Source: Spirochaetota bacterium (GTDB taxonomy: Bacteria > Spirochaetota > Spirochaetia > Treponematales > UBA12059). From it: a stretch of 64,000 nucleotides of DNA. This document shows positions 1-64,000 of the stretch, piece after piece. The stretch's first letter is position 1. Each line of letters opens with the position of its first letter. Below the pieces are notes generated by a model. The model saw only the letters and a program-made list of their open reading frames with translations. It searched no databases and was not told where the DNA came from. Position numbers and translations under genes: made by a program. Location: contig JAKLDN010000006.1 of NCBI GenBank assembly GCA_022703505.1, forward strand, positions 124,001 through 188,000, written 5' to 3'.

Positions 1-45
1 ATGTCCTACTGATCGTTCCGCGACGCCGCCCCCGCCGGGCGGAGT

Positions 46-74
46 GTCCAAAAAGCCAACTGGGCTTTTAGGAC
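46..74. terminator. Terminator-like hairpin left of the mbx operon
   Basis: Arms 46-57 and 63-74 pair (GTCC-A-AAAAGCC against GGCTTTT-A-GGAC, one A/A mismatch) around a 5-nt loop. The T run lies inside the arm. It could end transcription of a gene left of the window. I trust no coding sequence in 1-385; the only other structure there is a GC-rich hairpin at 173-199 and an AT-rich promoter region after about 280. Confidence 0.35.
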
Positions 75-307
75 AGCCCGTCCGGTACCCGCGCTTGTGC
101 CGGAAGAAATAAACCCGGAAATCCGGGCAATCCGGTCCCCGCATCCACTATAGTTGTTTCCATGCGTCCGCCCGCCGATCCCCTGCGGGGCCCTCGGCGG
201 CCGGCAGGGGGCGCGGCCGAGCGCCCCTGCGGACCGCCGTCCGTCTTCACGCTCCTCCCCGCCCGCCGAAATTCCGGGAAAAAAATATATCAACATCTAT
301 ATTTTGC

Positions 308-335
308 TTTACATATATTGAATACCTCATATATC
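308..335 (+). promoter_or_regulatory. Putative sigma-70 promoter of the mrp-mbx operon
   Basis: TTTACA (308-313), a 16-bp spacer and TATATC (330-335) lie in the only AT-rich stretch before the operon. This would give a leader of about 45 nt. A GGAGGG ribosome binding site precedes the first gene. This is the only plausible promoter seen for the 386-11414 operon. Confidence 0.5.
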
Positions 336-385
336 ATGTCGAAAACCGCCCCGGTCCCGGGGACGGCCGGTACGGAGGGCTTTCC

Positions 386-883
386 ATGCGAACAGTGAAA
401 CAACGGATCCTGTCCTTCCTCGGGCTCTGGGGCGTCTGGCTCCTCCTCACGGCCCCCTGGAATTCCGAGGAGGCCGCGGCCGGGGCCGTCGTCGCCCTCT
501 TGGTCGCGGCGCTCCCCTTCTCCGCCGCCTCCCCCCTCGGGGACCTGAGGCTGGGCCCCCGGGCCCTGGCGACCCTGGTCGCCTATTTCTTCGTCTTCGC
601 CAAGGCCCTGGTCCTGTCCAACCTGGACGTCGCCTTCCGGGTCCTCCACCCCCGGCTCCCCATCGCCCCGGGGATCGTGAAGGTGAAGACCCGGCTCAAG
701 ACCCCCCTCGGCCGTCTCCTGCTGGCCAACTCCATCACCCTGACCCCCGGGACGATCACGGTGGAGATGCGGGGTGAGGATATCTACGTCCACTGGATCA
801 AGGTGGCGGACTCGGATCCGGAAGGAGCCACCGCCGCCATCGTGGGGGGATTCGAGAAATACCTGGAGGTGATCTGTGGCTGA
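386..883 (+). CDS. mrpE: Mrp/Mbx antiporter subunit E (MrpE/MbhA-like)
   Basis: A 165-residue membrane protein of the MnhE/MrpE family. Two hydrophobic segments near the N-terminus (about 10-60) and one around 70-90 are followed by a soluble tail containing the family signature NSITLTPGT (about 119-127) and a conserved IYVHWI stretch. In Mrp antiporters and in the Mrp module of membrane-bound hydrogenase/sulfane reductase, this subunit is part of the Na+/H+ translocating block. It is the first gene of a tightly packed operon and overlaps the next gene by 8 nt. The ATG has a GGAGGG site 6 nt upstream. Confidence 0.9.
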   Translation: MRTVKQRILSFLGLWGVWLLLTAPWNSEEAAAGAVVALLVAALPFSAASPLGDLRLGPRALATLVAYFFVFAKALVLSNLDVAFRVLHPRLPIAPGIVKVKTRLKTPLGRLLLANSITLTPGTITVEMRGEDIYVHWIKVADSDPEGATAAIVGGFEKYLEVICG

Positions 884-1136
884 CACCGTCTTCGCGGCGG
901 CTTCCGGGCTCGCCGTCCTGGGCCTCCTCCTCTCCGCCGTCCGCTTCGCCCGGGGGCCCTGGGCGATCGACCGGACCGTGGCCCTGGACGTGATGACCAT
1001 CATCGCCACGTCCTTGATCGTCGCCTTCGCCGTTTTCTCCGGAAGGAGGATCTACGTGGACGTGGGGATGGTCTACGGACTCGTGGGATTCGCGGGGGTC
1101 GTGGCCGTCGCCCGGTACCTGGAAGGGGGGCTCTGA
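876..1136 (+). CDS. mrpF: Mrp/Mbx antiporter subunit F (MrpF/MbhB-like)
   Basis: An 86-residue protein with three transmembrane helices, typical length for MrpF. The conserved region around RFARGPWAIDRTVALDV (about 24-40) matches the R-GP---DR---D pattern of the family. It starts with GTG inside the end of the preceding gene (8-nt overlap), which implies translational coupling. It is expected to sit with subunits E and G in the ion-translocating Mrp module of the complex. Confidence 0.88.
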   Translation: MADTVFAAASGLAVLGLLLSAVRFARGPWAIDRTVALDVMTIIATSLIVAFAVFSGRRIYVDVGMVYGLVGFAGVVAVARYLEGGL

Positions 1137-1137
1137 G

Positions 1138-1482
1138 ATGAACGAGACCATCGGGGCTTTCGTGAGCCTTGCCGGCTCCCTCTTCTTCCTCCTTTCGGCC
1201 ATCGGCCTCCTGCGGATGCCCGACGCCTTCAACCGGATGCAGGCGGGCACCAAGGCGACCACCCTGGGTTCCATCCTCTTCCTCCTGGGCGTCGGCATCA
1301 TGAAGCCGGACTGGCTGGGAAGAATGATCATCCTGATCGTGTTCATCGTCCTCACGAACCCGGTCAGCTCCAACGCCCTGGCCCGGGCGGCCCACGCCCA
1401 TCGGAAGCGGATCGGAGCCCGGCTGGAACCGGACGCCCTCGCGGCCGCGGACGAGGGGAAGGAGGCCGGACATGCTGGTTGA
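1138..1482 (+). CDS. mrpG: Mrp/Mbx antiporter subunit G (MrpG/MbhC-like)
   Basis: 114 residues with three hydrophobic helices. The family signature LLRMPDAFNRMQAGTKATTLG (about 24-44) is intact: MrpG proteins have R-PD-Y-R-HA-TK--T-G here. It starts one base after the mrpF stop and overlaps the following gene by 11 nt. The C-terminal 30 residues are charged and probably cytoplasmic. Confidence 0.9.
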   Translation: MNETIGAFVSLAGSLFFLLSAIGLLRMPDAFNRMQAGTKATTLGSILFLLGVGIMKPDWLGRMIILIVFIVLTNPVSSNALARAAHAHRKRIGARLEPDALAAADEGKEAGHAG

Positions 1483-1762
1483 CGCCGCCATCCTGGTTTC
1501 CGGCTTCGTCATGATCGCCGCGGGGATCGGGGCCGTCCTGGCCCGGAGCCTCCTGGTATCCATCCTCCTGTCCGGAGGGGTGAGCCTCGTGGCCAGCCTC
1601 GTGTTCCTCCTCATGGGGGCCCCGGACGTCGCCATGACCGAGGCCGCCATCGGGTCCGGGCTGACCACCGTGGTCTACCTCTACGCGATGGCCCGGGCCC
1701 GACAGCCCGACGAGGAGGACGCGGATCCCCTCGGGGATGCCGTGAAGGGAGGCCGTCGATGA
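1472..1762 (+). CDS. MbhD/MbxD-like membrane subunit (DUF4040 type)
   Basis: A 96-residue protein with three hydrophobic helices and the motif GAPDVAMTEAAIGSGLTTVVYL (residues about 49-70). This motif is diagnostic of the MbhD region and of the corresponding part of MrpA. The glutamate in MTEAAIG is the conserved acidic residue of the ion path in this family. It overlaps both neighbours (11 nt and 4 nt). Its presence as a stand-alone gene is the arrangement seen in Mbh/Mbx clusters, rather than fused into a large MrpA. Confidence 0.85.
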   Translation: MLVDAAILVSGFVMIAAGIGAVLARSLLVSILLSGGVSLVASLVFLLMGAPDVAMTEAAIGSGLTTVVYLYAMARARQPDEEDADPLGDAVKGGRR

Positions 1763-2460
1763 TGCGCCGTGTCCTGGTGTTCCTGGCCGTCGCCGGTCTG
1801 GCCGCGGCCCTCCTGCCCCTGGCCTTGGGGACGGGGGTCCCCGAGGCCCCCGGCGCCCTGGCGACCGCCTACCTGGAGGACGCGCCTGGGGACTTCGGGG
1901 CCGCCAACGTCGTGACGGCCATCGTGGTGAGCTACCGGGGCTTCGACACCCTGGGCGAGGTGGCGGTCCTCTTCGCGGCCACCGCCGGGGTGGGCGCCCT
2001 CCTCACCCGGAAGCGCCTGGGCATCGGGGACGCGGAGCCCGCGGACAAACCCGCGGCCACGGAGATCCTGGTCACCGCCACGGGGCTCCTCACGGGCCTC
2101 CTGGTGATGTTCGGGGTCTACATATTCCTGCACGGCCACCTCACTCCCGGCGGCGGGTTCCAGGGCGGCGTGGTGATCGCCACGGCCCTTCTGCTCGGAC
2201 TCCTGGCCCGGCCGGAATCCAAACTCTCCCACGGGATCCTGTCGGCGGTGGAGTCCCTGTCCGGAGCCGCCTACGTGGGCATGGGCCTGGCGGGCGCCTT
2301 CCTGGCCTGGGGTTTCCTGGACCCCCGGGTCCTGCCCCTGGGCCGGATCGGATCCCTGGTCAGCGCCGGATCCATCCCGGTCATCTACTCCCTGATCGGC
2401 CTCAAGGTCGGCGCCGAGCTCTCCGGAATCCTCGACGCCTTGAAAGGAGACCGCGAATGA
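1759..2460 (+). CDS. MbhE-MbhF (MrpB-like) fused subunit
   Basis: 233 residues combining two subunits that are separate in the Pyrococcus membrane-bound hydrogenase. Residues about 1-95 are MbhE-like, with a conserved N-V-T-IVV-YRG-DTLGE segment around 52-72. Residues about 100-233 are MbhF/MrpB-like, with the hallmark GHLTPGGGFQGG around 128-139. About six or seven transmembrane helices. The ATG overlaps the previous stop as ATGA. The paired GGGFQGG glycine cluster places it firmly in the Mrp module. Confidence 0.88.
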   Translation: MMRRVLVFLAVAGLAAALLPLALGTGVPEAPGALATAYLEDAPGDFGAANVVTAIVVSYRGFDTLGEVAVLFAATAGVGALLTRKRLGIGDAEPADKPAATEILVTATGLLTGLLVMFGVYIFLHGHLTPGGGFQGGVVIATALLLGLLARPESKLSHGILSAVESLSGAAYVGMGLAGAFLAWGFLDPRVLPLGRIGSLVSAGSIPVIYSLIGLKVGAELSGILDALKGDRE

Positions 2461-2837
2461 GCATCCTGGAATTCGTCTCCCGGATCAACCCCGTGGCGGC
2501 CTCCGGGGCCGTCCTGGTGCTGGTGGGCGTCTGGGGCGTCCTGGCCCGGCCGAACCTCTTCAAGATCGCCATCGCGACCTCCGTGCTGGAGACCGGCGTG
2601 AACCTGGTCATCCTCTCAACCGGCTACATCCGGGGCCGCACGGCGCCCATCCTGGACAGCGCAGCGGACGCCTCGACGGCCGCGGCCCGGATGACGGACC
2701 CCGTGCCCCAGGCCCTGGTCCTCACGGCGATCGTCATCGGTCTGGCGGTCACGGCCCTCCAGCTCTCCTACGCCGTGCGGCTCCGGGCCGCCGGGGGGGG
2801 CTCCTCCATCGAATCCTACGGAGACGAGAAATGGTGA
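2457..2837 (+). CDS. mrpC: MrpC/NuoK-like subunit (MbhG-like)
   Basis: 126 residues with three predicted helices. The segment WGVLARPNLFKIAIATSVLETGVNLVIL corresponds to the NuoK/MrpC signature G------RN-----I--E---N (about 25-53, quoted here in part). The glutamate in the second helix (about 45) is the conserved proton-path residue of the family. It overlaps the preceding stop by 4 nt and the following gene by 7 nt. In Mbh/Mbx complexes this subunit links the antiporter subunits to the rest of the Mrp block. Confidence 0.87.
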   Translation: MSILEFVSRINPVAASGAVLVLVGVWGVLARPNLFKIAIATSVLETGVNLVILSTGYIRGRTAPILDSAADASTAAARMTDPVPQALVLTAIVIGLAVTALQLSYAVRLRAAGGGSSIESYGDEKW

Positions 2838-5800
2838 ACCCCCTCTGGCTCTTCGCCCTGTCCCTGGGGGCGGCCTTCCTCCTGCCCCTGGTGGACCGCC
2901 TGGGGCGCAGGATCGCCCTGGCCCTGGTCCACGGGGTGACAGCCGCCTGGCTGGCGGCCGGCATCTTCTGGCTATCGATCCTCCTGTCCGGCGGCGAGGC
3001 CATGGACTTCGGGACCGCCGGGTTCATGGCTCCCCTGGCCATCGTGCTCCGGGTGGGCCTTGCCGAGGCGGCCGGGGTGACGGCGGTCGCCCTGACGGGC
3101 CTCCTGGCCGCCTCCTCCCTGACCCGGTCCCTCCGGGACGCCCCACTGGGGGGATCCATGGCCCTCCTCATGGTCCTCATGGGGCTCTCCGGGATCGTCC
3201 TCACCCGGGACCTCTTCAACCTCTTCGTGTTCCTGGAGATCTCCGCGATCGGGACCTACGGGTTCCTCGGGTTCGACGACCGGAAGCCGGCGCTTCGCGC
3301 GGCCTTCAAGTACATGATCGCCGGGGGACTGGCGAGCTCCCTGTACCTGATCGGGGTGATCTACGTGTACCGCCTCGCGGACACCCTGAACCTGGACATC
3401 GCCGCCTCGGGCACGGCCCTCTCGGGCCCCGCAGGGACCGCCGCGGTCTTCTTCCTCCTGGCCGCCCTCCTGGTGGAGCTCAAGCCCTTCCCGGCCAACG
3501 GTTGGGCGGTGGACGCCTACGAGACCGCCCATCCCGGGGTTTCCGCGATCCTCTCCGGTGCCTCCGCCACGGCCCTCCTCCTGGCCCTCTGGAAGATCCT
3601 TCCCCTCCTGGGCCCCGCCCACCTGTCCCTGGTGGCCGCGAGCGGACTGGCCACCTTCGCGGCGGGCAACCTCGTGGGAGCCCGGCAGGACCGGCCCCTC
3701 CGTATGCTGGGCTATTCCTCCGTGGCCCAGGTGGGCCTGGTGGCCGCCGTCGCGGCCCTCGCCCGGCTCTCGGGCCTGGGGGACGGGGGATCGGACTTCG
3801 CCGCCATGGTGGCGGGCGGGCTCCTCCTGAATCATCTCCTGGCCAAGACGGGCCTCTTCCTCCTGGCCGGGGCCGTGGAGGACGATCGCGCCCGGGGACC
3901 CCTGTCCCCCCTGGCCCTGGCCGCCGCGGGCATCCTTTCGGCGGCCCTGGTGGGACTTCCGCCCTTCCCGGGCTTCTGGGCCAAGTGGCGCCTGGTCCGA
4001 GCCCTGGCGGACTCGGGGCGGTGGTGGATCCTGGCCCTGGTCCTGGGAGGGAGCCTGCTGGAGGCTTTCTACGTCTTCCGGTGGCTCGGTGCGCGTACCA
4101 AGGGCGAGGCCGGCGAGGCACCCGTCCGGCTCGGGATCCGGGGCGCCGGCCCCGTCCTGGCGGCCCTGCTCCTGGTCGCCGCGGGCACGCTGGGCGGGAT
4201 CCGGGGACCGGTCCCGGACCTCCTGCTCTGGGCCCCCTGGGCCGCGGCCGCCGTCCTCTTCCTCCTGGACGGAATCCCCGGCCGGCTCAAGGGCATCCTG
4301 TCCGCGGCGGCCGCGGCCGCCTTCGGCGCGGCCGTCTGGGGCCGTCTGGACGGCTTGGGGCAGTTCTTCGCGGTGATGCTCCTGGGCGGCGGAGCCCTCT
4401 TCTCGATAGCGGCCCTCCGCAAGGGCGGCGCCCGGCGGGGCCTTTACCCCCTCCTGTCCGCCGCCACCCTGGCCCTCGGGGCCATCCTCGCCGCTAGGAC
4501 CCCGTTGGAGTTCTTCTTCGCCTGGGAGACCATGACGGCCGCCAGCTGGCTCCTGGTCCTGCGGGGCCGGGACGGGCGGAAGCCCGCCCTGTCCTACATC
4601 GTCTTCGGCCTGGGCGGTGCCTTCCTCCTCATGGCCGGCCTGGCCGCGGGGGGCTGGGACGGTGGGACCGCGGCCGCGGGCTGGCCGGGCCTCCTGGTCC
4701 TGGCGGGCCTCCTGGTGAAGGCCGGGGCCCTGGGGGTCCACGTCTGGCTGCCGGGCTCCTACGCGGAGTCGGACGACGAGTCCTCGGGCTTCCTGTCCGC
4801 GGCCCTCTCCAAGGCCCCGGTCTTCGCCCTCTTCGCCCTGGCCCTCTCCCTGGGAGCCGCCCTGCCCGGCGGACCGTGGACTAGTCGGGTCCTGGGTTGG
4901 CTGGGCCTGGCCACCGCCCTGGGGGGCGCCCTGTACGCGGTCTACCAGGAGGACATCAAGCGGACCCTGGCCTACTCCTCCCTGGGGCAGATCGGGTACA
5001 TCCTCCTGGCCTTCGCCGCGATGGACCAGGCGGGGTGGACGACCTCCCTCTACCTGGCCTTGAACCACTTCCTGTACAAGTCCATGCTCTTCCTGGCCGT
5101 GGCGGGGGTGATCCAGCGGACCGGCACCCGGAACATGTACGAGATGGGGGGGCTCATCAAGAAGATGCCCGTGAGCTTCCTGTCCGTGCTCATGGCCATC
5201 ATCGCCCTGTCCGGGGTGCCGCCCCTGTCCGGCTTCGGCGGGAAGTGGCTCCTCTACTCGACCCTGATCGGCAAGGGCTGGTACCTTGAGGCCGCGGTCG
5301 CCTTCTTCGCCAGCGGCGTCGCCTTCCTCTACCTCTACCGGCTGATCCACTCCATCTTCCTGGGCCAGCCCAAGCCCTCCCAGTCGGAGGTCCGGGAGGC
5401 CCCGGCGGCCCTGGTCCTGCCCCAGCTGCTCCTGATGGCGGTCCTGATGGCGGTCTCGGTCTTCCCCCGCCTGATGCTGGATCCCATCCTGGCCCTGGTG
5501 GGAGACCGGTTCCCGACCACCCTGGCCTTCGAAGGGAGCCGCCTGCGCTCGGCCTTGGGGTACTGGGACGGGACCCTGACCATGGTCGTGACGGGCGGGG
5601 TCTTCGCCCTCTGCCTGGCCTGGATGCTGGCCAACCTCCACAACCCCCAGTCCGTGAGGCAGTTCAACATCGTTTTCGCGGCGGAGCGCCCCTTGAGGCC
5701 CGAGACCACCCACTACGCCTGGCGATTCTTCGAGCCCTACCGGAAGGCCCTGGGCTTCCTGACCCGGGAACGGGCCGAGCGCTTCTGGGACGCCTTCGGC

Positions 5801-5920
5801 ACCGGGGCCGCCTCCGTCGGGGGAGCCCTGCGGCGCCTGTATACCGGAAACGGCCAGACCTACGCCCTCCACGTAGTGCTGTACGTGGCGGTCCTCTATC
5901 TCCTCCTGGGGGTCCTGTGA
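2831..5920 (+). CDS. Fused double antiporter subunit (MbxH'-MbxH-like)
   Basis: 1029 residues, twice the usual length of a NuoL/M/N or MrpD protein. Two complete antiporter repeats are visible. Repeat 1 (about 1-425) keeps E136, K218, K339 and K385. Repeat 2 (about 435-900) keeps E566, K630, K661, K750 and K805. These match the TM5 glutamate and the TM7, TM8, TM10 and TM12 lysines of complex-I pumps. Residues about 930-1029 form a charged helix plus a final membrane helix with NGQTYAL, like the lateral helix tail of NuoL or MbhI. Both repeats therefore look active. MBX-type complexes differ from MBH in having two such subunits; here they are one polypeptide. It overlaps its upstream neighbour by 7 nt. 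Confidence 0.88.
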   Translation: MVNPLWLFALSLGAAFLLPLVDRLGRRIALALVHGVTAAWLAAGIFWLSILLSGGEAMDFGTAGFMAPLAIVLRVGLAEAAGVTAVALTGLLAASSLTRSLRDAPLGGSMALLMVLMGLSGIVLTRDLFNLFVFLEISAIGTYGFLGFDDRKPALRAAFKYMIAGGLASSLYLIGVIYVYRLADTLNLDIAASGTALSGPAGTAAVFFLLAALLVELKPFPANGWAVDAYETAHPGVSAILSGASATALLLALWKILPLLGPAHLSLVAASGLATFAAGNLVGARQDRPLRMLGYSSVAQVGLVAAVAALARLSGLGDGGSDFAAMVAGGLLLNHLLAKTGLFLLAGAVEDDRARGPLSPLALAAAGILSAALVGLPPFPGFWAKWRLVRALADSGRWWILALVLGGSLLEAFYVFRWLGARTKGEAGEAPVRLGIRGAGPVLAALLLVAAGTLGGIRGPVPDLLLWAPWAAAAVLFLLDGIPGRLKGILSAAAAAAFGAAVWGRLDGLGQFFAVMLLGGGALFSIAALRKGGARRGLYPLLSAATLALGAILAARTPLEFFFAWETMTAASWLLVLRGRDGRKPALSYIVFGLGGAFLLMAGLAAGGWDGGTAAAGWPGLLVLAGLLVKAGALGVHVWLPGSYAESDDESSGFLSAALSKAPVFALFALALSLGAALPGGPWTSRVLGWLGLATALGGALYAVYQEDIKRTLAYSSLGQIGYILLAFAAMDQAGWTTSLYLALNHFLYKSMLFLAVAGVIQRTGTRNMYEMGGLIKKMPVSFLSVLMAIIALSGVPPLSGFGGKWLLYSTLIGKGWYLEAAVAFFASGVAFLYLYRLIHSIFLGQPKPSQSEVREAPAALVLPQLLLMAVLMAVSVFPRLMLDPILALVGDRFPTTLAFEGSRLRSALGYWDGTLTMVVTGGVFALCLAWMLANLHNPQSVRQFNIVFAAERPLRPETTHYAWRFFEPYRKALGFLTRERAERFWDAFGTGAASVGGALRRLYTGNGQTYALHVVLYVAVLYLLLGVL

Positions 5921-6834
5921 TGGAAACCGGAATCCTAGTCCGCGTCGGGTACGCCCTGGTCTCCCTGTTCGTCATCACGAACTACGGCCTCCTCTTGATC
6001 GGGTCGATGGCCCGGATCAGCGCCAAGGTCCAGGGGCGCGTGGGCCAGCCCGTGTGGCAGCCCTACATCGACATCGTGAAGAGCACGGCCAAGCGGAACT
6101 CCATCGGCCACGGGGTGATGTTCTACCTGGGTCCCGTCTTCCGCCTGGCCGGGGGGGTGGGCACGTACATGTTCATCCCCGCGGTCTACGGCTCGGTCCT
6201 CTTCCGGAACTTCTCGGACTCCGGGGACCTGCTCCTCGTGATGTACTTCATCTTCTTCGGCCAGCTGGGCATGGCCCTGGGGGCCAGCGAGGGGGGACAT
6301 CCCTACTCCGCCATCGGCGTGAGCCGGGGGCTGGCCCAGATGACCGCCTTCGAGGTGCCCTTCGCCCTGTCCGTGATCGCCGTGGCGATCCAGTACCGGA
6401 CCCTGGACATCACGGCCATCGTGGCCGCCCAGCAGGGGGGCTTCTGGAACTGGACGGTCGCGACGAACCCCCTGGCGGTAGCCGCCGCCCTGATCGCCTT
6501 CCTGGGCATGTCCATGCACAACCCCTTCAGCATCGTCATCGCCCCCCAGGAGATCCCCATCGGCCCGCCCACGGAGTACCAGAGCAACCTCCTGGGGATG
6601 CTCCAGACGAACCGGGCCATCTTCAACGGGGCCAAGCTCGTCCTGTACATGAACCTCTACTTCGGGGGCGCGACGGACGTCGTGACCATGGTGGTGAAGA
6701 CCTTCCTCATCTACTTCATCAACGTGTTCGTCGGACAGGCCTTCCCCCGGTTCCGGGTCGACCAGTCGATCCGGTTCTTCCTGGGCGTGCCCACCCTGAT
6801 CGGCATTGCCTCGGTCATCATCGCGGCGATATAG
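5920..6834 (+). CDS. NuoH/MbhM-like membrane subunit
   Basis: 304 residues with about eight transmembrane helices, homologous to NuoH, HycD and MbhM. This subunit anchors the soluble arm and links redox chemistry to the membrane pumps. The acidic cytoplasmic loop ASEGGHPYSAIGVSRGLAQM and E-F-PFALS region (about 125-150) and IAPQEIPIGPPTEYQSN (about 206-222) are the family's conserved loops. The ATG at 5920 shares one base with the previous stop; a GTG one codon earlier is possible. An AGGAGG site for the next gene overlaps its own stop. Confidence 0.9.
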   Translation: METGILVRVGYALVSLFVITNYGLLLIGSMARISAKVQGRVGQPVWQPYIDIVKSTAKRNSIGHGVMFYLGPVFRLAGGVGTYMFIPAVYGSVLFRNFSDSGDLLLVMYFIFFGQLGMALGASEGGHPYSAIGVSRGLAQMTAFEVPFALSVIAVAIQYRTLDITAIVAAQQGGFWNWTVATNPLAVAAALIAFLGMSMHNPFSIVIAPQEIPIGPPTEYQSNLLGMLQTNRAIFNGAKLVLYMNLYFGGATDVVTMVVKTFLIYFINVFVGQAFPRFRVDQSIRFFLGVPTLIGIASVIIAAI

Positions 6835-6844
6835 GAGGCCGACC

Positions 6845-7474
6845 GTGTCCGACAAGAAAGGCAAGCCGGTTCCCCTGGCCAACGAGGGCCTGCCCCCCGG
6901 AGAGCGGGGGCTGTTCTGCGACGCGCCCCCCCGGGAGTACGCCCCGGCCGCGAAGATCGTGGAGGATTTCTGGAACTGGGCCCGGTCCCAGAGCCTGTGG
7001 ATCCTGGGCTTCGGAACGGGCTGCGGGGCCATCGAACTGCGCCCCCTCATGACAAGCCGCTACGACATGTACCGGTTCGGCATCCAGCCCCGGCCGACGC
7101 CGCGGCAGTCCTCGGTCTTCGTGATCGGAGGCTACGCCTCCGTGAAGACCCTGAAGCGCATCGTCCGCAGCTACGAGCAGATGATGGGCCCGAAGTTCGT
7201 CGTGGCCCTGGGATCCTGCACCATCAACGGCGGGATGTACTGGGACAGCTATAACACCATCAAGCGGATCGACCAGTACATCCCCGTGGACGTCTACATC
7301 GCGGGCTGCATGCCCCGGCCCGAGGCCCTGCTGGCGGGCTTCCAGGAGCTCAAGCGGATCATCCGCGCCGGGAAGGCGGAGGGACAGAACCTCTACGCCC
7401 GTGACTTCGAGCGGTACAAGGCCAACCAGAAGCGGGTCATCAAGGACTGGAACATGCCGGACTACAACTGGTAG
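6845..7474 (+). CDS. NuoB/MbhJ/MbxJ-like Fe-S subunit with three cluster cysteines
   Basis: 209 residues. The GTG at 6845 is chosen because AGGAGG (6833-6838) lies 6 nt upstream. The start at 6806 would overlap the previous gene. It aligns with NuoB, whose N2 cluster is held by CC-x64-C-x28-C. Here the tandem pair reads G59-C60, followed by C125 (GSCTINGG) and C155 (AGCMPRP). Spacing is right but one ligand is missing, leaving three. From memory, the Pyrococcus MBS (sulfane reductase) proximal cluster also has an open iron site. C25 is an unlikely substitute given its position. I infer a cluster open to substrate. Confidence 0.88.
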   Translation: MSDKKGKPVPLANEGLPPGERGLFCDAPPREYAPAAKIVEDFWNWARSQSLWILGFGTGCGAIELRPLMTSRYDMYRFGIQPRPTPRQSSVFVIGGYASVKTLKRIVRSYEQMMGPKFVVALGSCTINGGMYWDSYNTIKRIDQYIPVDVYIAGCMPRPEALLAGFQELKRIIRAGKAEGQNLYARDFERYKANQKRVIKDWNMPDYNW

Positions 7475-7483
7475 GGGGGAAGG

Positions 7484-8017
7484 ATGCGTGAACTGGCGGA
7501 TATGCTTTCCGGCCGCTACGGCGCCCGGGAATGGCACGACCAGCGGAAGGACCTCTCCTCCGTGACCGTGGACGCCTCGAAGCTTCGGGACGTCCTCACC
7601 TGGCTCCGGGACGAGGCGGGCTACGCCCACCTGGCCTTCGCGACCGCGGTGGACGAGATCGAGCGGAAGGTCTTCCGGCTGACCTACACGGTGCACAATT
7701 ACGGCACGGCCCACGGGATCCTGGTCCACTGCGAGATCGACCGGGACCGGCCCGTGATGGAATCCATCCATCGGCTCTGGGGGCAAGCCTGGACCTACCA
7801 GCGGGAGATGAGGGAGTGGTACGGGATCGACTTCCCCGGCAGCCCCCGGGTGGACGAGGAGTTCGTCCTGGAAGGCTGGGAGGGGCCGCCCATGATGCGG
7901 AGGGACTTCGATTCCCTGGCCTACAGCGACGCCACCTACGCGGAGCGGCCCGGCCGCGAGACCCGGGACCCCGCGGCGTACATGAAGGAAAAGCTCTACC
8001 CGGAGGCCGACGCATGA
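7484..8017 (+). CDS. NuoC/MbhK-like subunit
   Basis: 177 residues of the 30-kDa subunit family of complex I and group-4 hydrogenases. The signature QREMREWYGIDFPGSPR (about 106-122) matches the family pattern ER---E--G--F-GHP. It has no cofactor ligands. It bridges the NuoB- and NuoD-like subunits. It is preceded by a GGGGGGAAGG ribosome site and overlaps the NuoD-like gene by 4 nt (ATGA). NuoC and NuoD are separate genes here, as in Mbh/Mbx, not fused as in E. coli. Confidence 0.88.
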   Translation: MRELADMLSGRYGAREWHDQRKDLSSVTVDASKLRDVLTWLRDEAGYAHLAFATAVDEIERKVFRLTYTVHNYGTAHGILVHCEIDRDRPVMESIHRLWGQAWTYQREMREWYGIDFPGSPRVDEEFVLEGWEGPPMMRRDFDSLAYSDATYAERPGRETRDPAAYMKEKLYPEADA

Positions 8018-9177
8018 GCCGCCCCAAGACGCCCTACGTGGCCCCCGAGGAGCGGGCCGTCCCGGACCTGGATTCCGGCAAGTACCTGGTGATGTGGCAG
8101 GGTCCGAACCACCCGGGTATCACGGGGAACATGTCCCTGCGCCTGGTGATCGAGGGCGACTCGGTGGTGGACTGCGAGACCCACGTGGGCTACCTCCACC
8201 GAGGCTTCGAGAAGCTCATGGAGCGGCGGCTGTGGATGCAGAACTTCCCCCTGGTCTGCCGCATCGCCGTGCCGGAGCCGGACTTCAACGAGTACTGCTA
8301 CGCCGCCGCCCTGGAGGAGCTCGCGGGGATCGAAGTCCCGGACAAGGCGGTCTGGCTCCGGACCCTCTCCCTGGAGATGATCCGCCTGGCCAGCTTCCTC
8401 ATGTGGATCGGCGGCCAGGCCGGGGCCTTCGGTCACGGGACCATCGCCCAGTGGAGCGTCACGATGCGGGACTACGTCCTGGACCTCTTCGAGGAGCTCT
8501 CGGGAGGTCGCATCTACCACATGTACATCATCCCCGGCGGGGTCCGGGCGGACGTCCCGCCGGGCTTCCTCCGGCACGTGCTGGAGACCATGACCGTCGT
8601 CGAGCAGAACCTCAAGGACATCGAGCTCGTGATGTTCCACAACGCGGTGATGAAGATGCGGGCCGTCGGCCTGGGGTACATCCCCCCGGACTGGGTGGAC
8701 CGCTACGGCATCACGGGCCCGAACGCCCGGGCCGCGGGCTTCAAGCGGGACCTCCGGAAGGACCGGGGCTACCTGGCCTACCCCCGCCTCTCCTTTGAGC
8801 CCGTGGTCGGGGCGGAGTCGGACGCCTTCGAACGGGCCCGGCTCCGGCTGGCCGAGATGTTCCAGGGGATCGACCTGATCCGCCAGATCGTGGACTTCCT
8901 GCCCTCGGAAGGCCCCTTCCGGGAGCGGCTGCCCAACCCCCTGCACTGGAAGATCCCCGCGGGGGAGACCTACGTGGCCGCGGAGTGCACCCGGGGTGAG
9001 TACGGCTTCTACGTGGTGTCCGACGGGGGCGACAAGCCCCGCCGGGTCGCGGTCCGGGGCCCCAGCTACACCCACGCGGTTTCCGTCATGGAGCGCCTGG
9101 TCCGGGGCGTGAACATCGCCGACGTGGCGGGCCTCATGGTGAGCCTCCACACCTATCCGCCCGAGATCGAGAGGTGA
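8014..9177 (+). CDS. NuoD/MbxL-like large subunit lacking [NiFe] ligands
   Basis: 387 residues aligning with NuoD and [NiFe]-hydrogenase large subunits (GPNHPGITG near 30-38, VGYLHRGFEKLMERR 58-72). A hydrogenase would have CxxC motifs at two places. The first region reads FPLVCRIAVPEPDFNE with a single C82, and the C-terminus ends SLHTYPPEIER with no cysteine. It therefore cannot bind a [NiFe] centre. The quinone-site histidine of complex I (HP-THG) is also replaced (HPGITG). The protein is thus a scaffold of the MBX/MBS type. It should not be annotated as a hydrogenase or quinone reductase catalytic subunit. Confidence 0.9.
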   Translation: MSRPKTPYVAPEERAVPDLDSGKYLVMWQGPNHPGITGNMSLRLVIEGDSVVDCETHVGYLHRGFEKLMERRLWMQNFPLVCRIAVPEPDFNEYCYAAALEELAGIEVPDKAVWLRTLSLEMIRLASFLMWIGGQAGAFGHGTIAQWSVTMRDYVLDLFEELSGGRIYHMYIIPGGVRADVPPGFLRHVLETMTVVEQNLKDIELVMFHNAVMKMRAVGLGYIPPDWVDRYGITGPNARAAGFKRDLRKDRGYLAYPRLSFEPVVGAESDAFERARLRLAEMFQGIDLIRQIVDFLPSEGPFRERLPNPLHWKIPAGETYVAAECTRGEYGFYVVSDGGDKPRRVAVRGPSYTHAVSVMERLVRGVNIADVAGLMVSLHTYPPEIER

Positions 9178-9181
9178 GCCC

Positions 9182-10957
9182 ATGGATATCAAGGACATCA
9201 TAGCCCCCTTCGCCGTCTGGAAGCGCGCCTTCGAGAAGCCCTTCACGGTCCGCAAGCCCATCGACGAGCGTCCCGGCGCGCCCCGGTACCGGGGCTTCCA
9301 CATCAACGACGCGGACACGTGCGTGGGCTGCGGCACCTGCGAGAGCATATGCATGAACAAGGCCATCGACCTGGTGCCCGTGGAGGGACGATCGCCCTCC
9401 GGCGGGGATTCCGGCCTCCGGCCCCGGGTGGACTACGGCCGCTGCTGCTGGTGCGCCCTCTGCGTGGACATCTGCCCCTCGGGCTCCCTGGGGATGAGCA
9501 ACGAATACCTGTGGATCGACTCGGATCCGGAGGTCTTCCGCTACGTGCCCGGGGTGGATCCCAAACCCTGGGACGGCGCAGAGCTCGGGTACCGCCGCGC
9601 CGAGGGCTACCGGCTCCTGGACATGGAGCGGGTCCCCATGCCGGAACTAAGTCACGCCGAGGGGGTGAAGTCCTTCCTGGAGCTCGTGAAGGGCTATTCC
9701 CGGGAGCAAGCCGAGCGGGAGGCGGACCGCTGCGTGGCCTGCGGAGTCTGCGTGGCCTCCTGCCCGGCCCACATGGACATCCCCGGCTACATAAACGCGG
9801 TCCGGGGCGGCGACCTTGAGACGGGGCTGCGCCTCCTGTACGAGACCAACCCCTTCCCCGAGGCCTGCGGCCGGATCTGCACCCGGGCCTGCGAGTCCGC
9901 CTGCGCGATCGGCTCCGGGGGCGACCCCGTGGCCATCCGCTGGCTCAAGCGCTACATCGCGGACCAGGTGGAACTGGCCGACTACGGCAAGTCCCTTCCC
10001 CGGGCGGAGAGCGCCACGGGCCGAAAGGTCGCCGTGGTCGGCGCCGGCCCCGGCGGACTTTCCGCTGCCTACTACCTGGCGCTTTTGGGCCACAAGGTCA
10101 CGGTCTTCGAGAAGGACGAGGCGCCGGGCGGGATGCTCCGGTACGGGATCCCGGAATACCGCCTGCCCTACCCCGCCCTGGACAAGGACGTGGACTACAT
10201 CCGGAGCCTGGGCGTGGAGATCCGCCACGGAGCGACGGTCGGGAAGGATCCGGCCCTGGCGAAGCTCCGGGAGGATTTCGACGCGGTCTACCTCTCCACG
10301 GGCCTGCCCTCGGCGTACCGCCTGGACGTGCCCGGGGACGAGCACCCCCGGGTCCTGGACGGGGTGGCCGTCCTGGCAGCCGCCACCCGGGGCGAGGAGC
10401 TCGGACTGGGCCGGCGGGTGGCCGTGGTCGGGGGCGGCAACGTGGCTATGGACGCCGCCCGGACCGCCCTGCGCCGGGGCTGCGAGGTGGACATCGTCTA
10501 CCGCCGCCGCCAGGTCGACATGCCCGCGGACCCCGAGGAGATCCGGGAAGCCAAGGCCGAGGGCGCCCGCCTTATCGAGCGGGCCATCCCCCTGCGGGTG
10601 GAGGACTCCGGGGACGGAGGGGCCCGCTTCGTGTGGAACGAGGCCGAGATGGTCCAGAAGGAGCCGGGCAAGCGCCCCGTGCCGGAACCCATCCCCGGGG
10701 CGGTCGTCACCGAGCGCTACGACTCCATCATCGCGGCCATCGGCCAGGGCCCCGAACTGTCGTACATCACGGAGGCGGACGGCGTGGAGGTCCGCCGCAT
10801 GAAGCCCGTCACGGACCGGACCGGCCGGACGAGCGTCCCGACGGTCTTCGCGGGCGGCGACCTGGTGAACGAAAAGAAGGACGCCATCTCCGCCATCGCG
10901 GACGGCCACCGCGCGGCCCGGGCCATCGACCGCATCCTGGGCGGGAGGGGGGACTGA
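9182..10957 (+). CDS. NuoI/MbxN-like ferredoxin subunit fused to a GltD/NfnL-type flavoprotein
   Basis: 591 residues in two parts. Residues 1-115 are a two-cluster ferredoxin subunit (C47-C50-C53-C57 and C88-C91-C94-C98). Residues about 150-591 are a GltD/NfnL-type oxidoreductase with an N-terminal Fe-S domain (C184, C187, C190, C194; C229, C233, C237, C241), an FAD Rossmann motif GAGPGG (287-292) and an NAD(P) motif GGGNVAMDAA (417-426). A YRRRQVDMPA loop follows, suggesting NADPH. GltD-type proteins pass electrons between NAD(P)H, flavin and Fe-S clusters. Fused to the clusters of the membrane complex, it should feed or withdraw NAD(P)H electrons. It lies 4 nt after the NuoD-like gene. Confidence 0.9.
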   Translation: MDIKDIIAPFAVWKRAFEKPFTVRKPIDERPGAPRYRGFHINDADTCVGCGTCESICMNKAIDLVPVEGRSPSGGDSGLRPRVDYGRCCWCALCVDICPSGSLGMSNEYLWIDSDPEVFRYVPGVDPKPWDGAELGYRRAEGYRLLDMERVPMPELSHAEGVKSFLELVKGYSREQAEREADRCVACGVCVASCPAHMDIPGYINAVRGGDLETGLRLLYETNPFPEACGRICTRACESACAIGSGGDPVAIRWLKRYIADQVELADYGKSLPRAESATGRKVAVVGAGPGGLSAAYYLALLGHKVTVFEKDEAPGGMLRYGIPEYRLPYPALDKDVDYIRSLGVEIRHGATVGKDPALAKLREDFDAVYLSTGLPSAYRLDVPGDEHPRVLDGVAVLAAATRGEELGLGRRVAVVGGGNVAMDAARTALRRGCEVDIVYRRRQVDMPADPEEIREAKAEGARLIERAIPLRVEDSGDGGARFVWNEAEMVQKEPGKRPVPEPIPGAVVTERYDSIIAAIGQGPELSYITEADGVEVRRMKPVTDRTGRTSVPTVFAGGDLVNEKKDAISAIADGHRAARAIDRILGGRGD

Positions 10958-10958
10958 C

Positions 10959-11414
10959 ATGGGATACGCCACGTTCGGGGAGGTTCTCGAGTTCGCCATC
11001 GGCCGGGAGAACGCGGCCGTGGACTTCTACCGGGAGCTGTCCGGCATCGCGGCCTTCGCGGCCCAGAAGTCCACCCTGGCGGAGTTCATCGCCATGGAGA
11101 GAGGCCACGCGGCCATGCTGGAGGCGATGAAGGCCCGCGGGACGGTCAAGCTCTCCGCCTCCACGGCGGTGGACCTGGGCGCGGCGCGGCGAGTCGAGGC
11201 GACGGACCGCCCCCCCGCGGGCATGACCTTCCAGGACATCCTGACCGCGGCGGCTTCCAAGGAGGCCCGGAGCTTCGAACTCTACGGCCGGCTGGCCCGG
11301 GAGGCCGGGGATCCCGGGATCCGGGAGACCTTCGAACGCCTGGCCGGGGAGGAATCCCGTCATCGGGCCTACTTCCAGGACCTCTACGAGCGGGAGGTCG
11401 CCCGGGACAACTGA
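10959..11414 (+). CDS. Ferritin-like/rubrerythrin-type di-iron protein
   Basis: 151 residues forming a four-helix bundle. Likely di-iron ligands are E17, E47 with H50 (MERGH), E102 and E131/E132 with H135 (EESRH). There is no C-terminal rubredoxin domain, so it is shorter than classical rubrerythrin. Such proteins reduce peroxide or store iron. It starts one base after the flavoprotein stop, so it is the last gene of the mbx operon. I infer protection of the oxygen-sensitive Fe-S complex or a role in iron/peroxide handling. The specific reaction cannot be read from sequence. Confidence 0.75.
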   Translation: MGYATFGEVLEFAIGRENAAVDFYRELSGIAAFAAQKSTLAEFIAMERGHAAMLEAMKARGTVKLSASTAVDLGAARRVEATDRPPAGMTFQDILTAAASKEARSFELYGRLAREAGDPGIRETFERLAGEESRHRAYFQDLYEREVARDN

Positions 11415-11430
11415 GGGGGAAGTCCGGCCC

Positions 11431-12279
11431 TCAGGCAGCCCCGGCCGCCAATCCCACGCGCACCGCCGCCTCGGTACGGGACGCCAGACCCCTCCGGTCC
11501 TCCCCGGCCTCGGGAAGGATCGCAGGAAGCCAGGCCACCCGGGCCTCTATGCGGGGGAGGCAGAGGACCCGGAAAACGTGCAGCGGCAGGGGGGTCCAGT
11601 CCACCCAGTGCACGGACCGGGGCGCGGACGGCCAGGGAACCGGGGTCTCGTAGGTCAGGGCGAAGGGCTGGACTGGCACCCCGGTATCCAGGGCCGCCTG
11701 GAAGAATGCGGGCTTGAAGGGCAGACAGCCGGGTCCGAAGGTCGTTGTCCCTTCCGGAAACACCCCCACCGGGCAGCCCGCCCGCAGCCGCTCCGCCGCC
11801 GCCTTCACGGCGCCCGGTAGGGAAGCGGCGTAGCCTCGGGGAAGCAGGATGGTTCCCATGACCCGGAGGAAGGAATCCACCAGGCGGCTGTCCCGGGAAT
11901 AGGCCGTGTAGGCCGCCCCGGTTTCGGCTACCACGACCAGGCTGTCCAGCCAGGAAATATGGTTGCCCGCGGCCAGGAACGTGCCCTCGGAGGGTCTCCC
12001 CCGACGGACCCGAATCACCCCCAGCAGGGACGAGAGATACCGGGCGCCCCGCATCCTGAGGAGCCGCATCCTCTTGTCCCGCGTCCCGGGGTCCGCGGCC
12101 GCCTCCACCGAAGCCGCGAAGACCCAAAGTCCGGCCAGGAAGACGGCTCCGGAGGCAAGGCGGAGCAGGCCCCGGAGGCAGGCCGCAGGCCCGGGGGAAA
12201 CCGTGGACCTGCGCCCCGGCGATTCGGGCCAGGGCGGGCCGAAGCGGCGGCGGCCGGGAGGAGACGCGGGGGGCGTCAT
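11431..12279 (-). CDS. 1-acyl-glycerol-3-phosphate acyltransferase family protein
   Basis: 282 residues. The start is the ATG at 12279, which overlaps the stop of the upstream transporter gene as ATGA; longer reading frames upstream are out-of-frame shadow. The PlsC-family catalytic motif NHISWLD (H107, D112) and the substrate-binding FPEGTTT (174-180) are intact. A hydrophobic helix lies at about 38-60. It likely transfers an acyl chain to a glycerophosphate or similar acceptor at the inner membrane. The GC-rich proline/arginine N-terminus (1-30) is unusual and may not be folded. Confidence 0.8.
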   Translation of the reverse strand: MTPPASPPGRRRFGPPWPESPGRRSTVSPGPAACLRGLLRLASGAVFLAGLWVFAASVEAAADPGTRDKRMRLLRMRGARYLSSLLGVIRVRRGRPSEGTFLAAGNHISWLDSLVVVAETGAAYTAYSRDSRLVDSFLRVMGTILLPRGYAASLPGAVKAAAERLRAGCPVGVFPEGTTTFGPGCLPFKPAFFQAALDTGVPVQPFALTYETPVPWPSAPRSVHWVDWTPLPLHVFRVLCLPRIEARVAWLPAILPEAGEDRRGLASRTEAAVRVGLAAGAA

Positions 12280-13661
12280 TCCCCGGCCCGGGCCAGGATG
12301 GCGTCCCGGGCGGCCCGCTGGTCCTCCCGGCTGACCGGGTACAGCCAGGCGAAGGCCGTCGCGCAGGCGAGCAGGACCGCGGGGGCCAGCCCCATGAAGA
12401 GCCGTATCGCCCGGATTGCGGACTGGGGCTGTTCCGGGAAGGGTACGGCGGCGGTCGGCGTGACGTACCCCCCGGCTTCCAGGGCACGGGCCATGAGCCA
12501 GAGGGCGGCACCGGTACCCAGTTTCTGGAAGAAGGAGGCGAAGGCGTAGTAGGAGCCTTCCCGGTTCCGGCCCGAGGCCGCGGTATCCAGTTCGATGACA
12601 TCCGGGATCATGGCCCACGGAAGGACGTAGGCCGTGGCGATCCCCAGGCCGATCAGGACGGCCAGCGCGTATGCCGGGACCAGCTGGCCGGGGGCCAGGA
12701 GGCTGATGGCCCCCTGTACCGCCGCCCAGGCCGCGCAGCCCGCCATGAAGGCCCGCCGCTTGTCCCAGCGCCGTGCGGCGGCTACGACCAGGGGTATGAA
12801 CGCGATGGCCGAAACTTCCGCTGCCAGGACCAGGTAGTTGGAGTGGGCGGGGGCCCGGAGGTAGTAGCTGACGAAGTATACCAGGGCGGAGGAGATGACC
12901 GCGGTGGTGGTCCAGGAGAACAGGTAGAGCCCCATCACCTGCCGGAACGGCCGGTTGGCCAGCACGGCCCGGGTCGATTCCGCCAGAGCTTCCAGGAAAC
13001 CCGGGCGCATCCTTCCCGAACCGGGGGTTTCACAGGCGCCCTCCTCGTCGAAGCCTTCCGCGGCCTTGTAGGCGAACCATGGGGGGATCATGCAGAAGAG
13101 ACCCAGGCCGATCCCCGCCAGGGCGAACCGGGCACGCGCGTCCTCGATCCGGCCCGAGAGCACGGTCATCAGGATGACGGCGGCCAGGGTGCCCGCGATG
13201 GAGAACACCATCCGGTAGCCGTTCAGGGAGCTCCGTTCGTCGTAGTCCCGGGCCAGGACGGGGGTCAGGGCATTGAAGCTGACATGGAACATTGTGAAGC
13301 AGGTATCGAAGACCAGGAAGACGATGGCATACCAGACGGCGGCGCCGAGGGGCCGGAAGGGAGGCACGATCCAAAGAAGGCAGAAGGTGAGACCCAGGGG
13401 AACGGACGCCGCAAGCATGGGCACCCTCCGGCGACCGCCCCGGGATCGGAAGCGATCCGACAGGGCGCCCAGGACCGGATCGTTGACCGCGTCCCAGAGC
13501 TTGACTACCAGGATGGACCAGGCCGCCATGCCCGGAGGTATTCGGGCCACGTCGGTCAAGAAGTAGAGCTGGAAGAATCCCAGGATCGTCAGGGGGACCG
13601 CGGCGGTAAGGTCTCCCAGACTGAACATCCATTTTCGGGTGCCCGACAAGGTGATCGTCAT
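12276..13661 (-). CDS. GPH-type sugar:cation symporter (MFS)
   Basis: 461 residues with about twelve transmembrane helices. The first cytoplasmic loop KLWDAVNDPVLGALSDR (about 54-70) is the glycoside-pentoside-hexuronide (MelB) family motif. Substrate cannot be named. It is transcribed with the acyltransferase that follows by a 4-nt overlap. Its TATAAT box lies 8 nt upstream of the ATG and no Shine-Dalgarno is present, so the mRNA is probably leaderless. Confidence 0.82.
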   Translation of the reverse strand: MTITLSGTRKWMFSLGDLTAAVPLTILGFFQLYFLTDVARIPPGMAAWSILVVKLWDAVNDPVLGALSDRFRSRGGRRRVPMLAASVPLGLTFCLLWIVPPFRPLGAAVWYAIVFLVFDTCFTMFHVSFNALTPVLARDYDERSSLNGYRMVFSIAGTLAAVILMTVLSGRIEDARARFALAGIGLGLFCMIPPWFAYKAAEGFDEEGACETPGSGRMRPGFLEALAESTRAVLANRPFRQVMGLYLFSWTTTAVISSALVYFVSYYLRAPAHSNYLVLAAEVSAIAFIPLVVAAARRWDKRRAFMAGCAAWAAVQGAISLLAPGQLVPAYALAVLIGLGIATAYVLPWAMIPDVIELDTAASGRNREGSYYAFASFFQKLGTGAALWLMARALEAGGYVTPTAAVPFPEQPQSAIRAIRLFMGLAPAVLLACATAFAWLYPVSREDQRAARDAILARAGE

Positions 13662-13669
13662 GGAAGAGG

Positions 13670-13698
13670 ATTATAGGGGCGGTTTCCGGGGCAAGCAA
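13670..13698 (-). promoter_or_regulatory. Promoter of the GPH symporter operon (leaderless type)
   Basis: Reading on the minus strand: TTGCTT (13698-13693), a 17-bp spacer and TATAAT (13675-13670). The start codon is at 13661, 8 nt beyond. Transcription would begin at or next to the ATG. Confidence 0.6.
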
Positions 13699-13840
13699 GA
13701 AGAACATGTCGACATCGGATGTCATGTTACGTATCAGCTCTCGTCCACCCTTCATTCCATCCCTATCCGGGTCATGCCTTAAGCAGCCGCCGGTCCGGAT
13801 ACCGGGGCCGGGAGCAACCCCGCCGTCCCGTACGGGCGGT

Positions 13841-13869
13841 TTGACAGAGCCGCCGATCCGGTCCAGAAT
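13841..13869 (+). promoter_or_regulatory. Promoter of the PhnD-like sensor operon (leaderless type)
   Basis: TTGACA (13841-13846), exactly 17 bp, then CAGAAT (13864-13869), with the ATG at 13876 just 6 nt later. There is no ribosome binding site between. This predicts a leaderless, constitutively transcribed regulatory operon. Confidence 0.6.
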
Positions 13870-13875
13870 CTCCCT

Positions 13876-14667
13876 ATGCGCGCCCTGGCCTGCATCCTCC
13901 TGTCTCTGGCCTGTCTAACCGCGGCCGCGGATCCGCCCCTTCGGCTGGCGCTGGAGGCCGGGGCGGACGGCCTCCGGACTGCCCAGGACTGGCAGGCCGC
14001 CGCCCGGGAGTACCTGTCCCGTACCGGCGTCCCCCTGGAGCCTCTCCTGGTGTCGTCGTCCGAGGAGATGCTCCGAGCCCTGGACTCCCGGGAGGCGGAA
14101 GCGGCGGTCCTGGACGCCGCCGCCTTCCTGAGAAACCGGGACCGGCTGCGGATTCTCGGGGTCGCCGCGGAGTACGGGTCCCCCTATGAGAGGTTCCTCC
14201 TGGTGGCCAGCGCCGAGTCGGTCATCCACCGGCCCGAGGACCTGCCCCGGGCCCGGCTGGTCCTCGCCGGAACTCCCGGAACCCTCCCCTGGGACCTGCC
14301 CCTGGCCTGGGCCCGGCGCTACCGTGGTCCGGATGCCGGAGCCGCGGATCCGCGGCCGGAGACGGGCTACGAGGGAGTCCTGCGAAACGTCGCACTGGGC
14401 CAGGCGGACGCGGGCTTCCTGCCCGGAGGCTTCCTCGAGAGAAGGAAGACCAGCGCGTTGGCCGACCGGATCCGGATCGTGGCGGCGATCCCGCCCTGCC
14501 CGCTTGCGCTTCTGGTAGCCCGTCGTGACCTAGCCGGGGATCGGGCGGCCCTCGCGGAGGGTCTCCTGGGGCTCTCGGCGGGTACCCTGGAGCTCCGGAC
14601 CCCGCCCGCGGACCTGGAGGCCGTCCTTTCCGGATTGGAGGAGGCTCTCCGTGCCCCTCGGCCATAA
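13876..14667 (+). CDS. PhnD-like periplasmic solute-binding sensor protein
   Basis: 263 residues with a signal peptide (about 1-18, cleavage near TAAA-D). The fold pattern is that of PhnD/TAXI-type binding proteins: an LVSSSEEMLRAL segment, AAVLDAAAFLRN and ILGVAAEYGSPYERFLLVA. It is not beside a permease. Instead it overlaps a histidine kinase gene by 17 nt. This is the layout of the Salmonella phosphoglycerate sensor pgtC-pgtB-pgtA, where a periplasmic protein works with a kinase and an NtrC-type regulator. I infer that it detects the transporter's substrate and signals to the kinase. Confidence 0.75.
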   Translation: MRALACILLSLACLTAAADPPLRLALEAGADGLRTAQDWQAAAREYLSRTGVPLEPLLVSSSEEMLRALDSREAEAAVLDAAAFLRNRDRLRILGVAAEYGSPYERFLLVASAESVIHRPEDLPRARLVLAGTPGTLPWDLPLAWARRYRGPDAGAADPRPETGYEGVLRNVALGQADAGFLPGGFLERRKTSALADRIRIVAAIPPCPLALLVARRDLAGDRAALAEGLLGLSAGTLELRTPPADLEAVLSGLEEALRAPRP

Positions 14668-16009
14668 GCTCGTCCTGTTCGCCCTGGCCCTTCTGGCGCT
14701 CCTGTCGGCCCAGTGGGGGGCCTCCATCGCGCGGGAACGGAGCCTTCTCATGGAGGAGGCCCAGGAACGGGCGGCGGTCCTGGTCCGGAACATGGCCGAG
14801 CTGGCTCGGGAACCCATCGCCTCGGGCCGCCTGGGGTCCCTGGATCGCCAGATTCGGTCCTTCCTGGGGGAGCGGGACGTCACCTACGCCCGGATCCTGG
14901 ACCACCGGTCCCGGGTCCTCGCGGCCTCCGAGGACCGGCTGGTCGGATGGTCGATCTCGGGCCCTCCCGAACCGGAGGGGTTCCTGCGGTGGACCGACGT
15001 CGGGCTGGTAGCCCGTGCGCCCATCCGAATTCCCGGTCAGGGGGACGGATACGTGGAGCTGGGGATGGACCGGGGGCCCCTGGATGCAAAGATCCGGAGG
15101 AGCCTGGGCATCCTGGCCCGTTTCCTGGCCGCGGAACTCGCCCTTTTCCTGGCCTTCATGATCCTCCTGTACCGACAGCTCTTCGAGCCCGTGCGGGCCT
15201 TGGTAGCCCGGCTGGGACAAGCGAGACCGGAGGCGGGGTACGAGCCGATCGACCTGCCCCGGCGGGCCGCCCCGGAGATCGCCCGCATCGCCCGGGCGGT
15301 GGACGAGCTCCGGATGCGGGCCGCGGAGTACCAGGCGGAGCTTGTCGCCGAAGAGCGTCTGGCCACGATCGGCCGGATGGCCGCGGACCTGGCCCACGAG
15401 ATCCGGAACCCCCTGGAGGCGATCTCCGGAGCCGTGGAAGCCCTGGCGGGGGCCGTCCCCCAGGACAACGAGTTCACCCGGGTGATCCGTGAGGAGGTCC
15501 GGAACCTCAACGAATACCTCGCGGGGATCCTGGAGTTCGCACGGAAGGGCGGAAGACGGCCGGAGGCCGCGGACTTGGCGGACCTGATCCGGGAGGCGGC
15601 CGCCCTGGCGGCCCCCCGGGCCCGAGAGGCGAGGGTCCTGTTCGACCTGCGTCTGAGCTACTGCCCCTGTGTCGTCTCCCGGTCGGCGGTGAAGCGGGCC
15701 GTCCTGAACCTCCTGCTGAACGCCGTAGAAGCCTCCGCGCCGGGACAGGCGGTGGAGGCGGCTACGGAGCGATTCGAGAACTCCGTCGTCCTCCGGGTTC
15801 GGGACCGGGGAAGCGGCGTCGCTCCCTCGGACCGGATGCGCCTGTTCGAACCCTATTTCACGACCAAACCCGGCGGCACGGGCCTGGGCCTGGCCCTGGC
15901 CCGCCAGACGGTGGAGGAGCACGGCGGTACCCTGACCCTGGAATCGGCGGACGGGGACGGCGGGACACAGGCGATCCTGCGGCTTCCCGCGAGGGAGGAG
16001 CGAGAGTGA
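14651..16009 (+). CDS. Sensor histidine kinase (PgtB-like context)
   Basis: 452 residues. TM1 is about 7-27, a periplasmic domain spans about 28-152, TM2 about 153-175, a HAMP-like linker follows, then the H-box LAHEIRNPLEAISG with H249, the N-box N357, DRGSGV and GTGLGLA. It starts with GTG inside the preceding gene. The NtrB-like H-box pairs naturally with the NtrC-type regulator encoded next, with a 4-nt GTGA overlap. Expected to autophosphorylate when the periplasmic sensor is engaged. Confidence 0.85.
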   Translation: MPLGHKLVLFALALLALLSAQWGASIARERSLLMEEAQERAAVLVRNMAELAREPIASGRLGSLDRQIRSFLGERDVTYARILDHRSRVLAASEDRLVGWSISGPPEPEGFLRWTDVGLVARAPIRIPGQGDGYVELGMDRGPLDAKIRRSLGILARFLAAELALFLAFMILLYRQLFEPVRALVARLGQARPEAGYEPIDLPRRAAPEIARIARAVDELRMRAAEYQAELVAEERLATIGRMAADLAHEIRNPLEAISGAVEALAGAVPQDNEFTRVIREEVRNLNEYLAGILEFARKGGRRPEAADLADLIREAAALAAPRAREARVLFDLRLSYCPCVVSRSAVKRAVLNLLLNAVEASAPGQAVEAATERFENSVVLRVRDRGSGVAPSDRMRLFEPYFTTKPGGTGLGLALARQTVEEHGGTLTLESADGDGGTQAILRLPAREERE

Positions 16010-17325
16010 CTACGGTACTTCTGGTGGACGACAAGGAGAACATCCGTACCGTTATGGGGGCGGTCATCCGGAGGGAGGGGTTCGAGGTGCTCACGGCGGC
16101 GGACGGCCGGGAAGCCCTGGATCTGGCCCTTGAAAGGACCCCCGACCTGGTGCTCTCGGACGTACGAATGGACGGAATGAGCGGCACGGAGCTCTTCCGG
16201 GAGCTCCGGTCCCGGGGCATCTCCGCGCCCTTCGTGTTCATGACAGCCTACGCCTCCGTGCCCGACGCGGTAGACGCGATCCGGGACGGGGCTGTCCACT
16301 ACCTGACCAAGCCCGTGGACTACGGGGAACTCCTCCGTATCATCCGCCGGGCCGTCCTGCACAAGTCCGGGGAGGCCCAGGCCGAGCGGTCCTCCTCCCG
16401 GAGCATTCTAGGATCCGGTCCCGCCGTGCGAAAGCTCCTAGCCCGGATCGAGGCGGTCGCGGCTTCGGAGGCGACGGTCCTGATACGGGGCGAGAACGGT
16501 ACGGGCAAGGAATTGGCCGCCCGGGCCATCCATTCCCGGAGCCCCCGCCGGAACGGCCCCTTCGTTCCGGTCCACTGCGCGGCCCTGAATCCCAACCTCC
16601 TGGAGTCCGAGCTCTTCGGCCACGAGGCGGGAGCCTTCACCGGAGCCCTCCGGCGGAAGGAAGGGTACCTGGAGGCCGCCCGGGGAGGCACCCTCTTCCT
16701 GGACGAGGTGTCCGAGATCGGGCCGGAAACCCAGGTCAAGCTGCTCCGGGTCCTCCAGGAACGGGCCTATTCCCGGGTGGGCGGGACGGACCTGGTCCGG
16801 GCGGACTTCCGCCTCCTGGCCGCGACCAACCGGAACCTCGAGGCCCTGGTCGCCGCAGGAACCTTCCGGAGCGACCTGTACTATCGGCTCGACGTCGTGC
16901 CCCTCTCGGTGCCTCCCCTGCGGGAACGCCGGGAAGACATTCCCGAACTGGTCGAGCACTTCGCAGGGCGGGTGGCCGCCGCGGAGGGCCTCGATCGCCC
17001 AGGGACGACGGAGGACTTTCTGGCCGCTCTCAAGGGGTACCTCTGGCCGGGGAACGTACGGGAACTGGAGAATCTGGTCGAACGCCTGGTGGTACTGTAC
17101 CGGCCGAAGGTCCTGGAAGCCCGCCTCCTCGAGGAGGAGGCACCCGACCGGTTCGGGCCCATGGATCCCGACGCCCGGGAGCGGACGGAGATTCTCGATG
17201 CCCTGCGAAGATCCGGGGGAAACAAGAGCGCGGCGGCCCGGTCCCTGGGGATCTCCCGGCGCGCCCTGTACTACAGGATGAGCCGCCTGGGCATCGAGGC
17301 GGGGGACGCTCCGGGAAACGACTGA
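16006..17325 (+). CDS. NtrC-family sigma-54 response regulator
   Basis: 439 residues: receiver domain (D8, D9, phosphoacceptor D52, K102-like in LTKPVD), AAA+ domain with Walker A GENGTGKE, the sigma-54 contact loop GAFTGA, arginine finger region RSDLYYRLDV, and a C-terminal Fis-type helix-turn-helix (GNKSAAARSLGISRRALYYRM). All motifs needed to open a sigma-54 promoter are present. The gene is followed by a perfect -24/-12 promoter 260 bp downstream, so its likely target is the adjacent transporter operon. Confidence 0.9.
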   Translation: MTTVLLVDDKENIRTVMGAVIRREGFEVLTAADGREALDLALERTPDLVLSDVRMDGMSGTELFRELRSRGISAPFVFMTAYASVPDAVDAIRDGAVHYLTKPVDYGELLRIIRRAVLHKSGEAQAERSSSRSILGSGPAVRKLLARIEAVAASEATVLIRGENGTGKELAARAIHSRSPRRNGPFVPVHCAALNPNLLESELFGHEAGAFTGALRRKEGYLEAARGGTLFLDEVSEIGPETQVKLLRVLQERAYSRVGGTDLVRADFRLLAATNRNLEALVAAGTFRSDLYYRLDVVPLSVPPLRERREDIPELVEHFAGRVAAAEGLDRPGTTEDFLAALKGYLWPGNVRELENLVERLVVLYRPKVLEARLLEEEAPDRFGPMDPDARERTEILDALRRSGGNKSAAARSLGISRRALYYRMSRLGIEAGDAPGND

Positions 17326-17333
17326 ACCCTCGC

Positions 17334-17352
17334 TGCACACCCGTTGCACACC
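17334..17352 (+). promoter_or_regulatory. Direct repeat, candidate activator binding site
   Basis: TGCACACC occurs at 17334-17341 and again at 17345-17352, 11 bp apart, about one helical turn. It lies about 230 bp upstream of the sigma-54 promoter, a usual place for NtrC-type enhancer sites. The assignment to the regulator is inference. Confidence 0.35.
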
Positions 17353-17418
17353 TTTGTACGCGGCACCGTGAAGACGGCCGATTCCTCCCGGGGCCGGCTT
17401 CCCCGATTCCAGCGGGTA

Positions 17419-17437
17419 GGACGGAGAAGTACCGTCC
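17419..17437 (+). promoter_or_regulatory. Inverted repeat, candidate enhancer element
   Basis: GGACGG (17419-17424) and CCGTCC (17432-17437) form a 6-bp inverted repeat with a 7-nt centre, about 150 bp upstream of the -24 box. Position suits an enhancer for the adjacent NtrC-type regulator. The rest of the 17326-17632 gap holds no gene. Confidence 0.3.
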
Positions 17438-17583
17438 CTGTCCGGGGGAAACCGCGGCGGAAGCCTGAGAAGACTGCGGTTTCTTGCCGTACCCTGCGGT
17501 CCCTTCCTCGGTACTCCCGGAACCGCTTACGGGGGACGGGCTCCGCCGGACCGTGAAACTCCGGCTGACGGGTGCCCGGAATT

Positions 17584-17599
17584 TGGCACGCCCCTTGCT
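17584..17599 (+). promoter_or_regulatory. Perfect sigma-54 promoter of the transporter operon
   Basis: TGGCACG (17584-17590), 4 nt, TTGCT (17595-17599) fully matches the sigma-54 consensus. Transcription should start near 17609-17611. An ATG at 17606 would then lie at or before the transcript start, so the coding start is 17633, which has GAGGAGG at 17622-17628. Confidence 0.88.
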
Positions 17600-17632
17600 T
17601 TATACATGGCAACCCTTTCTCGAGGAGGCTCT

Positions 17633-18661
17633 ATGTCGCTCAGAAACCGTATCGTGGCACTCGCCCTGGTCCTCATCCTCGCCTCGCCCATGGCGTTCGC
17701 CATGGGGGATAAGGAGGGCAAGGAAGCCAAGACCGTCATCGTCTACTCCAGCGTGGACGAGGCGAACGCGAAGAAGATCCTGGACGCCTTCACCGCGGAC
17801 ACGGGCATAACGGCCCAGTTCGTCCACCTTTCTTCCGGCCCTGCACTGGCGCGGCTCAAGGCCGAATCCGCGAATCCCCAGGCGGACGTCTGGATGGGCG
17901 CGCCCAGCGAAAACCACATCTCCGCCAAGACCGACGGACTCACCCAGCCGCACAAGGGGGGCAACTTCTCGTCCCTGGCCCCGGAGTTCAAGGATCCCGA
18001 CGGCTACTGGCGGAGCTTCTACATGAATCCCATGGCGATCGCGGTCAACAAGGACATCCTTGCCCGGATGGGAGCCCCCGTGCCCAAGTCCTGGAACGAT
18101 CTTCTGAACCCGGCCTACAAAGGCCAGATCCAGATGCCCTCCCCCCAGTCCTCGGGCACCGCGTACAACATCATCGCCTCCCTGGTGAAGCTCATGGGTG
18201 AGGACAAGGCCTTCGAGTACCTCAAGAAGCTCGGACCGAACGTCCAGACCTACACCTCCTCGGGCACCGGTCCTTCCAAGGGGGTATCCGTCGGACAGTG
18301 CGCGATCGCCCTCCAGTTCACCCCGGCGTTCTTCGAGTTCATCGACCAGGGATTCCCCATGGAGGTGATCTTCCCCTCCGAGGGCGTATGGTTCGAGGCC
18401 CCCGGGGTCTCCATCGTCAAGGGCGCCAGGAACCCCAAGACCGCCGAAGCCCTGGTCGAATGGCTTACCAGTCCCAAGGGCCAGGCAGTCTTCACCGAAG
18501 CGAAGACGTACTTCTACCCCATCATTCCCGGCGTCAAGCTCGGTGCGGGCATGCCCGCCTTCAAGAGTCTCAAGACCATCGCCGTCGATCCTCTCTGGGC
18601 CGCGGCCGAAAAGAAGCGGCTGGTCGATCGCTGGGTCGCCGAGGTCCTTCCCGTCAAGTGA
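17633..18661 (+). CDS. ABC transporter solute-binding protein (AfuA/FbpA family)
   Basis: 342 residues with a signal peptide (about 1-23, MAFA-M). The family I binding-protein pattern TVIVYSSVDEANAKKILDAF and TPAFFEFIDQG is that of iron(III)/AfuA-type proteins. This family name is misleading: AfuA proteins bind hexose phosphates and sedoheptulose 7-phosphate (known for Actinobacillus). Iron-binding tyrosine pairs are not obvious here, and a GmhA-like isomerase ends the operon. I therefore favour a phosphorylated sugar as ligand. It is transcribed from the sigma-54 promoter. Confidence 0.78.
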   Translation: MSLRNRIVALALVLILASPMAFAMGDKEGKEAKTVIVYSSVDEANAKKILDAFTADTGITAQFVHLSSGPALARLKAESANPQADVWMGAPSENHISAKTDGLTQPHKGGNFSSLAPEFKDPDGYWRSFYMNPMAIAVNKDILARMGAPVPKSWNDLLNPAYKGQIQMPSPQSSGTAYNIIASLVKLMGEDKAFEYLKKLGPNVQTYTSSGTGPSKGVSVGQCAIALQFTPAFFEFIDQGFPMEVIFPSEGVWFEAPGVSIVKGARNPKTAEALVEWLTSPKGQAVFTEAKTYFYPIIPGVKLGAGMPAFKSLKTIAVDPLWAAAEKKRLVDRWVAEVLPVK

Positions 18662-18669
18662 TTCCCCCC

Positions 18670-18697
18670 GGCCGTCCCGGGACCCTCCGGGACGGCC
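18670..18697 (+). other. Intra-operon hairpin between binding protein and permease
   Basis: Perfect 11-bp arms (18670-18680 and 18687-18697) with a 6-nt loop. There is no T run after it, so it is not a typical terminator. Such hairpins protect the 3' end of the binding-protein mRNA and allow more binding protein than permease. The permease ribosome site (AAGGAG, 18701-18706) follows directly. Confidence 0.6.
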
Positions 18698-18713
18698 GCC
18701 AAGGAGCGTACCC

Positions 18714-20405
18714 ATGACCGACCGAGCGATCGGCGCCTCCCTGGGGGAGATCCGTCGGCTTGTCCGGGATCCCCTGCTGGCCTTCGTCGTCGCCGCCGTC
18801 CTCGCGGCTCTGGCGGTGTTCATCCTCTACCCCCTGGCCAGCGTGATCATCGTTTCCCTGCGCCCGGACGGGCGGTGGACCCTGGAGATCTTCCGGCATG
18901 TCGTCTCCAATCCCTACCTGCTGCAGGGGTTCCGGAACAGCATCCTGATGGGAGTCCTGACCGCGGTGATCGGCACGGGGATCGGATTCCTCTTCGCCTT
19001 CGCGGTCACCCGGGCAGACGTCCCCTTTAAGCGGATCCTCCACGCGGTGGCCATCATCCCCATCGTGTCGCCTCCTTTCATCGGCGCCCTGGCCATCATC
19101 ATGCTCTTCGGGAACAACGGCTTCATCACCTGGAACCTCCTGCGGATCCGGAACTTCCCCATCTACGGTTTCACGGGACTCATGATCGCCCAGGCGGTCA
19201 CCTTCTTTCCCGTCGCCTACCTGACCCTCCGGGGAGTCCTGGAATCGATCAATCCCACCCTGGAGGACGCGGCCCTGGACCTGGGGGGATCCCGGTTCCG
19301 GGTCTTCCGCCGGGTTACACTGCCCCTGGCCATGCCGGGCATAGCCAGCTCCATGCTGGTGCTGTTCATCGAGACCCTGGCGGACTTCGGGAATCCCCTT
19401 ATCCTGGCGGGAAGCCGTTTCCCCATCCTCTCCGTCCAGGCCTATCTCCAGATAACGGGAATGTACGACCTGCCCACCGGAGCGGCCCTCTCGGTCCTGC
19501 TCCTGGTACCGTCGGTCACGGCCTGGGTCATCCAGAAGTACTGGGTCTCCCGGAAACGCTACGTGACCATAACAGGGAAGCCCACGATCTCCTCGGTGAA
19601 GATCGTCAGCCCCGCCGTGCGGTCCCTGATCTTCGCGGCCTGCCTGGCGGTGACCGCGTTCATCCTCCTCATCTACGCGTCCATCCTGTGGGGGGCCCTT
19701 GCCAAGGTATGGGGAAGCGACAACACCCCCACCCTCCGCCACTTCCTCTACGTCTTCGGAGTCGGGTTCAAGGCCGTCCGGGACACCCTGACCATCGCGG
19801 GACTCTCCACCCCCGCCTCGGGTCTCCTGGGAATGGTCATAGCCTTCCTGGTCATCCGGAAGTCCTTCCCGGGCCGGAAATTCATGGAGTTCACCAGCAT
19901 GCTCAGCTTCGCGGTGCCCGGTACCGTCATCGGCATCGGATACATCCTTGCCTTCAACAAGCCTCCCCTGGTGCTGACGGGCACACTCCTGATCCTGCTC
20001 CTCAACTTCGTGTTCCGCTACGTGCCCGTGGGCATCGAGTCCGGGGTCGCAATCCTCCAGCAGATCGACCCGGCCATCGAGGAGGCCGCGGTGGACCTGG
20101 GGGCGGACGCCCGGACGACCTTCTCCCGGGTGACCCTTCCCATGATCGTGCCCGCCTACTTCTCCGGCCTGGTGTTCGCTTTCGTCCGGGCCATGACGGC
20201 CATCAGCGCGGCGATCTTCCTGGTCTCCTCGCGGTGGAACCTCATGACCGTCCAGATCATGGCCCAGGTGGAATCCGGCCGCCTCGGGGCCGCGGCGGCG
20301 TTCAGCGTGATCCTGGTCCTGATCATCTTCGGGGCCATCTTCCTGATACGCGCCCTGCTCAAGGCCCGGTACGGCCGCTACGGCGGCTCGATGCTGAAAT
20401 TCTAG
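18714..20405 (+). CDS. ABC transporter permease, two fused permease domains (AfuB-like)
   Basis: 563 residues with about twelve transmembrane helices and two copies of the EAA coupling loop: EDAALDLGGSRFRVFRRVTLP near 180-200 and EEAAVDLGADARTTFSRVTLP near 460-480 (each is the site contacting the ATPase). FbpB/AfuB permeases are fused in this way, so one polypeptide supplies both halves of the channel. The start ATG at 18714 has AAGGAG 7 nt upstream; longer frames begin inside the preceding gene. Confidence 0.88.
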   Translation: MTDRAIGASLGEIRRLVRDPLLAFVVAAVLAALAVFILYPLASVIIVSLRPDGRWTLEIFRHVVSNPYLLQGFRNSILMGVLTAVIGTGIGFLFAFAVTRADVPFKRILHAVAIIPIVSPPFIGALAIIMLFGNNGFITWNLLRIRNFPIYGFTGLMIAQAVTFFPVAYLTLRGVLESINPTLEDAALDLGGSRFRVFRRVTLPLAMPGIASSMLVLFIETLADFGNPLILAGSRFPILSVQAYLQITGMYDLPTGAALSVLLLVPSVTAWVIQKYWVSRKRYVTITGKPTISSVKIVSPAVRSLIFAACLAVTAFILLIYASILWGALAKVWGSDNTPTLRHFLYVFGVGFKAVRDTLTIAGLSTPASGLLGMVIAFLVIRKSFPGRKFMEFTSMLSFAVPGTVIGIGYILAFNKPPLVLTGTLLILLLNFVFRYVPVGIESGVAILQQIDPAIEEAAVDLGADARTTFSRVTLPMIVPAYFSGLVFAFVRAMTAISAAIFLVSSRWNLMTVQIMAQVESGRLGAAAAFSVILVLIIFGAIFLIRALLKARYGRYGGSMLKF

Positions 20406-20416
20406 GGAGGATCCGT

Positions 20417-21520
20417 ATGAGCGTGCGTCTGGACAAGGTGAGCAAGGTCTTCCTGGATCCCTCCCGGCCCGAAGGCTCGGTGACCGCCGTGGACCGCGTG
20501 GACCTGGAAGTCCGGGAGGGGGAGTTCGTCACCCTCCTGGGCCCCTCGGGCTGCGGCAAGACGACGACCCTGAGGATCATCTCGGGATTCGAGGCCCCCA
20601 CCCGGGGGGACGTCTTCATCTCCGGAGAGCGGGTCAACGACCAGCCCCCCAACAAGAGGGACACCTCGATGGTGTTCCAGAGCTACGCGATCTTCCCCCA
20701 CATGTCCGTGGAACAGAACGTCGGCTTCGGCCTGGAGCTCAAGGGTCGGCCCAAAGCCGAGGTCCGGGAGGAGACCGCGCGGATCATGAACGTGATGGGG
20801 CTGACGGCCCTGGCCAAGCGGAGGCCGGACCAGCTCTCCGGAGGACAGCAGCAACGGGTGGCCCTGGCCCGGGCGGTCATCAACAAGCCCAGCGTCCTTT
20901 TGTTCGACGAACCTCTTTCGAACCTGGACGCCAAGCTCCGGGACCAGATGCGCCTGGAGATCCGCCGCATCCAGCAGAGCTTCGGCATCACGAGCATCTA
21001 CGTCACCCACGACCAGATCGAGGCCATGACGGTCTCGGACCGGATCGTCGTCATGGAAGGCGGCCGGGTAATGCAGATCGGAACCCCCTTCGAGGTCTAC
21101 TCGAGGCCCGCGAACCGCTTCGTGGCGGACTTCATCGGCAGAGTGAACTTCTTTCCGGTCACGGACGCTTCCTTCTCGGAAGAGGGGCTGGACGCGGACT
21201 ACCGGGGCGTCCGTATCCGGGCGGGATCCCGGAACGGGGACATCCGGGAGGGAGGAGCGGCGGTCGTCGCGGTGCGGCCCGAGTCCCTGCGCCTCGAGCC
21301 CGAGTCGGGTTCGGCGGCCCGCTTCCTTCGGGGGCGTATCGACAAGGCCGTATATCTCGGCGCCGTGGTCGAGTACGAGATCGACGCGGGCCTGGACCGC
21401 CCCGTGATGGCGGTGTCCCATGATCCCGTGGTCGCGGGATTCTTCCGGGTGGGCGACGGGGTTTCCCTGAGCTTCCCCCCCGCGGCGGCCCACGCCCTGG
21501 CTCCGGAGGCCGTCCCGTGA
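20417..21520 (+). CDS. ABC transporter ATP-binding protein (AfuC/PotA-like)
   Basis: 367 residues: Walker [10 protein letters not shown] (42-50), signature LSGGQ (140-144), Walker B LLFDEP (about 161-166) and a C-terminal TOBE domain from about 280 ([10 protein letters not shown]). It energises the fused permease encoded upstream. GGGAGG precedes the ATG at 20417. It overlaps the isomerase gene by 4 nt (GTGA). Confidence 0.9.
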
Positions 21521-22176
21521 CGGAGGCGGAAGGGCACATCGCCGGGCTCTTGGCCCGCCGGCCCGAGCTCGCGGGGGCGGAATCCGCGATCCGTGCCTTG
21601 GCGGACCTGCTTACCGGGTGCCTCCGGGACGGGGGGACCGTCCTGGCCTGCGGCAACGGGGGATCCGCCGCGGACGCGGACCATGTAGCCTGCGAACTGG
21701 CCAAGGGGTTCCTCCTCTCCCGGCCCCTCCCGGGTCCGCTCCGGGACTCCATTGAGGGGAACCTTGAACGGGCTTTGGGCCGGACCGGCGCCGGCCTGGC
21801 CGGGCGCCTCCAGGTCCCCCTCCGGGCCGTCTCCCTGTGTTCGAACTCGGCCCTGCTCACGGCCATCGCCAACGACCAGGGCCCGGACGCCGTGTTCGCC
21901 CAGCAGGTCCTCGGGCTGGGCCGGAAGGGGGATCTCATCCTCTGCCTGAGTACCTCCGGGAAATCACCCTCCGTCCTGGCGGCCGCCGCGGCCGCCAGGT
22001 CCCTCGGGCTTTCCGCGGCCCTACTCACGGGACCGGACGCCGCGCCCCCCGCCGGCCTTTTCGACGTGACGGTCCCCGTACCCGGCGCGAACGCCGGGGA
22101 GATCCAGGACCTGCACCGCCCGGTCTACCACGCGGTCTGCGCGTACGCGGAGGCGGTCCTGACCGCCGTAGTTTGA
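21517..22176 (+). CDS. gmhA: GmhA-like phosphosugar isomerase (SIS domain)
   Basis: 219 residues, GTG start overlapping the ATPase stop. GNGGSAADADHVACEL (about 47-62) and SNSALLTAIAND (about 109-120) match the GmhA signatures. STSGKS and the C-terminal EIQDLHRPVYHAVC also fit. GmhA converts sedoheptulose 7-phosphate to D-glycero-D-manno-heptose 7-phosphate. No other heptose genes are nearby, so in this operon it more likely processes the sugar phosphate imported by the transporter. The loop between about 63 and 90 is longer than in E. coli GmhA. Confidence 0.75.
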   Translation: MTEAEGHIAGLLARRPELAGAESAIRALADLLTGCLRDGGTVLACGNGGSAADADHVACELAKGFLLSRPLPGPLRDSIEGNLERALGRTGAGLAGRLQVPLRAVSLCSNSALLTAIANDQGPDAVFAQQVLGLGRKGDLILCLSTSGKSPSVLAAAAAARSLGLSAALLTGPDAAPPAGLFDVTVPVPGANAGEIQDLHRPVYHAVCAYAEAVLTAVV

Positions 22177-22192
22177 CCCGGCCTTCGTGCCC

Positions 22193-22624
22193 CTATTCCG
22201 TACTCCTCCGTATCATGGTCCGGTACCCCTCCAGGGTCTGGAACCCGTAGTTCCGGTACAGGGCCATGGCCCCCGGGTTCGCCTCGGAGACCTCCAGCTT
22301 CATCTGCATCCCGCGCTGCCGGGCGACCGAGACGGCCGCCTCCATGAGGCGCTTCCCGAGGCCCCGGCCCTGGAGTTCCGGCAGGACGGCCATGTGGTGC
22401 AGGTAGAGCCGGCGGCCGTCGTCGGAGATCCAGGCGGATCCGGCGATCCGGTCCCCCGCGGCCAGGACGAAAAGCCGCCCGCCCAGAGCCAGGGTGCGGC
22501 GGACGGACTCGAGGGTGTCGCCCCTCGCCGGGTTGCCGATGCCCGTTTCCGTCCAGAGCTCCGAGAGGGATCCGAAGTCCTCCTCCTCGAAATCCCGCAG
22601 GACGATGGACGCATTGTTCGACAT
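22193..22624 (-). CDS. GNAT family N-acetyltransferase
   Basis: 143 residues. The ATG at 22624 is preferred because GGAGG lies 7 nt upstream; the upstream in-frame start at 22648 has none. The acetyl-CoA loop LQGRGLGKRLMEAAV (about 80-94) fits the Q/R-x-x-G-x-G/A motif, and NPGAMALYRNYGF is the usual C-terminal signature. Target is unknown. It converges with the isomerase gene and lies downstream of the cpgS homologue. Confidence 0.8.
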   Translation of the reverse strand: MSNNASIVLRDFEEEDFGSLSELWTETGIGNPARGDTLESVRRTLALGGRLFVLAAGDRIAGSAWISDDGRRLYLHHMAVLPELQGRGLGKRLMEAAVSVARQRGMQMKLEVSEANPGAMALYRNYGFQTLEGYRTMIRRSTE

Positions 22625-22653
22625 GCAAAATCCTCCCGGCCGCGCCAAAGAAC

Positions 22654-22708
22654 CGGGGCCGCCCCTTCGGACGGCCCCGCGAATTCGCGGGCCGGATGCC
22701 CGGCCCGC
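22654..22708 (-). terminator. Tandem hairpins after the cpgS homologue
   Basis: Two GC-rich hairpins: 22687-22694 with 22701-22708 (8 bp), and 22654-22661 with 22672-22679 (8 bp). On the minus strand the second is followed by a short T-rich run. Probably terminates or attenuates transcription between the cpgS homologue and the GNAT gene. Confidence 0.5.
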
Positions 22709-22717
22709 TCGGGCTGC

Positions 22718-24058
22718 TTATTTTTTCTTCCCCAGCTTGTGCTTCTTGAGGAACTCGTCCAGGACCTCCGTCAGGTTGGGACTGCCGATTTCCTGAAGAT
22801 CGTATTCCACCTTGACCGTGGGCTTCTTGATCTTGACGATGCGGTTGAGGTCGATGGGGGTGGCGATCACGACGGTGTCGCAGGCGGTCTTGTTGATCGT
22901 GGCCTCCAGGTCCTTGACCTGCTGGTCCCCGTAGCCCATGGCGGGCAGGAGGGTGCCGATGTTCGGGTAGATCTTGAAGGTTTCCGCCAGCTTGCCCACC
23001 GCGGCGGACCGGGGATCCACCAGCTCGGCGGCGCCGAACTTGCGGGCCGCCACGATGCCGGCGCCGATCTTCATGTGCCCGTGGGTCAGGGTCGGGCCGT
23101 CCTCCACGCAGAGGACGCGCTTTCCCTTGATCAGCTCGGGCTTGTCCACGGTGATGGGGCTGGCCCCGTCGATGACGACCGCGCTCGGGTTCACCCTCTG
23201 GATGTTCTCCCGGACCGTCTGGACGGCGTCCGGAGCCGCGGTGTCGATCTTGTTGATCACGATAACGTCGGCCATGCGCAGGGAGACCTCGCCGGGGTAG
23301 AACGACACCTCGTTGCCGGGCCGGTGGGGATCCGCGACGGTGATCAAAAGGTCGGTCTTGTAGAAGGGGAAATCGTTGTTCCCGCCGTCCCAGAGGATGA
23401 CGTCCGCCTCCTTCTCCGCCTCCCGGAGGATGGCCTCGTAGTCGACGCCCGCGTAGATCACGTTGCCCCGGACCACGTGGGGCTCGTACTCCTCCATCTC
23501 CTCGATCGTGCACTTGTGCTTCTTGAGGTCCGCGACGGTGGCGAAGCGCTGGACCTTCTGGGCCACCAGGTCGCCGTAGGGCATGGGGTGGCGGATGGCC
23601 ACGACCTTGAGCCCCTTGGCCATGAGCATCTGGACGATCTTGCGGCTGGTCTGGCTCTTGCCGGAGCCGGTCCGCACGGCGCAGACCGCGATGACGGGCT
23701 TGGTGGACTTGACCTGGGTGTCCGCGGGCCCGAGGAGCCGGAAGGAGGCGCCCGCGGCGTTCACTATGGCGCCGATGCCCATCACGTGGGTGTAGGGCAC
23801 GTCCGAATACGCGAAGACGCACTCGTGGACCTTGAGGGTCTTGATGAGCTTGGGAAGGTCGGACTCCAGGTGGATGGGGATGCCCTTCGGATACAGCTTG
23901 CCCGCGAGCTCGGCGGGATATTTTCTGCCCGCGATGTCCGGGATCTGGGCGGCCGTGAAGGCCACCACGTTGTACTCCGGCTTGTCGCGGAAGTACGTGT
24001 TGAAGTTGTGGAAGTCGCGTCCGGCGGCTCCGATGATGATGACGTTCCTCTTCTCCAT
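22718..24058 (-). CDS. cpgS: Cyclic 2,3-diphosphoglycerate synthase homologue (P-loop NTPase)
   Basis: 446 residues. N-terminal dinucleotide-like fold (NVIIIGAAGRDFHNF), a central P-loop AVRTGSGKS (127-135), a probable catalytic region LWDGGNNDFPF and a GTPase-like NKID. This is the family of methanogen cyclic 2,3-diphosphoglycerate synthase; in bacteria it is mostly annotated as predicted GTPase and its product is unproven. It is transcribed divergently from arginine deiminase, from a strong promoter. The bacterial role, perhaps a thermoprotectant or phosphate store, is inference. Confidence 0.75.
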   Translation of the reverse strand: MEKRNVIIIGAAGRDFHNFNTYFRDKPEYNVVAFTAAQIPDIAGRKYPAELAGKLYPKGIPIHLESDLPKLIKTLKVHECVFAYSDVPYTHVMGIGAIVNAAGASFRLLGPADTQVKSTKPVIAVCAVRTGSGKSQTSRKIVQMLMAKGLKVVAIRHPMPYGDLVAQKVQRFATVADLKKHKCTIEEMEEYEPHVVRGNVIYAGVDYEAILREAEKEADVILWDGGNNDFPFYKTDLLITVADPHRPGNEVSFYPGEVSLRMADVIVINKIDTAAPDAVQTVRENIQRVNPSAVVIDGASPITVDKPELIKGKRVLCVEDGPTLTHGHMKIGAGIVAARKFGAAELVDPRSAAVGKLAETFKIYPNIGTLLPAMGYGDQQVKDLEATINKTACDTVVIATPIDLNRIVKIKKPTVKVEYDLQEIGSPNLTEVLDEFLKKHKLGKKK

Positions 24059-24170
24059 GACAAGGACCTGCCTTTTATGATCGAGGCGGATCGGGCGCCA
24101 GGTTCGCTTCGCGGATCGGATCGTCCGGTTCGTCCCGACGGACTAGCGCCGGGGGATCCGGCGCGGGCAA

Positions 24171-24199
24171 AGTATGCGCCCGTGAAAAAACGGTGTCAA
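24171..24199 (-). promoter_or_regulatory. Promoter of the cpgS homologue
   Basis: Minus strand: perfect TTGACA (24199-24194), 17-bp spacer, CATACT (24176-24171). The gene starts at 24058, leaving a leader of about 105 nt. It is back to back with the arginine deiminase promoter. Confidence 0.7.
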
Positions 24200-24211
24200 G
24201 AAAAAACGACG

Positions 24212-24240
24212 TAAATATTTATACGGAAAGAAGGTATAAT
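24212..24240 (+). promoter_or_regulatory. Putative arginine deiminase promoter
   Basis: A perfect TATAAT (24235-24240) in an AT-rich island. The -35 region at the right spacing (TAAATA, 24212-24217) is weak, so an activator is likely. The leader to the ATG at 24310 is about 63 nt. Confidence 0.5.
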
Positions 24241-24309
24241 CATTCCAAAGACCCGGGCCCTTCCCATGCGCGGGGCCCCTGGGGTACAATCCGCCCGAAA
24301 GGCGGAGCC

Positions 24310-25554
24310 ATGTCCGGACTCAACATAACCAGTGAAATCGGGACGCTCAAGCGCGTGATCCTGCACACCCCCGGCCCGGAGATCGAGGCCATGACCCCCA
24401 AGGAGGCGGAGCAGGACCTCTACAACGACATCATCCCCCTGGAGGCGGTGCGTCGGGAGTACGACAGCCTCAAGGCGTTCCTGTCCACCGTAGCCTCGGT
24501 GTACGAGGTCACGGATCTCCTGGCCCAGGCCATCGCCCCGAACGGCAATAAGTTCGAGTTCCTGAAGGACCTTGCCGCCCTCTGCCCCATCCGCAACCGG
24601 ATGGACGAACTCGTGGCCCTGTCCCCCCCGGACCTGGCCCGCCTGACCATCGAAGGACTGCCCGCCCTGGAGAAAAGCCTTTCCGCGGTCCTGGATCCCC
24701 ACGCCTTCGCGGTCCGGCCCCTGCCGAACACCTACTTCATGCGGGACTCCGCGGCGGTGTTCGGGAAATACGTCGTGTCCTGCGCCACGGCCTTCGACGT
24801 CCGCCTGATCGAGAGCGTGGTCACCCGCTTCATCTTCCAGCACCACCCGGATTTCATGGCCAAGGGCTTCCTTCTGAACGGACCGGAGGAGCGCAGCCGG
24901 TACATCACCATCGAGGGCGGGGATTTCCTGGTCCTTGGGCCGACGACCCTCGCCGTCGGGGTTTCCGAGCGCAGCACCCCGGACGCCGTGGAGAGGGTGG
25001 CGGTCAACGCGGCCCGCAAGCTGGGGGAACCCGTCACGGTGGTGGCGGTCCAGATCCCCCGGGAGCGGGCGACCATCCACCTGGACATGGTCTTCACCAT
25101 GATCGACCGGGAAGCCTGCCTGGTCTACGCCCCCGTCGTGATGGACGAGGGCCGCTGCAGGGCCGTCCGGATCCAGGCCCAGCTCAACGGCAAGGCCTCC
25201 TTCTCGGAAGTGCAGGGACTCCTGCCGGCCTTGAAGTCCGCGGGCTTCGACCTGGAGCCCGTGCTCTGCGGGGACGGCCACCGACTCTTCCAGGACCGGG
25301 AGCAGTGGCTCTCCGGGGCCAACTCCTTCGCCTTCGGTCCCGGGAAGATCGTCGTGTACAACTGCAACGCCTATACCCTGGACGCCCTGACCAAGGCCGG
25401 CTTCGAGTACCGGAAGGCCGAGGACTTCATCCAAGGTTCCGTGAAGGCCGAGGATTTCGGCCGCCTGGTGGTGGGCTTCGACGGCATCGAACTGGCCCGG
25501 GGCGGGGGCGGCGCCCGCTGCATGACCTGCCCGGTGGAGCGGGAGGAGCCGTAG
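24310..25554 (+). CDS. arcA: Arginine deiminase
   Basis: 414 residues. Converts arginine to citrulline and ammonia in the cytoplasm. Active-site features are present: MRDSAA (145-149 region), EGGD (202-205), HLD with H257, and the catalytic cysteine C404 in ARCMTCP. The usual FTRDPFA motif reads FMRDSAAVF, so it is a divergent subtype. The ATG at 24310 follows GGCGGAG. No ornithine carbamoyltransferase, carbamate kinase or arginine antiporter lies in the window. Arginine might come from the cyanophycin/isoaspartyl locus at 34-45 kb. Confidence 0.85.
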   Translation: MSGLNITSEIGTLKRVILHTPGPEIEAMTPKEAEQDLYNDIIPLEAVRREYDSLKAFLSTVASVYEVTDLLAQAIAPNGNKFEFLKDLAALCPIRNRMDELVALSPPDLARLTIEGLPALEKSLSAVLDPHAFAVRPLPNTYFMRDSAAVFGKYVVSCATAFDVRLIESVVTRFIFQHHPDFMAKGFLLNGPEERSRYITIEGGDFLVLGPTTLAVGVSERSTPDAVERVAVNAARKLGEPVTVVAVQIPRERATIHLDMVFTMIDREACLVYAPVVMDEGRCRAVRIQAQLNGKASFSEVQGLLPALKSAGFDLEPVLCGDGHRLFQDREQWLSGANSFAFGPGKIVVYNCNAYTLDALTKAGFEYRKAEDFIQGSVKAEDFGRLVVGFDGIELARGGGGARCMTCPVEREEP

Positions 25555-25785
25555 GAACGGGAATCCGTCGGAATACTCCGATTCCGGGTCGAGCTTCGTC
25601 TTTCCTTTTTCCTTCAGAATTGTTATGGTAACGATGTCGAGTTTGTCGGTTCGCGGCCCGTCCGCACCGTACAGCGAATTCATCCAAGTTAGGTAGATTT
25701 TCTCCCGGGAACTATCGTCGGGAGAAGTATTCGACGTCCGTGCCCTGCACGGACGAATCCGACCTGGAAGGATTTGAGGGAACAC

Positions 25786-27462
25786 ATGAACCGGGAACTC
25801 TGGCGGTCTTCTTCCCTGGATCGCGCGCCCATTGGATACTCCTGCCACCGCTTGATGGTCGACGGCGGCGGCAAACCCGCGGATTTTATCTTCCTGGACG
25901 TCAACCCCGTCTTCGAACGCATCAGCGGCCTGAAGAAGGCCGAGATCGTGGGCCGCAGAGCCGGCGAAGTCCTGCCCGACCTGCTGCGAGACGAGTTCGA
26001 CTGGATCCGGTTCTTCGGGAACGTCGCCCTGGACGGGGTCGAGGCCGAGCTCGAGCGAACCTTCCCTCCCGGCAAGACCCTAGCACGGATCCGGGCCTTC
26101 CCCCTGGGCGACCCGCTAACCTTCGCGGTCTTCCTGGACGACCCGTCCTCCCGGACCGGCACCGCGGGCAGGGACCCGAATGCAGAATCCCGGAACGCCG
26201 GAGAGGACACCGGACCGGCCTATTACTTCCGGGAAGCTCCGGACGGGATCTTCCTGGTGGACGAGCAGGCCCGGTACAGGGACGCGAACCCCGCGGCCCT
26301 GGCCATGCTCGGCTACGAGCGGCGGGAACTCCTCGGCCGCTCGATCCGGGAGATCCTACCCCCGGACCAGCTCGAGGCGGGGCTTCGGGCCCTCGAGACC
26401 TTGAAAGCCCAGGGCCGGAGCTCCTGCGAACTGAAGCTCCTCCGCAAGGACGGGGGCCGTATCTGGGTGGCCGTGGACGCGGTACGGAATCCGGAGGGTG
26501 GATTCCTGGGATACTGCAAGAACATCACCGTCCGGAAGTACGCGGAGGAACGGAACGACCTGTCCTCCCGGGCCATGGAAGCCATCGACCAGCCCGTCAT
26601 CATCACGGATTCGGACGGGAAAATCCTGGAAGCCAACCGGGCCTTCCTGGATCTGTACGGATTTCGCCGGGAAGAGGTCCTGGGCCAGAACCCCCGGATC
26701 CTGAATCCCGGGTGGGAGACCTACGTCAACCTCGGGTATTCCTACGAGGATTACGTGACCCTGTTCGACGGGATGTGGCGGGCCATGAAGGACCCCTCCG
26801 TCGGGACCTGGGAGGGCACCGTCATCAACCGGCGCAACGACGGGAGCCTGGTCTGGGTCCGCCTCATCCTCAACGCGGTCTACGACGATCGGGGCGGACT
26901 GAAGAACCTGATCGGCCTTCCCATCGACATCTCCGAGAGCCGGTCCCGGGAAACGATGTCCAAGGTGGAGCTCTACGCCACCATCGCGGCCATGGCTGAG
27001 CTCCGGGACGAGGAGACCGCGAACCACATGCGCCGGGTCGGGATCTTCTCCAAGATCATCGCGAAATCCCTGGGCATGCCGGACAAGTACTGCGAGGACC
27101 TGGAGCTCTTCGCCCCGATGCACGACATCGGCAAGGTGGGAGTCCCGGATTCCCTGCTCCTGGCGCGTCGGAAGCTCACCCACGAGGAGTGGACGGAGAT
27201 GAAGCGCCACACCGTCCTGGGCCACAATATCGTGAAGGACAAGCAGGAACTCGCCCTGGTGGCGGCCATCACCCTGCGGCACCACGAGAAGTGGGACGGC
27301 ACCGGATATCCCGACGGCGTGTCCGGGGAGGAGATCCCCCTGTCCGCCCGAATCACCGCCGTCGCGGACGTCTACGACGCCCTGCGGAGCGAACGCCCCT
27401 ACAAGACCGCCTGGCCCCACGACAGGGCGGCCGTGGAGATCGTCTCCCAGGCCGGCGCGTAG
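25786..27462 (+). CDS. PAS-PAS-HD-GYP c-di-GMP phosphodiesterase, ended early by an in-frame amber codon
   Basis: 558 residues: three PAS-like domains (about 10-110, 150-255, 265-385) and a C-terminal HD-GYP domain with H446-D447 (MHDIGKVGVP) and the GYP motif at 507-509 (DGTGYP). Expected to hydrolyse cyclic di-GMP in response to a cytoplasmic signal. The HD-GYP domain stops at TAG (27460-27462), exactly where the family continues G-x-x-FDP-hV--F. The frame runs on to TAA at 27535. ATG 25786 is used, with GAGGGA upstream; a TTG at 25774 is too close to its own site. Confidence 0.85.
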   Translation: MNRELWRSSSLDRAPIGYSCHRLMVDGGGKPADFIFLDVNPVFERISGLKKAEIVGRRAGEVLPDLLRDEFDWIRFFGNVALDGVEAELERTFPPGKTLARIRAFPLGDPLTFAVFLDDPSSRTGTAGRDPNAESRNAGEDTGPAYYFREAPDGIFLVDEQARYRDANPAALAMLGYERRELLGRSIREILPPDQLEAGLRALETLKAQGRSSCELKLLRKDGGRIWVAVDAVRNPEGGFLGYCKNITVRKYAEERNDLSSRAMEAIDQPVIITDSDGKILEANRAFLDLYGFRREEVLGQNPRILNPGWETYVNLGYSYEDYVTLFDGMWRAMKDPSVGTWEGTVINRRNDGSLVWVRLILNAVYDDRGGLKNLIGLPIDISESRSRETMSKVELYATIAAMAELRDEETANHMRRVGIFSKIIAKSLGMPDKYCEDLELFAPMHDIGKVGVPDSLLLARRKLTHEEWTEMKRHTVLGHNIVKDKQELALVAAITLRHHEKWDGTGYPDGVSGEEIPLSARITAVADVYDALRSERPYKTAWPHDRAAVEIVSQAGA

Positions 27463-27537
27463 TTCGATCCCCGGATCGTGCGGGTTTTTGAGGACAACCA
27501 GGATCTCTTCGCCCGGATCTTCGAGGAACTGGAATAA
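27460..27537 (+). other. In-frame continuation of HD-GYP domain after TAG
   Basis: Codons after the TAG read FDPRIVRVFEDNQDLFARIF and then a short acidic end before TAA at 27535-27537. This is the normal last helix of an HD-GYP domain: the intact paralogue at 52740-53786 has KRFDPAVVEAF at the same point. A single C-to-T change in CAG would create this TAG. So either a nonsense allele, readthrough or a sequencing error. Confidence 0.8.
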
Positions 27538-27576
27538 CACCGGTTCCCGCCAAGACGGCTCGATCCGCGCTTCCTG

Positions 27577-27954
27577 CTAGTCCGCCGCCGCGATCGCGTC
27601 CAGCTCCACCTTGAACCCGTAGTGGAGGCCCGGCACGGGCACCACCGTGCGAGCGGGCCGGTGCTCCCCGAAGTAGGCGGCGTAGGCCGCGTTGAACCGG
27701 CCCCAGAGTTCCAGGTCGGCGATGTACACGGTGCAGCGCAGGACCCGGTCCCGGGAACTCCCCGAGGCGGCCAGGATCGCATTCAGGTTGCGGAAGACCT
27801 GGGCGGACTCCTCCTCGATCTCTCCGAAGACCTTTCGGTTCGTGCCGGCCTCGACGGGCAGGAGCCCCGCCACGTAGGCGACTCCGCCGTGCACCACGGC
27901 CTGGGAATAATGCCCCGCGGGGATGGGCGCGGCTTCCGTCCGGATCGTGCGCAT
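27577..27954 (-). CDS. ridA: RidA family enamine/imine deaminase
   Basis: 125 residues, typical length. The key substrate-binding arginine (R102 in ARTVV) and the conserved G-hhhhSG-like core (VAYVAGLLPVE) and E-D terminal strand are present. RidA destroys reactive 2-aminoacrylate and related imines made by PLP dehydratases. It is transcribed divergently from a threonine/serine dehydratase, its classic substrate supplier. GGAGG precedes the ATG. Confidence 0.85.
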   Translation of the reverse strand: MRTIRTEAAPIPAGHYSQAVVHGGVAYVAGLLPVEAGTNRKVFGEIEEESAQVFRNLNAILAASGSSRDRVLRCTVYIADLELWGRFNAAYAAYFGEHRPARTVVPVPGLHYGFKVELDAIAAAD

Positions 27955-28040
27955 GGGACCTCCCGTCCTTCAATTCTTCGAGGATGATTCCGCACTTTAC
28001 CCGATTCCGCGGTCCGCGTATACTCGGTTTGGAGGAACCC

Positions 28041-29009
28041 ATGCTGCCCCCACTCGCACCGACCGCAGACGACATCCGCGCCGCCCGGGCCCGGATCGCC
28101 CCCTACGCCCACGTAACCCCCCTCATAACCAGCCGGACCTTGGACGAACGGACAGGCCGCCGGGTCCTGCTGAAATGCGAGAACCTCCAGCGGGTGGGGG
28201 CGTTCAAGTTCCGGGGCGCCTGCAACGCGGTGCTGTCCCTGTCCGACGAGGAAGCACGCCGGGGGGTCGTGACCCATTCCTCGGGAAACCACGCCCAGGC
28301 CCTGGCCCTGGCGGCCCGCATGCGGGGCATCCCGGCCCGGATCGTCATGCCCCGCACGGCTCCGGCGGTCAAGGTGGCCGCGGTCAAGGGCTACGGGGCC
28401 GAGATCACCTTCTGCGAGCCCACCCTGGAAGCCCGGACCGCCGCGGCGGAGGCGATCATCGCGGCCACCGGGGCGACCCTGGTCCACCCCTACGACGATC
28501 CCCGGGTGATCGCGGGCCAGGCGACCTGCGCCCTGGAGATCCTGGAATTCGGGGAGAGGCCCGACGTCCTTTTGTGTCCCGTCGGCGGGGGCGGGCTCAC
28601 CAGCGGTACGGCCCTCTCGGCCCGGTACTTCGGAGGCGGGGTCCGGGTGGTCGCCGCGGAGCCCGCGGGGGCGGACGACGCGTTCCGGTCCTTCACCACG
28701 AGGACCTTCGTCCCCCAGACGGGCCCGAAGACCATCGCCGACGGCCTGCTCACGAGCCTCGGTAAGCTCACCTTCCCCATCATCCTGGATGCGGTTTCCG
28801 AGATCGTCACGGTGTCCGAGGAATCCATCGTGGAGGCGATGCGCCTGCTGTGGGAGCGGTGCAAGCTGGTGGTGGAGCCTTCCGGGGCCGTGCCCCTGGC
28901 CGCCCTCCTGGAGGGCAAGGGCGCACCGGAAGGTTCAACGGTGGCCCTGATCCTCTCGGGCGGGAACGTGGACCTGGACCGCCTGCCCTGGACCGCCGCC
29001 CGGACCTAG
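28041..29009 (+). CDS. Threonine/serine dehydratase (PLP fold type II)
   Basis: 322 residues. PLP lysine K56 in FKFRGA, phosphate-binding GGGGLTSG, and SSGNHAQALA match catabolic threonine/serine dehydratase and serine racemase. There is no C-terminal ACT regulatory domain, so it is of the short catabolic type. It converts threonine or serine to a 2-oxoacid and ammonia. ATG 28041 has GGAGG 5 nt upstream; earlier frames lack one. The adjacent ridA supports dehydratase over racemase activity. Confidence 0.83.
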   Translation: MLPPLAPTADDIRAARARIAPYAHVTPLITSRTLDERTGRRVLLKCENLQRVGAFKFRGACNAVLSLSDEEARRGVVTHSSGNHAQALALAARMRGIPARIVMPRTAPAVKVAAVKGYGAEITFCEPTLEARTAAAEAIIAATGATLVHPYDDPRVIAGQATCALEILEFGERPDVLLCPVGGGGLTSGTALSARYFGGGVRVVAAEPAGADDAFRSFTTRTFVPQTGPKTIADGLLTSLGKLTFPIILDAVSEIVTVSEESIVEAMRLLWERCKLVVEPSGAVPLAALLEGKGAPEGSTVALILSGGNVDLDRLPWTAART

Positions 29010-29024
29010 GAGTTTGTCGGGCTC

Positions 29025-30269
29025 CTAGGCGGGAATCCGGACCGAGAACTCCACCCGGCCGTTCGAGGACCGGACGTCCAGGGAACCCTGGAACTGTCGC
29101 ACCAGCTCCGTGATCATAAGAAGGCCGAATCCGCTTCCCCGCCCCGGGGTGAAGCCCTCGGGCAGGGGGCCTCCGGGGTTCGATACCAGGAGAAGGAGGT
29201 CCTCGTCGATCCTCTCCAGCCGGATCCGGACGGCGCCGGGATTCCCCTCCGGGGCGTACTTGTAGGCGTTGGTCACGAGTTCGTTGAGGATGAGGCCCAG
29301 GCTGGAGGCTCCCTTTGCGCCCCAGACCAGGTGCTCGATGCGGTTATCGAACTCCAGACGGGGGCCGCCGGCTCCCATCGCGGAGGAGATGGACCGGGCG
29401 ATTTCCATGAGGTACTCCGGCAGGTCGATCTCCTCGTCCCTCCGCCCCTCGTGCATCAGGCGGTACAAGGCCGACAGAGTCTCCACCCGCCCTCCCAGCG
29501 TTTCCAGGGCGGACCGTACCGCGGGATCCTCGGCCCGGGACTGGTCGATGTGGATGAGGGAGACGATGGTCGCGAAGGAGTTCTTGACCCGGTGCTGGAG
29601 TTCCGCGAAGAGCTTGTTTCGATCCTCCAGGGCGGCCTGGACCGTCTCCGCGGCCCGGCGCTGGCTTCGCACGCCCAGATAGAGCGCGAGGCCGGTCAGG
29701 CTCGCGACGATCGCGGCCGCGGCCAGGACGATGTTCATGGACCGGGCTTCCACCACCTCCCGGGCCCGGGTCTCCACCAGGGAATTGAGCCGGATCCGGT
29801 AGGCGTCCATCTCCGCCTCGGGCACGCTCTTTCCGGTTATGTCGTGGATGATGGACAGAAGGAGCGGTCGCCCGTAGGCCGGGGCGGTCACCGGCGAGGA
29901 ATACACCTCCACGGTCCGGATCGTGCCGTCCGCCCGGCGATGGGGGAACACGAAATAGTTCCGTCGCTGGCTCGCCGCGGCCCTCATCTCCGCCTGGATC
30001 TCCGGGGACGACAACACGTTGATCCGGGTGATGGGCATGCCCCTTAGGGTATCGGCGGGATATCCGTAGAACTCCGCGGCGGCCTTGTTCGCGTCCTCGA
30101 TGATCCCCGTATCCGGATCCACCAGGAGCATGACGGAGGTGTGGTTGTCCAGATAGTCGAAGAGCCGGGTCTGGGAAAACGCCCCTGGAGCGAGCGCGGC
30201 CAGGATGATCCAGAACAGGATCCCGCGCGCCCCTGGGCGACTCATCTTCGGCGACTCATCTCTTTTCAT
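29025..30269 (-). CDS. PAS sensor histidine kinase, HisKA_2 type
   Basis: 414 residues from ATG 30269 (GGGAG 7 nt upstream; overlaps the receiver gene by 14 nt). An N-terminal hydrophobic segment or signal, a PAS domain (about 35-150), a transmembrane helix near 195-215, then the HisKA_2 H-box LQHRVKNSFATIVSLI and an HATPase domain with NELVTNAYKYA. HisKA_2 kinases usually lack tight pairing with classical regulators. The stand-alone receiver encoded just upstream is the likely partner. Confidence 0.82.
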   Translation of the reverse strand: MKRDESPKMSRPGARGILFWIILAALAPGAFSQTRLFDYLDNHTSVMLLVDPDTGIIEDANKAAAEFYGYPADTLRGMPITRINVLSSPEIQAEMRAAASQRRNYFVFPHRRADGTIRTVEVYSSPVTAPAYGRPLLLSIIHDITGKSVPEAEMDAYRIRLNSLVETRAREVVEARSMNIVLAAAAIVASLTGLALYLGVRSQRRAAETVQAALEDRNKLFAELQHRVKNSFATIVSLIHIDQSRAEDPAVRSALETLGGRVETLSALYRLMHEGRRDEEIDLPEYLMEIARSISSAMGAGGPRLEFDNRIEHLVWGAKGASSLGLILNELVTNAYKYAPEGNPGAVRIRLERIDEDLLLLVSNPGGPLPEGFTPGRGSGFGLLMITELVRQFQGSLDVRSSNGRVEFSVRIPA

Positions 30270-30651
30270 CCAGGCACTCCCGAACGGCGTCCAAAAGCTG
30301 ATTTTCATGCCAGGGCTTGCGGAAGATGGCGTGAACCAGGTCTTCCCTCACCAGGGCGGCCAGGACATCCTCCTCAGCCTGTCCCGTGATCAGTATGCAG
30401 GGCAGGCCCGGCTTCATCGCCCGGGCGGACCGGATGAGGTCGTCCCCCTTGCGCCCCGGCATGAGCCAATCGGTGATGAGCAGGCGCACGTCGATCTCTT
30501 CCCGGTCCTCCTCCTCCAGGATCCGCAGCGCCTCCTCCGCTCCGTAGGCGGACTCGATCCGGTACTCGTTGCCGAATGCGCCCTTGAAGAGGAACTTTAG
30601 GGTCAGGAGGATGACCGCCTCGTCGTCTACGCAGAGAATGACCTTGCGCAT
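30256..30651 (-). CDS. Stand-alone response regulator receiver
   Basis: 131 residues with no output domain: acidic pocket D9-D10, phosphoacceptor D61 (LLITDWLMPG), T-like ITGQ and the lysine in FRKPW. Single receivers act in phosphorelays or by protein contact. It lies between two kinase genes, overlapping the upstream one by one base (TGATG) and the downstream one by 14 nt, which suggests a three-protein relay. Confidence 0.85.
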   Translation of the reverse strand: MRKVILCVDDEAVILLTLKFLFKGAFGNEYRIESAYGAEEALRILEEEDREEIDVRLLITDWLMPGRKGDDLIRSARAMKPGLPCILITGQAEEDVLAALVREDLVHAIFRKPWHENQLLDAVRECLDEKR

Positions 30652-32744
30652 CAGGGGGCTCCCGGCTTCGGGAAGGTGACCCGGAAAGTCGTGCGTCCCG
30701 GAACGCTCTCGAACTCGATGGTTCCGCCGTATTCCTGGACGATCTTCCGGGCGATGTCGAGCCCCAGGCCCATGCCCGCCCCGCCGGTCTTGGTGGTGAC
30801 GAAGGGCTCGAAAATCCGGTCCCGGATCGCCGGATCTACCCCGGGACCGGTGTCCGAGATCTCCACCCGGGCCCGGCCTCCGTCCGCCGAGGTCCGGACG
30901 CCCAGGACGCCCGAGTTCCCCATCGAATCCAGGGCGTTCTTGATCAGGGCGTTCCAGACCACGCTCAAGCGTTTGCGATCCCCTTCCAGGACGGCTTGGG
31001 GATCGTAGTCCCGCCGGACCTCCAACCCCTCCCGGATCCTGCCCTGGAACTGGGTCAGGACCAGTTCCACCTCCTGGGAGGCGGATAGCCGTTCCACGGC
31101 CCCCTCTTCCCCCGTATAGATGTAATTCCTAAGAGTATCCACGACCTTGGCCGCCGTCCTGCTGGCCTGATCGATCAGGCGAACCGAGTAGAAGTTCTCC
31201 ATGACCCGGGAGGCCGCCGCCAGCCGCTCGATCCCCCTATCCGAAGAAAGCCAGGTACCCAGGGCTTCGGGATCGTCCCCGGCTCCCAGGCTGATCAACG
31301 CGTCCACGAGATCCTCCCGACCCGGGAGTCCCCGGTTCGACAGGTAGGTTTCCAGGCGCCTCCTGAGCTCCCGGTCGAGCAGGCGATCCGGCTTCGCGGG
31401 ATCGAGCCGGGCGCGGTCCAGGAGCGCGTAGTATTCCACCCGCTCTCCCGGGGACAGGCCCGCCAGGATGACCTGCTGATCCTCCAGGCACCGCCTCATG
31501 TTCGCCTCCATGGACCGGGCCGTCGAACGGATGGCCCCCAGGGGGGAATTGAGCTCGTGGGCGATCCCCGCGGTCAGGTTGCCCAGTGCGGCTATCTTAT
31601 CGTGGAGAGCCTGGATGAAATAGTTGAGGTGATCCGCCACCTCGTCCAGTTCCCGCAGACCCGCGGGTTCCGCGCGCACCGAAAGGTCCCCGGCGGAGGA
31701 CCTGCGCAGAACCTCGATCAACTGGAGCATGGGGCGGTCGATGGACCGGGTGATGAAATAGACCGCCGCTGCCAGGGCCAGGGCCGCGGCAAGGGCGATC
31801 GCCGCGTTCGTACCGGCCAGGACAAGGAGGGGTCGGTTCATCTCGTCCACGTACATGGAGGTGGCGACCACCCAGCCGAAGTCCTCCAGTTGCTTGTGGT
31901 TGACCATCTTCACCCGGGTCCTGCGGCTTCCCGGATCTTTCCAGGGATAGGTGGTGTAGCCGGACCCCGCGGAGAAGAAGCGGGACATGAGCAGCTCGCC
32001 CTCCTCGGGGGAGAAATGATCCCTCACGTACTCTCCCTGCAGATAGGGATGGGAGATCACCAATCCTTCCCGATCGACGATGTAGGAGTATCCGCTCTGC
32101 CCGAAGACGACGGAATTGACCGCGGATCGCAAACCCTCCAGGTCGATCATCCTCGTGAACTCATCCCGATAGGACGTGGCGGTCAGGATCCACCCGAGTT
32201 CCGGAATGAACTCCATGTACAGGGCCTTTCGGCGAGGCGCTTCCTCGTAGGTGTTCTGCCACATGTACTCGAAGTACCCGGTCCTCCGGACCACCTGGGT
32301 GTCGATCGGTTCCTTTCCGGCCTGGCTGGTCCCCACGATCGCGGCATCCGGGTGAAAGACCACGTTCCCTTCAAGGTCGAGAGCGTAGTAATAGCCGGAA
32401 ACTCCGACCTTGTAGTTCAGGAGCTCCCCCACCGCTTGCTCGAGCCCGGTCTTCCGGGCCGCGCCGTCCCCGGGATGTTCCCGCAAGACCGCCCGGAGCG
32501 CGTCCACCCCGACCTCCACCTTGCTCCGCAGGTAGGTCTGGACGTTGGCCTTGAGCAGGGTGTCGATGACCGCGTGCAGGGTAGAGGTGTAATTCTGGAG
32601 CTGGTTCCGGATCAGCTCTCCCGAGGCCCGGGCGGTCCAGAGGGTGGAGAACACCGCCGCCCCGATGAAGGGCACGGAAGCCAGGAGCAGGAGGAGGATG
32701 AACCTGCCCGGTATTGTCGCCGTGCGCCGCCCTGTGTCCGCCAC
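30651..32744 (-). CDS. Membrane sensor kinase with Cache-type extracellular sensor
   Basis: 697 residues from a GTG at 32744. TM1 about 13-35, a tandem Cache-like extracellular region about 40-300 (GVSGYYYALDLEGNVVFHP; GQSGYSYIVDREGLVISHP), TM2 about 308-332, HAMP, H-box AGIAHELNSPLGAI with H396, N603 and GLGLDIARKI. Between the first and second DHp helices lies an unusual insertion of about 100 residues (420-520), also seen in the kinase at 49864. No ribosome site precedes the GTG, and a promoter ends 6 nt before it, so a leaderless message is likely. Confidence 0.82.
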   Translation of the reverse strand: MADTGRRTATIPGRFILLLLLASVPFIGAAVFSTLWTARASGELIRNQLQNYTSTLHAVIDTLLKANVQTYLRSKVEVGVDALRAVLREHPGDGAARKTGLEQAVGELLNYKVGVSGYYYALDLEGNVVFHPDAAIVGTSQAGKEPIDTQVVRRTGYFEYMWQNTYEEAPRRKALYMEFIPELGWILTATSYRDEFTRMIDLEGLRSAVNSVVFGQSGYSYIVDREGLVISHPYLQGEYVRDHFSPEEGELLMSRFFSAGSGYTTYPWKDPGSRRTRVKMVNHKQLEDFGWVVATSMYVDEMNRPLLVLAGTNAAIALAAALALAAAVYFITRSIDRPMLQLIEVLRRSSAGDLSVRAEPAGLRELDEVADHLNYFIQALHDKIAALGNLTAGIAHELNSPLGAIRSTARSMEANMRRCLEDQQVILAGLSPGERVEYYALLDRARLDPAKPDRLLDRELRRRLETYLSNRGLPGREDLVDALISLGAGDDPEALGTWLSSDRGIERLAAASRVMENFYSVRLIDQASRTAAKVVDTLRNYIYTGEEGAVERLSASQEVELVLTQFQGRIREGLEVRRDYDPQAVLEGDRKRLSVVWNALIKNALDSMGNSGVLGVRTSADGGRARVEISDTGPGVDPAIRDRIFEPFVTTKTGGAGMGLGLDIARKIVQEYGGTIEFESVPGRTTFRVTFPKPGAP

Positions 32745-32750
32745 GGGAAA

Positions 32751-32779
32751 AGTATAGACAATCGGGTACTCCCGCACAA
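32751..32779 (-). promoter_or_regulatory. Promoter of the Cache kinase operon (leaderless type)
   Basis: Minus strand: TTGTGC (32779-32774), 17-bp spacer, TATACT (32756-32751), then 6 nt to the GTG at 32744. It lies directly after the ackA terminator. Confidence 0.6.
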
Positions 32780-32806
32780 GAAAAACGGGACTTCGGCGCC
32801 GTCCCG
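32779..32806 (-). terminator. Rho-independent terminator of ackA
   Basis: Minus strand: CGGGAC (32806-32801), 9-nt loop, GTCCCG (32791-32786), followed at once by TTTTTCTT. It lies just after the ackA stop and separates it from the sensor-kinase operon. Confidence 0.8.
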
Positions 32807-32811
32807 GCCGG

Positions 32812-34002
32812 CTATTCCGGGAGTCTTCGGGCTTCCAGGAACTCCTTGGCCTTCCGGGCCACCACGATCTCCTCGTTGGTGGCCAGGATGAAGACCTTGA
32901 CCCGGGACTCGGCGGTCGAGATCTCCGCGTCGCAGCGGGCCGTCCGGTTCCGCTCCCTGTCCAGGTCCAGTCCCAGGAACCCCAGGCCTTCCAGGGAAAG
33001 CTCCCGGACCCGGGCGCTGTTTTCCCCGATCCCGCCCCCGAAGGCCACGGCGTCCAAACCGCCCAGGGCGGCCGCGTAGGCCCCGATCTGCTTGCGGATG
33101 TAGTAGGCGTAGGCCTCCACGGCTTCCCGGGCATCCCGGTTCCCCGAGTCCGCGGCCTGCTCGATGTCCCGTAGGTCGTTCGATACCCCGGACAGGCCCA
33201 GGAGGCCGCTCTTCTTGGTGAGGAGGGTCTTGACCTCAGCCAGACTCAAGCCCTCGGTCTCCTGGAGGTAGATCGGAAGGTAGGGGTCGATGTCCCCGCA
33301 GCGGTTGTTGTGCATGATCCCGCACTGGAGGGAGAATCCCAGGGTCGTGTCGATGGAGACCCCCGAGTCCACGGCCGCCAGGGAGCCCGACCCTCCCAGG
33401 TGGCAGGTGACCAGCTTGAGATCCCTCCGGCCCGTCAGTTCGGCGGCCCGGCCCGCCAGGTACTCGTGGCTGGCCCCGTGGTACCCGTAGCGCCGCACCC
33501 CCCGAAGGGCGTATTCCTTGGGTATCGAGTAGAGGTAGGCCTTGGGCGGGAGGTTCCGGTGGAACCCCGTCTCGAAGGATCCGACCAGGGGCACCGAGGG
33601 GACGATGCGCCGGAACTGCCGGATCGCCGCTATATACGGAGGATTGTGGGCCGGGGCGATCCCGTTCATGGCCTCCATGGCCGCCACGACCTCCTCGGTG
33701 AGCTCCTGCACCCCCGTGATGTCCTTGGCCAGGACCACCTTGAAGCCCACGCAGTCGACGGCCTTCAAGGACGGCACCACGGGACCGATCAGGGCCCGGA
33801 GCATCCGCTCGATCCCCTCGCCGTGGTCCCGCAGGGGAAGCTCCTCCCGGATGCGGTTTCCCTCGGCGTCCTCGTGGGAGTACTCGGCCCGGTCCGTCCC
33901 GACCCGCTCCATCTTGCCCTTGGCCAGGACGGCCTCGTCCCCCATGGCGATCAGCTGGTACTTGAGGGAGGTGCTCCCCACGTTGCAGACGAGGATGTTC
34001 AT
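32812..34002 (-). CDS. ackA: Acetate kinase
   Basis: 396 residues from ATG 34002 (GGAG 6 nt upstream). Acetate/propionate kinase motifs: CNVGSTSLKY at the N-terminus, FETGFH, YGYHGASHEY, HLGGSGSLAAVDSG, GGIGENS and LATNEEIVVARKA. Makes ATP from acetyl phosphate. No phosphotransacetylase is adjacent. It follows oppF by 65 bp and has its own likely extended -10 promoter, so it may be transcribed both with and without the opp locus. Confidence 0.9.
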   Translation of the reverse strand: MNILVCNVGSTSLKYQLIAMGDEAVLAKGKMERVGTDRAEYSHEDAEGNRIREELPLRDHGEGIERMLRALIGPVVPSLKAVDCVGFKVVLAKDITGVQELTEEVVAAMEAMNGIAPAHNPPYIAAIRQFRRIVPSVPLVGSFETGFHRNLPPKAYLYSIPKEYALRGVRRYGYHGASHEYLAGRAAELTGRRDLKLVTCHLGGSGSLAAVDSGVSIDTTLGFSLQCGIMHNNRCGDIDPYLPIYLQETEGLSLAEVKTLLTKKSGLLGLSGVSNDLRDIEQAADSGNRDAREAVEAYAYYIRKQIGAYAAALGGLDAVAFGGGIGENSARVRELSLEGLGFLGLDLDRERNRTARCDAEISTAESRVKVFILATNEEIVVARKAKEFLEARRLPE

Positions 34003-34021
34003 GGCGTCTCCTTGGTCGGGG

Positions 34022-34030
34022 AGTATAGCA
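34022..34030 (-). promoter_or_regulatory. Extended -10 element before ackA
   Basis: TGCTATACT on the minus strand, an extended -10 sequence, 20 nt before the ackA ATG. No good -35 is seen, which is usual for extended -10 promoters. Confidence 0.45.
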
Positions 34031-34067
34031 GATCCTTCCACCCTTCCGCGAGGAATATCCGCCGAGC

Positions 34068-35009
34068 TCAGGGAGTCCCGCTGGACCCTCCGACCCACCC
34101 CGCCGTCTCCCCCTCGGTGCCCAGGACGAAGTGGCCCGGCAGGGCCTCCCGCCAGGCGGGGGCTTCCCGGGAGTAGTCGTGGGCCCGGGCGGGATCGTAG
34201 GTCGTGAGCCGCTTGCCCGCCTCGGCGTCGGGATCCGGCACGGGCACCGCGGACAGGAGGGCCCGGGTGTAGGGGTGGAGGGGCCGGGCGAAGAGCTCCT
34301 CCGCCCCGGCCAGCTCCACGATGCGGCCCCGGTGGATGACGGCGATACGGTCCGAGATGAAGCGCACCACCGAGAGGTCGTGGGCGATGAAAAAGTACGT
34401 GAGGCTCTTTTCCCGCTTCAGCCGGTTCATCAGATTGATGACCTGGGCCCGGATGGAGACGTCCAGGGCGGATATGGGCTCGTCCGCGATCAGCAGCTCG
34501 GGTTCCATGACCAGGGCCCGGGCGATCCCGATGCGCTGGCGCTGGCCCCCGGAGAACTCGTGGGGGAAGCGGGTGGCGAACTCCGGCAGCAGTCCGACGT
34601 CCCGGAGGGCCCGCTCCACCTTCTCCCGGCGTTCCGCCTCGTCCTTGAAGAGCTTGAAGTTGTACAAACCCTCGGAGACGATGTAGTCGATCTTGGCCCG
34701 CTCGTTCAGGGAGGCCATGGGATCCTGGAAGATCATCTGGATCCTCTGCCGGAGGAGCCGCTCCGAGGCCGCGTCGATCCGGCCGGAGACGCGCCGACCC
34801 TCGAAGAGGACCTCCCCCGAGGAGGCCGGGTGGATGCGCATGATCGCCCGGCCGATGGTGGTCTTGCCGGACCCGGACTCCCCCACCAGGGAGAAGGTCT
34901 CCCCGCGGTAGACGTCGAAGGACACGTCCCGGACCGCGGTGAACGTCTTGCGGTCGACGGGAAAGTCGACCCGGAGATCCCGTACGGAAAGCAGGACATC
35001 CCGGCTCAT
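34068..35009 (-). CDS. oppF: Oligopeptide ABC transporter ATP-binding protein OppF
   Basis: 313 residues from ATG 35009, overlapping the oppD stop by 4 nt. Walker [18 protein letters not shown] signature, [12 protein letters not shown] Walker B, and the C-terminal oligopeptide-type domain ([13 protein letters not shown]) are present. Partner of OppD in energising peptide import. Longer upstream frames are read-through of the oppD region in another frame. Confidence 0.92.
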
Positions 35010-36097
35010 TCGGCGCCTCCCTTCCCGGTATCCGCGCCGCCCGTCGCGGCGGCGCCGGCTCCGCCCCGGGCCAGACGGGCCCGCAGGCGGCGTACGGTCT
35101 CGGGAGCCTCGATGCGGGGCGCCCGGGGATCCAGGAGCCAGGTTCGGGCCCAGTGGGTGTCCGAGACCGGGAAGACCGGGGGCTCGTGCTTGAAGTCCAC
35201 CTCCAGGGCCCGGGGGTTCCGGGGCGCGAAGGCGTCCCCGACGACCTCCTTGAAGAGGCTGGGCGGGGTTCCCTTGATCGAGTAGAGCTCCTCGCCCTTG
35301 ACCCCCAGCTGGGGCAGGGAGGCCAGGAGGGCCCAGGTGTAGGGGGCCCGGGGATCGTAGAAGACCTCGCGCACGCTCCCCTCCTCGATGACCTGGCCGG
35401 AATACATGACCGCGACGCGCTGGGCCACGCTGGCCACGACCCCGAGGTCGTGGGTGATGAAGAGGACCGTCATCCCGAGCTCCCGCTGGAGGGACTTGAT
35501 CAGGTCCAGGATCTGGGCCTGGACCGTGACGTCCAGGGCCGTGGTCGGCTCGTCGCAGATCAGGATCTCCGGACGGCAGGCCACGGCCGCGGCGATCACC
35601 GCCCGCTGGCGCATCCCCCCGGAGAACTCGTGGGGGTACTGGCGATACCGGAGTTCCGGTTCCGGTATGCCCACCCGGGACAGGGTCTCCAGGACCACCG
35701 CCCGGGAGGCGACCCGGTCCAGACCCCGGTGCAGGGCCGCAGCTTCCCGGATCTGCTCGCCCACGGTCTTGAGGGGGTTCAGGGCCGTCATGGGATCCTG
35801 GAAGATCATGGCGATGCGCTTGCCCCGGATGCCCAGCCACTCGCGCTCCTTGTTGTAGCGGGCCAGGTCCTTCCCGTCGAAGAGGATGGACCCGGAGTCC
35901 ACGCGGCCGTTCCGGTCCAGCATCCCCAGGAAGGTCTTGGCCAGGACGCTCTTCCCGGACCCAGATTCCCCGACCACGGCCAGGGTCTCCCCCTTGCGCA
36001 GGTCCAGGCCGGCGCCCCGCAGGGCAGTGAGCCGTCGGCCCCGTAAGGAGAAGCTCACGCGGAGGTCCCGGACCTCCAGGATGGTGTCGCCGCTCAT
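35006..36097 (-). CDS. oppD: Oligopeptide ABC transporter ATP-binding protein OppD
   Basis: 363 residues. Walker [18 protein letters not shown] signature, [14 protein letters not shown] Walker B and [17 protein letters not shown] family tail. The C-terminal 60 residues carry an alanine/glycine-rich extension of unknown role. It overlaps oppC and oppF by 4 nt each. Confidence 0.92.
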
Positions 36098-37026
36098 ACG
36101 TGGTTCCTCGGGTCGGAGGCGTCGGAGAACCGGTTCCCGACGATGTAGAAGGAGACCGTGATGGCCGCCAGGATCACGGTCGGCCAGGTCAGCTGGTAGG
36201 GGTAGAGCATGAAGTTGTTCTTTCCCTGGTTCACCAGGTTTCCCAGGGAGATGGTGTCGATGGGGAGTCCCAGGCCGATGAAGCCCAGGAAGACCTCGGA
36301 ACCGATGGAGTACGGGATGGTCAGGGCCGCCTCCATGATCAGGATGGATACCAGGTAGGGCAGGACGTTCTTCGTGATCATCCGGCGGAGGGGGGTGCCC
36401 AGGCAGCGGGAGGCCACGTTGTACTCCGCGTCCCGGATGGTGATGACCTTGTTCCGCACGAAGCGGGCTATGCCGATCCAGCCGGTGGAGCAGAGGGCCG
36501 TCACGATGGTCCAGAATCCCGGCCGCATGATGTAGGCCAGGAGGACCAGGAAGACCGTCTGGGGGATGTTGTTGAGGACGTTGTAGAGCTCCGTCATGAT
36601 CCGGTCGAGCTTCCGGACGTAGCCCCAGAGGGCCCCGGCGATCATCCCGATCCCGACATCCAAAAGGGCGATCACGAAGCCCAGGAGCAGGGAAGTCCGG
36701 GTCCCGTACCAGGTCAGGGCCCAGATGTCCCGGCCCAGGCCGTCGGTCCCGAAGACGTGGTCCCGATTCGGGCTCAGGTTCCAGGTCTCGGTGTCCAGGT
36801 TCACCGCTCCGAGGTCCATGTGGGCGAACAGGGGATAGACGAAGCTGGCCGTCGTCAGGACCACGATGAGGGCCAGGAGGAAGATCGAGACCGGGCTCTT
36901 GAGAAAGGTGCGGAAGGTGCTCCGCCAGTAGGAATACCGGGCGTACCCCGTGCGCTCCGCGGCCGCCTCGTCGAAGGCCGCGGGTCGGAAGAGTTCGGCG
37001 GGTACCTCGGGAATCGTTCGGATCAT
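36094..37026 (-). CDS. oppC: Oligopeptide ABC transporter permease OppC
   Basis: 310 residues, ATG 37026 overlapping the oppB stop by 4 nt. About six transmembrane helices, an extended cytoplasmic N-terminus, the [24 protein letters not shown] start of the transport domain (about 93-115) and an EAA-type loop ([23 protein letters not shown]). Forms the channel with OppB. Confidence 0.92.
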
Positions 37027-37979
37027 GCGGCGGCCCCCTTTCCGGACGATTCGGCCAGCTTGATCCGGGGATCCACCAGGACCATGAGCAGGTCCCCCAG
37101 GAAAACCCCGACGACCCCGAGCACCGAGTACAGGAGTACCAGGGCCTGGACCAGGGGATTGTCCTGCTGGCGGATGGCGCTGACCAGGAGGCCTCCCATG
37201 CCGGGGATCGAATAAATGCTTTCGATCAGGAGGGATCCCGCGATGGTCAGGAGGATCTGCTGGGGGAAGTACTGGACCAGGGGGACCAGGGCGTTCCGGA
37301 GCACGTGGCCCCGCATGACCCGTTTCCACGGCAGTCCCTTGGAGACCGCGAACTTGACGTAGTCCTTGTTCTCCTCGTCCACCATGAAGCGCCGGAGCCA
37401 GATGGCGTACCAGGCGATCCCCGAGAGGGCCAGGGAGATCGTGGGGAGGACCCAGGAGACGGGGCGGTCCTCGTAGAAGACCATGGGCCAGCCCAGCAGG
37501 GCCGTCACCCATTGCTGTATGAAGAAGAGCCAGATGAGGCTGGGTATGGCCCGCACGATGGTGACGTAGACCGTGCCCGCCCCGTCCGGGAAGCGGTCCT
37601 TGAACCGGGCCATAAGGATTCCCAGGCCCAGGCCCAGGGCCATGCTCAGGGCCAGGGCCGCCAGGCCGAACCAGAGGGAATAGGGGGCCTTCTCGCCGAT
37701 GACGTCCAGAACCGGGCTGCGAGGGTAGACGGTGATTGAACGGCCCAGGTCGCCCCGGGCCAGGCCGGACAGGAAGCGCCCGAACTGGGTGAAGGGATCA
37801 TCCAGGACCCCCAGGTTGCGAAGGTAGGCGGTCCGGGCGTCCCTGTCCATGTTCACGTAGTCCTCCCGAGTGAAGTAGCCGTTCTTGGGCATGAGCCGGA
37901 GCAGGAGGAATACCGTGAGGACCACGATGGACACGGTGATCAGGGACTGTCCGAGACGTTTCAGTACATAGGCACCCAT
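37023..37979 (-). CDS. oppB: Oligopeptide ABC transporter permease OppB
   Basis: 318 residues from ATG 37979, with AGGAT-type ribosome site upstream. N-terminal MGAYVLKRLGQSLITV helix, long periplasmic loop, EAA loop (KDYVKFAVSKGLPWKRVMRGHVLRNA) and about six helices. It is separated from oppA by a 208-bp gap that holds a palindromic repeat element, so oppB-F may be expressed at a different level from oppA. Confidence 0.92.
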   Translation of the reverse strand: MGAYVLKRLGQSLITVSIVVLTVFLLLRLMPKNGYFTREDYVNMDRDARTAYLRNLGVLDDPFTQFGRFLSGLARGDLGRSITVYPRSPVLDVIGEKAPYSLWFGLAALALSMALGLGLGILMARFKDRFPDGAGTVYVTIVRAIPSLIWLFFIQQWVTALLGWPMVFYEDRPVSWVLPTISLALSGIAWYAIWLRRFMVDEENKDYVKFAVSKGLPWKRVMRGHVLRNALVPLVQYFPQQILLTIAGSLLIESIYSIPGMGGLLVSAIRQQDNPLVQALVLLYSVLGVVGVFLGDLLMVLVDPRIKLAESSGKGAAA

Positions 37980-38014
37980 GGGCGATCCTTCAAAAAAAAA
38001 ATTACTGAAAAAGC

Positions 38015-38173
38015 AAACCACAGAGTCACAGAGACACAGAGAGCGACCGGCCGGTCGGCGCCGAAGCAAGCTTCGGCGATCCCAACTCCGACAAGCTCGA
38101 CGAAGACCGAAGGTCTTCGTTGCCCCGAGGCTGACAAATAGTCAGCCTCGGGCCCTCTGTGTCTCCGTGGTTT
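38015..38173. repeat. Composite palindromic element between oppA and oppB
   Basis: Terminal inverted repeats 38015-38033 and 38155-38173 match at 17 of 19 positions (CCACAGAG/CACAGAG-type ends). Inside are four successive perfect palindromes: 38044-38057 (14 nt, no spacer); arms 38059-38067/38070-38078; arms 38100-38108/38112-38120; arms 38124-38135/38141-38152. It encodes nothing. It resembles a MITE- or REP-like element or a bank of mRNA hairpins. An A-rich tract (37992-38001) and the oppB start follow it in the transcribed direction. Confidence 0.8.
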
Positions 38174-38187
38174 TATTGTTATGAGAA

Positions 38188-40077
38188 CTACTTCGCCGCG
38201 GCCATCTCCTTGTAGAAGGCGGCCTTCAGCTGCTCATACCGCTTGGCCGTGATGGGATCCTTCTCCACGACCATGCCCTTGAACTTGAACCGGGTGATGC
38301 CGAAGCCGCCCCGGGGATACGTGAAGGGAACCACCTTGGTGATCTGGTAGGCCGTGCCGCCCATGGCCCAGGGCAGGACGTAGCAGCGGTCCAGGTAGAG
38401 GGCTTCCGCCTTGGCGAAGATCGCGTAGCGCTCGGACAGGACGGTCTTGGACATGGCGTCCTGGACCAGCTTGTCGAACTCGGGATCCGAGTACTGCCCG
38501 TCGTTGACGCCGCCGTTCGTGACCAGGCGGCTGAGCTGGGCGGCGGGGTCCGCGTAGCCGAAGCGGAAGTTGTCGTGCAGGAGGTCGAAGCGTCGGGGCT
38601 CCACCACCTCGCCGAACACGTCGTCGATGCACTGGCCCAGGGTGACCTCGATGTTCTCCTTGCCGAAGGCCTCCTCGAGCATGGCCTTGAGCAGGAGAGC
38701 CCGCTTGGTTTCCACCGCGTCGGGCAGGGAGACGTAGACCATCTGCAGGGGGAGCTTGCCGTCCACCTTGACCTCGGCGATGGGCTTGTAGTCCACCGTG
38801 GCCGGGGAGACGCCCTTGATGGTCCCCTTGCCGTCCGTGAGCTCCGCCACGGCCTTCTTGAAATAGTCCCGGGCCTTGGCCTTGTTGTAGTAGTTGCCCG
38901 CGGCCTTGATCTCCTTGACCCCGGTGTAGTCCGTGTAGTCCACGCCCTTCTCGTCGAAGATCTGGAACTCCGGCACCACCGTGTTCCGGATGATCTGGCC
39001 GGGCTTGTAGGGATCGTCCAGCTCGTTCAGCTTCACCCGGTCGATGCCGTAGTACAGGGCCTTGCGGAAGTTCAGGTTGTTGACGAAGGCCTTGAACTCG
39101 GGGTTCGAGGAAGTGAAGTTCTGGACGAACCAGTAGGTGACGGAGAAGCGGTCCGCCGAGGGCGGATCCGAGTAGATGTACTGGCCCCACTTGGACTTCG
39201 CCAGGGCCTTGACCTGGTCGGCCCCGAGGTCGGCCCGGGAGAGCTCACCCCGCTGGAACATGGCCACCTGGGTAGTCGGGTCCGGGACGTACTGGAGGGT
39301 GATCGTCTTGACGGAGATCTTGCCCGCGTCCCAGTAGTGGGGGTTCGCCTTGAGGACGATCCGCTTGGAGCGCTGCCAGTCGGAGATGTAGTAGGCGCCC
39401 GAGAAGACGAGCTTCTCCTTGGAGACCCCGAAGTCCAGGCCGACGGAATCCAGAAATTCCTTCTCCACGGGGAGGAAGAGCTCCATGACCAGGTAGGACA
39501 GGAAGAAGGGGGTGGGCTTGGAGAGCTTGTAGACCAGGGTGTACTTGTCCGGCGCGGAAATCCCGACCTTGGAGAAGTTGGCCAGGGCGTCCTCCCGGGT
39601 CATGTCCTTCTTCTTGCCCGAGTCGACATCCGAGAGGTCCAGATAATAGCCGTTGAGGCCGGCGATCAGGTTCCGCACGTCCCGGGAGAAATTCTTGATC
39701 CCGTTCTTGGGATCCGAGACGTAGCGCAGTCCTTCCACGAAATCGTCCGCCGTGATCTCCCAACGGGTCTTCTGGCCCGAGGAGTCCACGTACATCAGGC
39801 CCTGCCGGAGCTTGAAGGTCCAGGTTAGGCCGTCGGGACTCACCGTCCAGGACTGGGCCAGGGAAGGCACGAAGCGCCCGAAGCGGTCCTGTTCCACCAG
39901 GCCGTCCTGGGTGTTCGCGGCCACGCGCTGGTCCGTGGTCGTGGGGGTGTAGAAATACCGGAGGGACGAACCCTCCGACGCGTACACGGCGTAGTAACGG
40001 TCGACGCCCGCGGCCCAGGCGCCCGCGGTCGCCGCGAGGGCCATCAGGACCGCGATGATCATCGCTCTCGATTTCAT
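38188..40077 (-). CDS. oppA: Oligopeptide-binding protein OppA-like
   Basis: 629 residues with a signal peptide (about 1-23, AWA-AG). Family 5 binding-protein features: GLVEQDRFGRFVPSLAQSWTVSPDGLTWTFKLRQG near 58-92 and a long two-lobe architecture. There is no lipobox cysteine, so it is freely periplasmic. It is larger than E. coli OppA, with inserted charged segments around 150-170 and 400-470. A sigma-54-type promoter lies about 80 nt upstream. The linkage to cyanophycinase and IadA suggests peptides containing aspartate or isoaspartate. Confidence 0.9.
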   Translation of the reverse strand: MKSRAMIIAVLMALAATAGAWAAGVDRYYAVYASEGSSLRYFYTPTTTDQRVAANTQDGLVEQDRFGRFVPSLAQSWTVSPDGLTWTFKLRQGLMYVDSSGQKTRWEITADDFVEGLRYVSDPKNGIKNFSRDVRNLIAGLNGYYLDLSDVDSGKKKDMTREDALANFSKVGISAPDKYTLVYKLSKPTPFFLSYLVMELFLPVEKEFLDSVGLDFGVSKEKLVFSGAYYISDWQRSKRIVLKANPHYWDAGKISVKTITLQYVPDPTTQVAMFQRGELSRADLGADQVKALAKSKWGQYIYSDPPSADRFSVTYWFVQNFTSSNPEFKAFVNNLNFRKALYYGIDRVKLNELDDPYKPGQIIRNTVVPEFQIFDEKGVDYTDYTGVKEIKAAGNYYNKAKARDYFKKAVAELTDGKGTIKGVSPATVDYKPIAEVKVDGKLPLQMVYVSLPDAVETKRALLLKAMLEEAFGKENIEVTLGQCIDDVFGEVVEPRRFDLLHDNFRFGYADPAAQLSRLVTNGGVNDGQYSDPEFDKLVQDAMSKTVLSERYAIFAKAEALYLDRCYVLPWAMGGTAYQITKVVPFTYPRGGFGITRFKFKGMVVEKDPITAKRYEQLKAAFYKEMAAAK

Positions 40078-40157
40078 GCCTTCCTCCTAGGAATTTCGCC
40101 GGAATACGGACGGTGCCGGATCTCGAGCCTGTGCGGGGCCATGCCCCGTTTCATTAC

Positions 40158-40173
40158 AGCAAGAACCGTACCA
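40158..40173 (-). promoter_or_regulatory. Sigma-54 promoter of oppA
   Basis: Minus strand: TGGTACG (40173-40167), 4 nt, TTGCT (40062-style box at 40162-40158). One mismatch to TGGCACG-N4-TTGCT; both GG and GC cores are intact. It is just past the cyanophycinase stop and about 80 nt before oppA. Confidence 0.75.
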
Positions 40174-40181
40174 GCGGCAGG

Positions 40182-41375
40182 TCATCGGAAGAGTTTGATT
40201 TCGATTTCCGCGGGAAGGATGTCCACGAAGACGTGCTCGAAGCCGAACTGGTCCCCGGTCCAACCGCGGGTCAAGCCTTCCTTCCGGCCGAGGCGGACTT
40301 CCCAGGCCAGGGGCAGGTCGTCATCCCCTTCCTCGACCAGGAAGGACCGGACGTACCGGAACCCGCGGTCCGGGCCCCGAAGGAGGCCTTCGGGATGGTT
40401 GTCCAAGAGCATGCGGAAGGCGAAGTCCGCGAGGGTCCCGTACTCCGAGAGAATGCCGGAGGCCTGGGGCCGGGAGACGTCGAAGGAGGGATCCCCGGGA
40501 TCCAGGGGCTCCTTGCCCCGGAACTCGACGAACCAGTCCGCCGGGCGGAAGGAGTCCCCCTCGGTGAGATAATGAAGGCGGGCATGCCGGATCTCGACCC
40601 TGCCCCCGGGAAGGCCCCGAATCGCCTCCCGGAGGTCGACGACGTACACCCCGCCGGCACCCAGGATCTCGGCCCGGCCCTCGGCCGCCCTCCAGACCAG
40701 GGCGGTGTCCTCGGCGATCCCGAACCCGGGCCGCCGGCCCCCGTCCTCGACCCGGCAGGCTTCCAGGAGCCGCCCCAGCCGGGCCCGGGCGTCGAAGTGC
40801 TGGTCCACGATGCCGACCGGGAAAAATCCCAGGCCCCGGCGCACGTACAGGGCCCGGGAGATTTCGACATCCGCGGCCTCGACGGCCCTTGGCAGGGCCA
40901 GGGCGCCGAAACTGGTGCCCCCAGCGATCATGGGATCCGACATCACGGCGGCCCCCGCGCTGGAGCCCCCCATGGGAGCCCCCCCCTCGTTGGCCCGGCG
41001 CATAACGGCGAGCAGGGGGGTATCGGAGCCATCCGGCTCCAGGAGGGTGTCCGTCAGGGCGTTCTGGTCGCCCCCGAGCATCCAGATCCCGTCCGCCCGG
41101 GCGGCCCGCTCCGCGACCGCGGGATCCCGGGCTCCGTCCTCCCAGCCGGGTACCGCGGCGGCTACGGGCAGGAGCTCGATCCGGGAAGGATCCACCCCCA
41201 GGGATGTCAGGGAGTTACGGAAGAATTCGAATCCGGATCGGGGGACTTTCGAGGCCGCGCCCAGGACCGCGAAGCGTCCTCCCGGCCCGCCGGCGGCCTT
41301 CACGAAGGCGGCGTGCACGTCCCGGGCGCGGGTACGGAGGTTGCCGCCGGCTATGAACAGATCACCTTTGACCAT
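40182..41375 (-). CDS. cphB: Cyanophycinase-like serine peptidase (S51 family)
   Basis: 397 residues. Nucleophile S139 in GGSSAGAA, DQHFDARARLGRL and GIAEDTAL are cyanophycinase/peptidase E hallmarks. Cyanophycinase cuts the Asp-Arg storage polymer to beta-Asp-Arg dipeptides. There is no signal peptide, so it should act inside the cell. It is about 125 residues longer than Synechocystis CphB; the extra C-terminal domain (about 255-397) is unassigned. No cyanophycin synthetase is in the window. GAGGAAG precedes the ATG. Related peptide substrates are possible. Confidence 0.8.
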   Translation of the reverse strand: MVKGDLFIAGGNLRTRARDVHAAFVKAAGGPGGRFAVLGAASKVPRSGFEFFRNSLTSLGVDPSRIELLPVAAAVPGWEDGARDPAVAERAARADGIWMLGGDQNALTDTLLEPDGSDTPLLAVMRRANEGGAPMGGSSAGAAVMSDPMIAGGTSFGALALPRAVEAADVEISRALYVRRGLGFFPVGIVDQHFDARARLGRLLEACRVEDGGRRPGFGIAEDTALVWRAAEGRAEILGAGGVYVVDLREAIRGLPGGRVEIRHARLHYLTEGDSFRPADWFVEFRGKEPLDPGDPSFDVSRPQASGILSEYGTLADFAFRMLLDNHPEGLLRGPDRGFRYVRSFLVEEGDDDLPLAWEVRLGRKEGLTRGWTGDQFGFEHVFVDILPAEIEIKLFR

Positions 41376-41474
41376 CGAAGGGCTTCCTCATTTCGGCTTT
41401 TTTCTGGTCAATTGGCGCCATATTAACCTTTTCATGGCCGATTTTATCGCGAGGAAACGGAATACAATCCCGCC

Positions 41475-43508
41475 TCAATGGACCGACCGGACCGCCCGCC
41501 GGCCCTCCGCCGTAAGCCGGCTGCCCCGGCGGCCCCGGCCCATGACCAGAAGCCCCAGGGCGGCCAAGCGTTCCAGCCGGGACCTCGCGGCGCCGGTGCC
41601 CAGGCCGAGGCCCCGGGCCCGGGCCAGGGCCGCGATGGTGTCCCGGCCCGCCGCCTTTCCCTCGGCCTCCAGCTCCGCCACCGCCCCCAGGACGAAGCGG
41701 TCCTCGAAGCCCAGCGGGGCTGCCGGACCGGCGTCCCCGGAGAGGGCCGGACGGTACGGTTCCGCCTCGCGGGGGGCGAAGTACTCGTGCTCCGGCAGGT
41801 CCGCGGCGGAGATCTCCCGATCCTCCCGGACGGCCAGCATGTAGGTCAGGGCGTTCCGGAGTTCCCGGACGTTTCCGGGCCAGTCCCGGGACTCCAGGGC
41901 CGCCAGGACCTCGGGGCTGACCGCCACGTCCCCGGCCCCTTCCTGCTCCAGGATACGGCGCACGAGCCGGGGTATGTCCTGCCTGCGCTCGCGCAGGGGA
42001 GGTATGCGGAGCCAGCCCATCTTGAGACGGAAGTAGAGGTCCTCCCGGAACTGGCCCTTCCGGGCCTTGTCCAGGAGGTCCTCGTTGGTCGCCGCGATCA
42101 CCCGGACGTCCACACGCTTCAGGTCCGCCCCGCCCACCCGCATGACCTCCTTTTCCTGGAGGACCCGGAGCAGCCGGGTCTGGACCTTGGGGGAGACGTT
42201 CCCGATCTCGTCCAGGAAGAGGGTGCCGCCGTCGGCCAGCTCGAAGAGCCCCGTCTTGCCGCCCTTCTTGGCCCCCGTGAAGGCCCCCTCCTCGTACCCG
42301 AAGAGCTCGCTCTCCACCAGGTCGTCCGAAAGGGCCCCCAGGTCCACGGCCAGGAAGGGCCCGGCGGACCGGGCGCTCGCGGCGTGGATGGCGGAGGCGA
42401 AGAGCTCCTTGCCCGTGCCGCTCTCCCCGTGGATCAGGATGGACAGGTCCGTGGCGGCCAGGCGGGTGGCGATCCGCTTGGCCCTGCGGACGGCCTCGCT
42501 CTCTCCGGCGATGTCCTCCAGGGTCCACTTGGCCACGTGGCCCCGGCGACGGTACTCCCGGCCCAGCCGGGAAGCTTCGGGACCCTCGCCGCGGAAGACC
42601 GCCACGGTGTGCCCGCCCTCCCCAAGGTCGAAGCGCCGGACGACCAGGGTGCCCTCCGGGAGCTTGAAGGTCCCCTCCTCCTCCCCGCAGCGGCAGTCCA
42701 GGAAGCCCAGAAGCTCCCGGTTGCGGATCAGGGATCCCAGGGCCGCCCCCGGACCGCTGCCGGGCCGGAGATGGAGGAGGTCCCGGAGCTCCTCGTTGCA
42801 GACCGAGACCCGGCCTTCCTCGTCGTAGACCAGGATGCCGTGGCGCAGGGAATCGATCACGGAGCCGAGGTGGCCGGACAGACGGCGGGCCTCCTCGGTG
42901 GACCGGGCCAGACGACGGGCCAGGTTGACGATCTTGGCCAGGTAGCGCCGGGAGTAGCCGCCGATATCCGTCTCCGCCATCCCCAGGCGCTTCAGGATCT
43001 CCGCCAGGCTTCCGAAATCCAGGATCCGCACCCCGATGTCGATCACCTCGTCCATCCCCGGGGGGACCAGATCCGGTTCCCCCGCCACCACGGCGATCCG
43101 GTATGACCGCGGAGGCGGCGGATCCTCGGGGTTCCAGGGAAGCCAGTCCACCCCGTCCAGTCCCAGGTCCCGGAGGGAATCCACGCAGTCCCGGGCCGTC
43201 TCGGGGCGGTCGTTCACGAAGAGGACCGGGAGGCCCGGGGGCAGGGCCACCACGCGCTCCAGGGCGTCGCAGTCCACGACCCGCCGGGCCACCAGGGGCT
43301 CCGTACCGACGGGAAGGAGGCCCGACGCCTCCAGATCCTTCCGGACGAGGTCGCTGGAAAGGACCACGAGGTCCCCCTCGGGAGGCTCCGAAAGACCCTC
43401 GTCCACCCAGTACGGCACGATCTCCGCCCGGCCTTCCACGTACTCGGCCAGTTGACGGACCAGGACGCGGGCCGTGCTCTCGCTGCCCGCGACCACGGCC
43501 ACCTTCAC
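41475..43508 (-). CDS. Sigma-54 activator with PrpR-like sensor, PAS and winged-helix output
   Basis: 677 residues. Residues about 1-200 form two related alpha/beta lobes ([20 protein letters not shown]) like a ligand-sensing PrpR-N region. A PAS domain follows (about 215-310), then an AAA+ domain with [14 protein letters not shown] and the R-finger segment. The C-terminus (about 610-677) lacks a Fis helix-turn-helix and looks like a winged helix ([29 protein letters not shown]). GTG start overlaps iadA by 4 nt. It lies between two sigma-54 promoters and probably controls the locus and itself. Confidence 0.85.
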
Positions 43509-44701
43509 GGGGCGGCCTCCAGGGGGTCGATGTTCTCGAAGGTCCCGGATACGAGCTCCTGGCCGTCCCGGATCATCACACGGCCCCGCGCCACGACGGA
43601 CACGGGCTTGAGGTCCCGGTCCAGGACCGTCAGGTCACCGTCCAAACCCGGGGCGATCCGCCCCTTGCGGACGAGCTTGAGGACCGCGGCGGGGTTGGCC
43701 GTGATCGGTAGGAGGGCCGTTTCCAGGGGGATGCCCCGGACCTTCACGGCCTCCCGCAGGGCGGAAAGAAGGCTGGCGCAGGTGCCCACCAGGAGCCCGG
43801 AAAGTTTCCCGGCGGCGTCGAAGGAGGGCAGGCTGCCCTGGCCGTCGCTGGACCAGGTGATCCGGTCCGCCGGGACCTTCCGGGACAGGCAGAGGGCGAA
43901 GGACTCCGCGGCGGAACTCTCCCCCTCCTCCAGGAACCGGGGCACCGTGCTGGTCGTGTAGTCCGCATACCCCCCCGCCAGGGTCCAGGCCACGGACTGT
44001 TCCAGCACGATGGGGTTCCGGTTGCAGTGGGTGGGGAGGAACTGGGTCCGGGGCAGGTCTCCGGGGGCCACGATGCGCTCCAGGGGCTCGAATCCCGCAG
44101 GGGCGTCGCCCAGGTGGACGTTCACGACTCCCGCCTTGCCGGAGAGCATGCCCCCGAGGCGCGCTTCCGAGGCTATGCGGGCCAGCTCCGCGTCCGTGGG
44201 CTTGGAGGAGCGGTGATCCGAGATCGCCAGCTCCCCGATGCCTAGGATGGGCTCGATCATCATGATGTCCCGGACCGGATCCCCCGTCACGGTGGTCAGG
44301 GGTACCCTGTAGGAACCCGTGTATCCGTAGGCGGAGATGCCCTCTTCCCGCAGGCCGTAGAGCTTGGCCACCAGGGCTTCCATGCTCCGGGCCACCCCGT
44401 CGGTGCCCAGGACCCCGACCACGGTGGTCACCCCGGCCCGCAGGGCGCCCGACAGGACCAGCTCGGGGGTGCGGGTCCGGTACCCTCCCTCCCCGCCGCC
44501 GCCGGTCACGTGGACATGGGAATCCACGAAACCCGGCACGACGAACCGGCCCCGGGCGTCCAGGACCTCGCAGGGAGCCGGGAGGCCGGCGGGGTCGATC
44601 CGATCGGCGATCGCGACGATCCTGCCCGCGGCGATGAGGATGTCCCGCGGGCCGATCCGTTCGGGTGCGTAAAGGTCGGCGTTCTGGACGAGCAGCAGCA
44701 T
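43505..44701 (-). CDS. iadA: Isoaspartyl (beta-aspartyl) dipeptidase
   Basis: 398 residues from ATG 44701 (AGGAAG upstream). Amidohydrolase metal ligands: HVH (H62, H64), the histidines in ISDHRS and THCNRN, and the aspartate in SSDGQGS. IadA splits beta-aspartyl dipeptides; beta-Asp-Arg gives aspartate and arginine. It is the first gene of the minus-strand locus and is preceded by a perfect sigma-54 promoter. Operon position with cyanophycinase and opp supports a peptide-utilisation role over mere repair of isoaspartyl damage. Confidence 0.9.
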
Positions 44702-44738
44702 GGTGTAGCTTCCTTTCGATCCGGGATGGAAATCTTGT

Positions 44739-44754
44739 AGCAATCATCGTGCCA
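44739..44754 (-). promoter_or_regulatory. Perfect sigma-54 promoter of the iadA operon
   Basis: Minus strand: TGGCACG (44754-44748), 4 nt, TTGCT (44743-44739), a full consensus match. Start of transcription is expected near 44728, 27 nt before the iadA ATG. Confidence 0.88.
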
Positions 44755-44759
44755 GTTCC

Positions 44760-44961
44760 GTGGACGGTGGTCCGTTAACAGTGAACAGTAGTACGAAGCA
44801 GACGGGTTCGGGCGAGATCGTCCCCCTCGACGCCCGGCGCGTTCGGCCGCGTCGGATCGAAGTATAATCTCCCTGCCCGGGACTCCGCCATCGTACGGAC
44901 AAAAGAGCGGCCGTCCACTGTCGACTGTCCACCGACTCCTGACTCCTGACTCCCGACTCCT
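44760..44961. repeat. Repeat-rich intergenic region between iadA and the LuxR-type gene
   Basis: The 302-bp gap 44702-45003 has no gene. Beyond the sigma-54 promoter it holds GTGGACGG (44760-44767) inverted against CCGTCCAC (44911-44918), with related ACAGT-type units next to each arm, and four copies of the 7-mer GACTCCT (third copy GACTCCC) at 44934-44961. A TATAAT (44863-44868) stands alone. It looks like a degraded mobile or REP-type sequence. No function can be read. Confidence 0.5.
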
Positions 44962-45003
44962 TCTATGCTATCCTCCGGGTATCCGACGACCGGGAGCCGA
45001 ACG

Positions 45004-45942
45004 ATGCAGCATGTCCTGCTGGCCTTCTATATCCTGTTTTTCGCCACGGGCTTCATGGGGGGCGCCGCCCTCTTCGTCCTGGGCCTGAGGATCCGCAGCC
45101 GGCTGATCCGGCCCCTCCTGGCCTTCCAGGCCCTCTTCCTGGTGGGGCTGGGGCTGGTCGCCCTCTACGCCTATCTGTACGGCCTTTGGGGTGCCGTGCC
45201 GCCCACCCTGGCCCTGGTGCTGGGAACCGTCCTGACCGGGATGAACGCCGCCATCTACGCCGTGGCCATCCTGCTGGTCCGGAGGATCTCACCGCCCGCG
45301 TCCCGGAGAAAGGCCTATCCCGCGGCGGCGGAGATCCTGGCGGGCCTGGTGATAGCGAAGAGCCTGGCGAGCCTGGTCCTTGCCCTGGCGGGCGCCTCCC
45401 GGCCCGGGGCTCGAGCCCTGCTGGATACGGAGGCCTGGAGCCTGGCGGGGTACATCCTGACCGGCCTGGCCATGGCCGCCTTCGGGGTGACCGCCCGGGG
45501 TCCTCTTCCTCCCGGGGAAGCCCCGGCCCTGCGGCCCCTCTTCAAGGCCTACGGGACCTGCGCTCTGGCCTTCGCCCCCCTGGGTCTCGTGGAGTACGCG
45601 GTGGAGACCGCGGGTCTTCCCGGCCTGCCCTTCCTCTCCCTGGACCACCTGTTCTACCTGTCCTGGAACATCGTGTCCATGAGCGCGGCCGTGCGGCTGC
45701 TGAAGCCCGGGGACGCGGGGGTCCCCGCTTTGGATTCGGTTCCCGCGGAACGGATCGAGGCCTTGGGCCTCTCCGGCCGGGAGGCCCAGATGGCGGTCCT
45801 GATCGCCCGGGGCCTGGCCAACAAGGAGATCGCGGCGGAACTGGGTATCTCCCCGGCCACGGTGCGCACCCACATCTATAACCTCTACCAGAAGGCCGGG
45901 GCGCGCAGCCGGGTGGAGTTGATCAACAAGCTCCGGGCCTGA
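45004..45942 (+). CDS. Membrane-anchored LuxR-family regulator
   Basis: 312 residues. About seven transmembrane helices fill residues 1-230, followed by a LuxR-type helix-turn-helix (LSGREAQMAVLIARGLANKEIAAELGISPATVRTHI region, about 252-305; quoted motif positions only). No receiver domain. Probably a one-component regulator that binds DNA from the membrane. ATG 45004 has CGGGAG upstream. The target genes are unknown; it converges with the small membrane protein gene. Confidence 0.8.
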   Translation: MQHVLLAFYILFFATGFMGGAALFVLGLRIRSRLIRPLLAFQALFLVGLGLVALYAYLYGLWGAVPPTLALVLGTVLTGMNAAIYAVAILLVRRISPPASRRKAYPAAAEILAGLVIAKSLASLVLALAGASRPGARALLDTEAWSLAGYILTGLAMAAFGVTARGPLPPGEAPALRPLFKAYGTCALAFAPLGLVEYAVETAGLPGLPFLSLDHLFYLSWNIVSMSAAVRLLKPGDAGVPALDSVPAERIEALGLSGREAQMAVLIARGLANKEIAAELGISPATVRTHIYNLYQKAGARSRVELINKLRA

Positions 45943-45978
45943 GGCCGGCCGCCGACGGGTCGGCCGGCGGCGCCTCAG
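45939..45978. terminator. Bidirectional hairpin between convergent genes
   Basis: CTGAGGC (45939-45945) pairs with GCCTCAG (45972-45978), extended inwards by an imperfect GGCCG-rich stem. It overlaps the stop of the LuxR-type gene and faces the end of the 45994 gene. No T run, so termination is uncertain. Confidence 0.4.
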
Positions 45979-45993
45979 TCCCTCCGAGCCCCC

Positions 45994-46353
45994 TCAGGGG
46001 GCAACACTGGCGCCCGTGCCGACATCGGCCTTGACGGAAAGGTAGGCCGGAAGGGTAAGGGCGACGACTGCCGCCAGGGCCGCCGCGACCACTACGGGCG
46101 CGACGAGGGATCGCTTCTCCCCCGCCCGGGGACCCGCGATCCGGGCGCGGATCACGCAGGTCGCCCCGGCCAGGAAGGCGCAGATCACGGTGGCGATCGG
46201 CGCGAAGGTGCACAGGGACCTGTAGCCCAGGACGTTCTCCCAACGGGCGCCCGGGTTCGGGACCAGGGTCAGGATCGCCGCCAGGGTAAAAAGGCCGGAC
46301 AAGCCCAGGAGGGCGCCGTAGAGAGCCGGATTTTTTGGTTGCTTGCGTTCCAT
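45994..46353 (-). CDS. Small membrane protein, three helices
   Basis: 119 residues: short basic N-terminus, then hydrophobic segments about 11-30, 50-68 and 80-103, and a short polar tail. I recognise no family. GGAG precedes the ATG at 46353. It starts 30 bp after the TetR-type gene, so the regulator probably controls it. A pump accessory or stress-related membrane protein is possible, but that is guesswork. Confidence 0.65.
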   Translation of the reverse strand: MERKQPKNPALYGALLGLSGLFTLAAILTLVPNPGARWENVLGYRSLCTFAPIATVICAFLAGATCVIRARIAGPRAGEKRSLVAPVVVAAALAAVVALTLPAYLSVKADVGTGASVAP

Positions 46354-46383
46354 GTCGAAATCTCCTTGACAAAGCGATTTAGT

Positions 46384-47052
46384 TCACCGGCCCGGGGCCG
46401 GTCCGTTCCGGAAATCTCCCGCCCGGGGCGGTATCGTCCACCCCCGCCGCTCGAACAGGTCGGTCCACCGCTCCCGGGCTTCGGGGCTGCCGTCCTCGTC
46501 CAGGCCGGAGAGCACCCCGTACATCAGGAGAGAGCCCGCGGAGCGGAGGCGGCTGGCCGCCCCTTCCTCGCTCCGGTCCTTCGCGTGGCCGAAAAGCATG
46601 GCCATGACCATGCCCATGGTGTAGGTCCACAGCTGGTCGAAGATCCGATCCAGCTCCCCTTCTCCGAGAGAGGCCAGGAAGGCGTCCTCCTTCATGCGGC
46701 TACGGACTTCCCGCCGGTGGCGCTCGAGCTCCCCGTCCATCCCGGCCCGGTAGAGGGCCAGGAAGAGCCTGGGTTCGTCCCGGGCGAAGAGCACGAGGCC
46801 GATGCCGCTGTTCAGGAATCCGCTGTCCGTACGGGGGCGGGTACCCGACGCGCGAAGCAGCCGGGAAGCCTCCCCGAGGACCCAGGCTTGGAGGCTCTCC
46901 ATGGATTCAAATGCTCCGTAGATCGGGGCGACGGAGGTCCCCAAGGCGGCCGCCAGCCCCCGGGCGGTGAGGGCATCCCAGCCTTCCCGGCGGACCAGGT
47001 CCAGGGCGGCGGTTCCGATATGTTCCCTCGAGAAGGATACGGGTCTTGGCAC
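46384..47052 (-). CDS. TetR-family transcriptional repressor
   Basis: 222 residues. N-terminal helix-turn-helix (HIGTAALDLVRREGWDALTARGLAAALGTS pattern, residues about 11-40; positions given) is followed by a helical ligand domain with a TetR_C-like GMVMAMLFG segment. GTG start with GGAGGAAG upstream. Its promoter carries a palindrome between -35 and -10, consistent with autorepression. The small membrane gene follows in the same operon. Confidence 0.8.
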   Translation of the reverse strand: MPRPVSFSREHIGTAALDLVRREGWDALTARGLAAALGTSVAPIYGAFESMESLQAWVLGEASRLLRASGTRPRTDSGFLNSGIGLVLFARDEPRLFLALYRAGMDGELERHRREVRSRMKEDAFLASLGEGELDRIFDQLWTYTMGMVMAMLFGHAKDRSEEGAASRLRSAGSLLMYGVLSGLDEDGSPEARERWTDLFERRGWTIPPRAGDFRNGPAPGR

Positions 47053-47081
47053 TAGGACTTCCTCCGCATAAGCTAACTCTT

Positions 47082-47110
47082 GTTATATTACATATGTTAG
47101 GTTATGTCAA
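47082..47110 (-). promoter_or_regulatory. TetR-gene promoter with embedded operator
   Basis: Minus strand: perfect TTGACA (47110-47105), 17-bp spacer, TATAAC (47087-47082). The spacer contains the near-palindrome TTACATATGTTA (47088-47099, plus strand). A repressor bound there would block RNA polymerase. Confidence 0.7.
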
Positions 47111-47140
47111 TCCTTTGTTCTCACATCGGCGGGATCCCCC

Positions 47141-47180
47141 GAAAGCACGGGGCCGCTCGAAGGAGCGGCCCCGTGCTTTC
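47141..47180. terminator. Bidirectional 18-bp perfect hairpin terminator
   Basis: Arms 47141-47158 and 47163-47180 are perfectly complementary over 18 bp with a 4-nt loop; the base is A/T (GAAAGC...GCTTTC). It follows the aminotransferase stop on the minus strand and lies ahead of the TetR promoter. Confidence 0.8.
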
Positions 47181-47194
47181 CCGGAGCAGGGGAT

Positions 47195-48376
47195 TCAGTC
47201 GGCGGCCCTGCGCGCCTCGTACGCGGAGAGGATCCGATCCAGCGCCGCGTCCAGGGTAGCCCGGGGGCAGGCCAGGTTGAACCGCTGGAAGCCGCTCCCT
47301 CCGGTCCCGAATTTGATCCCCTCGTCCAGCCAAACCTTGGCTTTGTGGAGGAAGAAGTCCTTGAGCTCCGGGTCGGACATCCCCAGGCCCCGGCAGTCCG
47401 CCCAGGCCAGGTAGGTGCCCTCCAGGGGAAGGACCCGGATCCCCGGGATGCCCCCCTCCAGGACGGTCTTGAGTCGAAGGTAGTTGCCCCGGACGTACCG
47501 GATCAGCTCCTCCAGCCAGGGCTCCCCTTTCGTATACGCGGCCTCCTGGGCCGCGATCCCGAAGACGTTCGAGGTGCCCAAGCCGAGGTTGCCGGCCGCC
47601 GTGGAAAAGCCGTCCCGCAGGCGACGGTCCGGGATCACCACGTTGGCCGTGCACAGGCCCGCCAGGTTGAAGGTCTTGCTGACCGCCAGGCACGTGAGGG
47701 ACCGGGACGCGGCGTCCTCGGAGATCGCGGCGAAGCAGGTGTGCCGCCGACCGGGCATCACGATGTCCGCGTGGATCTCGTCGGAAACCACGACCAAGTT
47801 CTTCCGGGCGCAGAGCTCCGCCAGGGCCGAAAGTTCCTCCCGGGTCCAGACCCGCCCTACAGGGTTGTGGGGGCTGCAAAGGATGAGAAGCTTGGTCCGG
47901 GAATCGATCTTGCGCTCCAGGTCCGGGAGGTCCATGACGTACCGATCCCCCTCGAGCCGCAGGGGATTGTCCAGGAGCCGGCGGCCGTTGTTCAGGACCG
48001 CGGCCCCGAAGGGGTAGTAGACGGGGCTCTGGATGACCACCTTGTCCCCGGGCCGGGTGAAGGCCAGGACGGCCAGGTTGACGGCGGGCACGATACCCGG
48101 GGAGTAGCAGATCCACTCCCTCCGGATCTCCCAGCCGTAGCGCCGGCGGGTCCATCCCGTCAGGGACTCGTAGAACCCGTCCTGCCGAACCGGGTAGCCG
48201 TAGATCGGGTGTTCAGCCCGGGCCCGGATCGCTTCCTGGATCTCCGGGGCCACGGGGAAGTCCATGTCCGCGACCCAGAGCGGGATGGCATCCTCCTCGC
48301 CGCAGAGCTCGCGGCGGGCGCTCCATTTCACGCATCCTGTGGGAACGCGGTCCGGGACCGTATCGAAATCGTACAT
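47195..48376 (-). CDS. PatB/MalY-type PLP aminotransferase or cystathionine beta-lyase
   Basis: 393 residues from ATG 48376 (GGAGG upstream). Start region WSARRELCGEEDAIPLWVADMDF is the MalY/PatB signature (the WVADMDF core), with CSPHNPVGRVW, SDEIHADI and the PLP lysine in SKTFNLAG. Members cleave cystathionine or cysteine conjugates, or act as aminotransferases; MalY also modulates regulators. The exact reaction cannot be decided. It ends at a strong terminator. Confidence 0.85.
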   Translation of the reverse strand: MYDFDTVPDRVPTGCVKWSARRELCGEEDAIPLWVADMDFPVAPEIQEAIRARAEHPIYGYPVRQDGFYESLTGWTRRRYGWEIRREWICYSPGIVPAVNLAVLAFTRPGDKVVIQSPVYYPFGAAVLNNGRRLLDNPLRLEGDRYVMDLPDLERKIDSRTKLLILCSPHNPVGRVWTREELSALAELCARKNLVVVSDEIHADIVMPGRRHTCFAAISEDAASRSLTCLAVSKTFNLAGLCTANVVIPDRRLRDGFSTAAGNLGLGTSNVFGIAAQEAAYTKGEPWLEELIRYVRGNYLRLKTVLEGGIPGIRVLPLEGTYLAWADCRGLGMSDPELKDFFLHKAKVWLDEGIKFGTGGSGFQRFNLACPRATLDAALDRILSAYEARRAAD

Positions 48377-48445
48377 GCCGCCTCCTGCCCGCCCATAGTG
48401 GTACGAAGCTTTCCAGGAAGGCAAGAGGCGTCGTACAACGACCGC

Positions 48446-49621
48446 CTACCGCAGGGTGGTCCACCAGGTCGCCCGGATCGAGGCGCCGAGGTCGAAGCCC
48501 GACAAGCCGCGACCCTCGAAGTCCTCATACCCGGGGGCGAGTCGACAGGAGCCCCAGAGCCGGGCCGACCATCTGCCGCCCAGGGACGCTTCCGCCCCGA
48601 GGGTCAGGATGCCGCAGAAGCTCTTCTCGACCCCTTGGCCGTCGAAGGCGCCGCTCCCGTCCGCCTCGTCCTTGGCGATGCCCCCCAGACCCAGGCGGAC
48701 GTAGGGAACGATTCCCGCGGCCCCCGGGCCCAGGCGGAAGCCCAGGCTGCCGCCGTAGACGAGAGCCCCCTGTTGGATCAGGTCCGGGCTACCGAACTTG
48801 AGGGGGATCAGGTGCAGGTAGCTCCCGAGCTCCACCCGGCCCAGGAAGATTCCCGATTCCAGGGAGGCCAGAGACCGGATCTCCCCGCCCGCGGCGGTGG
48901 CCCCGCCGCCGATCTCGGCATAGGACTTCCAGGTCAGTCCTTCCCCGGCCCAGGCCGGTCCGGCCGCCCCCGCGAGGATCAGGGCCGCCAGCACCAGGAC
49001 CGGCGCCTTGCCGAAACGGGGAAGGAACATCCCCGTCCGGGCCTTGTAGGCCCTCCACTCGTCTCCGAATCGTTCTTCCATTTCCGTTTCTTCCTTTCGG
49101 GCCAGCCGGACGTACATCGACGCCAGGATCGGCCAAAGAATCAGGAGCGGGATCGTCGCCCACTCGAACAGCACACCCAGGGATACGAGCAGAAAGCCCG
49201 TGTACTGCGGATGCCGCACGTACCGGTAGAACCCCTCCGCGACCAGCCTCCCCTGTCCTTCCTCCCTGCTCCAGTACTCCCGGTGGATGCGGGCCCAGCC
49301 GCCCACCACCAGGACCGCTCCGGCCAGGACGCAGGCCAGGTAGACGTAGTGCCCGGTCATGCCGAAGGTTCCGGACAGGGTGTGCCCCCAGAGAACCCCC
49401 TCCGGCAGGGTCTTCCCGAAGGCCCAGAGCACGAAATACAGGGACAGGGGCGCCCCGAACATCTCCAGGGCAAAGGCCACCACGAAGCCCAGGAAGACCC
49501 CCGCGGGCTTGCGGTCCGCCTTACGGTAGAAGGGCACGAAGAGCAGGAAGGCGCCGAAGAGGGCGGCCCACACGGCGACCGCCCACCAGGTTCCGAAATG
49601 CGACCCCACGTTCTCGTCCAT
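48446..49621 (-). CDS. Isoprenylcysteine-methyltransferase-like protein fused to a beta-barrel-like domain
   Basis: 391 residues from ATG 49621 (GGAG upstream). Residues 1-203 are an ICMT/PEMT-type membrane methyltransferase: about five helices, RYVRHPQYTG (133-142) and the tail E--ERFGDEWRAY (182-193). Residues 198-225 look like a second signal peptide (MFLPRFGK, hydrophobic core, PAWA-G), followed by an alternating, glycine-rich region (226-391) resembling an outer-membrane beta-barrel with aromatic end. An internal ATG at 49030 could start this part separately, but I see no ribosome site. Fusion, or two products from one frame. Confidence 0.65.
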   Translation of the reverse strand: MDENVGSHFGTWWAVAVWAALFGAFLLFVPFYRKADRKPAGVFLGFVVAFALEMFGAPLSLYFVLWAFGKTLPEGVLWGHTLSGTFGMTGHYVYLACVLAGAVLVVGGWARIHREYWSREEGQGRLVAEGFYRYVRHPQYTGFLLVSLGVLFEWATIPLLILWPILASMYVRLARKEETEMEERFGDEWRAYKARTGMFLPRFGKAPVLVLAALILAGAAGPAWAGEGLTWKSYAEIGGGATAAGGEIRSLASLESGIFLGRVELGSYLHLIPLKFGSPDLIQQGALVYGGSLGFRLGPGAAGIVPYVRLGLGGIAKDEADGSGAFDGQGVEKSFCGILTLGAEASLGGRWSARLWGSCRLAPGYEDFEGRGLSGFDLGASIRATWWTTLR

Positions 49622-49863
49622 TCCGACGCTCCATCGAAGGAAGGATGCGGGAGGCGGCCCGGGGCCCATCCACCCGCGGCGGCGATCACCGGATCCTTCG
49701 ACTCCGGCGCCGTCCGCCGAGGGAGAGGATAGGGATTCCGAAGACGGATGGGGATCGGACGAAGCTATGAAAATCGGGTGGAAAGCCTACGTAATATGTA
49801 TCAGTTCCGGTTTATGGGCCGTCATGAGGTCGCGCGGAACCGCCCGGACCGCGGCGCCGGAGC

Positions 49864-52731
49864 CTAGGCGGTCGAGTCATCCTTCCACGCCGGAAGGAGG
49901 ACCCGGAACAGGGTGCGCCCGGGCTCGCTCTCCAGCTCGATCCGACCCCCGTGTTTTTCGACGATCCTGCGGCAGATGTCCAACCCCAGGCCGGTGCCCT
50001 CTCCGCTCTTCTTGGTGGTAAAGAAAGGTTCGAAGATCTTTTCCCGCAGGTGGGCGGGCACGCCGGGGCCGGTGTCCCGGACCTCGACCACGATCCGGGA
50101 ATCCCCTTCCCGGACGCTCAGCCCCAGGGTCCCGCGGAAATCCATGGCCTGCAGGGCGTTCTGGATCAGGTTCATCCAGACCTGGTTCAGTTGGTTCCGG
50201 TTGCCCTTCACGAGCCCCGGGCACCCGTAGTCCTTTTCGATCCGGACTCCGTACTTGGTCTTGTTGGTGTAGAGGGTGAGCAGGCTGTCCAGCTCCTTCG
50301 GGATCTCGACCCGGGAGGAGGCGTCCTCGTCCTCCTCTTTCCGGACGTAGTAAAGGAGGGCAGACACCACGTTGGAGCACTTGTCCGCGGCCACGGCGAT
50401 CACGTCGGTTATGTTCTTGATCGAGGAGAGGGTATCCAGGGCGTACACGGCTTCCGGGCAATCCGGATGATCCCGGACCAGGGCGGGAATCGAGGGGTCC
50501 CCGTCCAGACGGAGGTCGAGCAGGGCATCCAGAAGCCTGTCCGGGATCGGACGGCCGCAGTCCGCCAGGCGGGCCGCAAGCCCTTTCCGCCTTCGGAAAC
50601 GGCCGGATGCCTCTTCCTCCAGGGGCCGCGAGCCCAGGGACAATTTCAAGGCCGCATTGAACCAGGTCAGGACTTCCGGGGAGAGCCCGGCTACGGTCCG
50701 GGACGCCTCCTCCAGGCGATTCCCGATCAGGTGGATCAGGGACTGGTTGGACGAGACGATGGCCCCCAGGGGGGTGTTGAGCTCGTGGGCGATGCCCGCG
50801 ATCAGCTGGCCCAAGGCCGCGAGCTTCTCGGACTGGACCAGGGAATCCTGGGCCTCGTGGAGGGTTTCCAGGGTGGCCTGGAGTTCCTCGTTGGCTTTGA
50901 CCAGGCTGGAGTTCATCCTGTCCAGTTCCCGGGTTCGATCCAGGATCCTCTGTTCGAGGGTCTCGTTCAGGGCCTTGAGCTCCTCGTCCACCCGTCTTCG
51001 CTCGGTTATATCTTCATATACACCGAGGATCCCGTAGATTCGGCCTTCGGGATCCTTGAGAGGGATCTTGGAAGTCCGGAGCCATTTCCGGCCTCCGTCG
51101 GAGCTCATGGGCTCCTCGTAGTTGATCTTGGCCTGGTCCTGCTCGACTACCGACCGATCGTCCGCCCGGTACGCCTCGGCCTGATCCTTCCATAACAAGG
51201 AGAAATCGTCCAGACCGATCACGTCCTCGGGGCGATCCTTCCCGGCGTCCTGGGCGAAGGACCGGTTGCATCCCAGGTACCGCCCGGCCCGGTCCTTCCA
51301 GAATACCCGGACGGGGATGGTGTCGATCACGTCGTTGAGCATGCGGGTGGATTCCCAGAGCCTCTGCTCCATGAGCTTTCGCTCCGTGACGTCCTCGTAG
51401 ATCCCCAAAACTCCGAACACCCGTCCCTCGTCCACGAGGGGCACCTTGGTCGTATCGATCCACAGCCGGGCTCCGTCCGCTTGTTGAAGGGGTTCCACGA
51501 TGTGGCGTTTCGGACGCCCGCTTTCCACGACCTCCCGGTCGTCGGCCCGATAGGCCTCCGCGTCCTCGGCCGTCCAGGGAAGGTCGAAATCCGTCTTGCC
51601 CAGGATCCGGGCGGGATCCTCCAGGCCCACGTCCCGGGCGAAGGCCTGGTTGCATCCCAGGTAACGGCCGTCCCGGTCCTTCCAGAAGACCGATTGGGGA
51701 ATCGTGTTCAGCACCAGGTCCAGTGTCGCCCGGCTCTTTCGCAGGTCCTCCTCCGCCGCCTTCTTGTCCGTGACGTCCGTATGGGTCCCGATCATCCGGA
51801 GGACCTTCCCGGCCCCGTCCCGGGCGACGACCTTGCCCCGGCCTCGGATCCACATCCAGGTCCCGTCCTTCCGGAGGAAGCGGAACTCGATGTCGAACTG
51901 GATCACCCGGCCGTCGATGTGCGCCTGGGAGTGCGCGAGGACCCGCTCCAGGTCATCCGGGTGAACCCGCTTCTCGAACTCGTCGAACCTGTGGGGGAAG
52001 TCTCCCGGTTCGTACCCGGCGATCTTGTAGTACCTCGGATCGAAGTAGACCGTGTTGCTCGGGATGTCCCAGTCCCAGATCCCGTCGTTGACCGCCAGCA
52101 TGGCCAGGTCGAAGCGTTCCTGGCTGAGCCGGAGGGCTTCCGCGGCCTTGTGGCGCAGGGCGGAAGACCGGATAAGGGCGAGGATCAGCCCCAGCTGCAG
52201 GACGATCAGCGCCAAGGAGCCGGCCAGGAAGGTCCGGGTCCGGTCCCGGAGGGTGCGGGCGGTCCGGTTCTTCTCGGTGATGTCCGTGACCGTGAAGACG
52301 ACCCCCTCGGAGAGGTCCGCGGTATCCAGGGGGGTCGAGGAGAGGATCACCTCCAGGATTTCCCCTTCCTTGGTCCTCCAGCGGGTCTCCACGGTCCCGG
52401 TGCCCCGCTCCGCGATCTGTCGGTACTTCTCCCGGCCCACGAACTCGTAATCCTCGTCGGCAGGATAGAAGATCCGGGCGCTCTTACCCAGGAGTTCCTC
52501 CCGGGAGTATCCGGTCAGCTGGACGATGTAGTCGTTCACCTGGACGATGACCCGGTCCACGACTACGCCGATCCCCCCGGGGGCGCTGCGCAGGATGCTC
52601 GAGAGCATGCGCTCCGCCTCGAGTTGGGATAACTCCATCTCCGGATCGGCCGGCCGGTCCTGGGCGCGCGCCGCGGGCGCGAAGGCGGCCAGCACCATCG
52701 CGGCCGCGAACACCCGGAATCGGTACGGCAC
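49864..52731 (-). CDS. Multi-PAS sensor histidine kinase
   Basis: 955 residues from GTG 52731, chosen because a signal peptide (VPYRFRVFAAAMVLAAF) begins there; TTG 52767 would overlap the regulator gene. Four PAS domains (about 45-160, 205-325, 330-450, 460-580), TM near 168-188, a coiled coil, H-box with H649 (AGIAHELNTPLG), an insertion of about 110 residues inside the DHp, and a HATPase with EGTGLGLDI. Two PAS domains share FWKDR-GRYLGCN. Paired with the HD-GYP regulator encoded 8 bp upstream, it should control c-di-GMP. The 49622-49863 gap downstream holds no gene. Confidence 0.85.
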   Translation of the reverse strand: MPYRFRVFAAAMVLAAFAPAARAQDRPADPEMELSQLEAERMLSSILRSAPGGIGVVVDRVIVQVNDYIVQLTGYSREELLGKSARIFYPADEDYEFVGREKYRQIAERGTGTVETRWRTKEGEILEVILSSTPLDTADLSEGVVFTVTDITEKNRTARTLRDRTRTFLAGSLALIVLQLGLILALIRSSALRHKAAEALRLSQERFDLAMLAVNDGIWDWDIPSNTVYFDPRYYKIAGYEPGDFPHRFDEFEKRVHPDDLERVLAHSQAHIDGRVIQFDIEFRFLRKDGTWMWIRGRGKVVARDGAGKVLRMIGTHTDVTDKKAAEEDLRKSRATLDLVLNTIPQSVFWKDRDGRYLGCNQAFARDVGLEDPARILGKTDFDLPWTAEDAEAYRADDREVVESGRPKRHIVEPLQQADGARLWIDTTKVPLVDEGRVFGVLGIYEDVTERKLMEQRLWESTRMLNDVIDTIPVRVFWKDRAGRYLGCNRSFAQDAGKDRPEDVIGLDDFSLLWKDQAEAYRADDRSVVEQDQAKINYEEPMSSDGGRKWLRTSKIPLKDPEGRIYGILGVYEDITERRRVDEELKALNETLEQRILDRTRELDRMNSSLVKANEELQATLETLHEAQDSLVQSEKLAALGQLIAGIAHELNTPLGAIVSSNQSLIHLIGNRLEEASRTVAGLSPEVLTWFNAALKLSLGSRPLEEEASGRFRRRKGLAARLADCGRPIPDRLLDALLDLRLDGDPSIPALVRDHPDCPEAVYALDTLSSIKNITDVIAVAADKCSNVVSALLYYVRKEEDEDASSRVEIPKELDSLLTLYTNKTKYGVRIEKDYGCPGLVKGNRNQLNQVWMNLIQNALQAMDFRGTLGLSVREGDSRIVVEVRDTGPGVPAHLREKIFEPFFTTKKSGEGTGLGLDICRRIVEKHGGRIELESEPGRTLFRVLLPAWKDDSTA

Positions 52732-52739
52732 GTCGGTAC

Positions 52740-53786
52740 CTACGCCGGATCCCGGAACTTGCCGCAATGGCGGGAGGCGTCACCGGCCGAGATCTGCCGG
52801 AAGGAGTCCTTCTCGGTCCGGAAGGCCTCCACGACGGCCGGGTCGAAACGCTTGCCGGAGTCCGCCTCGATCTCCCGTGCGACCTCGTCGAAGGGGAGGG
52901 CGTCCTTGTAGGGACGTTTGGTGAGCATGGCGTCCAGGCTGTCCGCCACGGCCGTGATGCGGGCGGAGAGCGGGATCCGAGCCCCGACCATCTCGGCCAG
53001 GTACCCCTTCCCGTCCCAGCGCTCGTGATGGTACAGGATCAAGTCCTTGGCGAATTCGTCGATGTCGATGGATTTCAGCAGGTTCGTGCCGATCTCGACG
53101 TGCCGTTTGACCACCTCGAACTCCTCCGGGGTGAGCCTTCCCGGCTTGTCCAGGATCTCGTGGGGTATGCCCGCCTTGCCGATGTCGTGCAGGGGGGCGT
53201 AGGTATAGAGCTTTCGCACCTCCGCCTCCGCAAGACCCAGCTTCCGGCCCAGGAGGGCGGCGTAGCAGGCCACCCGCTGGACATGGCAGAAGGAGTCCGG
53301 GTCCCAGTCCCGGGCCTGGTTTTCCAGGGCGGCGATCAGGGCCGTGTTGAGTTCCTCCACCTTCCGACGGAGCAGCTCCAGTTCCGCCTCCCGATCGTAG
53401 AGTTCCGCGGCCCTCCGGACCGACATGACCAGGTCCCGGCGTTCCCAGGGCTTGTGGATATAGCGGAACAACCCGGCCTCGTTGACCGCCTGGGCTATGG
53501 CGTCGATATCCGAATAACCCGTCAGGAGGATGCCGTACAGCCGGGGAAAGGCCTTCCGGGCCTCCCGGAGGAGGATATGCCCCTTCATGCCCGGCATCCG
53601 CTCGTCGGTAACCAGGACCGCGGGCTCTCCGCCGTCCTGGCTTATCTCCGCCAGGAGTGAGAGGGCCGTCTCCCCGGAATACGCGGCTTCCACCCGGAGG
53701 TGCGGGAGTTCGTGCCGGAGTTCCCGCTTGAGACTCTCGGTGATGATGGCCTCGTCGTCCACGCACAGCACGTATCGTTCCGCCAT
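52740..53786 (-). CDS. Response regulator with HD-GYP output
   Basis: 348 residues from ATG 53786; the frame opens at 53804 but that codon lies upstream of the -10 box. Receiver with D10/D11, phosphoacceptor D61, FRYIHKPWE lysine; HD-GYP domain with H200-D201 (LHDIGKAGIP). The GYP motif reads HHERWDGKGYL, with leucine for proline. The end KRFDPAVVEAF is intact. Expected c-di-GMP phosphodiesterase controlled by the multi-PAS kinase. Whether GYL lowers activity or changes partners is unknown. Confidence 0.87.
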   Translation of the reverse strand: MAERYVLCVDDEAIITESLKRELRHELPHLRVEAAYSGETALSLLAEISQDGGEPAVLVTDERMPGMKGHILLREARKAFPRLYGILLTGYSDIDAIAQAVNEAGLFRYIHKPWERRDLVMSVRRAAELYDREAELELLRRKVEELNTALIAALENQARDWDPDSFCHVQRVACYAALLGRKLGLAEAEVRKLYTYAPLHDIGKAGIPHEILDKPGRLTPEEFEVVKRHVEIGTNLLKSIDIDEFAKDLILYHHERWDGKGYLAEMVGARIPLSARITAVADSLDAMLTKRPYKDALPFDEVAREIEADSGKRFDPAVVEAFRTEKDSFRQISAGDASRHCGKFRDPA

Positions 53787-53793
53787 ACCGTCT

Positions 53794-53821
53794 ATTCTAT
53801 ACATGCGGGGCGGGACTTCAA
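53794..53821 (-). promoter_or_regulatory. Promoter of the HD-GYP regulator operon (leaderless type)
   Basis: Minus strand: TTGAAG (53821-53816), 16-bp spacer, TAGAAT (53799-53794), then 7 nt to the ATG at 53786. No ribosome binding site fits. The rest of 53822-53967 holds only GC-rich partial repeats (two CCGGAGCC copies). Confidence 0.55.
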
Positions 53822-53967
53822 GGAAAACGCACGTTGAACGTGAAGTACCGTATGGCCGGGGGTCTGTCCTTCGGGGCGGCCTTCGGGTACGCGGCGGCGA
53901 CCCGGCGAAATAAGAGAAGGGGCCCCGGAGCCGGGCCTGGCTCGCCCGACCCGGCTGGATCCGGAGC

Positions 53968-54381
53968 CTACTTGATCCCGTAGACCTTCACGACCGCCCG
54001 GCCGTCCTTGAGGCGGCCCTCGGTCCGGTAATGGAAGGTTATCGTCCGGATAAGGCGCCTCCCGCCCTCTAGATCGACGGCCCGGGACCGGGTCCCCTCC
54101 GCGAAGCGGTGCCGCAGGGGGATCTCGTCCTTCCTGCCGTCCCCGTAGGTCACCACGATGCGCTCGATCTCCACGTCGTTGCCTTCCGCAAGGAAGACGA
54201 GCCTGCGCAGGGCCCCTTCCTTCAGTCGGACGGGAAGCACGTCGAAATCCGCCTTGAAGTTCACTTTCAACTCGCCGATGAGCTCGGCCTTGCCGATGAG
54301 GGTCCGAATCTCGGAATCGCTCTGGGCGAAGGCCGACCCGGCGGCCAGGCACAGCAGAACCACGTTTAGAAATCGCTTCAT
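53968..54381 (-). CDS. Small secreted protein of unknown function
   Basis: 137 residues from ATG 54381 (GGAGG upstream). A clear signal peptide (1-19, SAFA-Q) and a soluble beta-rich domain containing VVTYGDGRKDEIPLRHRF and LIRTITFHY. It resembles small DUF2541-like periplasmic proteins, but I am not sure of the family. It follows the CsgG-like gene by 55 bp on the same strand and may share its message. Confidence 0.65.
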   Translation of the reverse strand: MKRFLNVVLLCLAAGSAFAQSDSEIRTLIGKAELIGELKVNFKADFDVLPVRLKEGALRRLVFLAEGNDVEIERIVVTYGDGRKDEIPLRHRFAEGTRSRAVDLEGGRRLIRTITFHYRTEGRLKDGRAVVKVYGIK

Positions 54382-54436
54382 GGCACCTCCCGGGCGGGGA
54401 ATATACCGCGATCCGGGGCCGGAAACCACCGTGTTC

Positions 54437-55684
54437 CTACCCTCCCAACTCCTCCAGGGCACGCTCGTAGAAGTCCTCCACGGCCCACATCATGCGATAG
54501 TCCGGGTAGTCCGACATGAGGCGCTCGCACAAGGATCGCAGGGCCTGCCAGTCCTCCCGGTCCACATGGACGAAGATCTTCTGGTAGAGGACCTCCGGCA
54601 GGAAGGGATCCCGGGGGTAGGCGGAATCCGCGGCGTCGGACCAGCGCAGGACCTCGTCCCGGCAGCGGTCCGCCAGGGTCTCGTCCCCGAAGTTCTCGGA
54701 GGCGGAGCGGCCCAGCTCGTGCAGGAGGTTCTGGAGGTTCCAGACCGCCTGGACGGGGGTATCCCCGGCCATGCGGTAGGGATGGGCCCGATAGGCCTCC
54801 GTGACGGCGGCCTGGTCCTTGAAGCCGAACCGGGCCGGGTTCATCACCGCGTCCCCGAAGGAAAAGAAGGTCGGGGCCGTGATCCGCGCGGAGAGGGCGG
54901 AGATGTCCTCCACCAGGGCGTTCATCTCCCGCCTCTGCCGCTGTTTCCGGAAATCCTTCAGGTACCGGTAGGCGTCCTCGATGCCCCGGCCGGGCTTGAG
55001 GTACAGGGGGTCCAGCCGGGTAGCCTGGGCGAAGTACTCCAGGGCTTCCGCGTAGCGGCCCGCGTCCAGGAGGTCCAGCCCCCGGTAGTACGCCCGAGCC
55101 GCGTCCAGGCTGGAAGGCCCGGGCGAGGTACGGACGGACGGGCCGGGCGAGGCCGGGACGCCGAGGGCGGCCGCCAGGCGCGCGGAGAGCTCCCGCTCAA
55201 GGTCCAGGACCCGGCCCGCGGGGCCCTCGGCCCGGGCGGTCGCCGCGATCTCCCCGGTCTCCGCCCGCACCACCCGGGCGTCGATCCGGAGCTCCTCCCC
55301 GGCGGCCAGGAAGCTTCCGTACAGCAGGAGGTCGGCGCCCAAGAGCCGGCCCACCTTCGGGGCCCCGGCGGGATCGACCAGGCCGGAGAGGGCTAGTTCC
55401 TGCTCCCGCAGGACCCGCTCCAGCTCCTCCCTCTCCACGAGGGTGAAGGCCCCCGACGCCCCGAGGTCCCCGGCCAGCAGGTCCGCGAGGCCCTTGGACA
55501 GCCACGCCAGGTCCGCGGAGCCGCGGGTGTCCGTGAAGTAGAGGACCGAAAGCCGGGGCTTCCCGGTCCGCGGCTCCTGGGCGGACAGGCCGCCCCCGGG
55601 GAGGGACCAAAGAATCCAGGCGGTCAGGAGGGCCGCGGCGGCGGGAAGGCCCGGTCGGCGCGGCGGGGCGACGAAGTTCGGCAT
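54437..55684 (-). CDS. CsgG/LpoB-like secreted protein with TPR-type repeat
   Basis: 415 residues. Signal sequence about 12-35 without a lipobox cysteine, then a CsgG/LpoB-type nucleotide-fold-like domain about 40-165 (LSVLYFTDTRGSADLAWLSKGLADLLAGDL, FTLVEREELERVLREQELALSGL pattern; positions given), then a tetratricopeptide-like repeat near 190-230 (AARAYYRGLDLLDAGRYAEALEYF region) and a helical end. Such proteins sense or build cell-envelope assemblies. ATG 55684 has a -10 box 6 nt upstream and no ribosome site. Confidence 0.75.
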   Translation of the reverse strand: MPNFVAPPRRPGLPAAAALLTAWILWSLPGGGLSAQEPRTGKPRLSVLYFTDTRGSADLAWLSKGLADLLAGDLGASGAFTLVEREELERVLREQELALSGLVDPAGAPKVGRLLGADLLLYGSFLAAGEELRIDARVVRAETGEIAATARAEGPAGRVLDLERELSARLAAALGVPASPGPSVRTSPGPSSLDAARAYYRGLDLLDAGRYAEALEYFAQATRLDPLYLKPGRGIEDAYRYLKDFRKQRQRREMNALVEDISALSARITAPTFFSFGDAVMNPARFGFKDQAAVTEAYRAHPYRMAGDTPVQAVWNLQNLLHELGRSASENFGDETLADRCRDEVLRWSDAADSAYPRDPFLPEVLYQKIFVHVDREDWQALRSLCERLMSDYPDYRMMWAVEDFYERALEELGG

Positions 55685-55690
55685 GGGACG

Positions 55691-55719
55691 AGTATGCAGG
55701 GTGTCCGGGAGCTTGTGAA
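55691..55719 (-). promoter_or_regulatory. Promoter of the CsgG-like gene (leaderless type)
   Basis: Minus strand: TTCACA (55719-55714), 17 bp, CATACT (55696-55691), 6 nt, ATG 55684. It is back to back with the plus-strand promoter 55730-55758. Confidence 0.65.
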
Positions 55720-55729
55720 GGGCGGCGGG

Positions 55730-55758
55730 TGGAAATACGGGCCGCGGTCGTGGATACT
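55730..55758 (+). promoter_or_regulatory. Promoter of the double-GNAT gene (leaderless type)
   Basis: TGGAAA (55730-55735), 17 bp, GATACT (55753-55758), 6 nt, ATG 55765. No ribosome binding site lies between. Confidence 0.5.
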
Positions 55759-55764
55759 ATCCCC

Positions 55765-56727
55765 ATGAGCGAAAAACCCGATACGGAGCCGACGGACCCG
55801 GAATCGCAGGTCGTTCCGGTCACCGAGGCGAACCTGGAGGCCTTCCTCTCCTACTGTTCCCTCCGGGGTCCCGAACACGACGAAAGCTTCCTCCCGGGGG
55901 CGGGCTTCCGGCCTGACGCCGACCACCCCTCCTTCCTCCTGCTCCGGGACGGCAGGCCCGCGGGCGCAGCCTCCCTGCTCCTGGAGTCCGCGAACCGGGC
56001 CGCCCGGCGGGCCCGGTTCGCGATCCTGCACGCCGAGGGCGGGCGGCGGGGGTACTTCGCGCTTCTGGGCGCCTCCGCGGCCGCCGCGGCGCCCCACGCC
56101 GGAGAGCTCTTCCTCTTCCTCCCGGAAGCCCGCGCCGAACCCCTTTCCTGCCTGCGGGAGGCGGGCTTCGCCGTCGAGCGCCTGTCCTTCGAGATGGCCC
56201 GGGACGACCCGGACCTCGAGGCCCCGGAGGCTCCCTCGGGGTACCGGCTGGAACCCCTGCGCCCGGGGGACGGGGAGGGCATCCGGGCCTACGTGGAGGT
56301 CCGGAACCGCAACTTCCGGGAAGTCCTGGGCTCCCTTCCGATCGACGAGGGGACCGTCCGGGCCGATCTGGAGGATCCGGGGATCCCCTCCGGGGGTCTG
56401 GCGGTCCTCCGCGCCCCGGACGGCTCGGCCTGCGGCACGATGCGGGCGGAGCGGGACACGGACCCCGAATGCCTGTCCATCGGCGCCCTGTCGGTGGACC
56501 GGGAACACCGAGGCCGGGACCTCGGACGGTTCCTGCTCCGCTCCGCCGCGGCCCTGGGCCGCCGGGAGGGCTTCCGGACTCTGTCCCTTTCGGTCAACGC
56601 GCTGAACAAGAACGCCCTGGGGCTCTACGAGTCCGAGGGATTCACGGTCCGGGGCACCTGGGTCTGCCTTTCCGCGCCCGTCCCGGCCGTCCTGGGCCGC
56701 ACGGCCCCGGGGGCCGGGGAGGGATGA
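55765..56727 (+). CDS. Tandem GNAT acetyltransferase
   Basis: 320 residues. Two GNAT folds in tandem: a degenerate one (about 20-145) and an active-looking one (about 155-310) with the acetyl-CoA loop REHRGRDLGRFLLRSA (about 246-261) and NKNALGLYESEGF. This duplicated layout occurs in mycothiol-synthase-like and related proteins, but the substrate here is unknown. It overlaps the methyltransferase gene by 4 nt. Confidence 0.78.
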   Translation: MSEKPDTEPTDPESQVVPVTEANLEAFLSYCSLRGPEHDESFLPGAGFRPDADHPSFLLLRDGRPAGAASLLLESANRAARRARFAILHAEGGRRGYFALLGASAAAAAPHAGELFLFLPEARAEPLSCLREAGFAVERLSFEMARDDPDLEAPEAPSGYRLEPLRPGDGEGIRAYVEVRNRNFREVLGSLPIDEGTVRADLEDPGIPSGGLAVLRAPDGSACGTMRAERDTDPECLSIGALSVDREHRGRDLGRFLLRSAAALGRREGFRTLSLSVNALNKNALGLYESEGFTVRGTWVCLSAPVPAVLGRTAPGAGEG

Positions 56728-57578
56728 AGACCTTTTCCAAGCGCCCCTCCCCCTCGGAACGGCTCCGGGGGACGGCCTGTCCGGTCTGCGGCTCCCCGGA
56801 AACCCGCCCCCTCTGGGACCTCGGGGACTTCGCCTTCGCGCGCTGTGCCGGCTGCGGCCACGTCTACCAGAACCCCCGCCCGGATCCCGCGGACCTGACT
56901 CTGCGCTACGACGAGGAATACCTCGAGTACGAGGTTCGGAACGCCCTTCCCTACCTCCGCCTCATGCTCCTGGGCCTTGCGGACCTGGGCTTCGAGAGGA
57001 TCGAGGCCGCCCTTCCCGAAGGCCGGAGCTTCCTGGATGTCGGCTGCGCCACGGGAGCCCTGGTGGAGCACGCGGCGCGGCGGGGCTGGGAGGCGACGGG
57101 GGTCGAGGTCTGCCGTCCCGCGGCGGAGTACGGACGGAGAGTTCGGGGCGTCACGATCCTGGAGGGCAGCCTCCGGGACGCGGCCTTCCCGGACGACGGC
57201 TTCGACTTCGTGCATTCCAGCCACGTCATCGAGCACGTACCCGAGCCCGGGGCCTTCCTGGCGGAGATCCACCGGATCCTGAAACCCGGAGGCTGGTGCG
57301 TCACGGTGACCCCGAACCGGACCAGCCTGCAGGCCGCCCTCTTCGGCTCCGGATGGCGCAGCGTCATCCCGGACCACATGCACCTGTTCTCGCGCCCCGG
57401 TCTCCTCCGGTTGGTCCGGGATTCGGGACTCGCGCCCCTCCGGACCGCGACCTGGGGAGGGATCGCCCTGGGCCTGGCCCCGGCACCCCTCAAGGCCGCC
57501 CTGGATCGGGCAGCCAAGCTACTCGGCTTCGGGGATGTCCTGGCGGTGCTGGCCCGGAAACCGCCCGCCGGAACCTAG
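56724..57578 (+). CDS. Class I SAM-dependent methyltransferase with zinc-ribbon start
   Basis: 284 residues. An N-terminal zinc-ribbon (CPVCGS near 20-25; CAGCGHVYQNPRP near 41-53) precedes a Rossmann methyltransferase with FLDVGCATGALVEHA (about 98-112) and HVIEHVPEP. This architecture is common in methyltransferases that modify surface glycans or lipids. It is translationally coupled to the upstream GNAT gene, suggesting one modification pathway. GGGGAGGG precedes the ATG. Confidence 0.8.
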   Translation: MKTFSKRPSPSERLRGTACPVCGSPETRPLWDLGDFAFARCAGCGHVYQNPRPDPADLTLRYDEEYLEYEVRNALPYLRLMLLGLADLGFERIEAALPEGRSFLDVGCATGALVEHAARRGWEATGVEVCRPAAEYGRRVRGVTILEGSLRDAAFPDDGFDFVHSSHVIEHVPEPGAFLAEIHRILKPGGWCVTVTPNRTSLQAALFGSGWRSVIPDHMHLFSRPGLLRLVRDSGLAPLRTATWGGIALGLAPAPLKAALDRAAKLLGFGDVLAVLARKPPAGT

Positions 57579-57600
57579 CCGACGGCCCGGGACCCCGGCC

Positions 57601-57630
57601 TTGCCCACCGGTTCCCCCTTCGGCTAGGAT
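57601..57630 (+). promoter_or_regulatory. Promoter of the MATE gene (leaderless type)
   Basis: TTGCCC (57601-57606), 18 bp, TAGGAT (57625-57630), then 7 nt to a GTG at 57638. The in-frame ATG at 57629 overlaps the -10 box, which argues for the GTG. Confidence 0.45.
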
Positions 57631-57637
57631 GCACCCC

Positions 57638-59017
57638 GTGCGAATCCCCCCAGGCTCATCCACCCCGCTATCCCGGTTCCTCTCGGATCGGAGATTCTTC
57701 ACGGACCTCTTCCGCATCGCCATCCCGATAGCCCTCCAGAACCTCGTGGCGTCCTCGGTGAACATGCTGGACACGATCATGGTGGGCCGCCTGGGAGCCG
57801 TGGAGCTCGCGGCGGTGGGCCTGGGGAACCAGGTCTTCTTCCTCCTCCTGCTCCTCTTGTTCGGGATCGGATCCGGCTCCGGGGTGTTCACCTCCCAGTA
57901 CTGGGGAGCCCGGGACCAGGCGGGGATACGGAGGACCGCGGGCATGGCCCTGGCCCTCGGACTCTCGGCGTCCCTGGTCTTCACGGCCGCGTCCCTGGCG
58001 GCCCCCCGGGCCATCCTGGGTCTGTATTCCCGGGACCCCGCGGTCCTGGACGCGGGGGCCGTCTATCTCCGCATCGCAGCGCTGAGCTACCCCGCCCTGG
58101 CCGCCAGCTTCATCTTCTCCATGGCTCTCCGGGGGGTGGAACGGGTCCGGCTCCCCCTTGCGGCGACCGTAATCTCCCTCTCCGCCAACGCCTTCCTGAA
58201 CTGGGTCCTCATCTTCGGGACCCTGGGATTCCCGGCCCTGGGGGTGCGGGGGGCGGCCATAGCCACCGTCGTCTCCCGCTGGATGGAGGCCGCCATCGTC
58301 CTGGTCGTCACCTACGCGAAAAAGTATCCCCCCGCGGGATCCCTCCGGGAGCTGACGGACTGGACCCGGCCCTACGTCCGGAGGTTCACCGGGATCGTCC
58401 TTCCCGTGGTCTTCAACGAGGCGGCCTGGGCCCTGGGCATCACCTTCTACAACGGGATCTTCGCGCGGATCTCCACGGAGGCCATCGCGGCGTTCAACAT
58501 CCAGAGCACGATCTCCCAGCTGTCCATGGTCCTGTTCATGGGCACCGCGAACGCCTCGGCGGTAATGCTGGGAAAACGGATCGGGGAAGGCAACCGGGAG
58601 GGGGCCTACGACTGGGCAGGCCGCTTCGCCGTGCTCGGCCCCGTCCTGGGCACCGCGATCGGAATCCTGCTGCTGCCGACGATCCCGGCGCTGCCCATCC
58701 TGTTCCGGCTGGAGCCCGGGGTCCTGTTCCAGGCCGGCGCGATGGTCTGCTGTCTGGCCGCGGTCTTCCCGATCAAGGTCTTCAACCTCCACATCGTGGT
58801 GGGGGTGTGCAGGTCCGGCGGGGACACCCGGTTCGCGGCCTTCTTCGACATCTTCGGGGTCTGGCTCGTGGGGGTGCCCTTGGCCGCCCTGGGCGCCTTC
58901 GCGTGGAACCTCTCGCCCTGGGCCGTGTTCCTCCTCCTCTGCATGGACGAGGCGGCCAAGTTCGGCCTGGGTCTCTGGAGGCTGCGGTCCCGGAAATGGC
59001 TCAGGGACGTGACGTGA
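57638..59017 (+). CDS. MATE-family multidrug/cation exporter
   Basis: 459 residues with about twelve transmembrane helices. IALQNLVASSVNMLDTIMVGRLGAVELAAVG (about 27-57, given by position) is the MATE N-terminal signature, and GIGSGSGVFTSQYWGARD the second. Exports cationic drugs or metabolites in exchange for Na+ or H+. The substrate is unknown. Its stop codon lies inside the terminator hairpin that follows. Confidence 0.87.
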   Translation: MRIPPGSSTPLSRFLSDRRFFTDLFRIAIPIALQNLVASSVNMLDTIMVGRLGAVELAAVGLGNQVFFLLLLLLFGIGSGSGVFTSQYWGARDQAGIRRTAGMALALGLSASLVFTAASLAAPRAILGLYSRDPAVLDAGAVYLRIAALSYPALAASFIFSMALRGVERVRLPLAATVISLSANAFLNWVLIFGTLGFPALGVRGAAIATVVSRWMEAAIVLVVTYAKKYPPAGSLRELTDWTRPYVRRFTGIVLPVVFNEAAWALGITFYNGIFARISTEAIAAFNIQSTISQLSMVLFMGTANASAVMLGKRIGEGNREGAYDWAGRFAVLGPVLGTAIGILLLPTIPALPILFRLEPGVLFQAGAMVCCLAAVFPIKVFNLHIVVGVCRSGGDTRFAAFFDIFGVWLVGVPLAALGAFAWNLSPWAVFLLLCMDEAAKFGLGLWRLRSRKWLRDVT

Positions 59018-59079
59018 TTTCCTGTCGGAAAATATAGTTTTCGGACAGGAAATCACGGCGCTGAAGCTGCGCTTCAGCG
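59013..59079. terminator. Terminator hairpin and second palindrome after the MATE gene
   Basis: Arms 59013-59032 and 59038-59057 pair over 20 bp with one mismatch, including AAAA/TTTT next to the loop. A second perfect hairpin follows (59059-59067 with 59071-59079). They lie between convergent genes and may serve both. Confidence 0.75.
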
Positions 59080-59093
59080 AATTCCCGGATCCA

Positions 59094-59561
59094 TTACGCC
59101 CCCTTGAAGCACACGTCCAGTTCGAAGGAGCCCGCCTGGGTCTTCATGGGCACGGCCAGGACCGGGGCGATCTTGGGCCAGGATATCTGGTGCTTGTCGC
59201 CCCGGACGACCACGGGCGGGGCGATGTCCAGGTTGACGTCCTTGAACCGCCCGGCGGCATTGCCGGACACGATGTTCGTGAGCTCCGCCACCAGGCCGCC
59301 CACCATCTGTTTCTTTTCGTCGTCGGTCTTGAAGGTCATGCCGGTCTTGCCCAGCAGGGTTTCCGCGAATCCCGAGGGCAGGCGGACCGCCACGATCCCC
59401 TGGGCGGATCCCGCCAGGCCGATCAGGCCGGAGATCTCCCACTTCGAGTCCGAGGTCTCCTCCAGGACGTAGGGCTTGTCGGGCGCGGCATCCAGGCCGA
59501 ACATCTCCTTGAAGACGGCCGTGGTCGCGGCGATGAAGGGGTTGATGATGGACGCGTCCAT
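59094..59561 (-). CDS. cheX: CheX-like chemotaxis phosphatase
   Basis: 155 residues. CheX/CheC-family fold with the active motif ELTNIVSGNA (glutamate and asparagine three residues apart, about 92-101), the residues that dephosphorylate CheY-P. It typically dimerises. GGAG precedes the ATG at 59561. No other chemotaxis gene is in the window, so it is an orphan here. CheX is frequent in spirochaetes and Thermotoga, which agrees with the other hints on lineage. Confidence 0.82.
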   Translation of the reverse strand: MDASIINPFIAATTAVFKEMFGLDAAPDKPYVLEETSDSKWEISGLIGLAGSAQGIVAVRLPSGFAETLLGKTGMTFKTDDEKKQMVGGLVAELTNIVSGNAAGRFKDVNLDIAPPVVVRGDKHQISWPKIAPVLAVPMKTQAGSFELDVCFKGA

Positions 59562-59580
59562 GGGGGCTCCTTTTTCCGCC

Positions 59581-59610
59581 TTGCGGAATCGGCGGGCTCG
59601 CTTATAGAAT
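59581..59610 (+). promoter_or_regulatory. Promoter of the VWA operon
   Basis: TTGCGG (59581-59586), 18-bp spacer, TAGAAT (59605-59610); ATG at 59621. The weak GGCGGAA before the ATG could be a ribosome site if transcription starts early; otherwise nearly leaderless. Confidence 0.5.
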
Positions 59611-59620
59611 AGGCGGAACC

Positions 59621-62600
59621 ATGACCCCGCACAAGGGAAAAGCGACCCGGATCGCCTTCCTTTCGATTCCTCCGCTCTTCCTGGCGGCGTACCTCGCGGG
59701 GATCCCCGTTCCCCTGCCTGCGTTCCTTTCGCCCGCGCGCACCTACCTGCTCGTTCCCCGTTCCGGCGCCCCCTCCTCCCTCGCGGAGGTCAAGCTTCCC
59801 GGTATGAATCTCTTCGCCGTGCTCTCCGACCGGGTCGTCCCCCTGAAACGGGGGGCGCCGGGCCTCGAAGAGATCCGGGCGGAATCCCTGCCGGCCCGGC
59901 CCGCCGTGGAGACCGCCCTTCGGGACGCGGAAGCCTCCCCGAAGGTGTTCGGACGGATACGCCTGGTCTGCGGGGTCCACCCCTCCGCGGAGGAGGTGGC
60001 GAGGATCCGGGAATTCCAGGAGCGCACGGGTCGTTCCGTCTCCCTCCTCGTCCTCCCGGACGACCGCCCCCTGCTCCGGGCTTCCTCGTACGCTTCGGCG
60101 TCCGGCAGCTCCGGGCTGAAGATCTCGATGACGACCGGGCCGGGTGCCCGGGAATTCGATCTATTGTCCGCGGTCCAGGACTCCGCGACCCTGGGGACCT
60201 GGCAGGTTCCGCGGATGCCGTCCGAGGGGCTCCGGTTTTCCACCGCGGGTACGGGCGGACCCGTATCCCTGGTCTTTTCCGGATCCGGCGGTACCCGCAG
60301 GGAGGAGATCCTCCTGGCGGAGCCCGATCCCGGATTCCCCCGGGTCCTGGTCGTCAGCCGCCGAACCGGCTCATCGGGTTTCCTGGATTCGGCGTATTCC
60401 GCCCGCAGGATACTTCCGGAGGACCTGGAAACGACGGACCTGACCGCCTATCCCCTCGTCGCCTTCGACGGGGTGCCCCTGCGGGAGATCCCCCCGGGTA
60501 TTTCCCGGACCCTCAGGAGCCTGGTGGAACGCAAGGCGGTCAGCCTGCTCTTCGCCGTCGATTCCCCGGACTTCGGCCGATCCGGGGACAACCCCGAGCT
60601 GGAGGCCCTGCTCCCGGTGGACCTGCTTCCCCGGTCCCTGAAGCGGCTTCCCGACCTGGCCGTCCTCCTCCTGCTGGACGTATCGGGCAGCATGTTCGGG
60701 GACAAACTGTCCCTCGCCAAGGCCGCGGGTGTCGAATTCCTCAAGGCCCTCAAGCCCACGGACCGGGTCGGGCTCCTCCTCTTCTCGGAGGAACGCTCCT
60801 GGCTGTACCGTTTCGAGCCGAACTCCTCCATCCAGCCCGGGAGGGATATCCCCAACCTGGCCGCGGGAGGGGGGACGGATCTGGCGGCGGCCCTCCGGGA
60901 GGGACTCGGGGAACTGTCGAAATTCCGGGACCGGGACCGGCACGCGGTGGTCATCTCCGACGGGGTCACGAAGCCGGCGGATTTCCGGCCCATCGAGGAG
61001 GCGGCGGCGCGGGCCGGAATAAGCCTTTCCACCATTGCCGTGGGCAAGGACGCCGACGTCTCCCTCCTGGGGCGGCTGGCCAAGAACACAGGGGGCCGGG
61101 CCTACCGGGCGGACCGCTTCGACCAGATACCCGCCCTGCTCTTCGAGGACCGGAAAAGCGTGTCGAGGACCTCCTTCTCCCGGGAAACCCAGTCCGTCCT
61201 GGCCCTCAACGGGGACAAGGTCTCCACGGTGGAGGGGATGGCACTGCTGACGCCGAGGGACCCCTCCACGATCCTCCTGGCCAACGAACTGGGGGATCCT
61301 CTCCTGGCTTCCCGGGAATACCGGAACCGGGGGGTCGTGGTCTTCGCCAGCGACCTGTACGGAGCCTATACGGCGGACTTCTTCCGATCCCCCGGGGCCG
61401 TATCCTACCTGAAACGGCGTCTGGACGCCCTGCTGGCCGAGGAGAGCGTGCCGGTTTCTGTGCACGAGCACGCGGGGGGGGTGGAGCTCGTCCTGCGAAG
61501 CCCCTGGCTCGTGTCCCCGGAGGTCCGGGTCCTGTACGCGGATCGGAGGGTCGCCCGGGAGGATCCCCTCAAGCGTAGCGCCCCGGGGGTCTACGGCGCG
61601 GCCCTCCCCCTGTCCGAACGGGGCTTGTACACGGCGGTCCTTTCGGACCGCGGAGCCGCCTTCGCCCGGGTCCCCGTCGCGATGAACGGTGTGTTCCGGG
61701 CGGTCCCGGCGTCGGCGTACCGCGCGGTCCGGGAGTACAGGCCGGCCCGCCTGGTCCGGTACCCCGGCCGCGGCGCCTGGCTGGTCGCCTTCTTCCTGTC
61801 GTCCCTGGGGGTGACGGTCCTGCTCCGGCTGGACGGATCCGGCGCCCGGACGGCGGCCGTCCTGATCGCGGCCCTGACGGTTTCCGCGCGCCTGGGGGCG
61901 GAACCGGAGATCCGGTTCGACGAGGTGGGCTACCGTCCCTACGGGATCTGCTCGGGAACCGTCCGCTCCCCCGAGGGCTTTTCCGGGACCCTGGAACTCA
62001 GGGGCCGGCGATTCGACGGCCGGGACGTGACCCTGTTCCGGGCGGAGATCCCGGGGTGGACCGCTTCCCTGGAGTTCCGGTTCATTCCCGACGAGGACGT
62101 CCGGGCGGTCTACGTCGCCGGGCTGGGCGGGGAGCGCGGTCTTCCCCTTCCTCCGGGCGGGACGGAGGAGACCGCGGGACGGCGCTTCCTGGCCTCCCTT
62201 TCCCCGCCGTTCCGCTCCCGTCCGCCCGCCCGCCTTCCGGGATCGGCCCGCCTCCGGGCCCGGGACCCCGGGGAGGCCGGGTCGGAGGCCGCCCGGCTCT
62301 TCGGCGTCCCCCCCGAGCCGGCGGCCGCGGGCATCCTGGCGGCCTTCGCGGCGGGGGCCCTCGCCCTCGCGGCCTTCCGGGGCCGAATGGGCCGGGCCTA
62401 CCTTCCCGCGCTCCTGGTCCTGGCCGCGGCGGGAGCGGCGGGCATGGCCGCGGCCCGGCCGTCCGCCGTCCTCTTCCGGTTTCCCCTTCCCGGCCCGAGG
62501 GGTCCCTACGACCTGGAGGTCCGGACCGGGATCGAGCGGAGTCCCGGCCTGTCCGTAGTCCGGTTCGATCCGTCCGGAAACGGGCCGACCCGTCCCTCCC

Positions 62601-62770
62601 TCACGGTCCTGGGGATCCGCACTCCTCCCGGGCGGTCCGTGCCGCTGTCGGCCTTCCCGGAAGGGGCCCTGTTCCGGTTCCGGGATCCTCCCCTCGTCCT
62701 GGGGGACGGCGATGGCTCGTTCTCGCTGCGTTTCGAGGGCTTCGCCCTGGGGTGGGAACTCCTTGAATAG
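59621..62770 (+). CDS. Large membrane protein with von Willebrand A domain
   Basis: 1049 residues. TM about 12-32, a beta-rich region, a GATase-like segment (about 255-345), then a VWA domain with an intact MIDAS motif D353-S355-S357 (LLDVSGSM), GGGTD and ISDGVTK. Another TM near 725-745, a further beta-rich extracytoplasmic region and two TMs near 905-955. It resembles BatA-like or glutamine-amidotransferase-like VWA membrane proteins. It binds a partner through a metal ion; the partner is unknown. It is the first gene of an operon running right. Confidence 0.75.
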   Translation: MTPHKGKATRIAFLSIPPLFLAAYLAGIPVPLPAFLSPARTYLLVPRSGAPSSLAEVKLPGMNLFAVLSDRVVPLKRGAPGLEEIRAESLPARPAVETALRDAEASPKVFGRIRLVCGVHPSAEEVARIREFQERTGRSVSLLVLPDDRPLLRASSYASASGSSGLKISMTTGPGAREFDLLSAVQDSATLGTWQVPRMPSEGLRFSTAGTGGPVSLVFSGSGGTRREEILLAEPDPGFPRVLVVSRRTGSSGFLDSAYSARRILPEDLETTDLTAYPLVAFDGVPLREIPPGISRTLRSLVERKAVSLLFAVDSPDFGRSGDNPELEALLPVDLLPRSLKRLPDLAVLLLLDVSGSMFGDKLSLAKAAGVEFLKALKPTDRVGLLLFSEERSWLYRFEPNSSIQPGRDIPNLAAGGGTDLAAALREGLGELSKFRDRDRHAVVISDGVTKPADFRPIEEAAARAGISLSTIAVGKDADVSLLGRLAKNTGGRAYRADRFDQIPALLFEDRKSVSRTSFSRETQSVLALNGDKVSTVEGMALLTPRDPSTILLANELGDPLLASREYRNRGVVVFASDLYGAYTADFFRSPGAVSYLKRRLDALLAEESVPVSVHEHAGGVELVLRSPWLVSPEVRVLYADRRVAREDPLKRSAPGVYGAALPLSERGLYTAVLSDRGAAFARVPVAMNGVFRAVPASAYRAVREYRPARLVRYPGRGAWLVAFFLSSLGVTVLLRLDGSGARTAAVLIAALTVSARLGAEPEIRFDEVGYRPYGICSGTVRSPEGFSGTLELRGRRFDGRDVTLFRAEIPGWTASLEFRFIPDEDVRAVYVAGLGGERGLPLPPGGTEETAGRRFLASLSPPFRSRPPARLPGSARLRARDPGEAGSEAARLFGVPPEPAAAGILAAFAAGALALAAFRGRMGRAYLPALLVLAAAGAAGMAAARPSAVLFRFPLPGPRGPYDLEVRTGIERSPGLSVVRFDPSGNGPTRPSLTVLGIRTPPGRSVPLSAFPEGALFRFRDPPLVLGDGDGSFSLRFEGFALGWELLE

Positions 62771-63242
62771 GCGGATCCTCCGGGCTGCGGCTGTCCTGGC
62801 TCCCCTGGGGACGGCGGCCCTCCTTATGCCCCTGGCGGACAGGCCCCTTCCCGCCTGGGCCGCCTCGTCCCTGCTGGCTATGGCCGTCCGGATCCTGGAC
62901 GGAGCAGCGGGCCGCGCCTTCGGACGGCCCGATCCCTCGTTCCTGCCGGAGGCCCCCCTCTGGGCCGCGCCCTTCGCGGTCCGGATACTCTCCCTCCTGT
63001 CCGCTCCGGGATTCCCGGATCTTTTTACGGCCTCGGCCCTCTGGGCCGGGTTCTACGCGGCCGCCGCGGCGGCGGAATGTGCCGCTTCCTTCCGCGGCCG
63101 CCGAGGATTCCCGGCCTTCGCGGCCGCCCTCGCGGGCCTGGCCGCCTTCACGGCCGTCGCCGGGTCGCCCGCGGGGACCGCCGGGGCCGCGCTGACGGCG
63201 GCCGGCCTGGTCTATTCGGCCCGCAGGAGGCTCGCCCCGTGA
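62763..63242 (+). CDS. Hydrophobic membrane protein, VWA operon
   Basis: 159 residues from TTG 62763, overlapping the VWA gene by 8 nt, with a GGGA-type site upstream. An ATG at 62712 would give a 59-nt overlap and an N-terminus without membrane character. About five alanine/leucine-rich helices; no family recognised. It is very GC-rich, as are its neighbours. It probably forms a complex with the VWA protein. Confidence 0.6.
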   Translation: MNRRILRAAAVLAPLGTAALLMPLADRPLPAWAASSLLAMAVRILDGAAGRAFGRPDPSFLPEAPLWAAPFAVRILSLLSAPGFPDLFTASALWAGFYAAAAAAECAASFRGRRGFPAFAAALAGLAAFTAVAGSPAGTAGAALTAAGLVYSARRRLAP

Positions 63243-64000
63243 TCGGACCCCGGGCGTACTCCATGCTCCGGCGGAGGGCCGGGGCCTGGACCCGGAGATC
63301 CCTGGCCGGATCCCTGGCCCTCTGGGGCCTCCTGGTCCTGGCGGCCTCCAACCTCCTCTCCGCCGCGGGCCTCCTGGGCTGGATCGGCCGGGCGGGCCAC
63401 GACGGACTTCTCCTTCTCGTGATCTCGACCTTTCCCCTGGCCCTCTTCCGGCCCCCGGACCCGAGATCGGGCCTAGTAGAACTGCGGACCGTGGACCGGG
63501 GCGCCGTCCTGGAATCGGCCCTGGCCGCTGCCCCGGGGGACGCCGCGGAACCCCTGCTCCGGAGGACCGGGGAAGGAGCGGCGGAAGCCGCAGGACGGAT
63601 CCGACCCAAGCGGCGCCCGACGCCCCGGGGTACGCGTTTCCTGCTCCTGGCCGCGGGGGGGATCATCCTGGTCTCCCAGGGAACCTTCCTCTTCGTCGCG
63701 GGGAGGCCCGTGATCGGATACGCGTCCCTCCAGGAGAGCCGGGGCCGGGCGGAGGAAGGAGCCGAGGCCTTCGCGAGGCCGGAATCCCCCGACCCCGCCG
63801 AGGGGGACGGCCTTCCCGTGCCGGAGCCCGCCCGGGACCGGGATCCGGAGGCCCGGTTGGAAAATCCGGCGGAGCGGGCCCGGAGGGAGGCCGAGTTCGC
63901 GGACCTCCACGGCCTGCTGAGGCAGGACAGGGAGGGACTCGCCCCGGAGCCCCGGGAAGGGGAGGCGGCGGAGGAAGGGAACGCCCCGCCTCCCGCGGCC
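63239..64000 (+). CDS. Partial membrane protein with charged Pro/Glu-rich region (runs off the window)
   Basis: GTG 63239 overlaps the preceding stop (GTGA), and the frame stays open for 254 codons to the end of the window. Two hydrophobic helices (about 22-47 and 55-72), a cytoplasmic-like charged stretch, another helix near 135-155 (FLLLAAGGIILVSQG), then a long Glu/Arg/Pro-rich segment (from about 165). No family recognised. The pattern of VWA protein, small membrane protein and charged membrane protein resembles BatA-type operons without the ATPase. Confidence 0.7.
   Translation, partial: MIGPRAYSMLRRRAGAWTRRSLAGSLALWGLLVLAASNLLSAAGLLGWIGRAGHDGLLLLVISTFPLALFRPPDPRSGLVELRTVDRGAVLESALAAAPGDAAEPLLRRTGEGAAEAAGRIRPKRRPTPRGTRFLLLAAGGIILVSQGTFLFVAGRPVIGYASLQESRGRAEEGAEAFARPESPDPAEGDGLPVPEPARDRDPEARLENPAERARREAEFADLHGLLRQDREGLAPEPREGEAAEEGNAPPPAA

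Follow-up and report, generated by a model that had tools for sequence, protein, structure and literature searches.

The stretch of DNA analysed here, 64,000 nucleotides from a Spirochaetota bacterium (the window), contains an operon for a complex of the MBS kind; it is a variant that carries a nicotinamide module, not a categorically new system. The N subunit of this complex is not a plain ferredoxin protein: a GltD/NfnL-type flavoprotein is fused to it. In our opinion, there is an even chance that the complex works as an ion-pumping, NADPH-oxidising MBS-like reductase, whose MbsN subunit is extended by a non-bifurcating module of the GltD/StnC type and whose acceptor is of the sulfane type. 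The architecture is already catalogued (PRK13984) and widespread, and the fused subunit is one for which no explaining paper was found in the open-access literature.

The fused subunit and its operon

The features of the operon are collected in Table 1. Upstream of the fused gene, eleven genes follow one another in the gapless order MrpE, F, G, DUF4040, B, C, antiporter fusion, NuoH, NuoB, NuoC and NuoD.

Table 1. Genes of the operon and parts of the fused subunit (positions in the window)
Feature	Position	Strand	Evidence
MrpE-like subunit (MbsA)	386..883	+	TIGR00942 (NCBIfam) 2e-29; same place in loci with enough flank
MrpF-like subunit (MbsB)	876..1136	+	ORF; order conserved in related loci
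MrpG-like subunit (MbsC)	1138..1482	+	ORF; order conserved
DUF4040-type subunit (MbsD)	1472..1762	+	ORF; order conserved; family named by position and MrpB resemblance
MrpB-like subunit	1759..2460	+	PRK12567 (NCBIfam) 4e-50
MrpC-like subunit (MbsG)	2457..2837	+	PRK09094 (NCBIfam) 2e-21
MbsH and MbsH' antiporter subunits, fused, 1029 aa	2831..5920	+	Proton_antipo_M, two stretches
NuoH-like membrane anchor (MbsM)	5917..6834	+	PF00146 2e-45
NuoB-like subunit (MbsJ), start codon uncertain; GTGCG site, first cluster Cys 7022-7024	6806..7474	+	PDB match 6u8y_J; three cluster cysteines conserved
NuoC-like subunit (MbsK)	7484..8017	+	PF00329 2e-23
NuoD-like subunit (MbsL), without NiFe or quinone residues	8014..9177	+	PDB match 6u8y_L; residue check
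Fused subunit: MbsN/NuoI ferredoxin domain and GltD/NfnL FAD-NAD(P) module	9182..10957	+	Pfam, NCBIfam and PDB matches, alignment, AlphaFold
Ferredoxin (MbsN-like) part, residues 1-143: two 4-Cys motifs and extra invariant Cys89	9182..9610	+	6u8y_N 89 bits; invariance
GltD Fe-S part, residues 144-280: eight conserved Cys, Lys256 (9947-9949) at NfnB Glu117 position	9611..10021	+	PF14691; alignment
FAD and NAD(P) Rossmann domains, residues 281-589	10022..10948	+	PF07992; NfnL match Z 48
YRR motif, residues 440-442, NADP(H)-type	10499..10507	+	Aligned to NfnB Y310-R311-R312
Rubrerythrin/ferritin-like accessory protein, same operon	10959..11414	+	PF02915 5e-13

The fused gene starts 4 bases past the stop of the nuoD-like gene and encodes 591 amino acids from ATG to stop with no internal stops; the ferritin-like frame begins 1 base past its end. 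Pfam places a ferredoxin dicluster at residues 46-101, the GltD Fe-S domain (Fer4_20) at 163-263 and Pyr_redox_2 at 282-575, and the NCBIfam model PRK13984.1 covers residues 2-586 (585 of 591) on model positions 7-606 with an E-value of 8e-197. The frame and both libraries agree with the earlier reading of a single chain bearing two NuoI-type clusters, a GltD Fe-S domain, FAD and NAD(P) sites.

In sequence, the N-terminal part most resembles MbsN from the Pyrococcus MBS (89 bits, the next match being 57.5), and residues 144-588 superimpose on NfnL with Z 48 and 1.8 Å over 436 residues; the GltD half dominates the fold-search lists, and the N-terminal half was placed by its sequence likeness to MbsN, not by fold. 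The eight conserved cysteines in the GltD part form two cluster motifs, as in NfnL, which gives four [4Fe-4S] motifs in the whole chain. In a full-length alignment with 95 fused homologues, 17 of 17 cysteines are kept wherever the residues are readable. One of them, Cys89 (9446-9448), is an invariant extra cysteine that makes a CC pair within the second ferredoxin motif, GRCCWC, where MbsN has Thr; Cys229 is likewise invariant among the fused homologues where readable.

An assembly artefact or a chance read-through merging two genes is ruled out by the conservation of this architecture: the same join and the same cysteines recur in 95 homologues, a named family model exists, and the AlphaFold model of the chain is continuous and confident (mean pLDDT 87, pTM 0.82).

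That family, NF010590 / PRK13984.1, is catalogued as a 'putative oxidoreductase' of the same full-length architecture with function unassigned. The window protein scores 655 bits against a curated cut-off of 946, that is, below the equivalog level, and it should therefore be regarded as a relative and not as an assigned equivalog. In the control genome of Thermotoga maritima, the family search gave a score above the 946-bit cut-off, and GltD-only proteins reached about 380 bits or less in the same search. Since a GltD-only protein cannot attain 946 bits, T. maritima carries the fused form, and the view in the sequence-only reading that Thermotoga mbx clusters have a separate GltD-like gene, with the window protein as its 'fused form', is probably wrong. 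No paper describing the fused subunit was found in the open-access literature, the accessible portions of the Mbx papers contain no discussion of the fusion, and searches under PRK13984 or the locus names TM1217/TM1216 gave no relevant match.

The join of the antiporter subunits H and H' is a second fusion, common to the whole bacterial group, and nearly all loci have this chain at about 1030-1170 aa; among 48 matched frames of related loci, 46 are open over 900-1167 aa. In 23 of 80 loci, the ferritin-like gene is the neighbour of the fusion gene; in L011, the fused chain itself ends in this protein as a recognisable C-terminal domain, and L010 and L013 have C-terminal extensions of equal length without a Pfam match. 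This protein may protect the complex against oxygen or peroxide. Rfam and tRNA scans of the whole window found nothing, and no sulfur genes were seen adjoining its locus.

Core, nicotinamide site and distribution

The J, L and N subunits are all nearest to those of MBS, ahead of complex I and MBH. The best PDB match of the NuoB-like J subunit is 6u8y_J with 218 bits (next 139), and that of the NuoD-like L subunit is 6u8y_L with 325 bits (complex I 211). At the cluster site, the window has FGTGCGAIEL against FCTGCGGIEM of MbsJ, and GTGCG with two later cysteines was found in 63 of 63 bacterial J sequences tested. The ligands of the MBS proximal cluster, C28, C93 and C123, are kept, and C25 is lost. 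In MBS, C25 is not a cluster ligand and is dispensable, the C25A variant being active, and the three-Cys proximal cluster is the reported catalytic site (PMC7684303). In the NuoD-like subunit, the quinone positions His38 and Tyr87 are altered, as in MBS, and alignment and residue check showed that the NiFe ligand set is missing. With three ligand cysteines kept, the quinone positions changed and the NiFe set gone, the chamber is MBS-like at the sequence level.

The YRR motif of the window protein aligns with Y310-R311-R312 of Thermotoga NfnB. Among DsrL proteins, those that have this motif use NADP(H) and those that lack it prefer NAD(H) (PMC7596348), and by this criterion the window module would use NADP(H). 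Among the 95 fused proteins, 55 have YRRR, and 40 have a six-residue insert and an acidic motif; NAD(H) use is predicted for the acidic-motif clade. This split offers a direct, testable prediction of NADP versus NAD use. The T. maritima copy probably belongs to the acidic-motif sister clade, its motif type and operon place being deduced from the model score and from typed high-scoring copies.

In the tree of the fused proteins, built with the motif columns left out, the two types are the two sides of one branch with support 100. The NuoD tree has the same split except for L097/L101, with a NAD-type module and an NADP-type core, and L078/L080/L081, with the reverse combination, which makes three type changes. 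Distance correlations of NuoD with each half of the fusion are 0.64-0.65. One switch on the first tree versus three on the second means that co-inheritance is strong but not perfect, and suggests that the nicotinamide module was swapped between complexes of both types.

The sequence-only reading had also allowed for electron bifurcation. The FAD would then be the bifurcating site, sending some of the NADPH electrons to the Mbx clusters and the others to a second acceptor, and NfnL is the nearest protein in overall fold (Z 48). However, the window operon encodes no NfnS-like partner, and Glu117 of NfnB, a ligand of the FAD-side cluster, is replaced by Lys256 in the window and by Lys in 95 of 95 fused homologues. 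StnC, in which bifurcation was lost and the FAD is non-bifurcating, also has a Lys at the corresponding cluster (PMC10482914); the printed alignment shows this lysine for the homologue 9bov with an identical residue number. Because of the lysine and the missing partner, bifurcation on the fused chain is considered very improbable.

When 84,980 species genomes were scanned, at least 532 relatives came up, and 80 of the loci were retained. An Mbx-type NuoD-like gene lies upstream of the fusion in all 80 of these other fused loci, the gene order is fixed across them, and all eleven partner genes are present in 42 of the 43 loci having at least 9 kb upstream. The carriers belong to Spirochaetota, Cloacimonadota, Bacteroidota, Chlorobiota, Neomarinimicrobiota, Pseudomonadota, Campylobacterota, Acidobacteriota, Delongbacteria, Fermentibacterota and Aminicenantes; no fewer than 80 of the genomes sampled thus share the fusion, and they are spread over about ten phyla, as counted from record titles and the taxonomy read by the tree tool. 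Among 345 sampled Spirochaetota genomes, 18 have the full-length fusion, and the same 18 have an Mbx-type NuoD (E < 1e-85); the NuoD matches of the five other genomes that have any, at only 1e-61 to 1e-64, are in the range that complex I should give. It may be concluded that the fusion goes together with the Mrp-Mbx genes (80 of 80 loci; 18 of 18 Spirochaetota genomes, in both directions), that no fusion stood without complex genes nearby, and that the idea that the N subunit of such a complex bears a fused nicotinamide module was well founded.

Two loci deserve mention apart. The locus L052 (Thiosymbion) has no Mrp genes upstream and contains ORFs between nuoD and the fusion gene; it was treated as disturbed. 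A 993-aa frame in L115 (Magnetospirillum) was rejected as a NuoD-fusion chain, the NuoD match being to a different overlapping ORF.

Electron donor, direction and acceptor

In related complexes, redox chemistry is coupled to pumping at the proximal cluster and the chamber. In the preferred reading, NADPH would give a hydride to the FAD of the GltD module. From the FAD, electrons would travel one at a time, first over the pair of GltD clusters and then over the pair of N clusters, to reach the proximal cluster of the NuoB-like subunit. This cluster would have an open iron, because it has only three cysteine ligands, and could reduce an acceptor of the sulfane or polysulfide type, the reaction at the NuoB/NuoD/NuoH chamber powering ion pumping by the Mrp part. 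Ferredoxin may be a second donor, entering at the N clusters. We infer a non-bifurcating FAD, NADPH oxidation as the main direction and coupled ion pumping; a sulfane-type acceptor is proposed by analogy with MBS. The transfer of electrons from NADPH to polysulfide yields little energy compared with ferredoxin, which counts against this reading. In T. maritima, mbxA goes up with S0 (PMC9431562).

The host genome (3.66 Mb, 14 contigs; the closest named record is 'Treponema sp.' AS27yjCOA_177, 95% identical) contains one fusion, one Nfn/GltA-like large subunit, YgfK and RnfC-like proteins, as well as five Fe-hydrogenase-domain and six POR matches. Judging by this gene content, the host is an anaerobe with other means of balancing ferredoxin and NADPH. 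A NuoF-GltD fusion in the host lies directly upstream of an [FeFe]-hydrogenase domain gene (L004, L147; G000 contig C9, about 176-181 kb), and this pair is perhaps an NADPH-linked hydrogenase of its own kind.

A host so rich in ferredoxin-reducing enzymes, including the six POR matches, would also suit an ion-pumping ferredoxin:NADP+ oxidoreductase, in which electrons of reduced ferredoxin pass by the N clusters to NADP+ at the FAD. The sequence-only reading had suggested such an enzyme; the intact N clusters and the NADP-type site make it possible, the same role was formerly suggested for the Mbx of P. furiosus, and older papers call Mbx a ferredoxin:NADP oxidoreductase (PMC4596419, PMC3608648). 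However, both substrates would then react on one peripheral chain, bypassing the conserved three-Cys cluster and the chamber, and the archaeal complex, formerly MBX, proved to be a sulfane reductase without an NADP module. This reading is not the best fit, because the MBS-type cluster and chamber would have no role in it and because, in one lineage, the genes nearby suggest that the complex is supplied with newly made NADPH; we regard it as rather unlikely.

In sulfur-oxidiser lineages, pentose-phosphate and glycogen genes adjoin the mrp-mbx operon (L065, L068, L070, L073, L092, L113). The NADP-type gammaproteobacterial loci have G6PDH and 6PGDH (L065, L068), 6PGDH at the contig edge and phosphoglucomutase (L070, L092), phosphoglucomutase (L073), transaldolase (L065) or glycogen phosphorylase (L068), and genes for glycogen phosphorylase and phosphoketolase stand next to the NAD-type locus of Thiothrix. 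These neighbours, among which the genes for NADPH production stand beside NADP-type loci and speak against the ferredoxin:NADP+ route, fit the feeding of the complex with NAD(P)H from stored sugar; the cases come mainly from one gammaproteobacterial clade, and since the NADP-type ones form one clade, they represent few independent events.

Many carriers from sulfur-oxidiser lineages (Thiothrix, Chromatiaceae, Thiosymbion, Sulfurovum) could instead run the complex in reverse in the manner of sulfur-oxidising autotrophs, with an ion gradient pushing electrons taken from sulfide or sulfane sulfur onto NAD(P)+ or onto ferredoxin; the Riftia symbiont co-expresses a putative Mrp-Mbx with rTCA genes (PMC11636981). 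Such a direction seems improbable to us, as the organism of the window is anaerobic and has hydrogenases and POR enzymes, sulfur oxidation is not known for many of the carriers, and the sugar genes next to the operon agree better with oxidation of NAD(P)H.

Returning to the reading with NADPH as donor, a wider picture can be offered tentatively, as possible but somewhat doubtful. The complex would be a widespread quinone-free one that passes electrons of NADPH (one clade) or NADH (the sister clade) to sulfane sulfur with ion pumping; in sulfur-storing gammaproteobacteria it would link glycogen and pentose-phosphate breakdown to the reduction of stored sulfur under anoxia, and its nicotinamide module would have been exchanged between the types. 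If this is true, quinones would be dispensable for NAD(P)H respiration on sulfur in many anaerobes and sulfur bacteria.

Comparison with known systems

MBS, MBH and complex I are held to form one evolutionary series, whose members differ in electron entry and exit. The window complex shares with the MBS of Pyrococcus furiosus (6u8y) the subunit set, the J, L and N sequences, the three proximal-cluster cysteines, the absence of NiFe and quinone residues, and the order in which Mrp-type membrane genes are followed by NuoH-B-C-D-like subunits. The two differ in that MbsN is a plain ferredoxin subunit of 208 aa, whereas the window N carries the GltD/FAD/NADP module, which makes the complex a variant of MBS, and in that H and H', separate in Pyrococcus, are one chain in the window. 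MBH, a group 4 NiFe hydrogenase, has four NiFe cysteines in its large subunit, which are absent here, and complex I has quinone-binding His and Tyr and a four-Cys N2 cluster, neither of which is present in the window complex. The nicotinamide entry grafted onto a ferredoxin subunit would be another answer to the task for which complex I has NuoEFG.

Among flavoproteins, NfnL/NfnB of the Thermotoga and Pyrococcus Nfn resemble the module in fold and in the YRR motif, but they have an NfnS partner and Glu117 in place of Lys256 and are not fused to an MbsN domain. StnC of Sporomusa ovata (8oh5) is similar in that its GltD module is an NADPH entry to an Fe-S chain with a Lys near the FAD-side cluster; unlike the window protein, it feeds a soluble bifurcating FMN module and not a membrane pump, and its homologue 9bov has no Cys aligned to the invariant Cys229. 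DsrL also has a GltD-type module in NADP (YRR) and NAD types and a role in sulfur metabolism, but its partners are DsrAB, its ferredoxin domain is at the opposite end, and it works outside any ion pump. Within PRK13984 itself, the window protein stands in the YRR (NADP) clade, whereas the typed copies with higher scores fall in the acidic-motif clade.

What the first reader, a model, noticed from the sequence alone, without database searches (positions are those of the whole stretch)
38015..38173. Four consecutive perfect palindromes inside terminal inverted repeats
A 159-bp non-coding unit between oppA and oppB carries imperfect 19-bp inverted ends and palindromes of 14, 9+9, 9+9 and 12+12 bp in a row. 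That is far beyond chance. It may be a miniature mobile element related to the CCACAGAG-type repeats found in many environmental genomes, now used as an mRNA stability or attenuation structure. The hairpins after the MATE gene (59013-59079) are similar in style.
Basis: seen in the sequence. Interest (0 to 1): 0.6.

Follow-up and report, generated by a model that had tools for sequence, protein, structure and literature searches.

The report
Gene-end hairpins that keep re-matching themselves
The four palindromes are two copies of a repeated double-hairpin element, spread through a small group of spirochaete bacteria, in which one hairpin differs from copy to copy yet keeps matching arms and at several sites has an arm that is an inverted copy of the end of the neighbouring gene.

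Summary
The unit is two head-to-head copies of a two-hairpin module inside CCAC(A/G)GAG repeats. A module is a conserved hairpin (CGnnGAAGC..GCTTCnnYGCC) joined to a second hairpin that differs between copies but stays almost perfectly paired. A covariance model finds 78, 41 and 66 modules in the three genus genomes, 31, 39 and 14 in a second genus, one in a further genome, none in the other 16 of 23 family genomes. Most modules lack CCAC arms. Of 74 solo modules near a convergent gene, 45 start at or inside its stop codon; on the other side 2 of 64 do. Variable stems change almost only on both sides: 85 cells against 2 one-sided and 6 unpaired of 360. Sites without a module show that the outer arm can be native gene end, so the inner arm is its inverted copy. 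G·T mismatches equal A·C (11 each). Best explanation: a REP-like module whose arms are homogenised, and sometimes extended into genes, by DNA template switching. How it spreads is unknown; an mRNA role is inferred.

The parts
38016..38041 (.). Left CCAC(A/G)GAG repeat arm (period 8: CCACAGAG-TCACAGAG-ACACAGAG)
   Evidence: Sequence; other copies genome-wide
38044..38057 (-). Variable hairpin of module A, here a shortened loopless 14-nt palindrome (CGACCGGCCGGTCG)
   Evidence: the paralogue L002 has the full 12-bp stem with a 3-nt loop
38057..38080 (-). Conserved hairpin of module A (GGCGCCGAAGCAAGCTTCGGCGAT)
   Evidence: 13 rows in own genome, 0 in reversed control; module A matches the model at E 0.0025
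38081..38097 (.). Spacer between the two head-to-head modules
   Evidence: Sequence
38098..38124 (+). Conserved hairpin of module B (CGACGAAGACCGAAGGTCTTCGTTGCC)
   Evidence: module B matches the model at E 9.1e-13
38124..38152 (+). Variable hairpin of module B (12+12 bp, 5-nt loop); the G002 orthologue differs by a paired double change
38155..38172 (.). Right CCAC(A/G)GAG repeat arm, inverted
38188..40077 (-). oppA-like solute-binding protein gene (SBP_bac_5); its stop lies about 35 nt from module B
37023..37979 (-). oppB-like permease gene (BPD_transp_1), downstream of the unit
59013..59057 (+). Variable hairpin of a third module; its outer arm holds the stop codon (59015-59017) of the MATE gene
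   Evidence: arms co-vary in three species
59057..59082 (+). Conserved hairpin of the third module (GGCGCTGAAGCTGCGCTTCAGCGAAT)
   Evidence: Model match 59013-59079, minus strand, E 0.00013
57296..59017 (+). MATE-family transporter gene (MatE) ending inside the third module

Best explanation
The unit is two head-to-head copies of a dispersed, REP-like two-hairpin module. Each module has a conserved hairpin and, abutting it, a variable hairpin that faces the 3' end of a neighbouring gene. Shown: the family, its polarity toward stop codons, near-perfect co-variation of the two arms, and sites where the outer arm is native gene sequence and the inner arm is an inverted copy of it. Inferred: the copying is DNA template switching at replication. 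The nascent strand folds back at the hairpin, copies one arm onto the other, sometimes runs on into the gene end, then returns to its template next to the conserved hairpin. This homogenises the arms, inverts loops now and then, and extends palindromes over stop codons. Inferred, and less certain: modules disseminate by an unidentified route and are tolerated or kept just after stop codons, where they may protect mRNA 3' ends or, between oppA and oppB, lower the downstream transcript.
For: Family. Co-variation: all 32 modules of one length class, 98.4% of cells paired, covariation score 0.460 against 0.129 shuffled (0/500) and at most 0.056 when slid; variable stem 85 both-sided, 2 one-sided, 6 unpaired of 360 cells. 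Between orthologous sites: 255 stem pairs, 14 both-sided and paired, 9 one-sided, against 1.3 both-sided expected if arms were independent. Loop inversions at 2 orthologous sites (MATE G001/G002, L052/L093). Sites without a module: L079 (VIESL*) against G001 and G002; L075 (VTYRG*) against G001; L328 (KR*) against G006. RNase Y ends EYAR* in all 16 loci printed, with an inverted copy of the end only in G000-G002. At a gene ending VDGGLAM*, the G000 and G002 palindromes each copy their own gene's different codons. Mismatch types: G.T 11, A.C 11, other 34 of 1815 positions. Conserved hairpins found without asking for a second one: 92 of 150 have a perfect variable hairpin, 19 have one mismatch. 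Arm homogenisation and spacer inversion by template switching: PMC8604942 passages; creation of perfect stems: PMC8794818 Discussion.
Against: The modal variable hairpin has a fixed size (12-13 bp, short loop), which random switching would not fix by itself. The inner arm always ends at the conserved hairpin, so something sets that boundary. 9 one-sided changes at orthologous sites show that arms also drift apart. 31 of 150 conserved hairpins have no variable hairpin. At L285, G005 lacks the conserved hairpin but has an imperfect palindrome (10 of 12 arm positions, counted by eye), so the order of events there is unclear. There are no enzyme, replication or RNA data.
Confidence: 0.58

Rival explanations
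1. Selection alone: the hairpins are mRNA 3'-end stabilisers, terminators or attenuators, and ordinary point mutations followed by compensating mutations keep them paired.
For: Strong polarity toward stop codons (45 of 74 against 2 of 64); very stable fold; some variable hairpins look like bidirectional terminators with A/T tracts (L053, L056, L136).
Against: Almost no one-sided states in the variable stem (2 of 360 cells); G.T no commoner than A.C (11 against 11); several paired changes in one stem between close species (L135/L123, MATE); inner arms copy codons of the gene end.
Confidence: 0.2
2. Insertion makes the palindrome: the element copies the flanking gene end in inverted orientation when it integrates, so the palindrome marks the insertion event.
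For: L079: two relatives have the same gene end and no hairpin; L075: one relative. The inner arm ends exactly at the conserved hairpin in these cases. L287 against G006 is an insertion with inverted ends and a 3-bp TAG repeat. A second module at RNase Y in G001/G002 carries an inverted copy of the codons RIVEYA plus a direct repeat of about 8-10 bp.
Against: Composite copies inside CCAC arms have stems of the standard size that are not gene-derived. Arms keep co-evolving long after insertion. No enzyme identified.
Confidence: 0.15
3. A CCACAGAG-type miniature inverted-repeat transposon, with the hairpins as its cargo.
For: The focal unit and 40 of 141 distinct modules lie next to CCAC repeats; the hairpin core is flipped between the CCAC arms in two species (L004/L104).
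Against: 101 of 141 modules have no CCAC motif within 40 nt; CCAC arms occur without hairpins.
Confidence: 0.05

Closest known systems
REP sequences and REPINs (GTAG REPs mobilised by RAYTs)
   Same: Short dispersed hairpins, often in inverted pairs, mostly downstream of genes. GTAG REP ends often supply the TAG stop codon (PMC3733652 passage). REPIN spacers keep hairpin capacity with compensatory changes (PMC3116915 passage).
   Different: Each module has two adjoining hairpins, one of them with a different sequence in nearly every copy. An arm can be an inverted copy of the host gene. No link to the genome's five Y1 transposase genes. G.T pairs are rare, whereas PMC3733652 reports them as often seen in GTAG REPs.
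CGTC-tagged REPs (reported in Spirochaetes, no known transposase)
   Same: Palindromic, phylum overlap, no dedicated transposase (PMC3733652 abstract and first part of Results).
   Different: CGTC REPs have 8-9-bp stems, AT in the first two stem positions and a CCA-like tail; these modules do not.
Template-switch hairpins and quasipalindrome correction
   Same: Perfect stems created or repaired by copying one arm, with loop inversion (PMC8794818, PMC8604942).
   Different: Those are scattered single events; here it recurs at one dispersed repeat family anchored at gene ends.
Repetitive and double-hairpin elements of mitochondrial genomes
   Same: Mobile hairpin repeats, sometimes double (PMC2800124 passages).
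   Different: Organellar; no gene-end copying was seen in the passages read.

Membership tests
REP/REPIN (GTAG) | GTAG (or close) tetranucleotide at the foot of the hairpin | tested here: inconclusive
   20 of 23 abutting solo modules follow a TAG stop, but only some of these read GTAG and many modules have no TAG
REP/REPIN (GTAG) | Same family flanks a RAYT (Y1_Tnp) gene | tested here: not met
   Five Y1_Tnp genes; 0 model matches in their five loci, 16674 bases
REP/REPIN (GTAG) | Conserved palindrome sequence shared by copies | tested here: inconclusive
   Met by the conserved hairpin, not by the variable hairpin
REPIN | Inverted doublet as the usual unit | tested here: inconclusive
   Composite units exist, including the focal one, but solo and tandem modules are common
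CGTC REP | 8-9-bp stem with AT at the first two stem positions and CCA-like tail | tested here: not met
   Compared with the text: conserved hairpin is 11 bp, variable 12 bp, both with C-G at the foot
MITE (CCACAGAG type) | Terminal inverted repeats define the copies | tested here: not met
   101 of 141 modules lack the CCAC arms
MITE | Target-site duplication | tested here: inconclusive
   One clean case, 3-bp TAG repeat at L287 against G006; none established for the focal unit
Intrinsic terminator | G+C-rich hairpin followed by a T run on the gene strand | tested here: not met
   No T run directly after the focal hairpins; some other copies have A/T tracts
Rfam RNA families | Match at gathering score | tested here: not met
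   0 matches in the window
Integron attC sites | R/L boxes with a GTTRRRY core recognised as a folded strand | not tested
   Considered from memory because structure outweighs sequence there too; no attC model was run

The most novel reading that the evidence does not exclude
A bacterial element whose integration itself manufactures a palindrome from the host: the conserved hairpin arrives at a gene's stop codon and primes synthesis of an inverted copy of that gene end, and later rounds renew the copy as the gene evolves and add further units, so each copy carries a gene-specific arm.
Probability: 0.17. Interest if true: 0.85.

Novelty: new variant of a known kind. Interest (0 to 1): 0.6.

Why it matters
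How perfect hairpins arise and stay perfect is an old question. This family gives many replicate hairpins in close species, several with a coding arm that shows which side is the template. It would let template switching be followed in bacteria at known hot spots, and it shows a way for gene ends to gain hairpins and for repeats to shift stop codons.

Tried and rejected
Rfam gave no match. A search for published CCACAGAG repeats listed only unrelated papers. RAYT linkage was tested and not found. The idea that all palindromes are gene-derived was dropped: 30 of 40 composite copies lie 11-50 nt from the gene, next to CCAC arms. The idea that a TAG target is universal was dropped: of 23 abutting stops 2 are TGA and 1 TAA, and 13 of 22 overlapping stops are TGA. 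An early count of four double changes at L135/L123 (notebook) was corrected to three. A first covariation count used 28 of 32 modules; three of the four left out had imperfect stems, so I repeated it with all 32 and cite that one. The 32 are themselves limited to modules whose variable hairpin is 27-29 nt and was found with few mismatches; one search is the check that does not ask for a variable hairpin. In some searches some flanks found no good orthologue and some low-identity hits were set aside by eye. The pairs were picked by hand from alignable equal-length orthologues, two of the MATE comparisons share G000, and sites whose stems differ in length or wholly (L136/L180, L066/L194, L059/L196, L074/L201, L076/L087) could not be scored; L061/L185, which shows one-sided changes, and a few others (L068/L130, L228/L229, L138/L125) were not scored.

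Full report
What is there. The 159-bp stretch between the oppA-like gene (SBP_bac_5) and the oppB-like gene (BPD_transp_1) holds the four palindromes as described and is far outside chance (fold z -9.3, 0 of 200 shuffles). They are not a row of four equals. Each pair consists of a conserved hairpin and, sharing its last base, a second hairpin. The two pairs stand head to head inside CCAC(A/G)GAG repeats. I call conserved plus second hairpin a module. The hairpins after the MATE gene are a third module in the window.

The family. A DNA search with the unit gave 17 rows in the own genome, two of them in the focal unit itself. The two conserved hairpins gave 13 and 49 rows, none in the reversed controls; many of the 49 are the two strands of one palindrome. 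A covariance model built from 28 modules gave at E <= 0.01 78 matches in G000, 41 in G001, 66 in G002 (one genus), 31, 39 and 14 in G004, G005, G006 (a second genus), 1 in G010 and none in the other 16 of 23 family genomes. Only 150 candidates per genome were scored, so counts may be low. In 291 genomes of the order, with stricter filters, 12 had matches at E <= 0.001: the six above plus six with one to four matches each in another family. A pattern scan of named genomes returned 25 stretches, 19 of them in spirochaete MAGs.

The second hairpin is variable but paired. In all 32 modules of one length class, 98.4% of cells pair and the covariation score is 0.460 against 0.129 in shuffles and at most 0.056 when slid. 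In the variable stem 85 cells are changed on both sides, 2 on one side and 6 are unpaired, of 360. These modules were selected for having a hairpin, so I also started from the conserved hairpin alone. Of 150 distinct conserved hairpins, 92 have a perfect variable hairpin, 19 one mismatch, 8 two or three, 31 none. Of the 39 with none or with two to three mismatches, 19 are followed by another conserved hairpin within 110 nt (inner units of tandem arrays). The five pattern hits listed there from unrelated named bacteria (Actinospica, Conexibacter, Burkholderia, Sphingobium, an actinobacterial MAG) all lack a good one.

Position. Among 141 distinct modules in the fetched loci, 40 have a CCAC motif within 40 nt outside the variable hairpin and 101 do not. 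Of the 101, 74 have a convergent ORF of at least 100 aa ending within 150 nt on the variable-hairpin side. In 45 of these 74 the stop codon abuts or lies inside the variable hairpin. On the conserved-hairpin side the figure is 2 of 64. ORFs were called mechanically, so single cases can be in a wrong frame. Stops that abut are TAG in 20 of 23; among long ORFs of the window TAG is 32 of 82, a rough background because overlapping ORFs are counted.

Copied gene ends. At L079 (a SpoIIE-domain gene) the gene ends VIESL*. G001 and G002 have the same end and no hairpin; in G000 that end is the outer arm and its inverted copy abuts the conserved hairpin. At L075 the same holds for VTYRG* against G001. 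At L328/L359 the first codons of the arm, R and stop, are native (G006 has no module there). RNase Y ends EYAR* in the 16 of 20 loci that my script printed; only G000-G002 carry an inverted copy of the end. G001 and G002 have an extra module there whose palindrome takes in the codons RIVEYA, absent from G000. At a gene ending VDGGLAM* (FabG-like, recalled, not searched), G000 and G002 have different synonymous codons and stop codons, and each palindrome matches its own gene. Inside an MnmE-like ORF (name recalled; the ORF stays open through the module in all three species), the arm in G000 and G001 is the codons APRLA, probably native because G002 has APRIA outside its own, different palindrome. 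L285 is weaker: G005 has the gene end LREGA* without a conserved hairpin but with an imperfect palindrome.

Concerted change. At orthologous sites the stems differ but stay paired. At the MATE site all three species differ. L066/L194, L136/L180 and L059/L196 have wholly different stems at one site. In 19 scored comparisons, with one dependent comparison left out, 255 stem pairs gave 232 unchanged, 14 changed on both sides and paired, 9 changed on one side; 1.3 both-sided changes are expected if arms were independent. Loops are exact inversions of each other at two orthologous sites. The whole hairpin core is flipped between the CCAC arms at L004/L104.

Mechanism. Compensatory selection on RNA should leave G.U intermediates. 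In 1815 stem positions there were 56 mismatches: G.T 11, A.C 11, others 34, so neither strand's RNA shows a preference for G.U. Template switching between arms homogenises them and inverts spacers (PMC8604942, passages) and can create perfect stems in one event, with loop inversion taken as a mark of the interstrand route (PMC8794818, abstract and Discussion). That fits the pattern. Extension beyond the original hairpin would copy the adjoining gene end. The regular size of the commonest hairpins and the exact boundary at the conserved hairpin need something more: a structural limit, selection, or an insertion process that makes the palindrome. One clean insertion, L287 against G006, has inverted ends and a 3-bp TAG repeat.

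Known relatives. REPs and REPINs are the nearest kind: hairpins after genes, inverted pairs, GTAG ends that provide stop codons (PMC3733652 and PMC3116915 passages). The defining RAYT link was tested and not met, and the variable, gene-copying hairpin is not in the passages I read. I searched the paper library six times and saw no description of this family in the listings; the library lacks most subscription journals.

Limits. There are no expression data and no isolates, several genomes are fragmentary MAGs, and the focal unit has only one compared orthologue (G002, occupied). The mRNA role between oppA and oppB is by analogy with REPs in malE-malF (recalled).

Noticed in passing
L080-L084 (five Y1_Tnp genes of G000): All five RAYT-like genes have GGGGACAGAGCTC / GAGCTCTGTCCCC-like repeats on at least one side (read by eye), a different family from the modules.
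   Followed up: partly
L101, L108, L150 (mnmE-like ORF, G002, G001, G000): A module and a GAGCTCTGTCCCC repeat lie inside an open mnmE-like reading frame in all three species, in swapped order in G002, like in-frame palindromic insertions.
   Followed up: partly
L075, L288, L292, L131, L136, L140: Tandem arrays in which loop, inner arm, conserved hairpin and spacer repeat, but only the unit next to the gene has a full palindrome.
   Followed up: partly
L022 against L095; L361; L222-L224: CCAC(A/G)GAG and CGCCGAG period-8 repeat elements occupy gene ends in both genera and alternate with modules at the same sites.
   Followed up: partly
window 47141-47180: An 18-bp perfect hairpin with a 4-nt loop and no conserved hairpin beside it; the model scores it only at E 0.3.
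   Followed up: no
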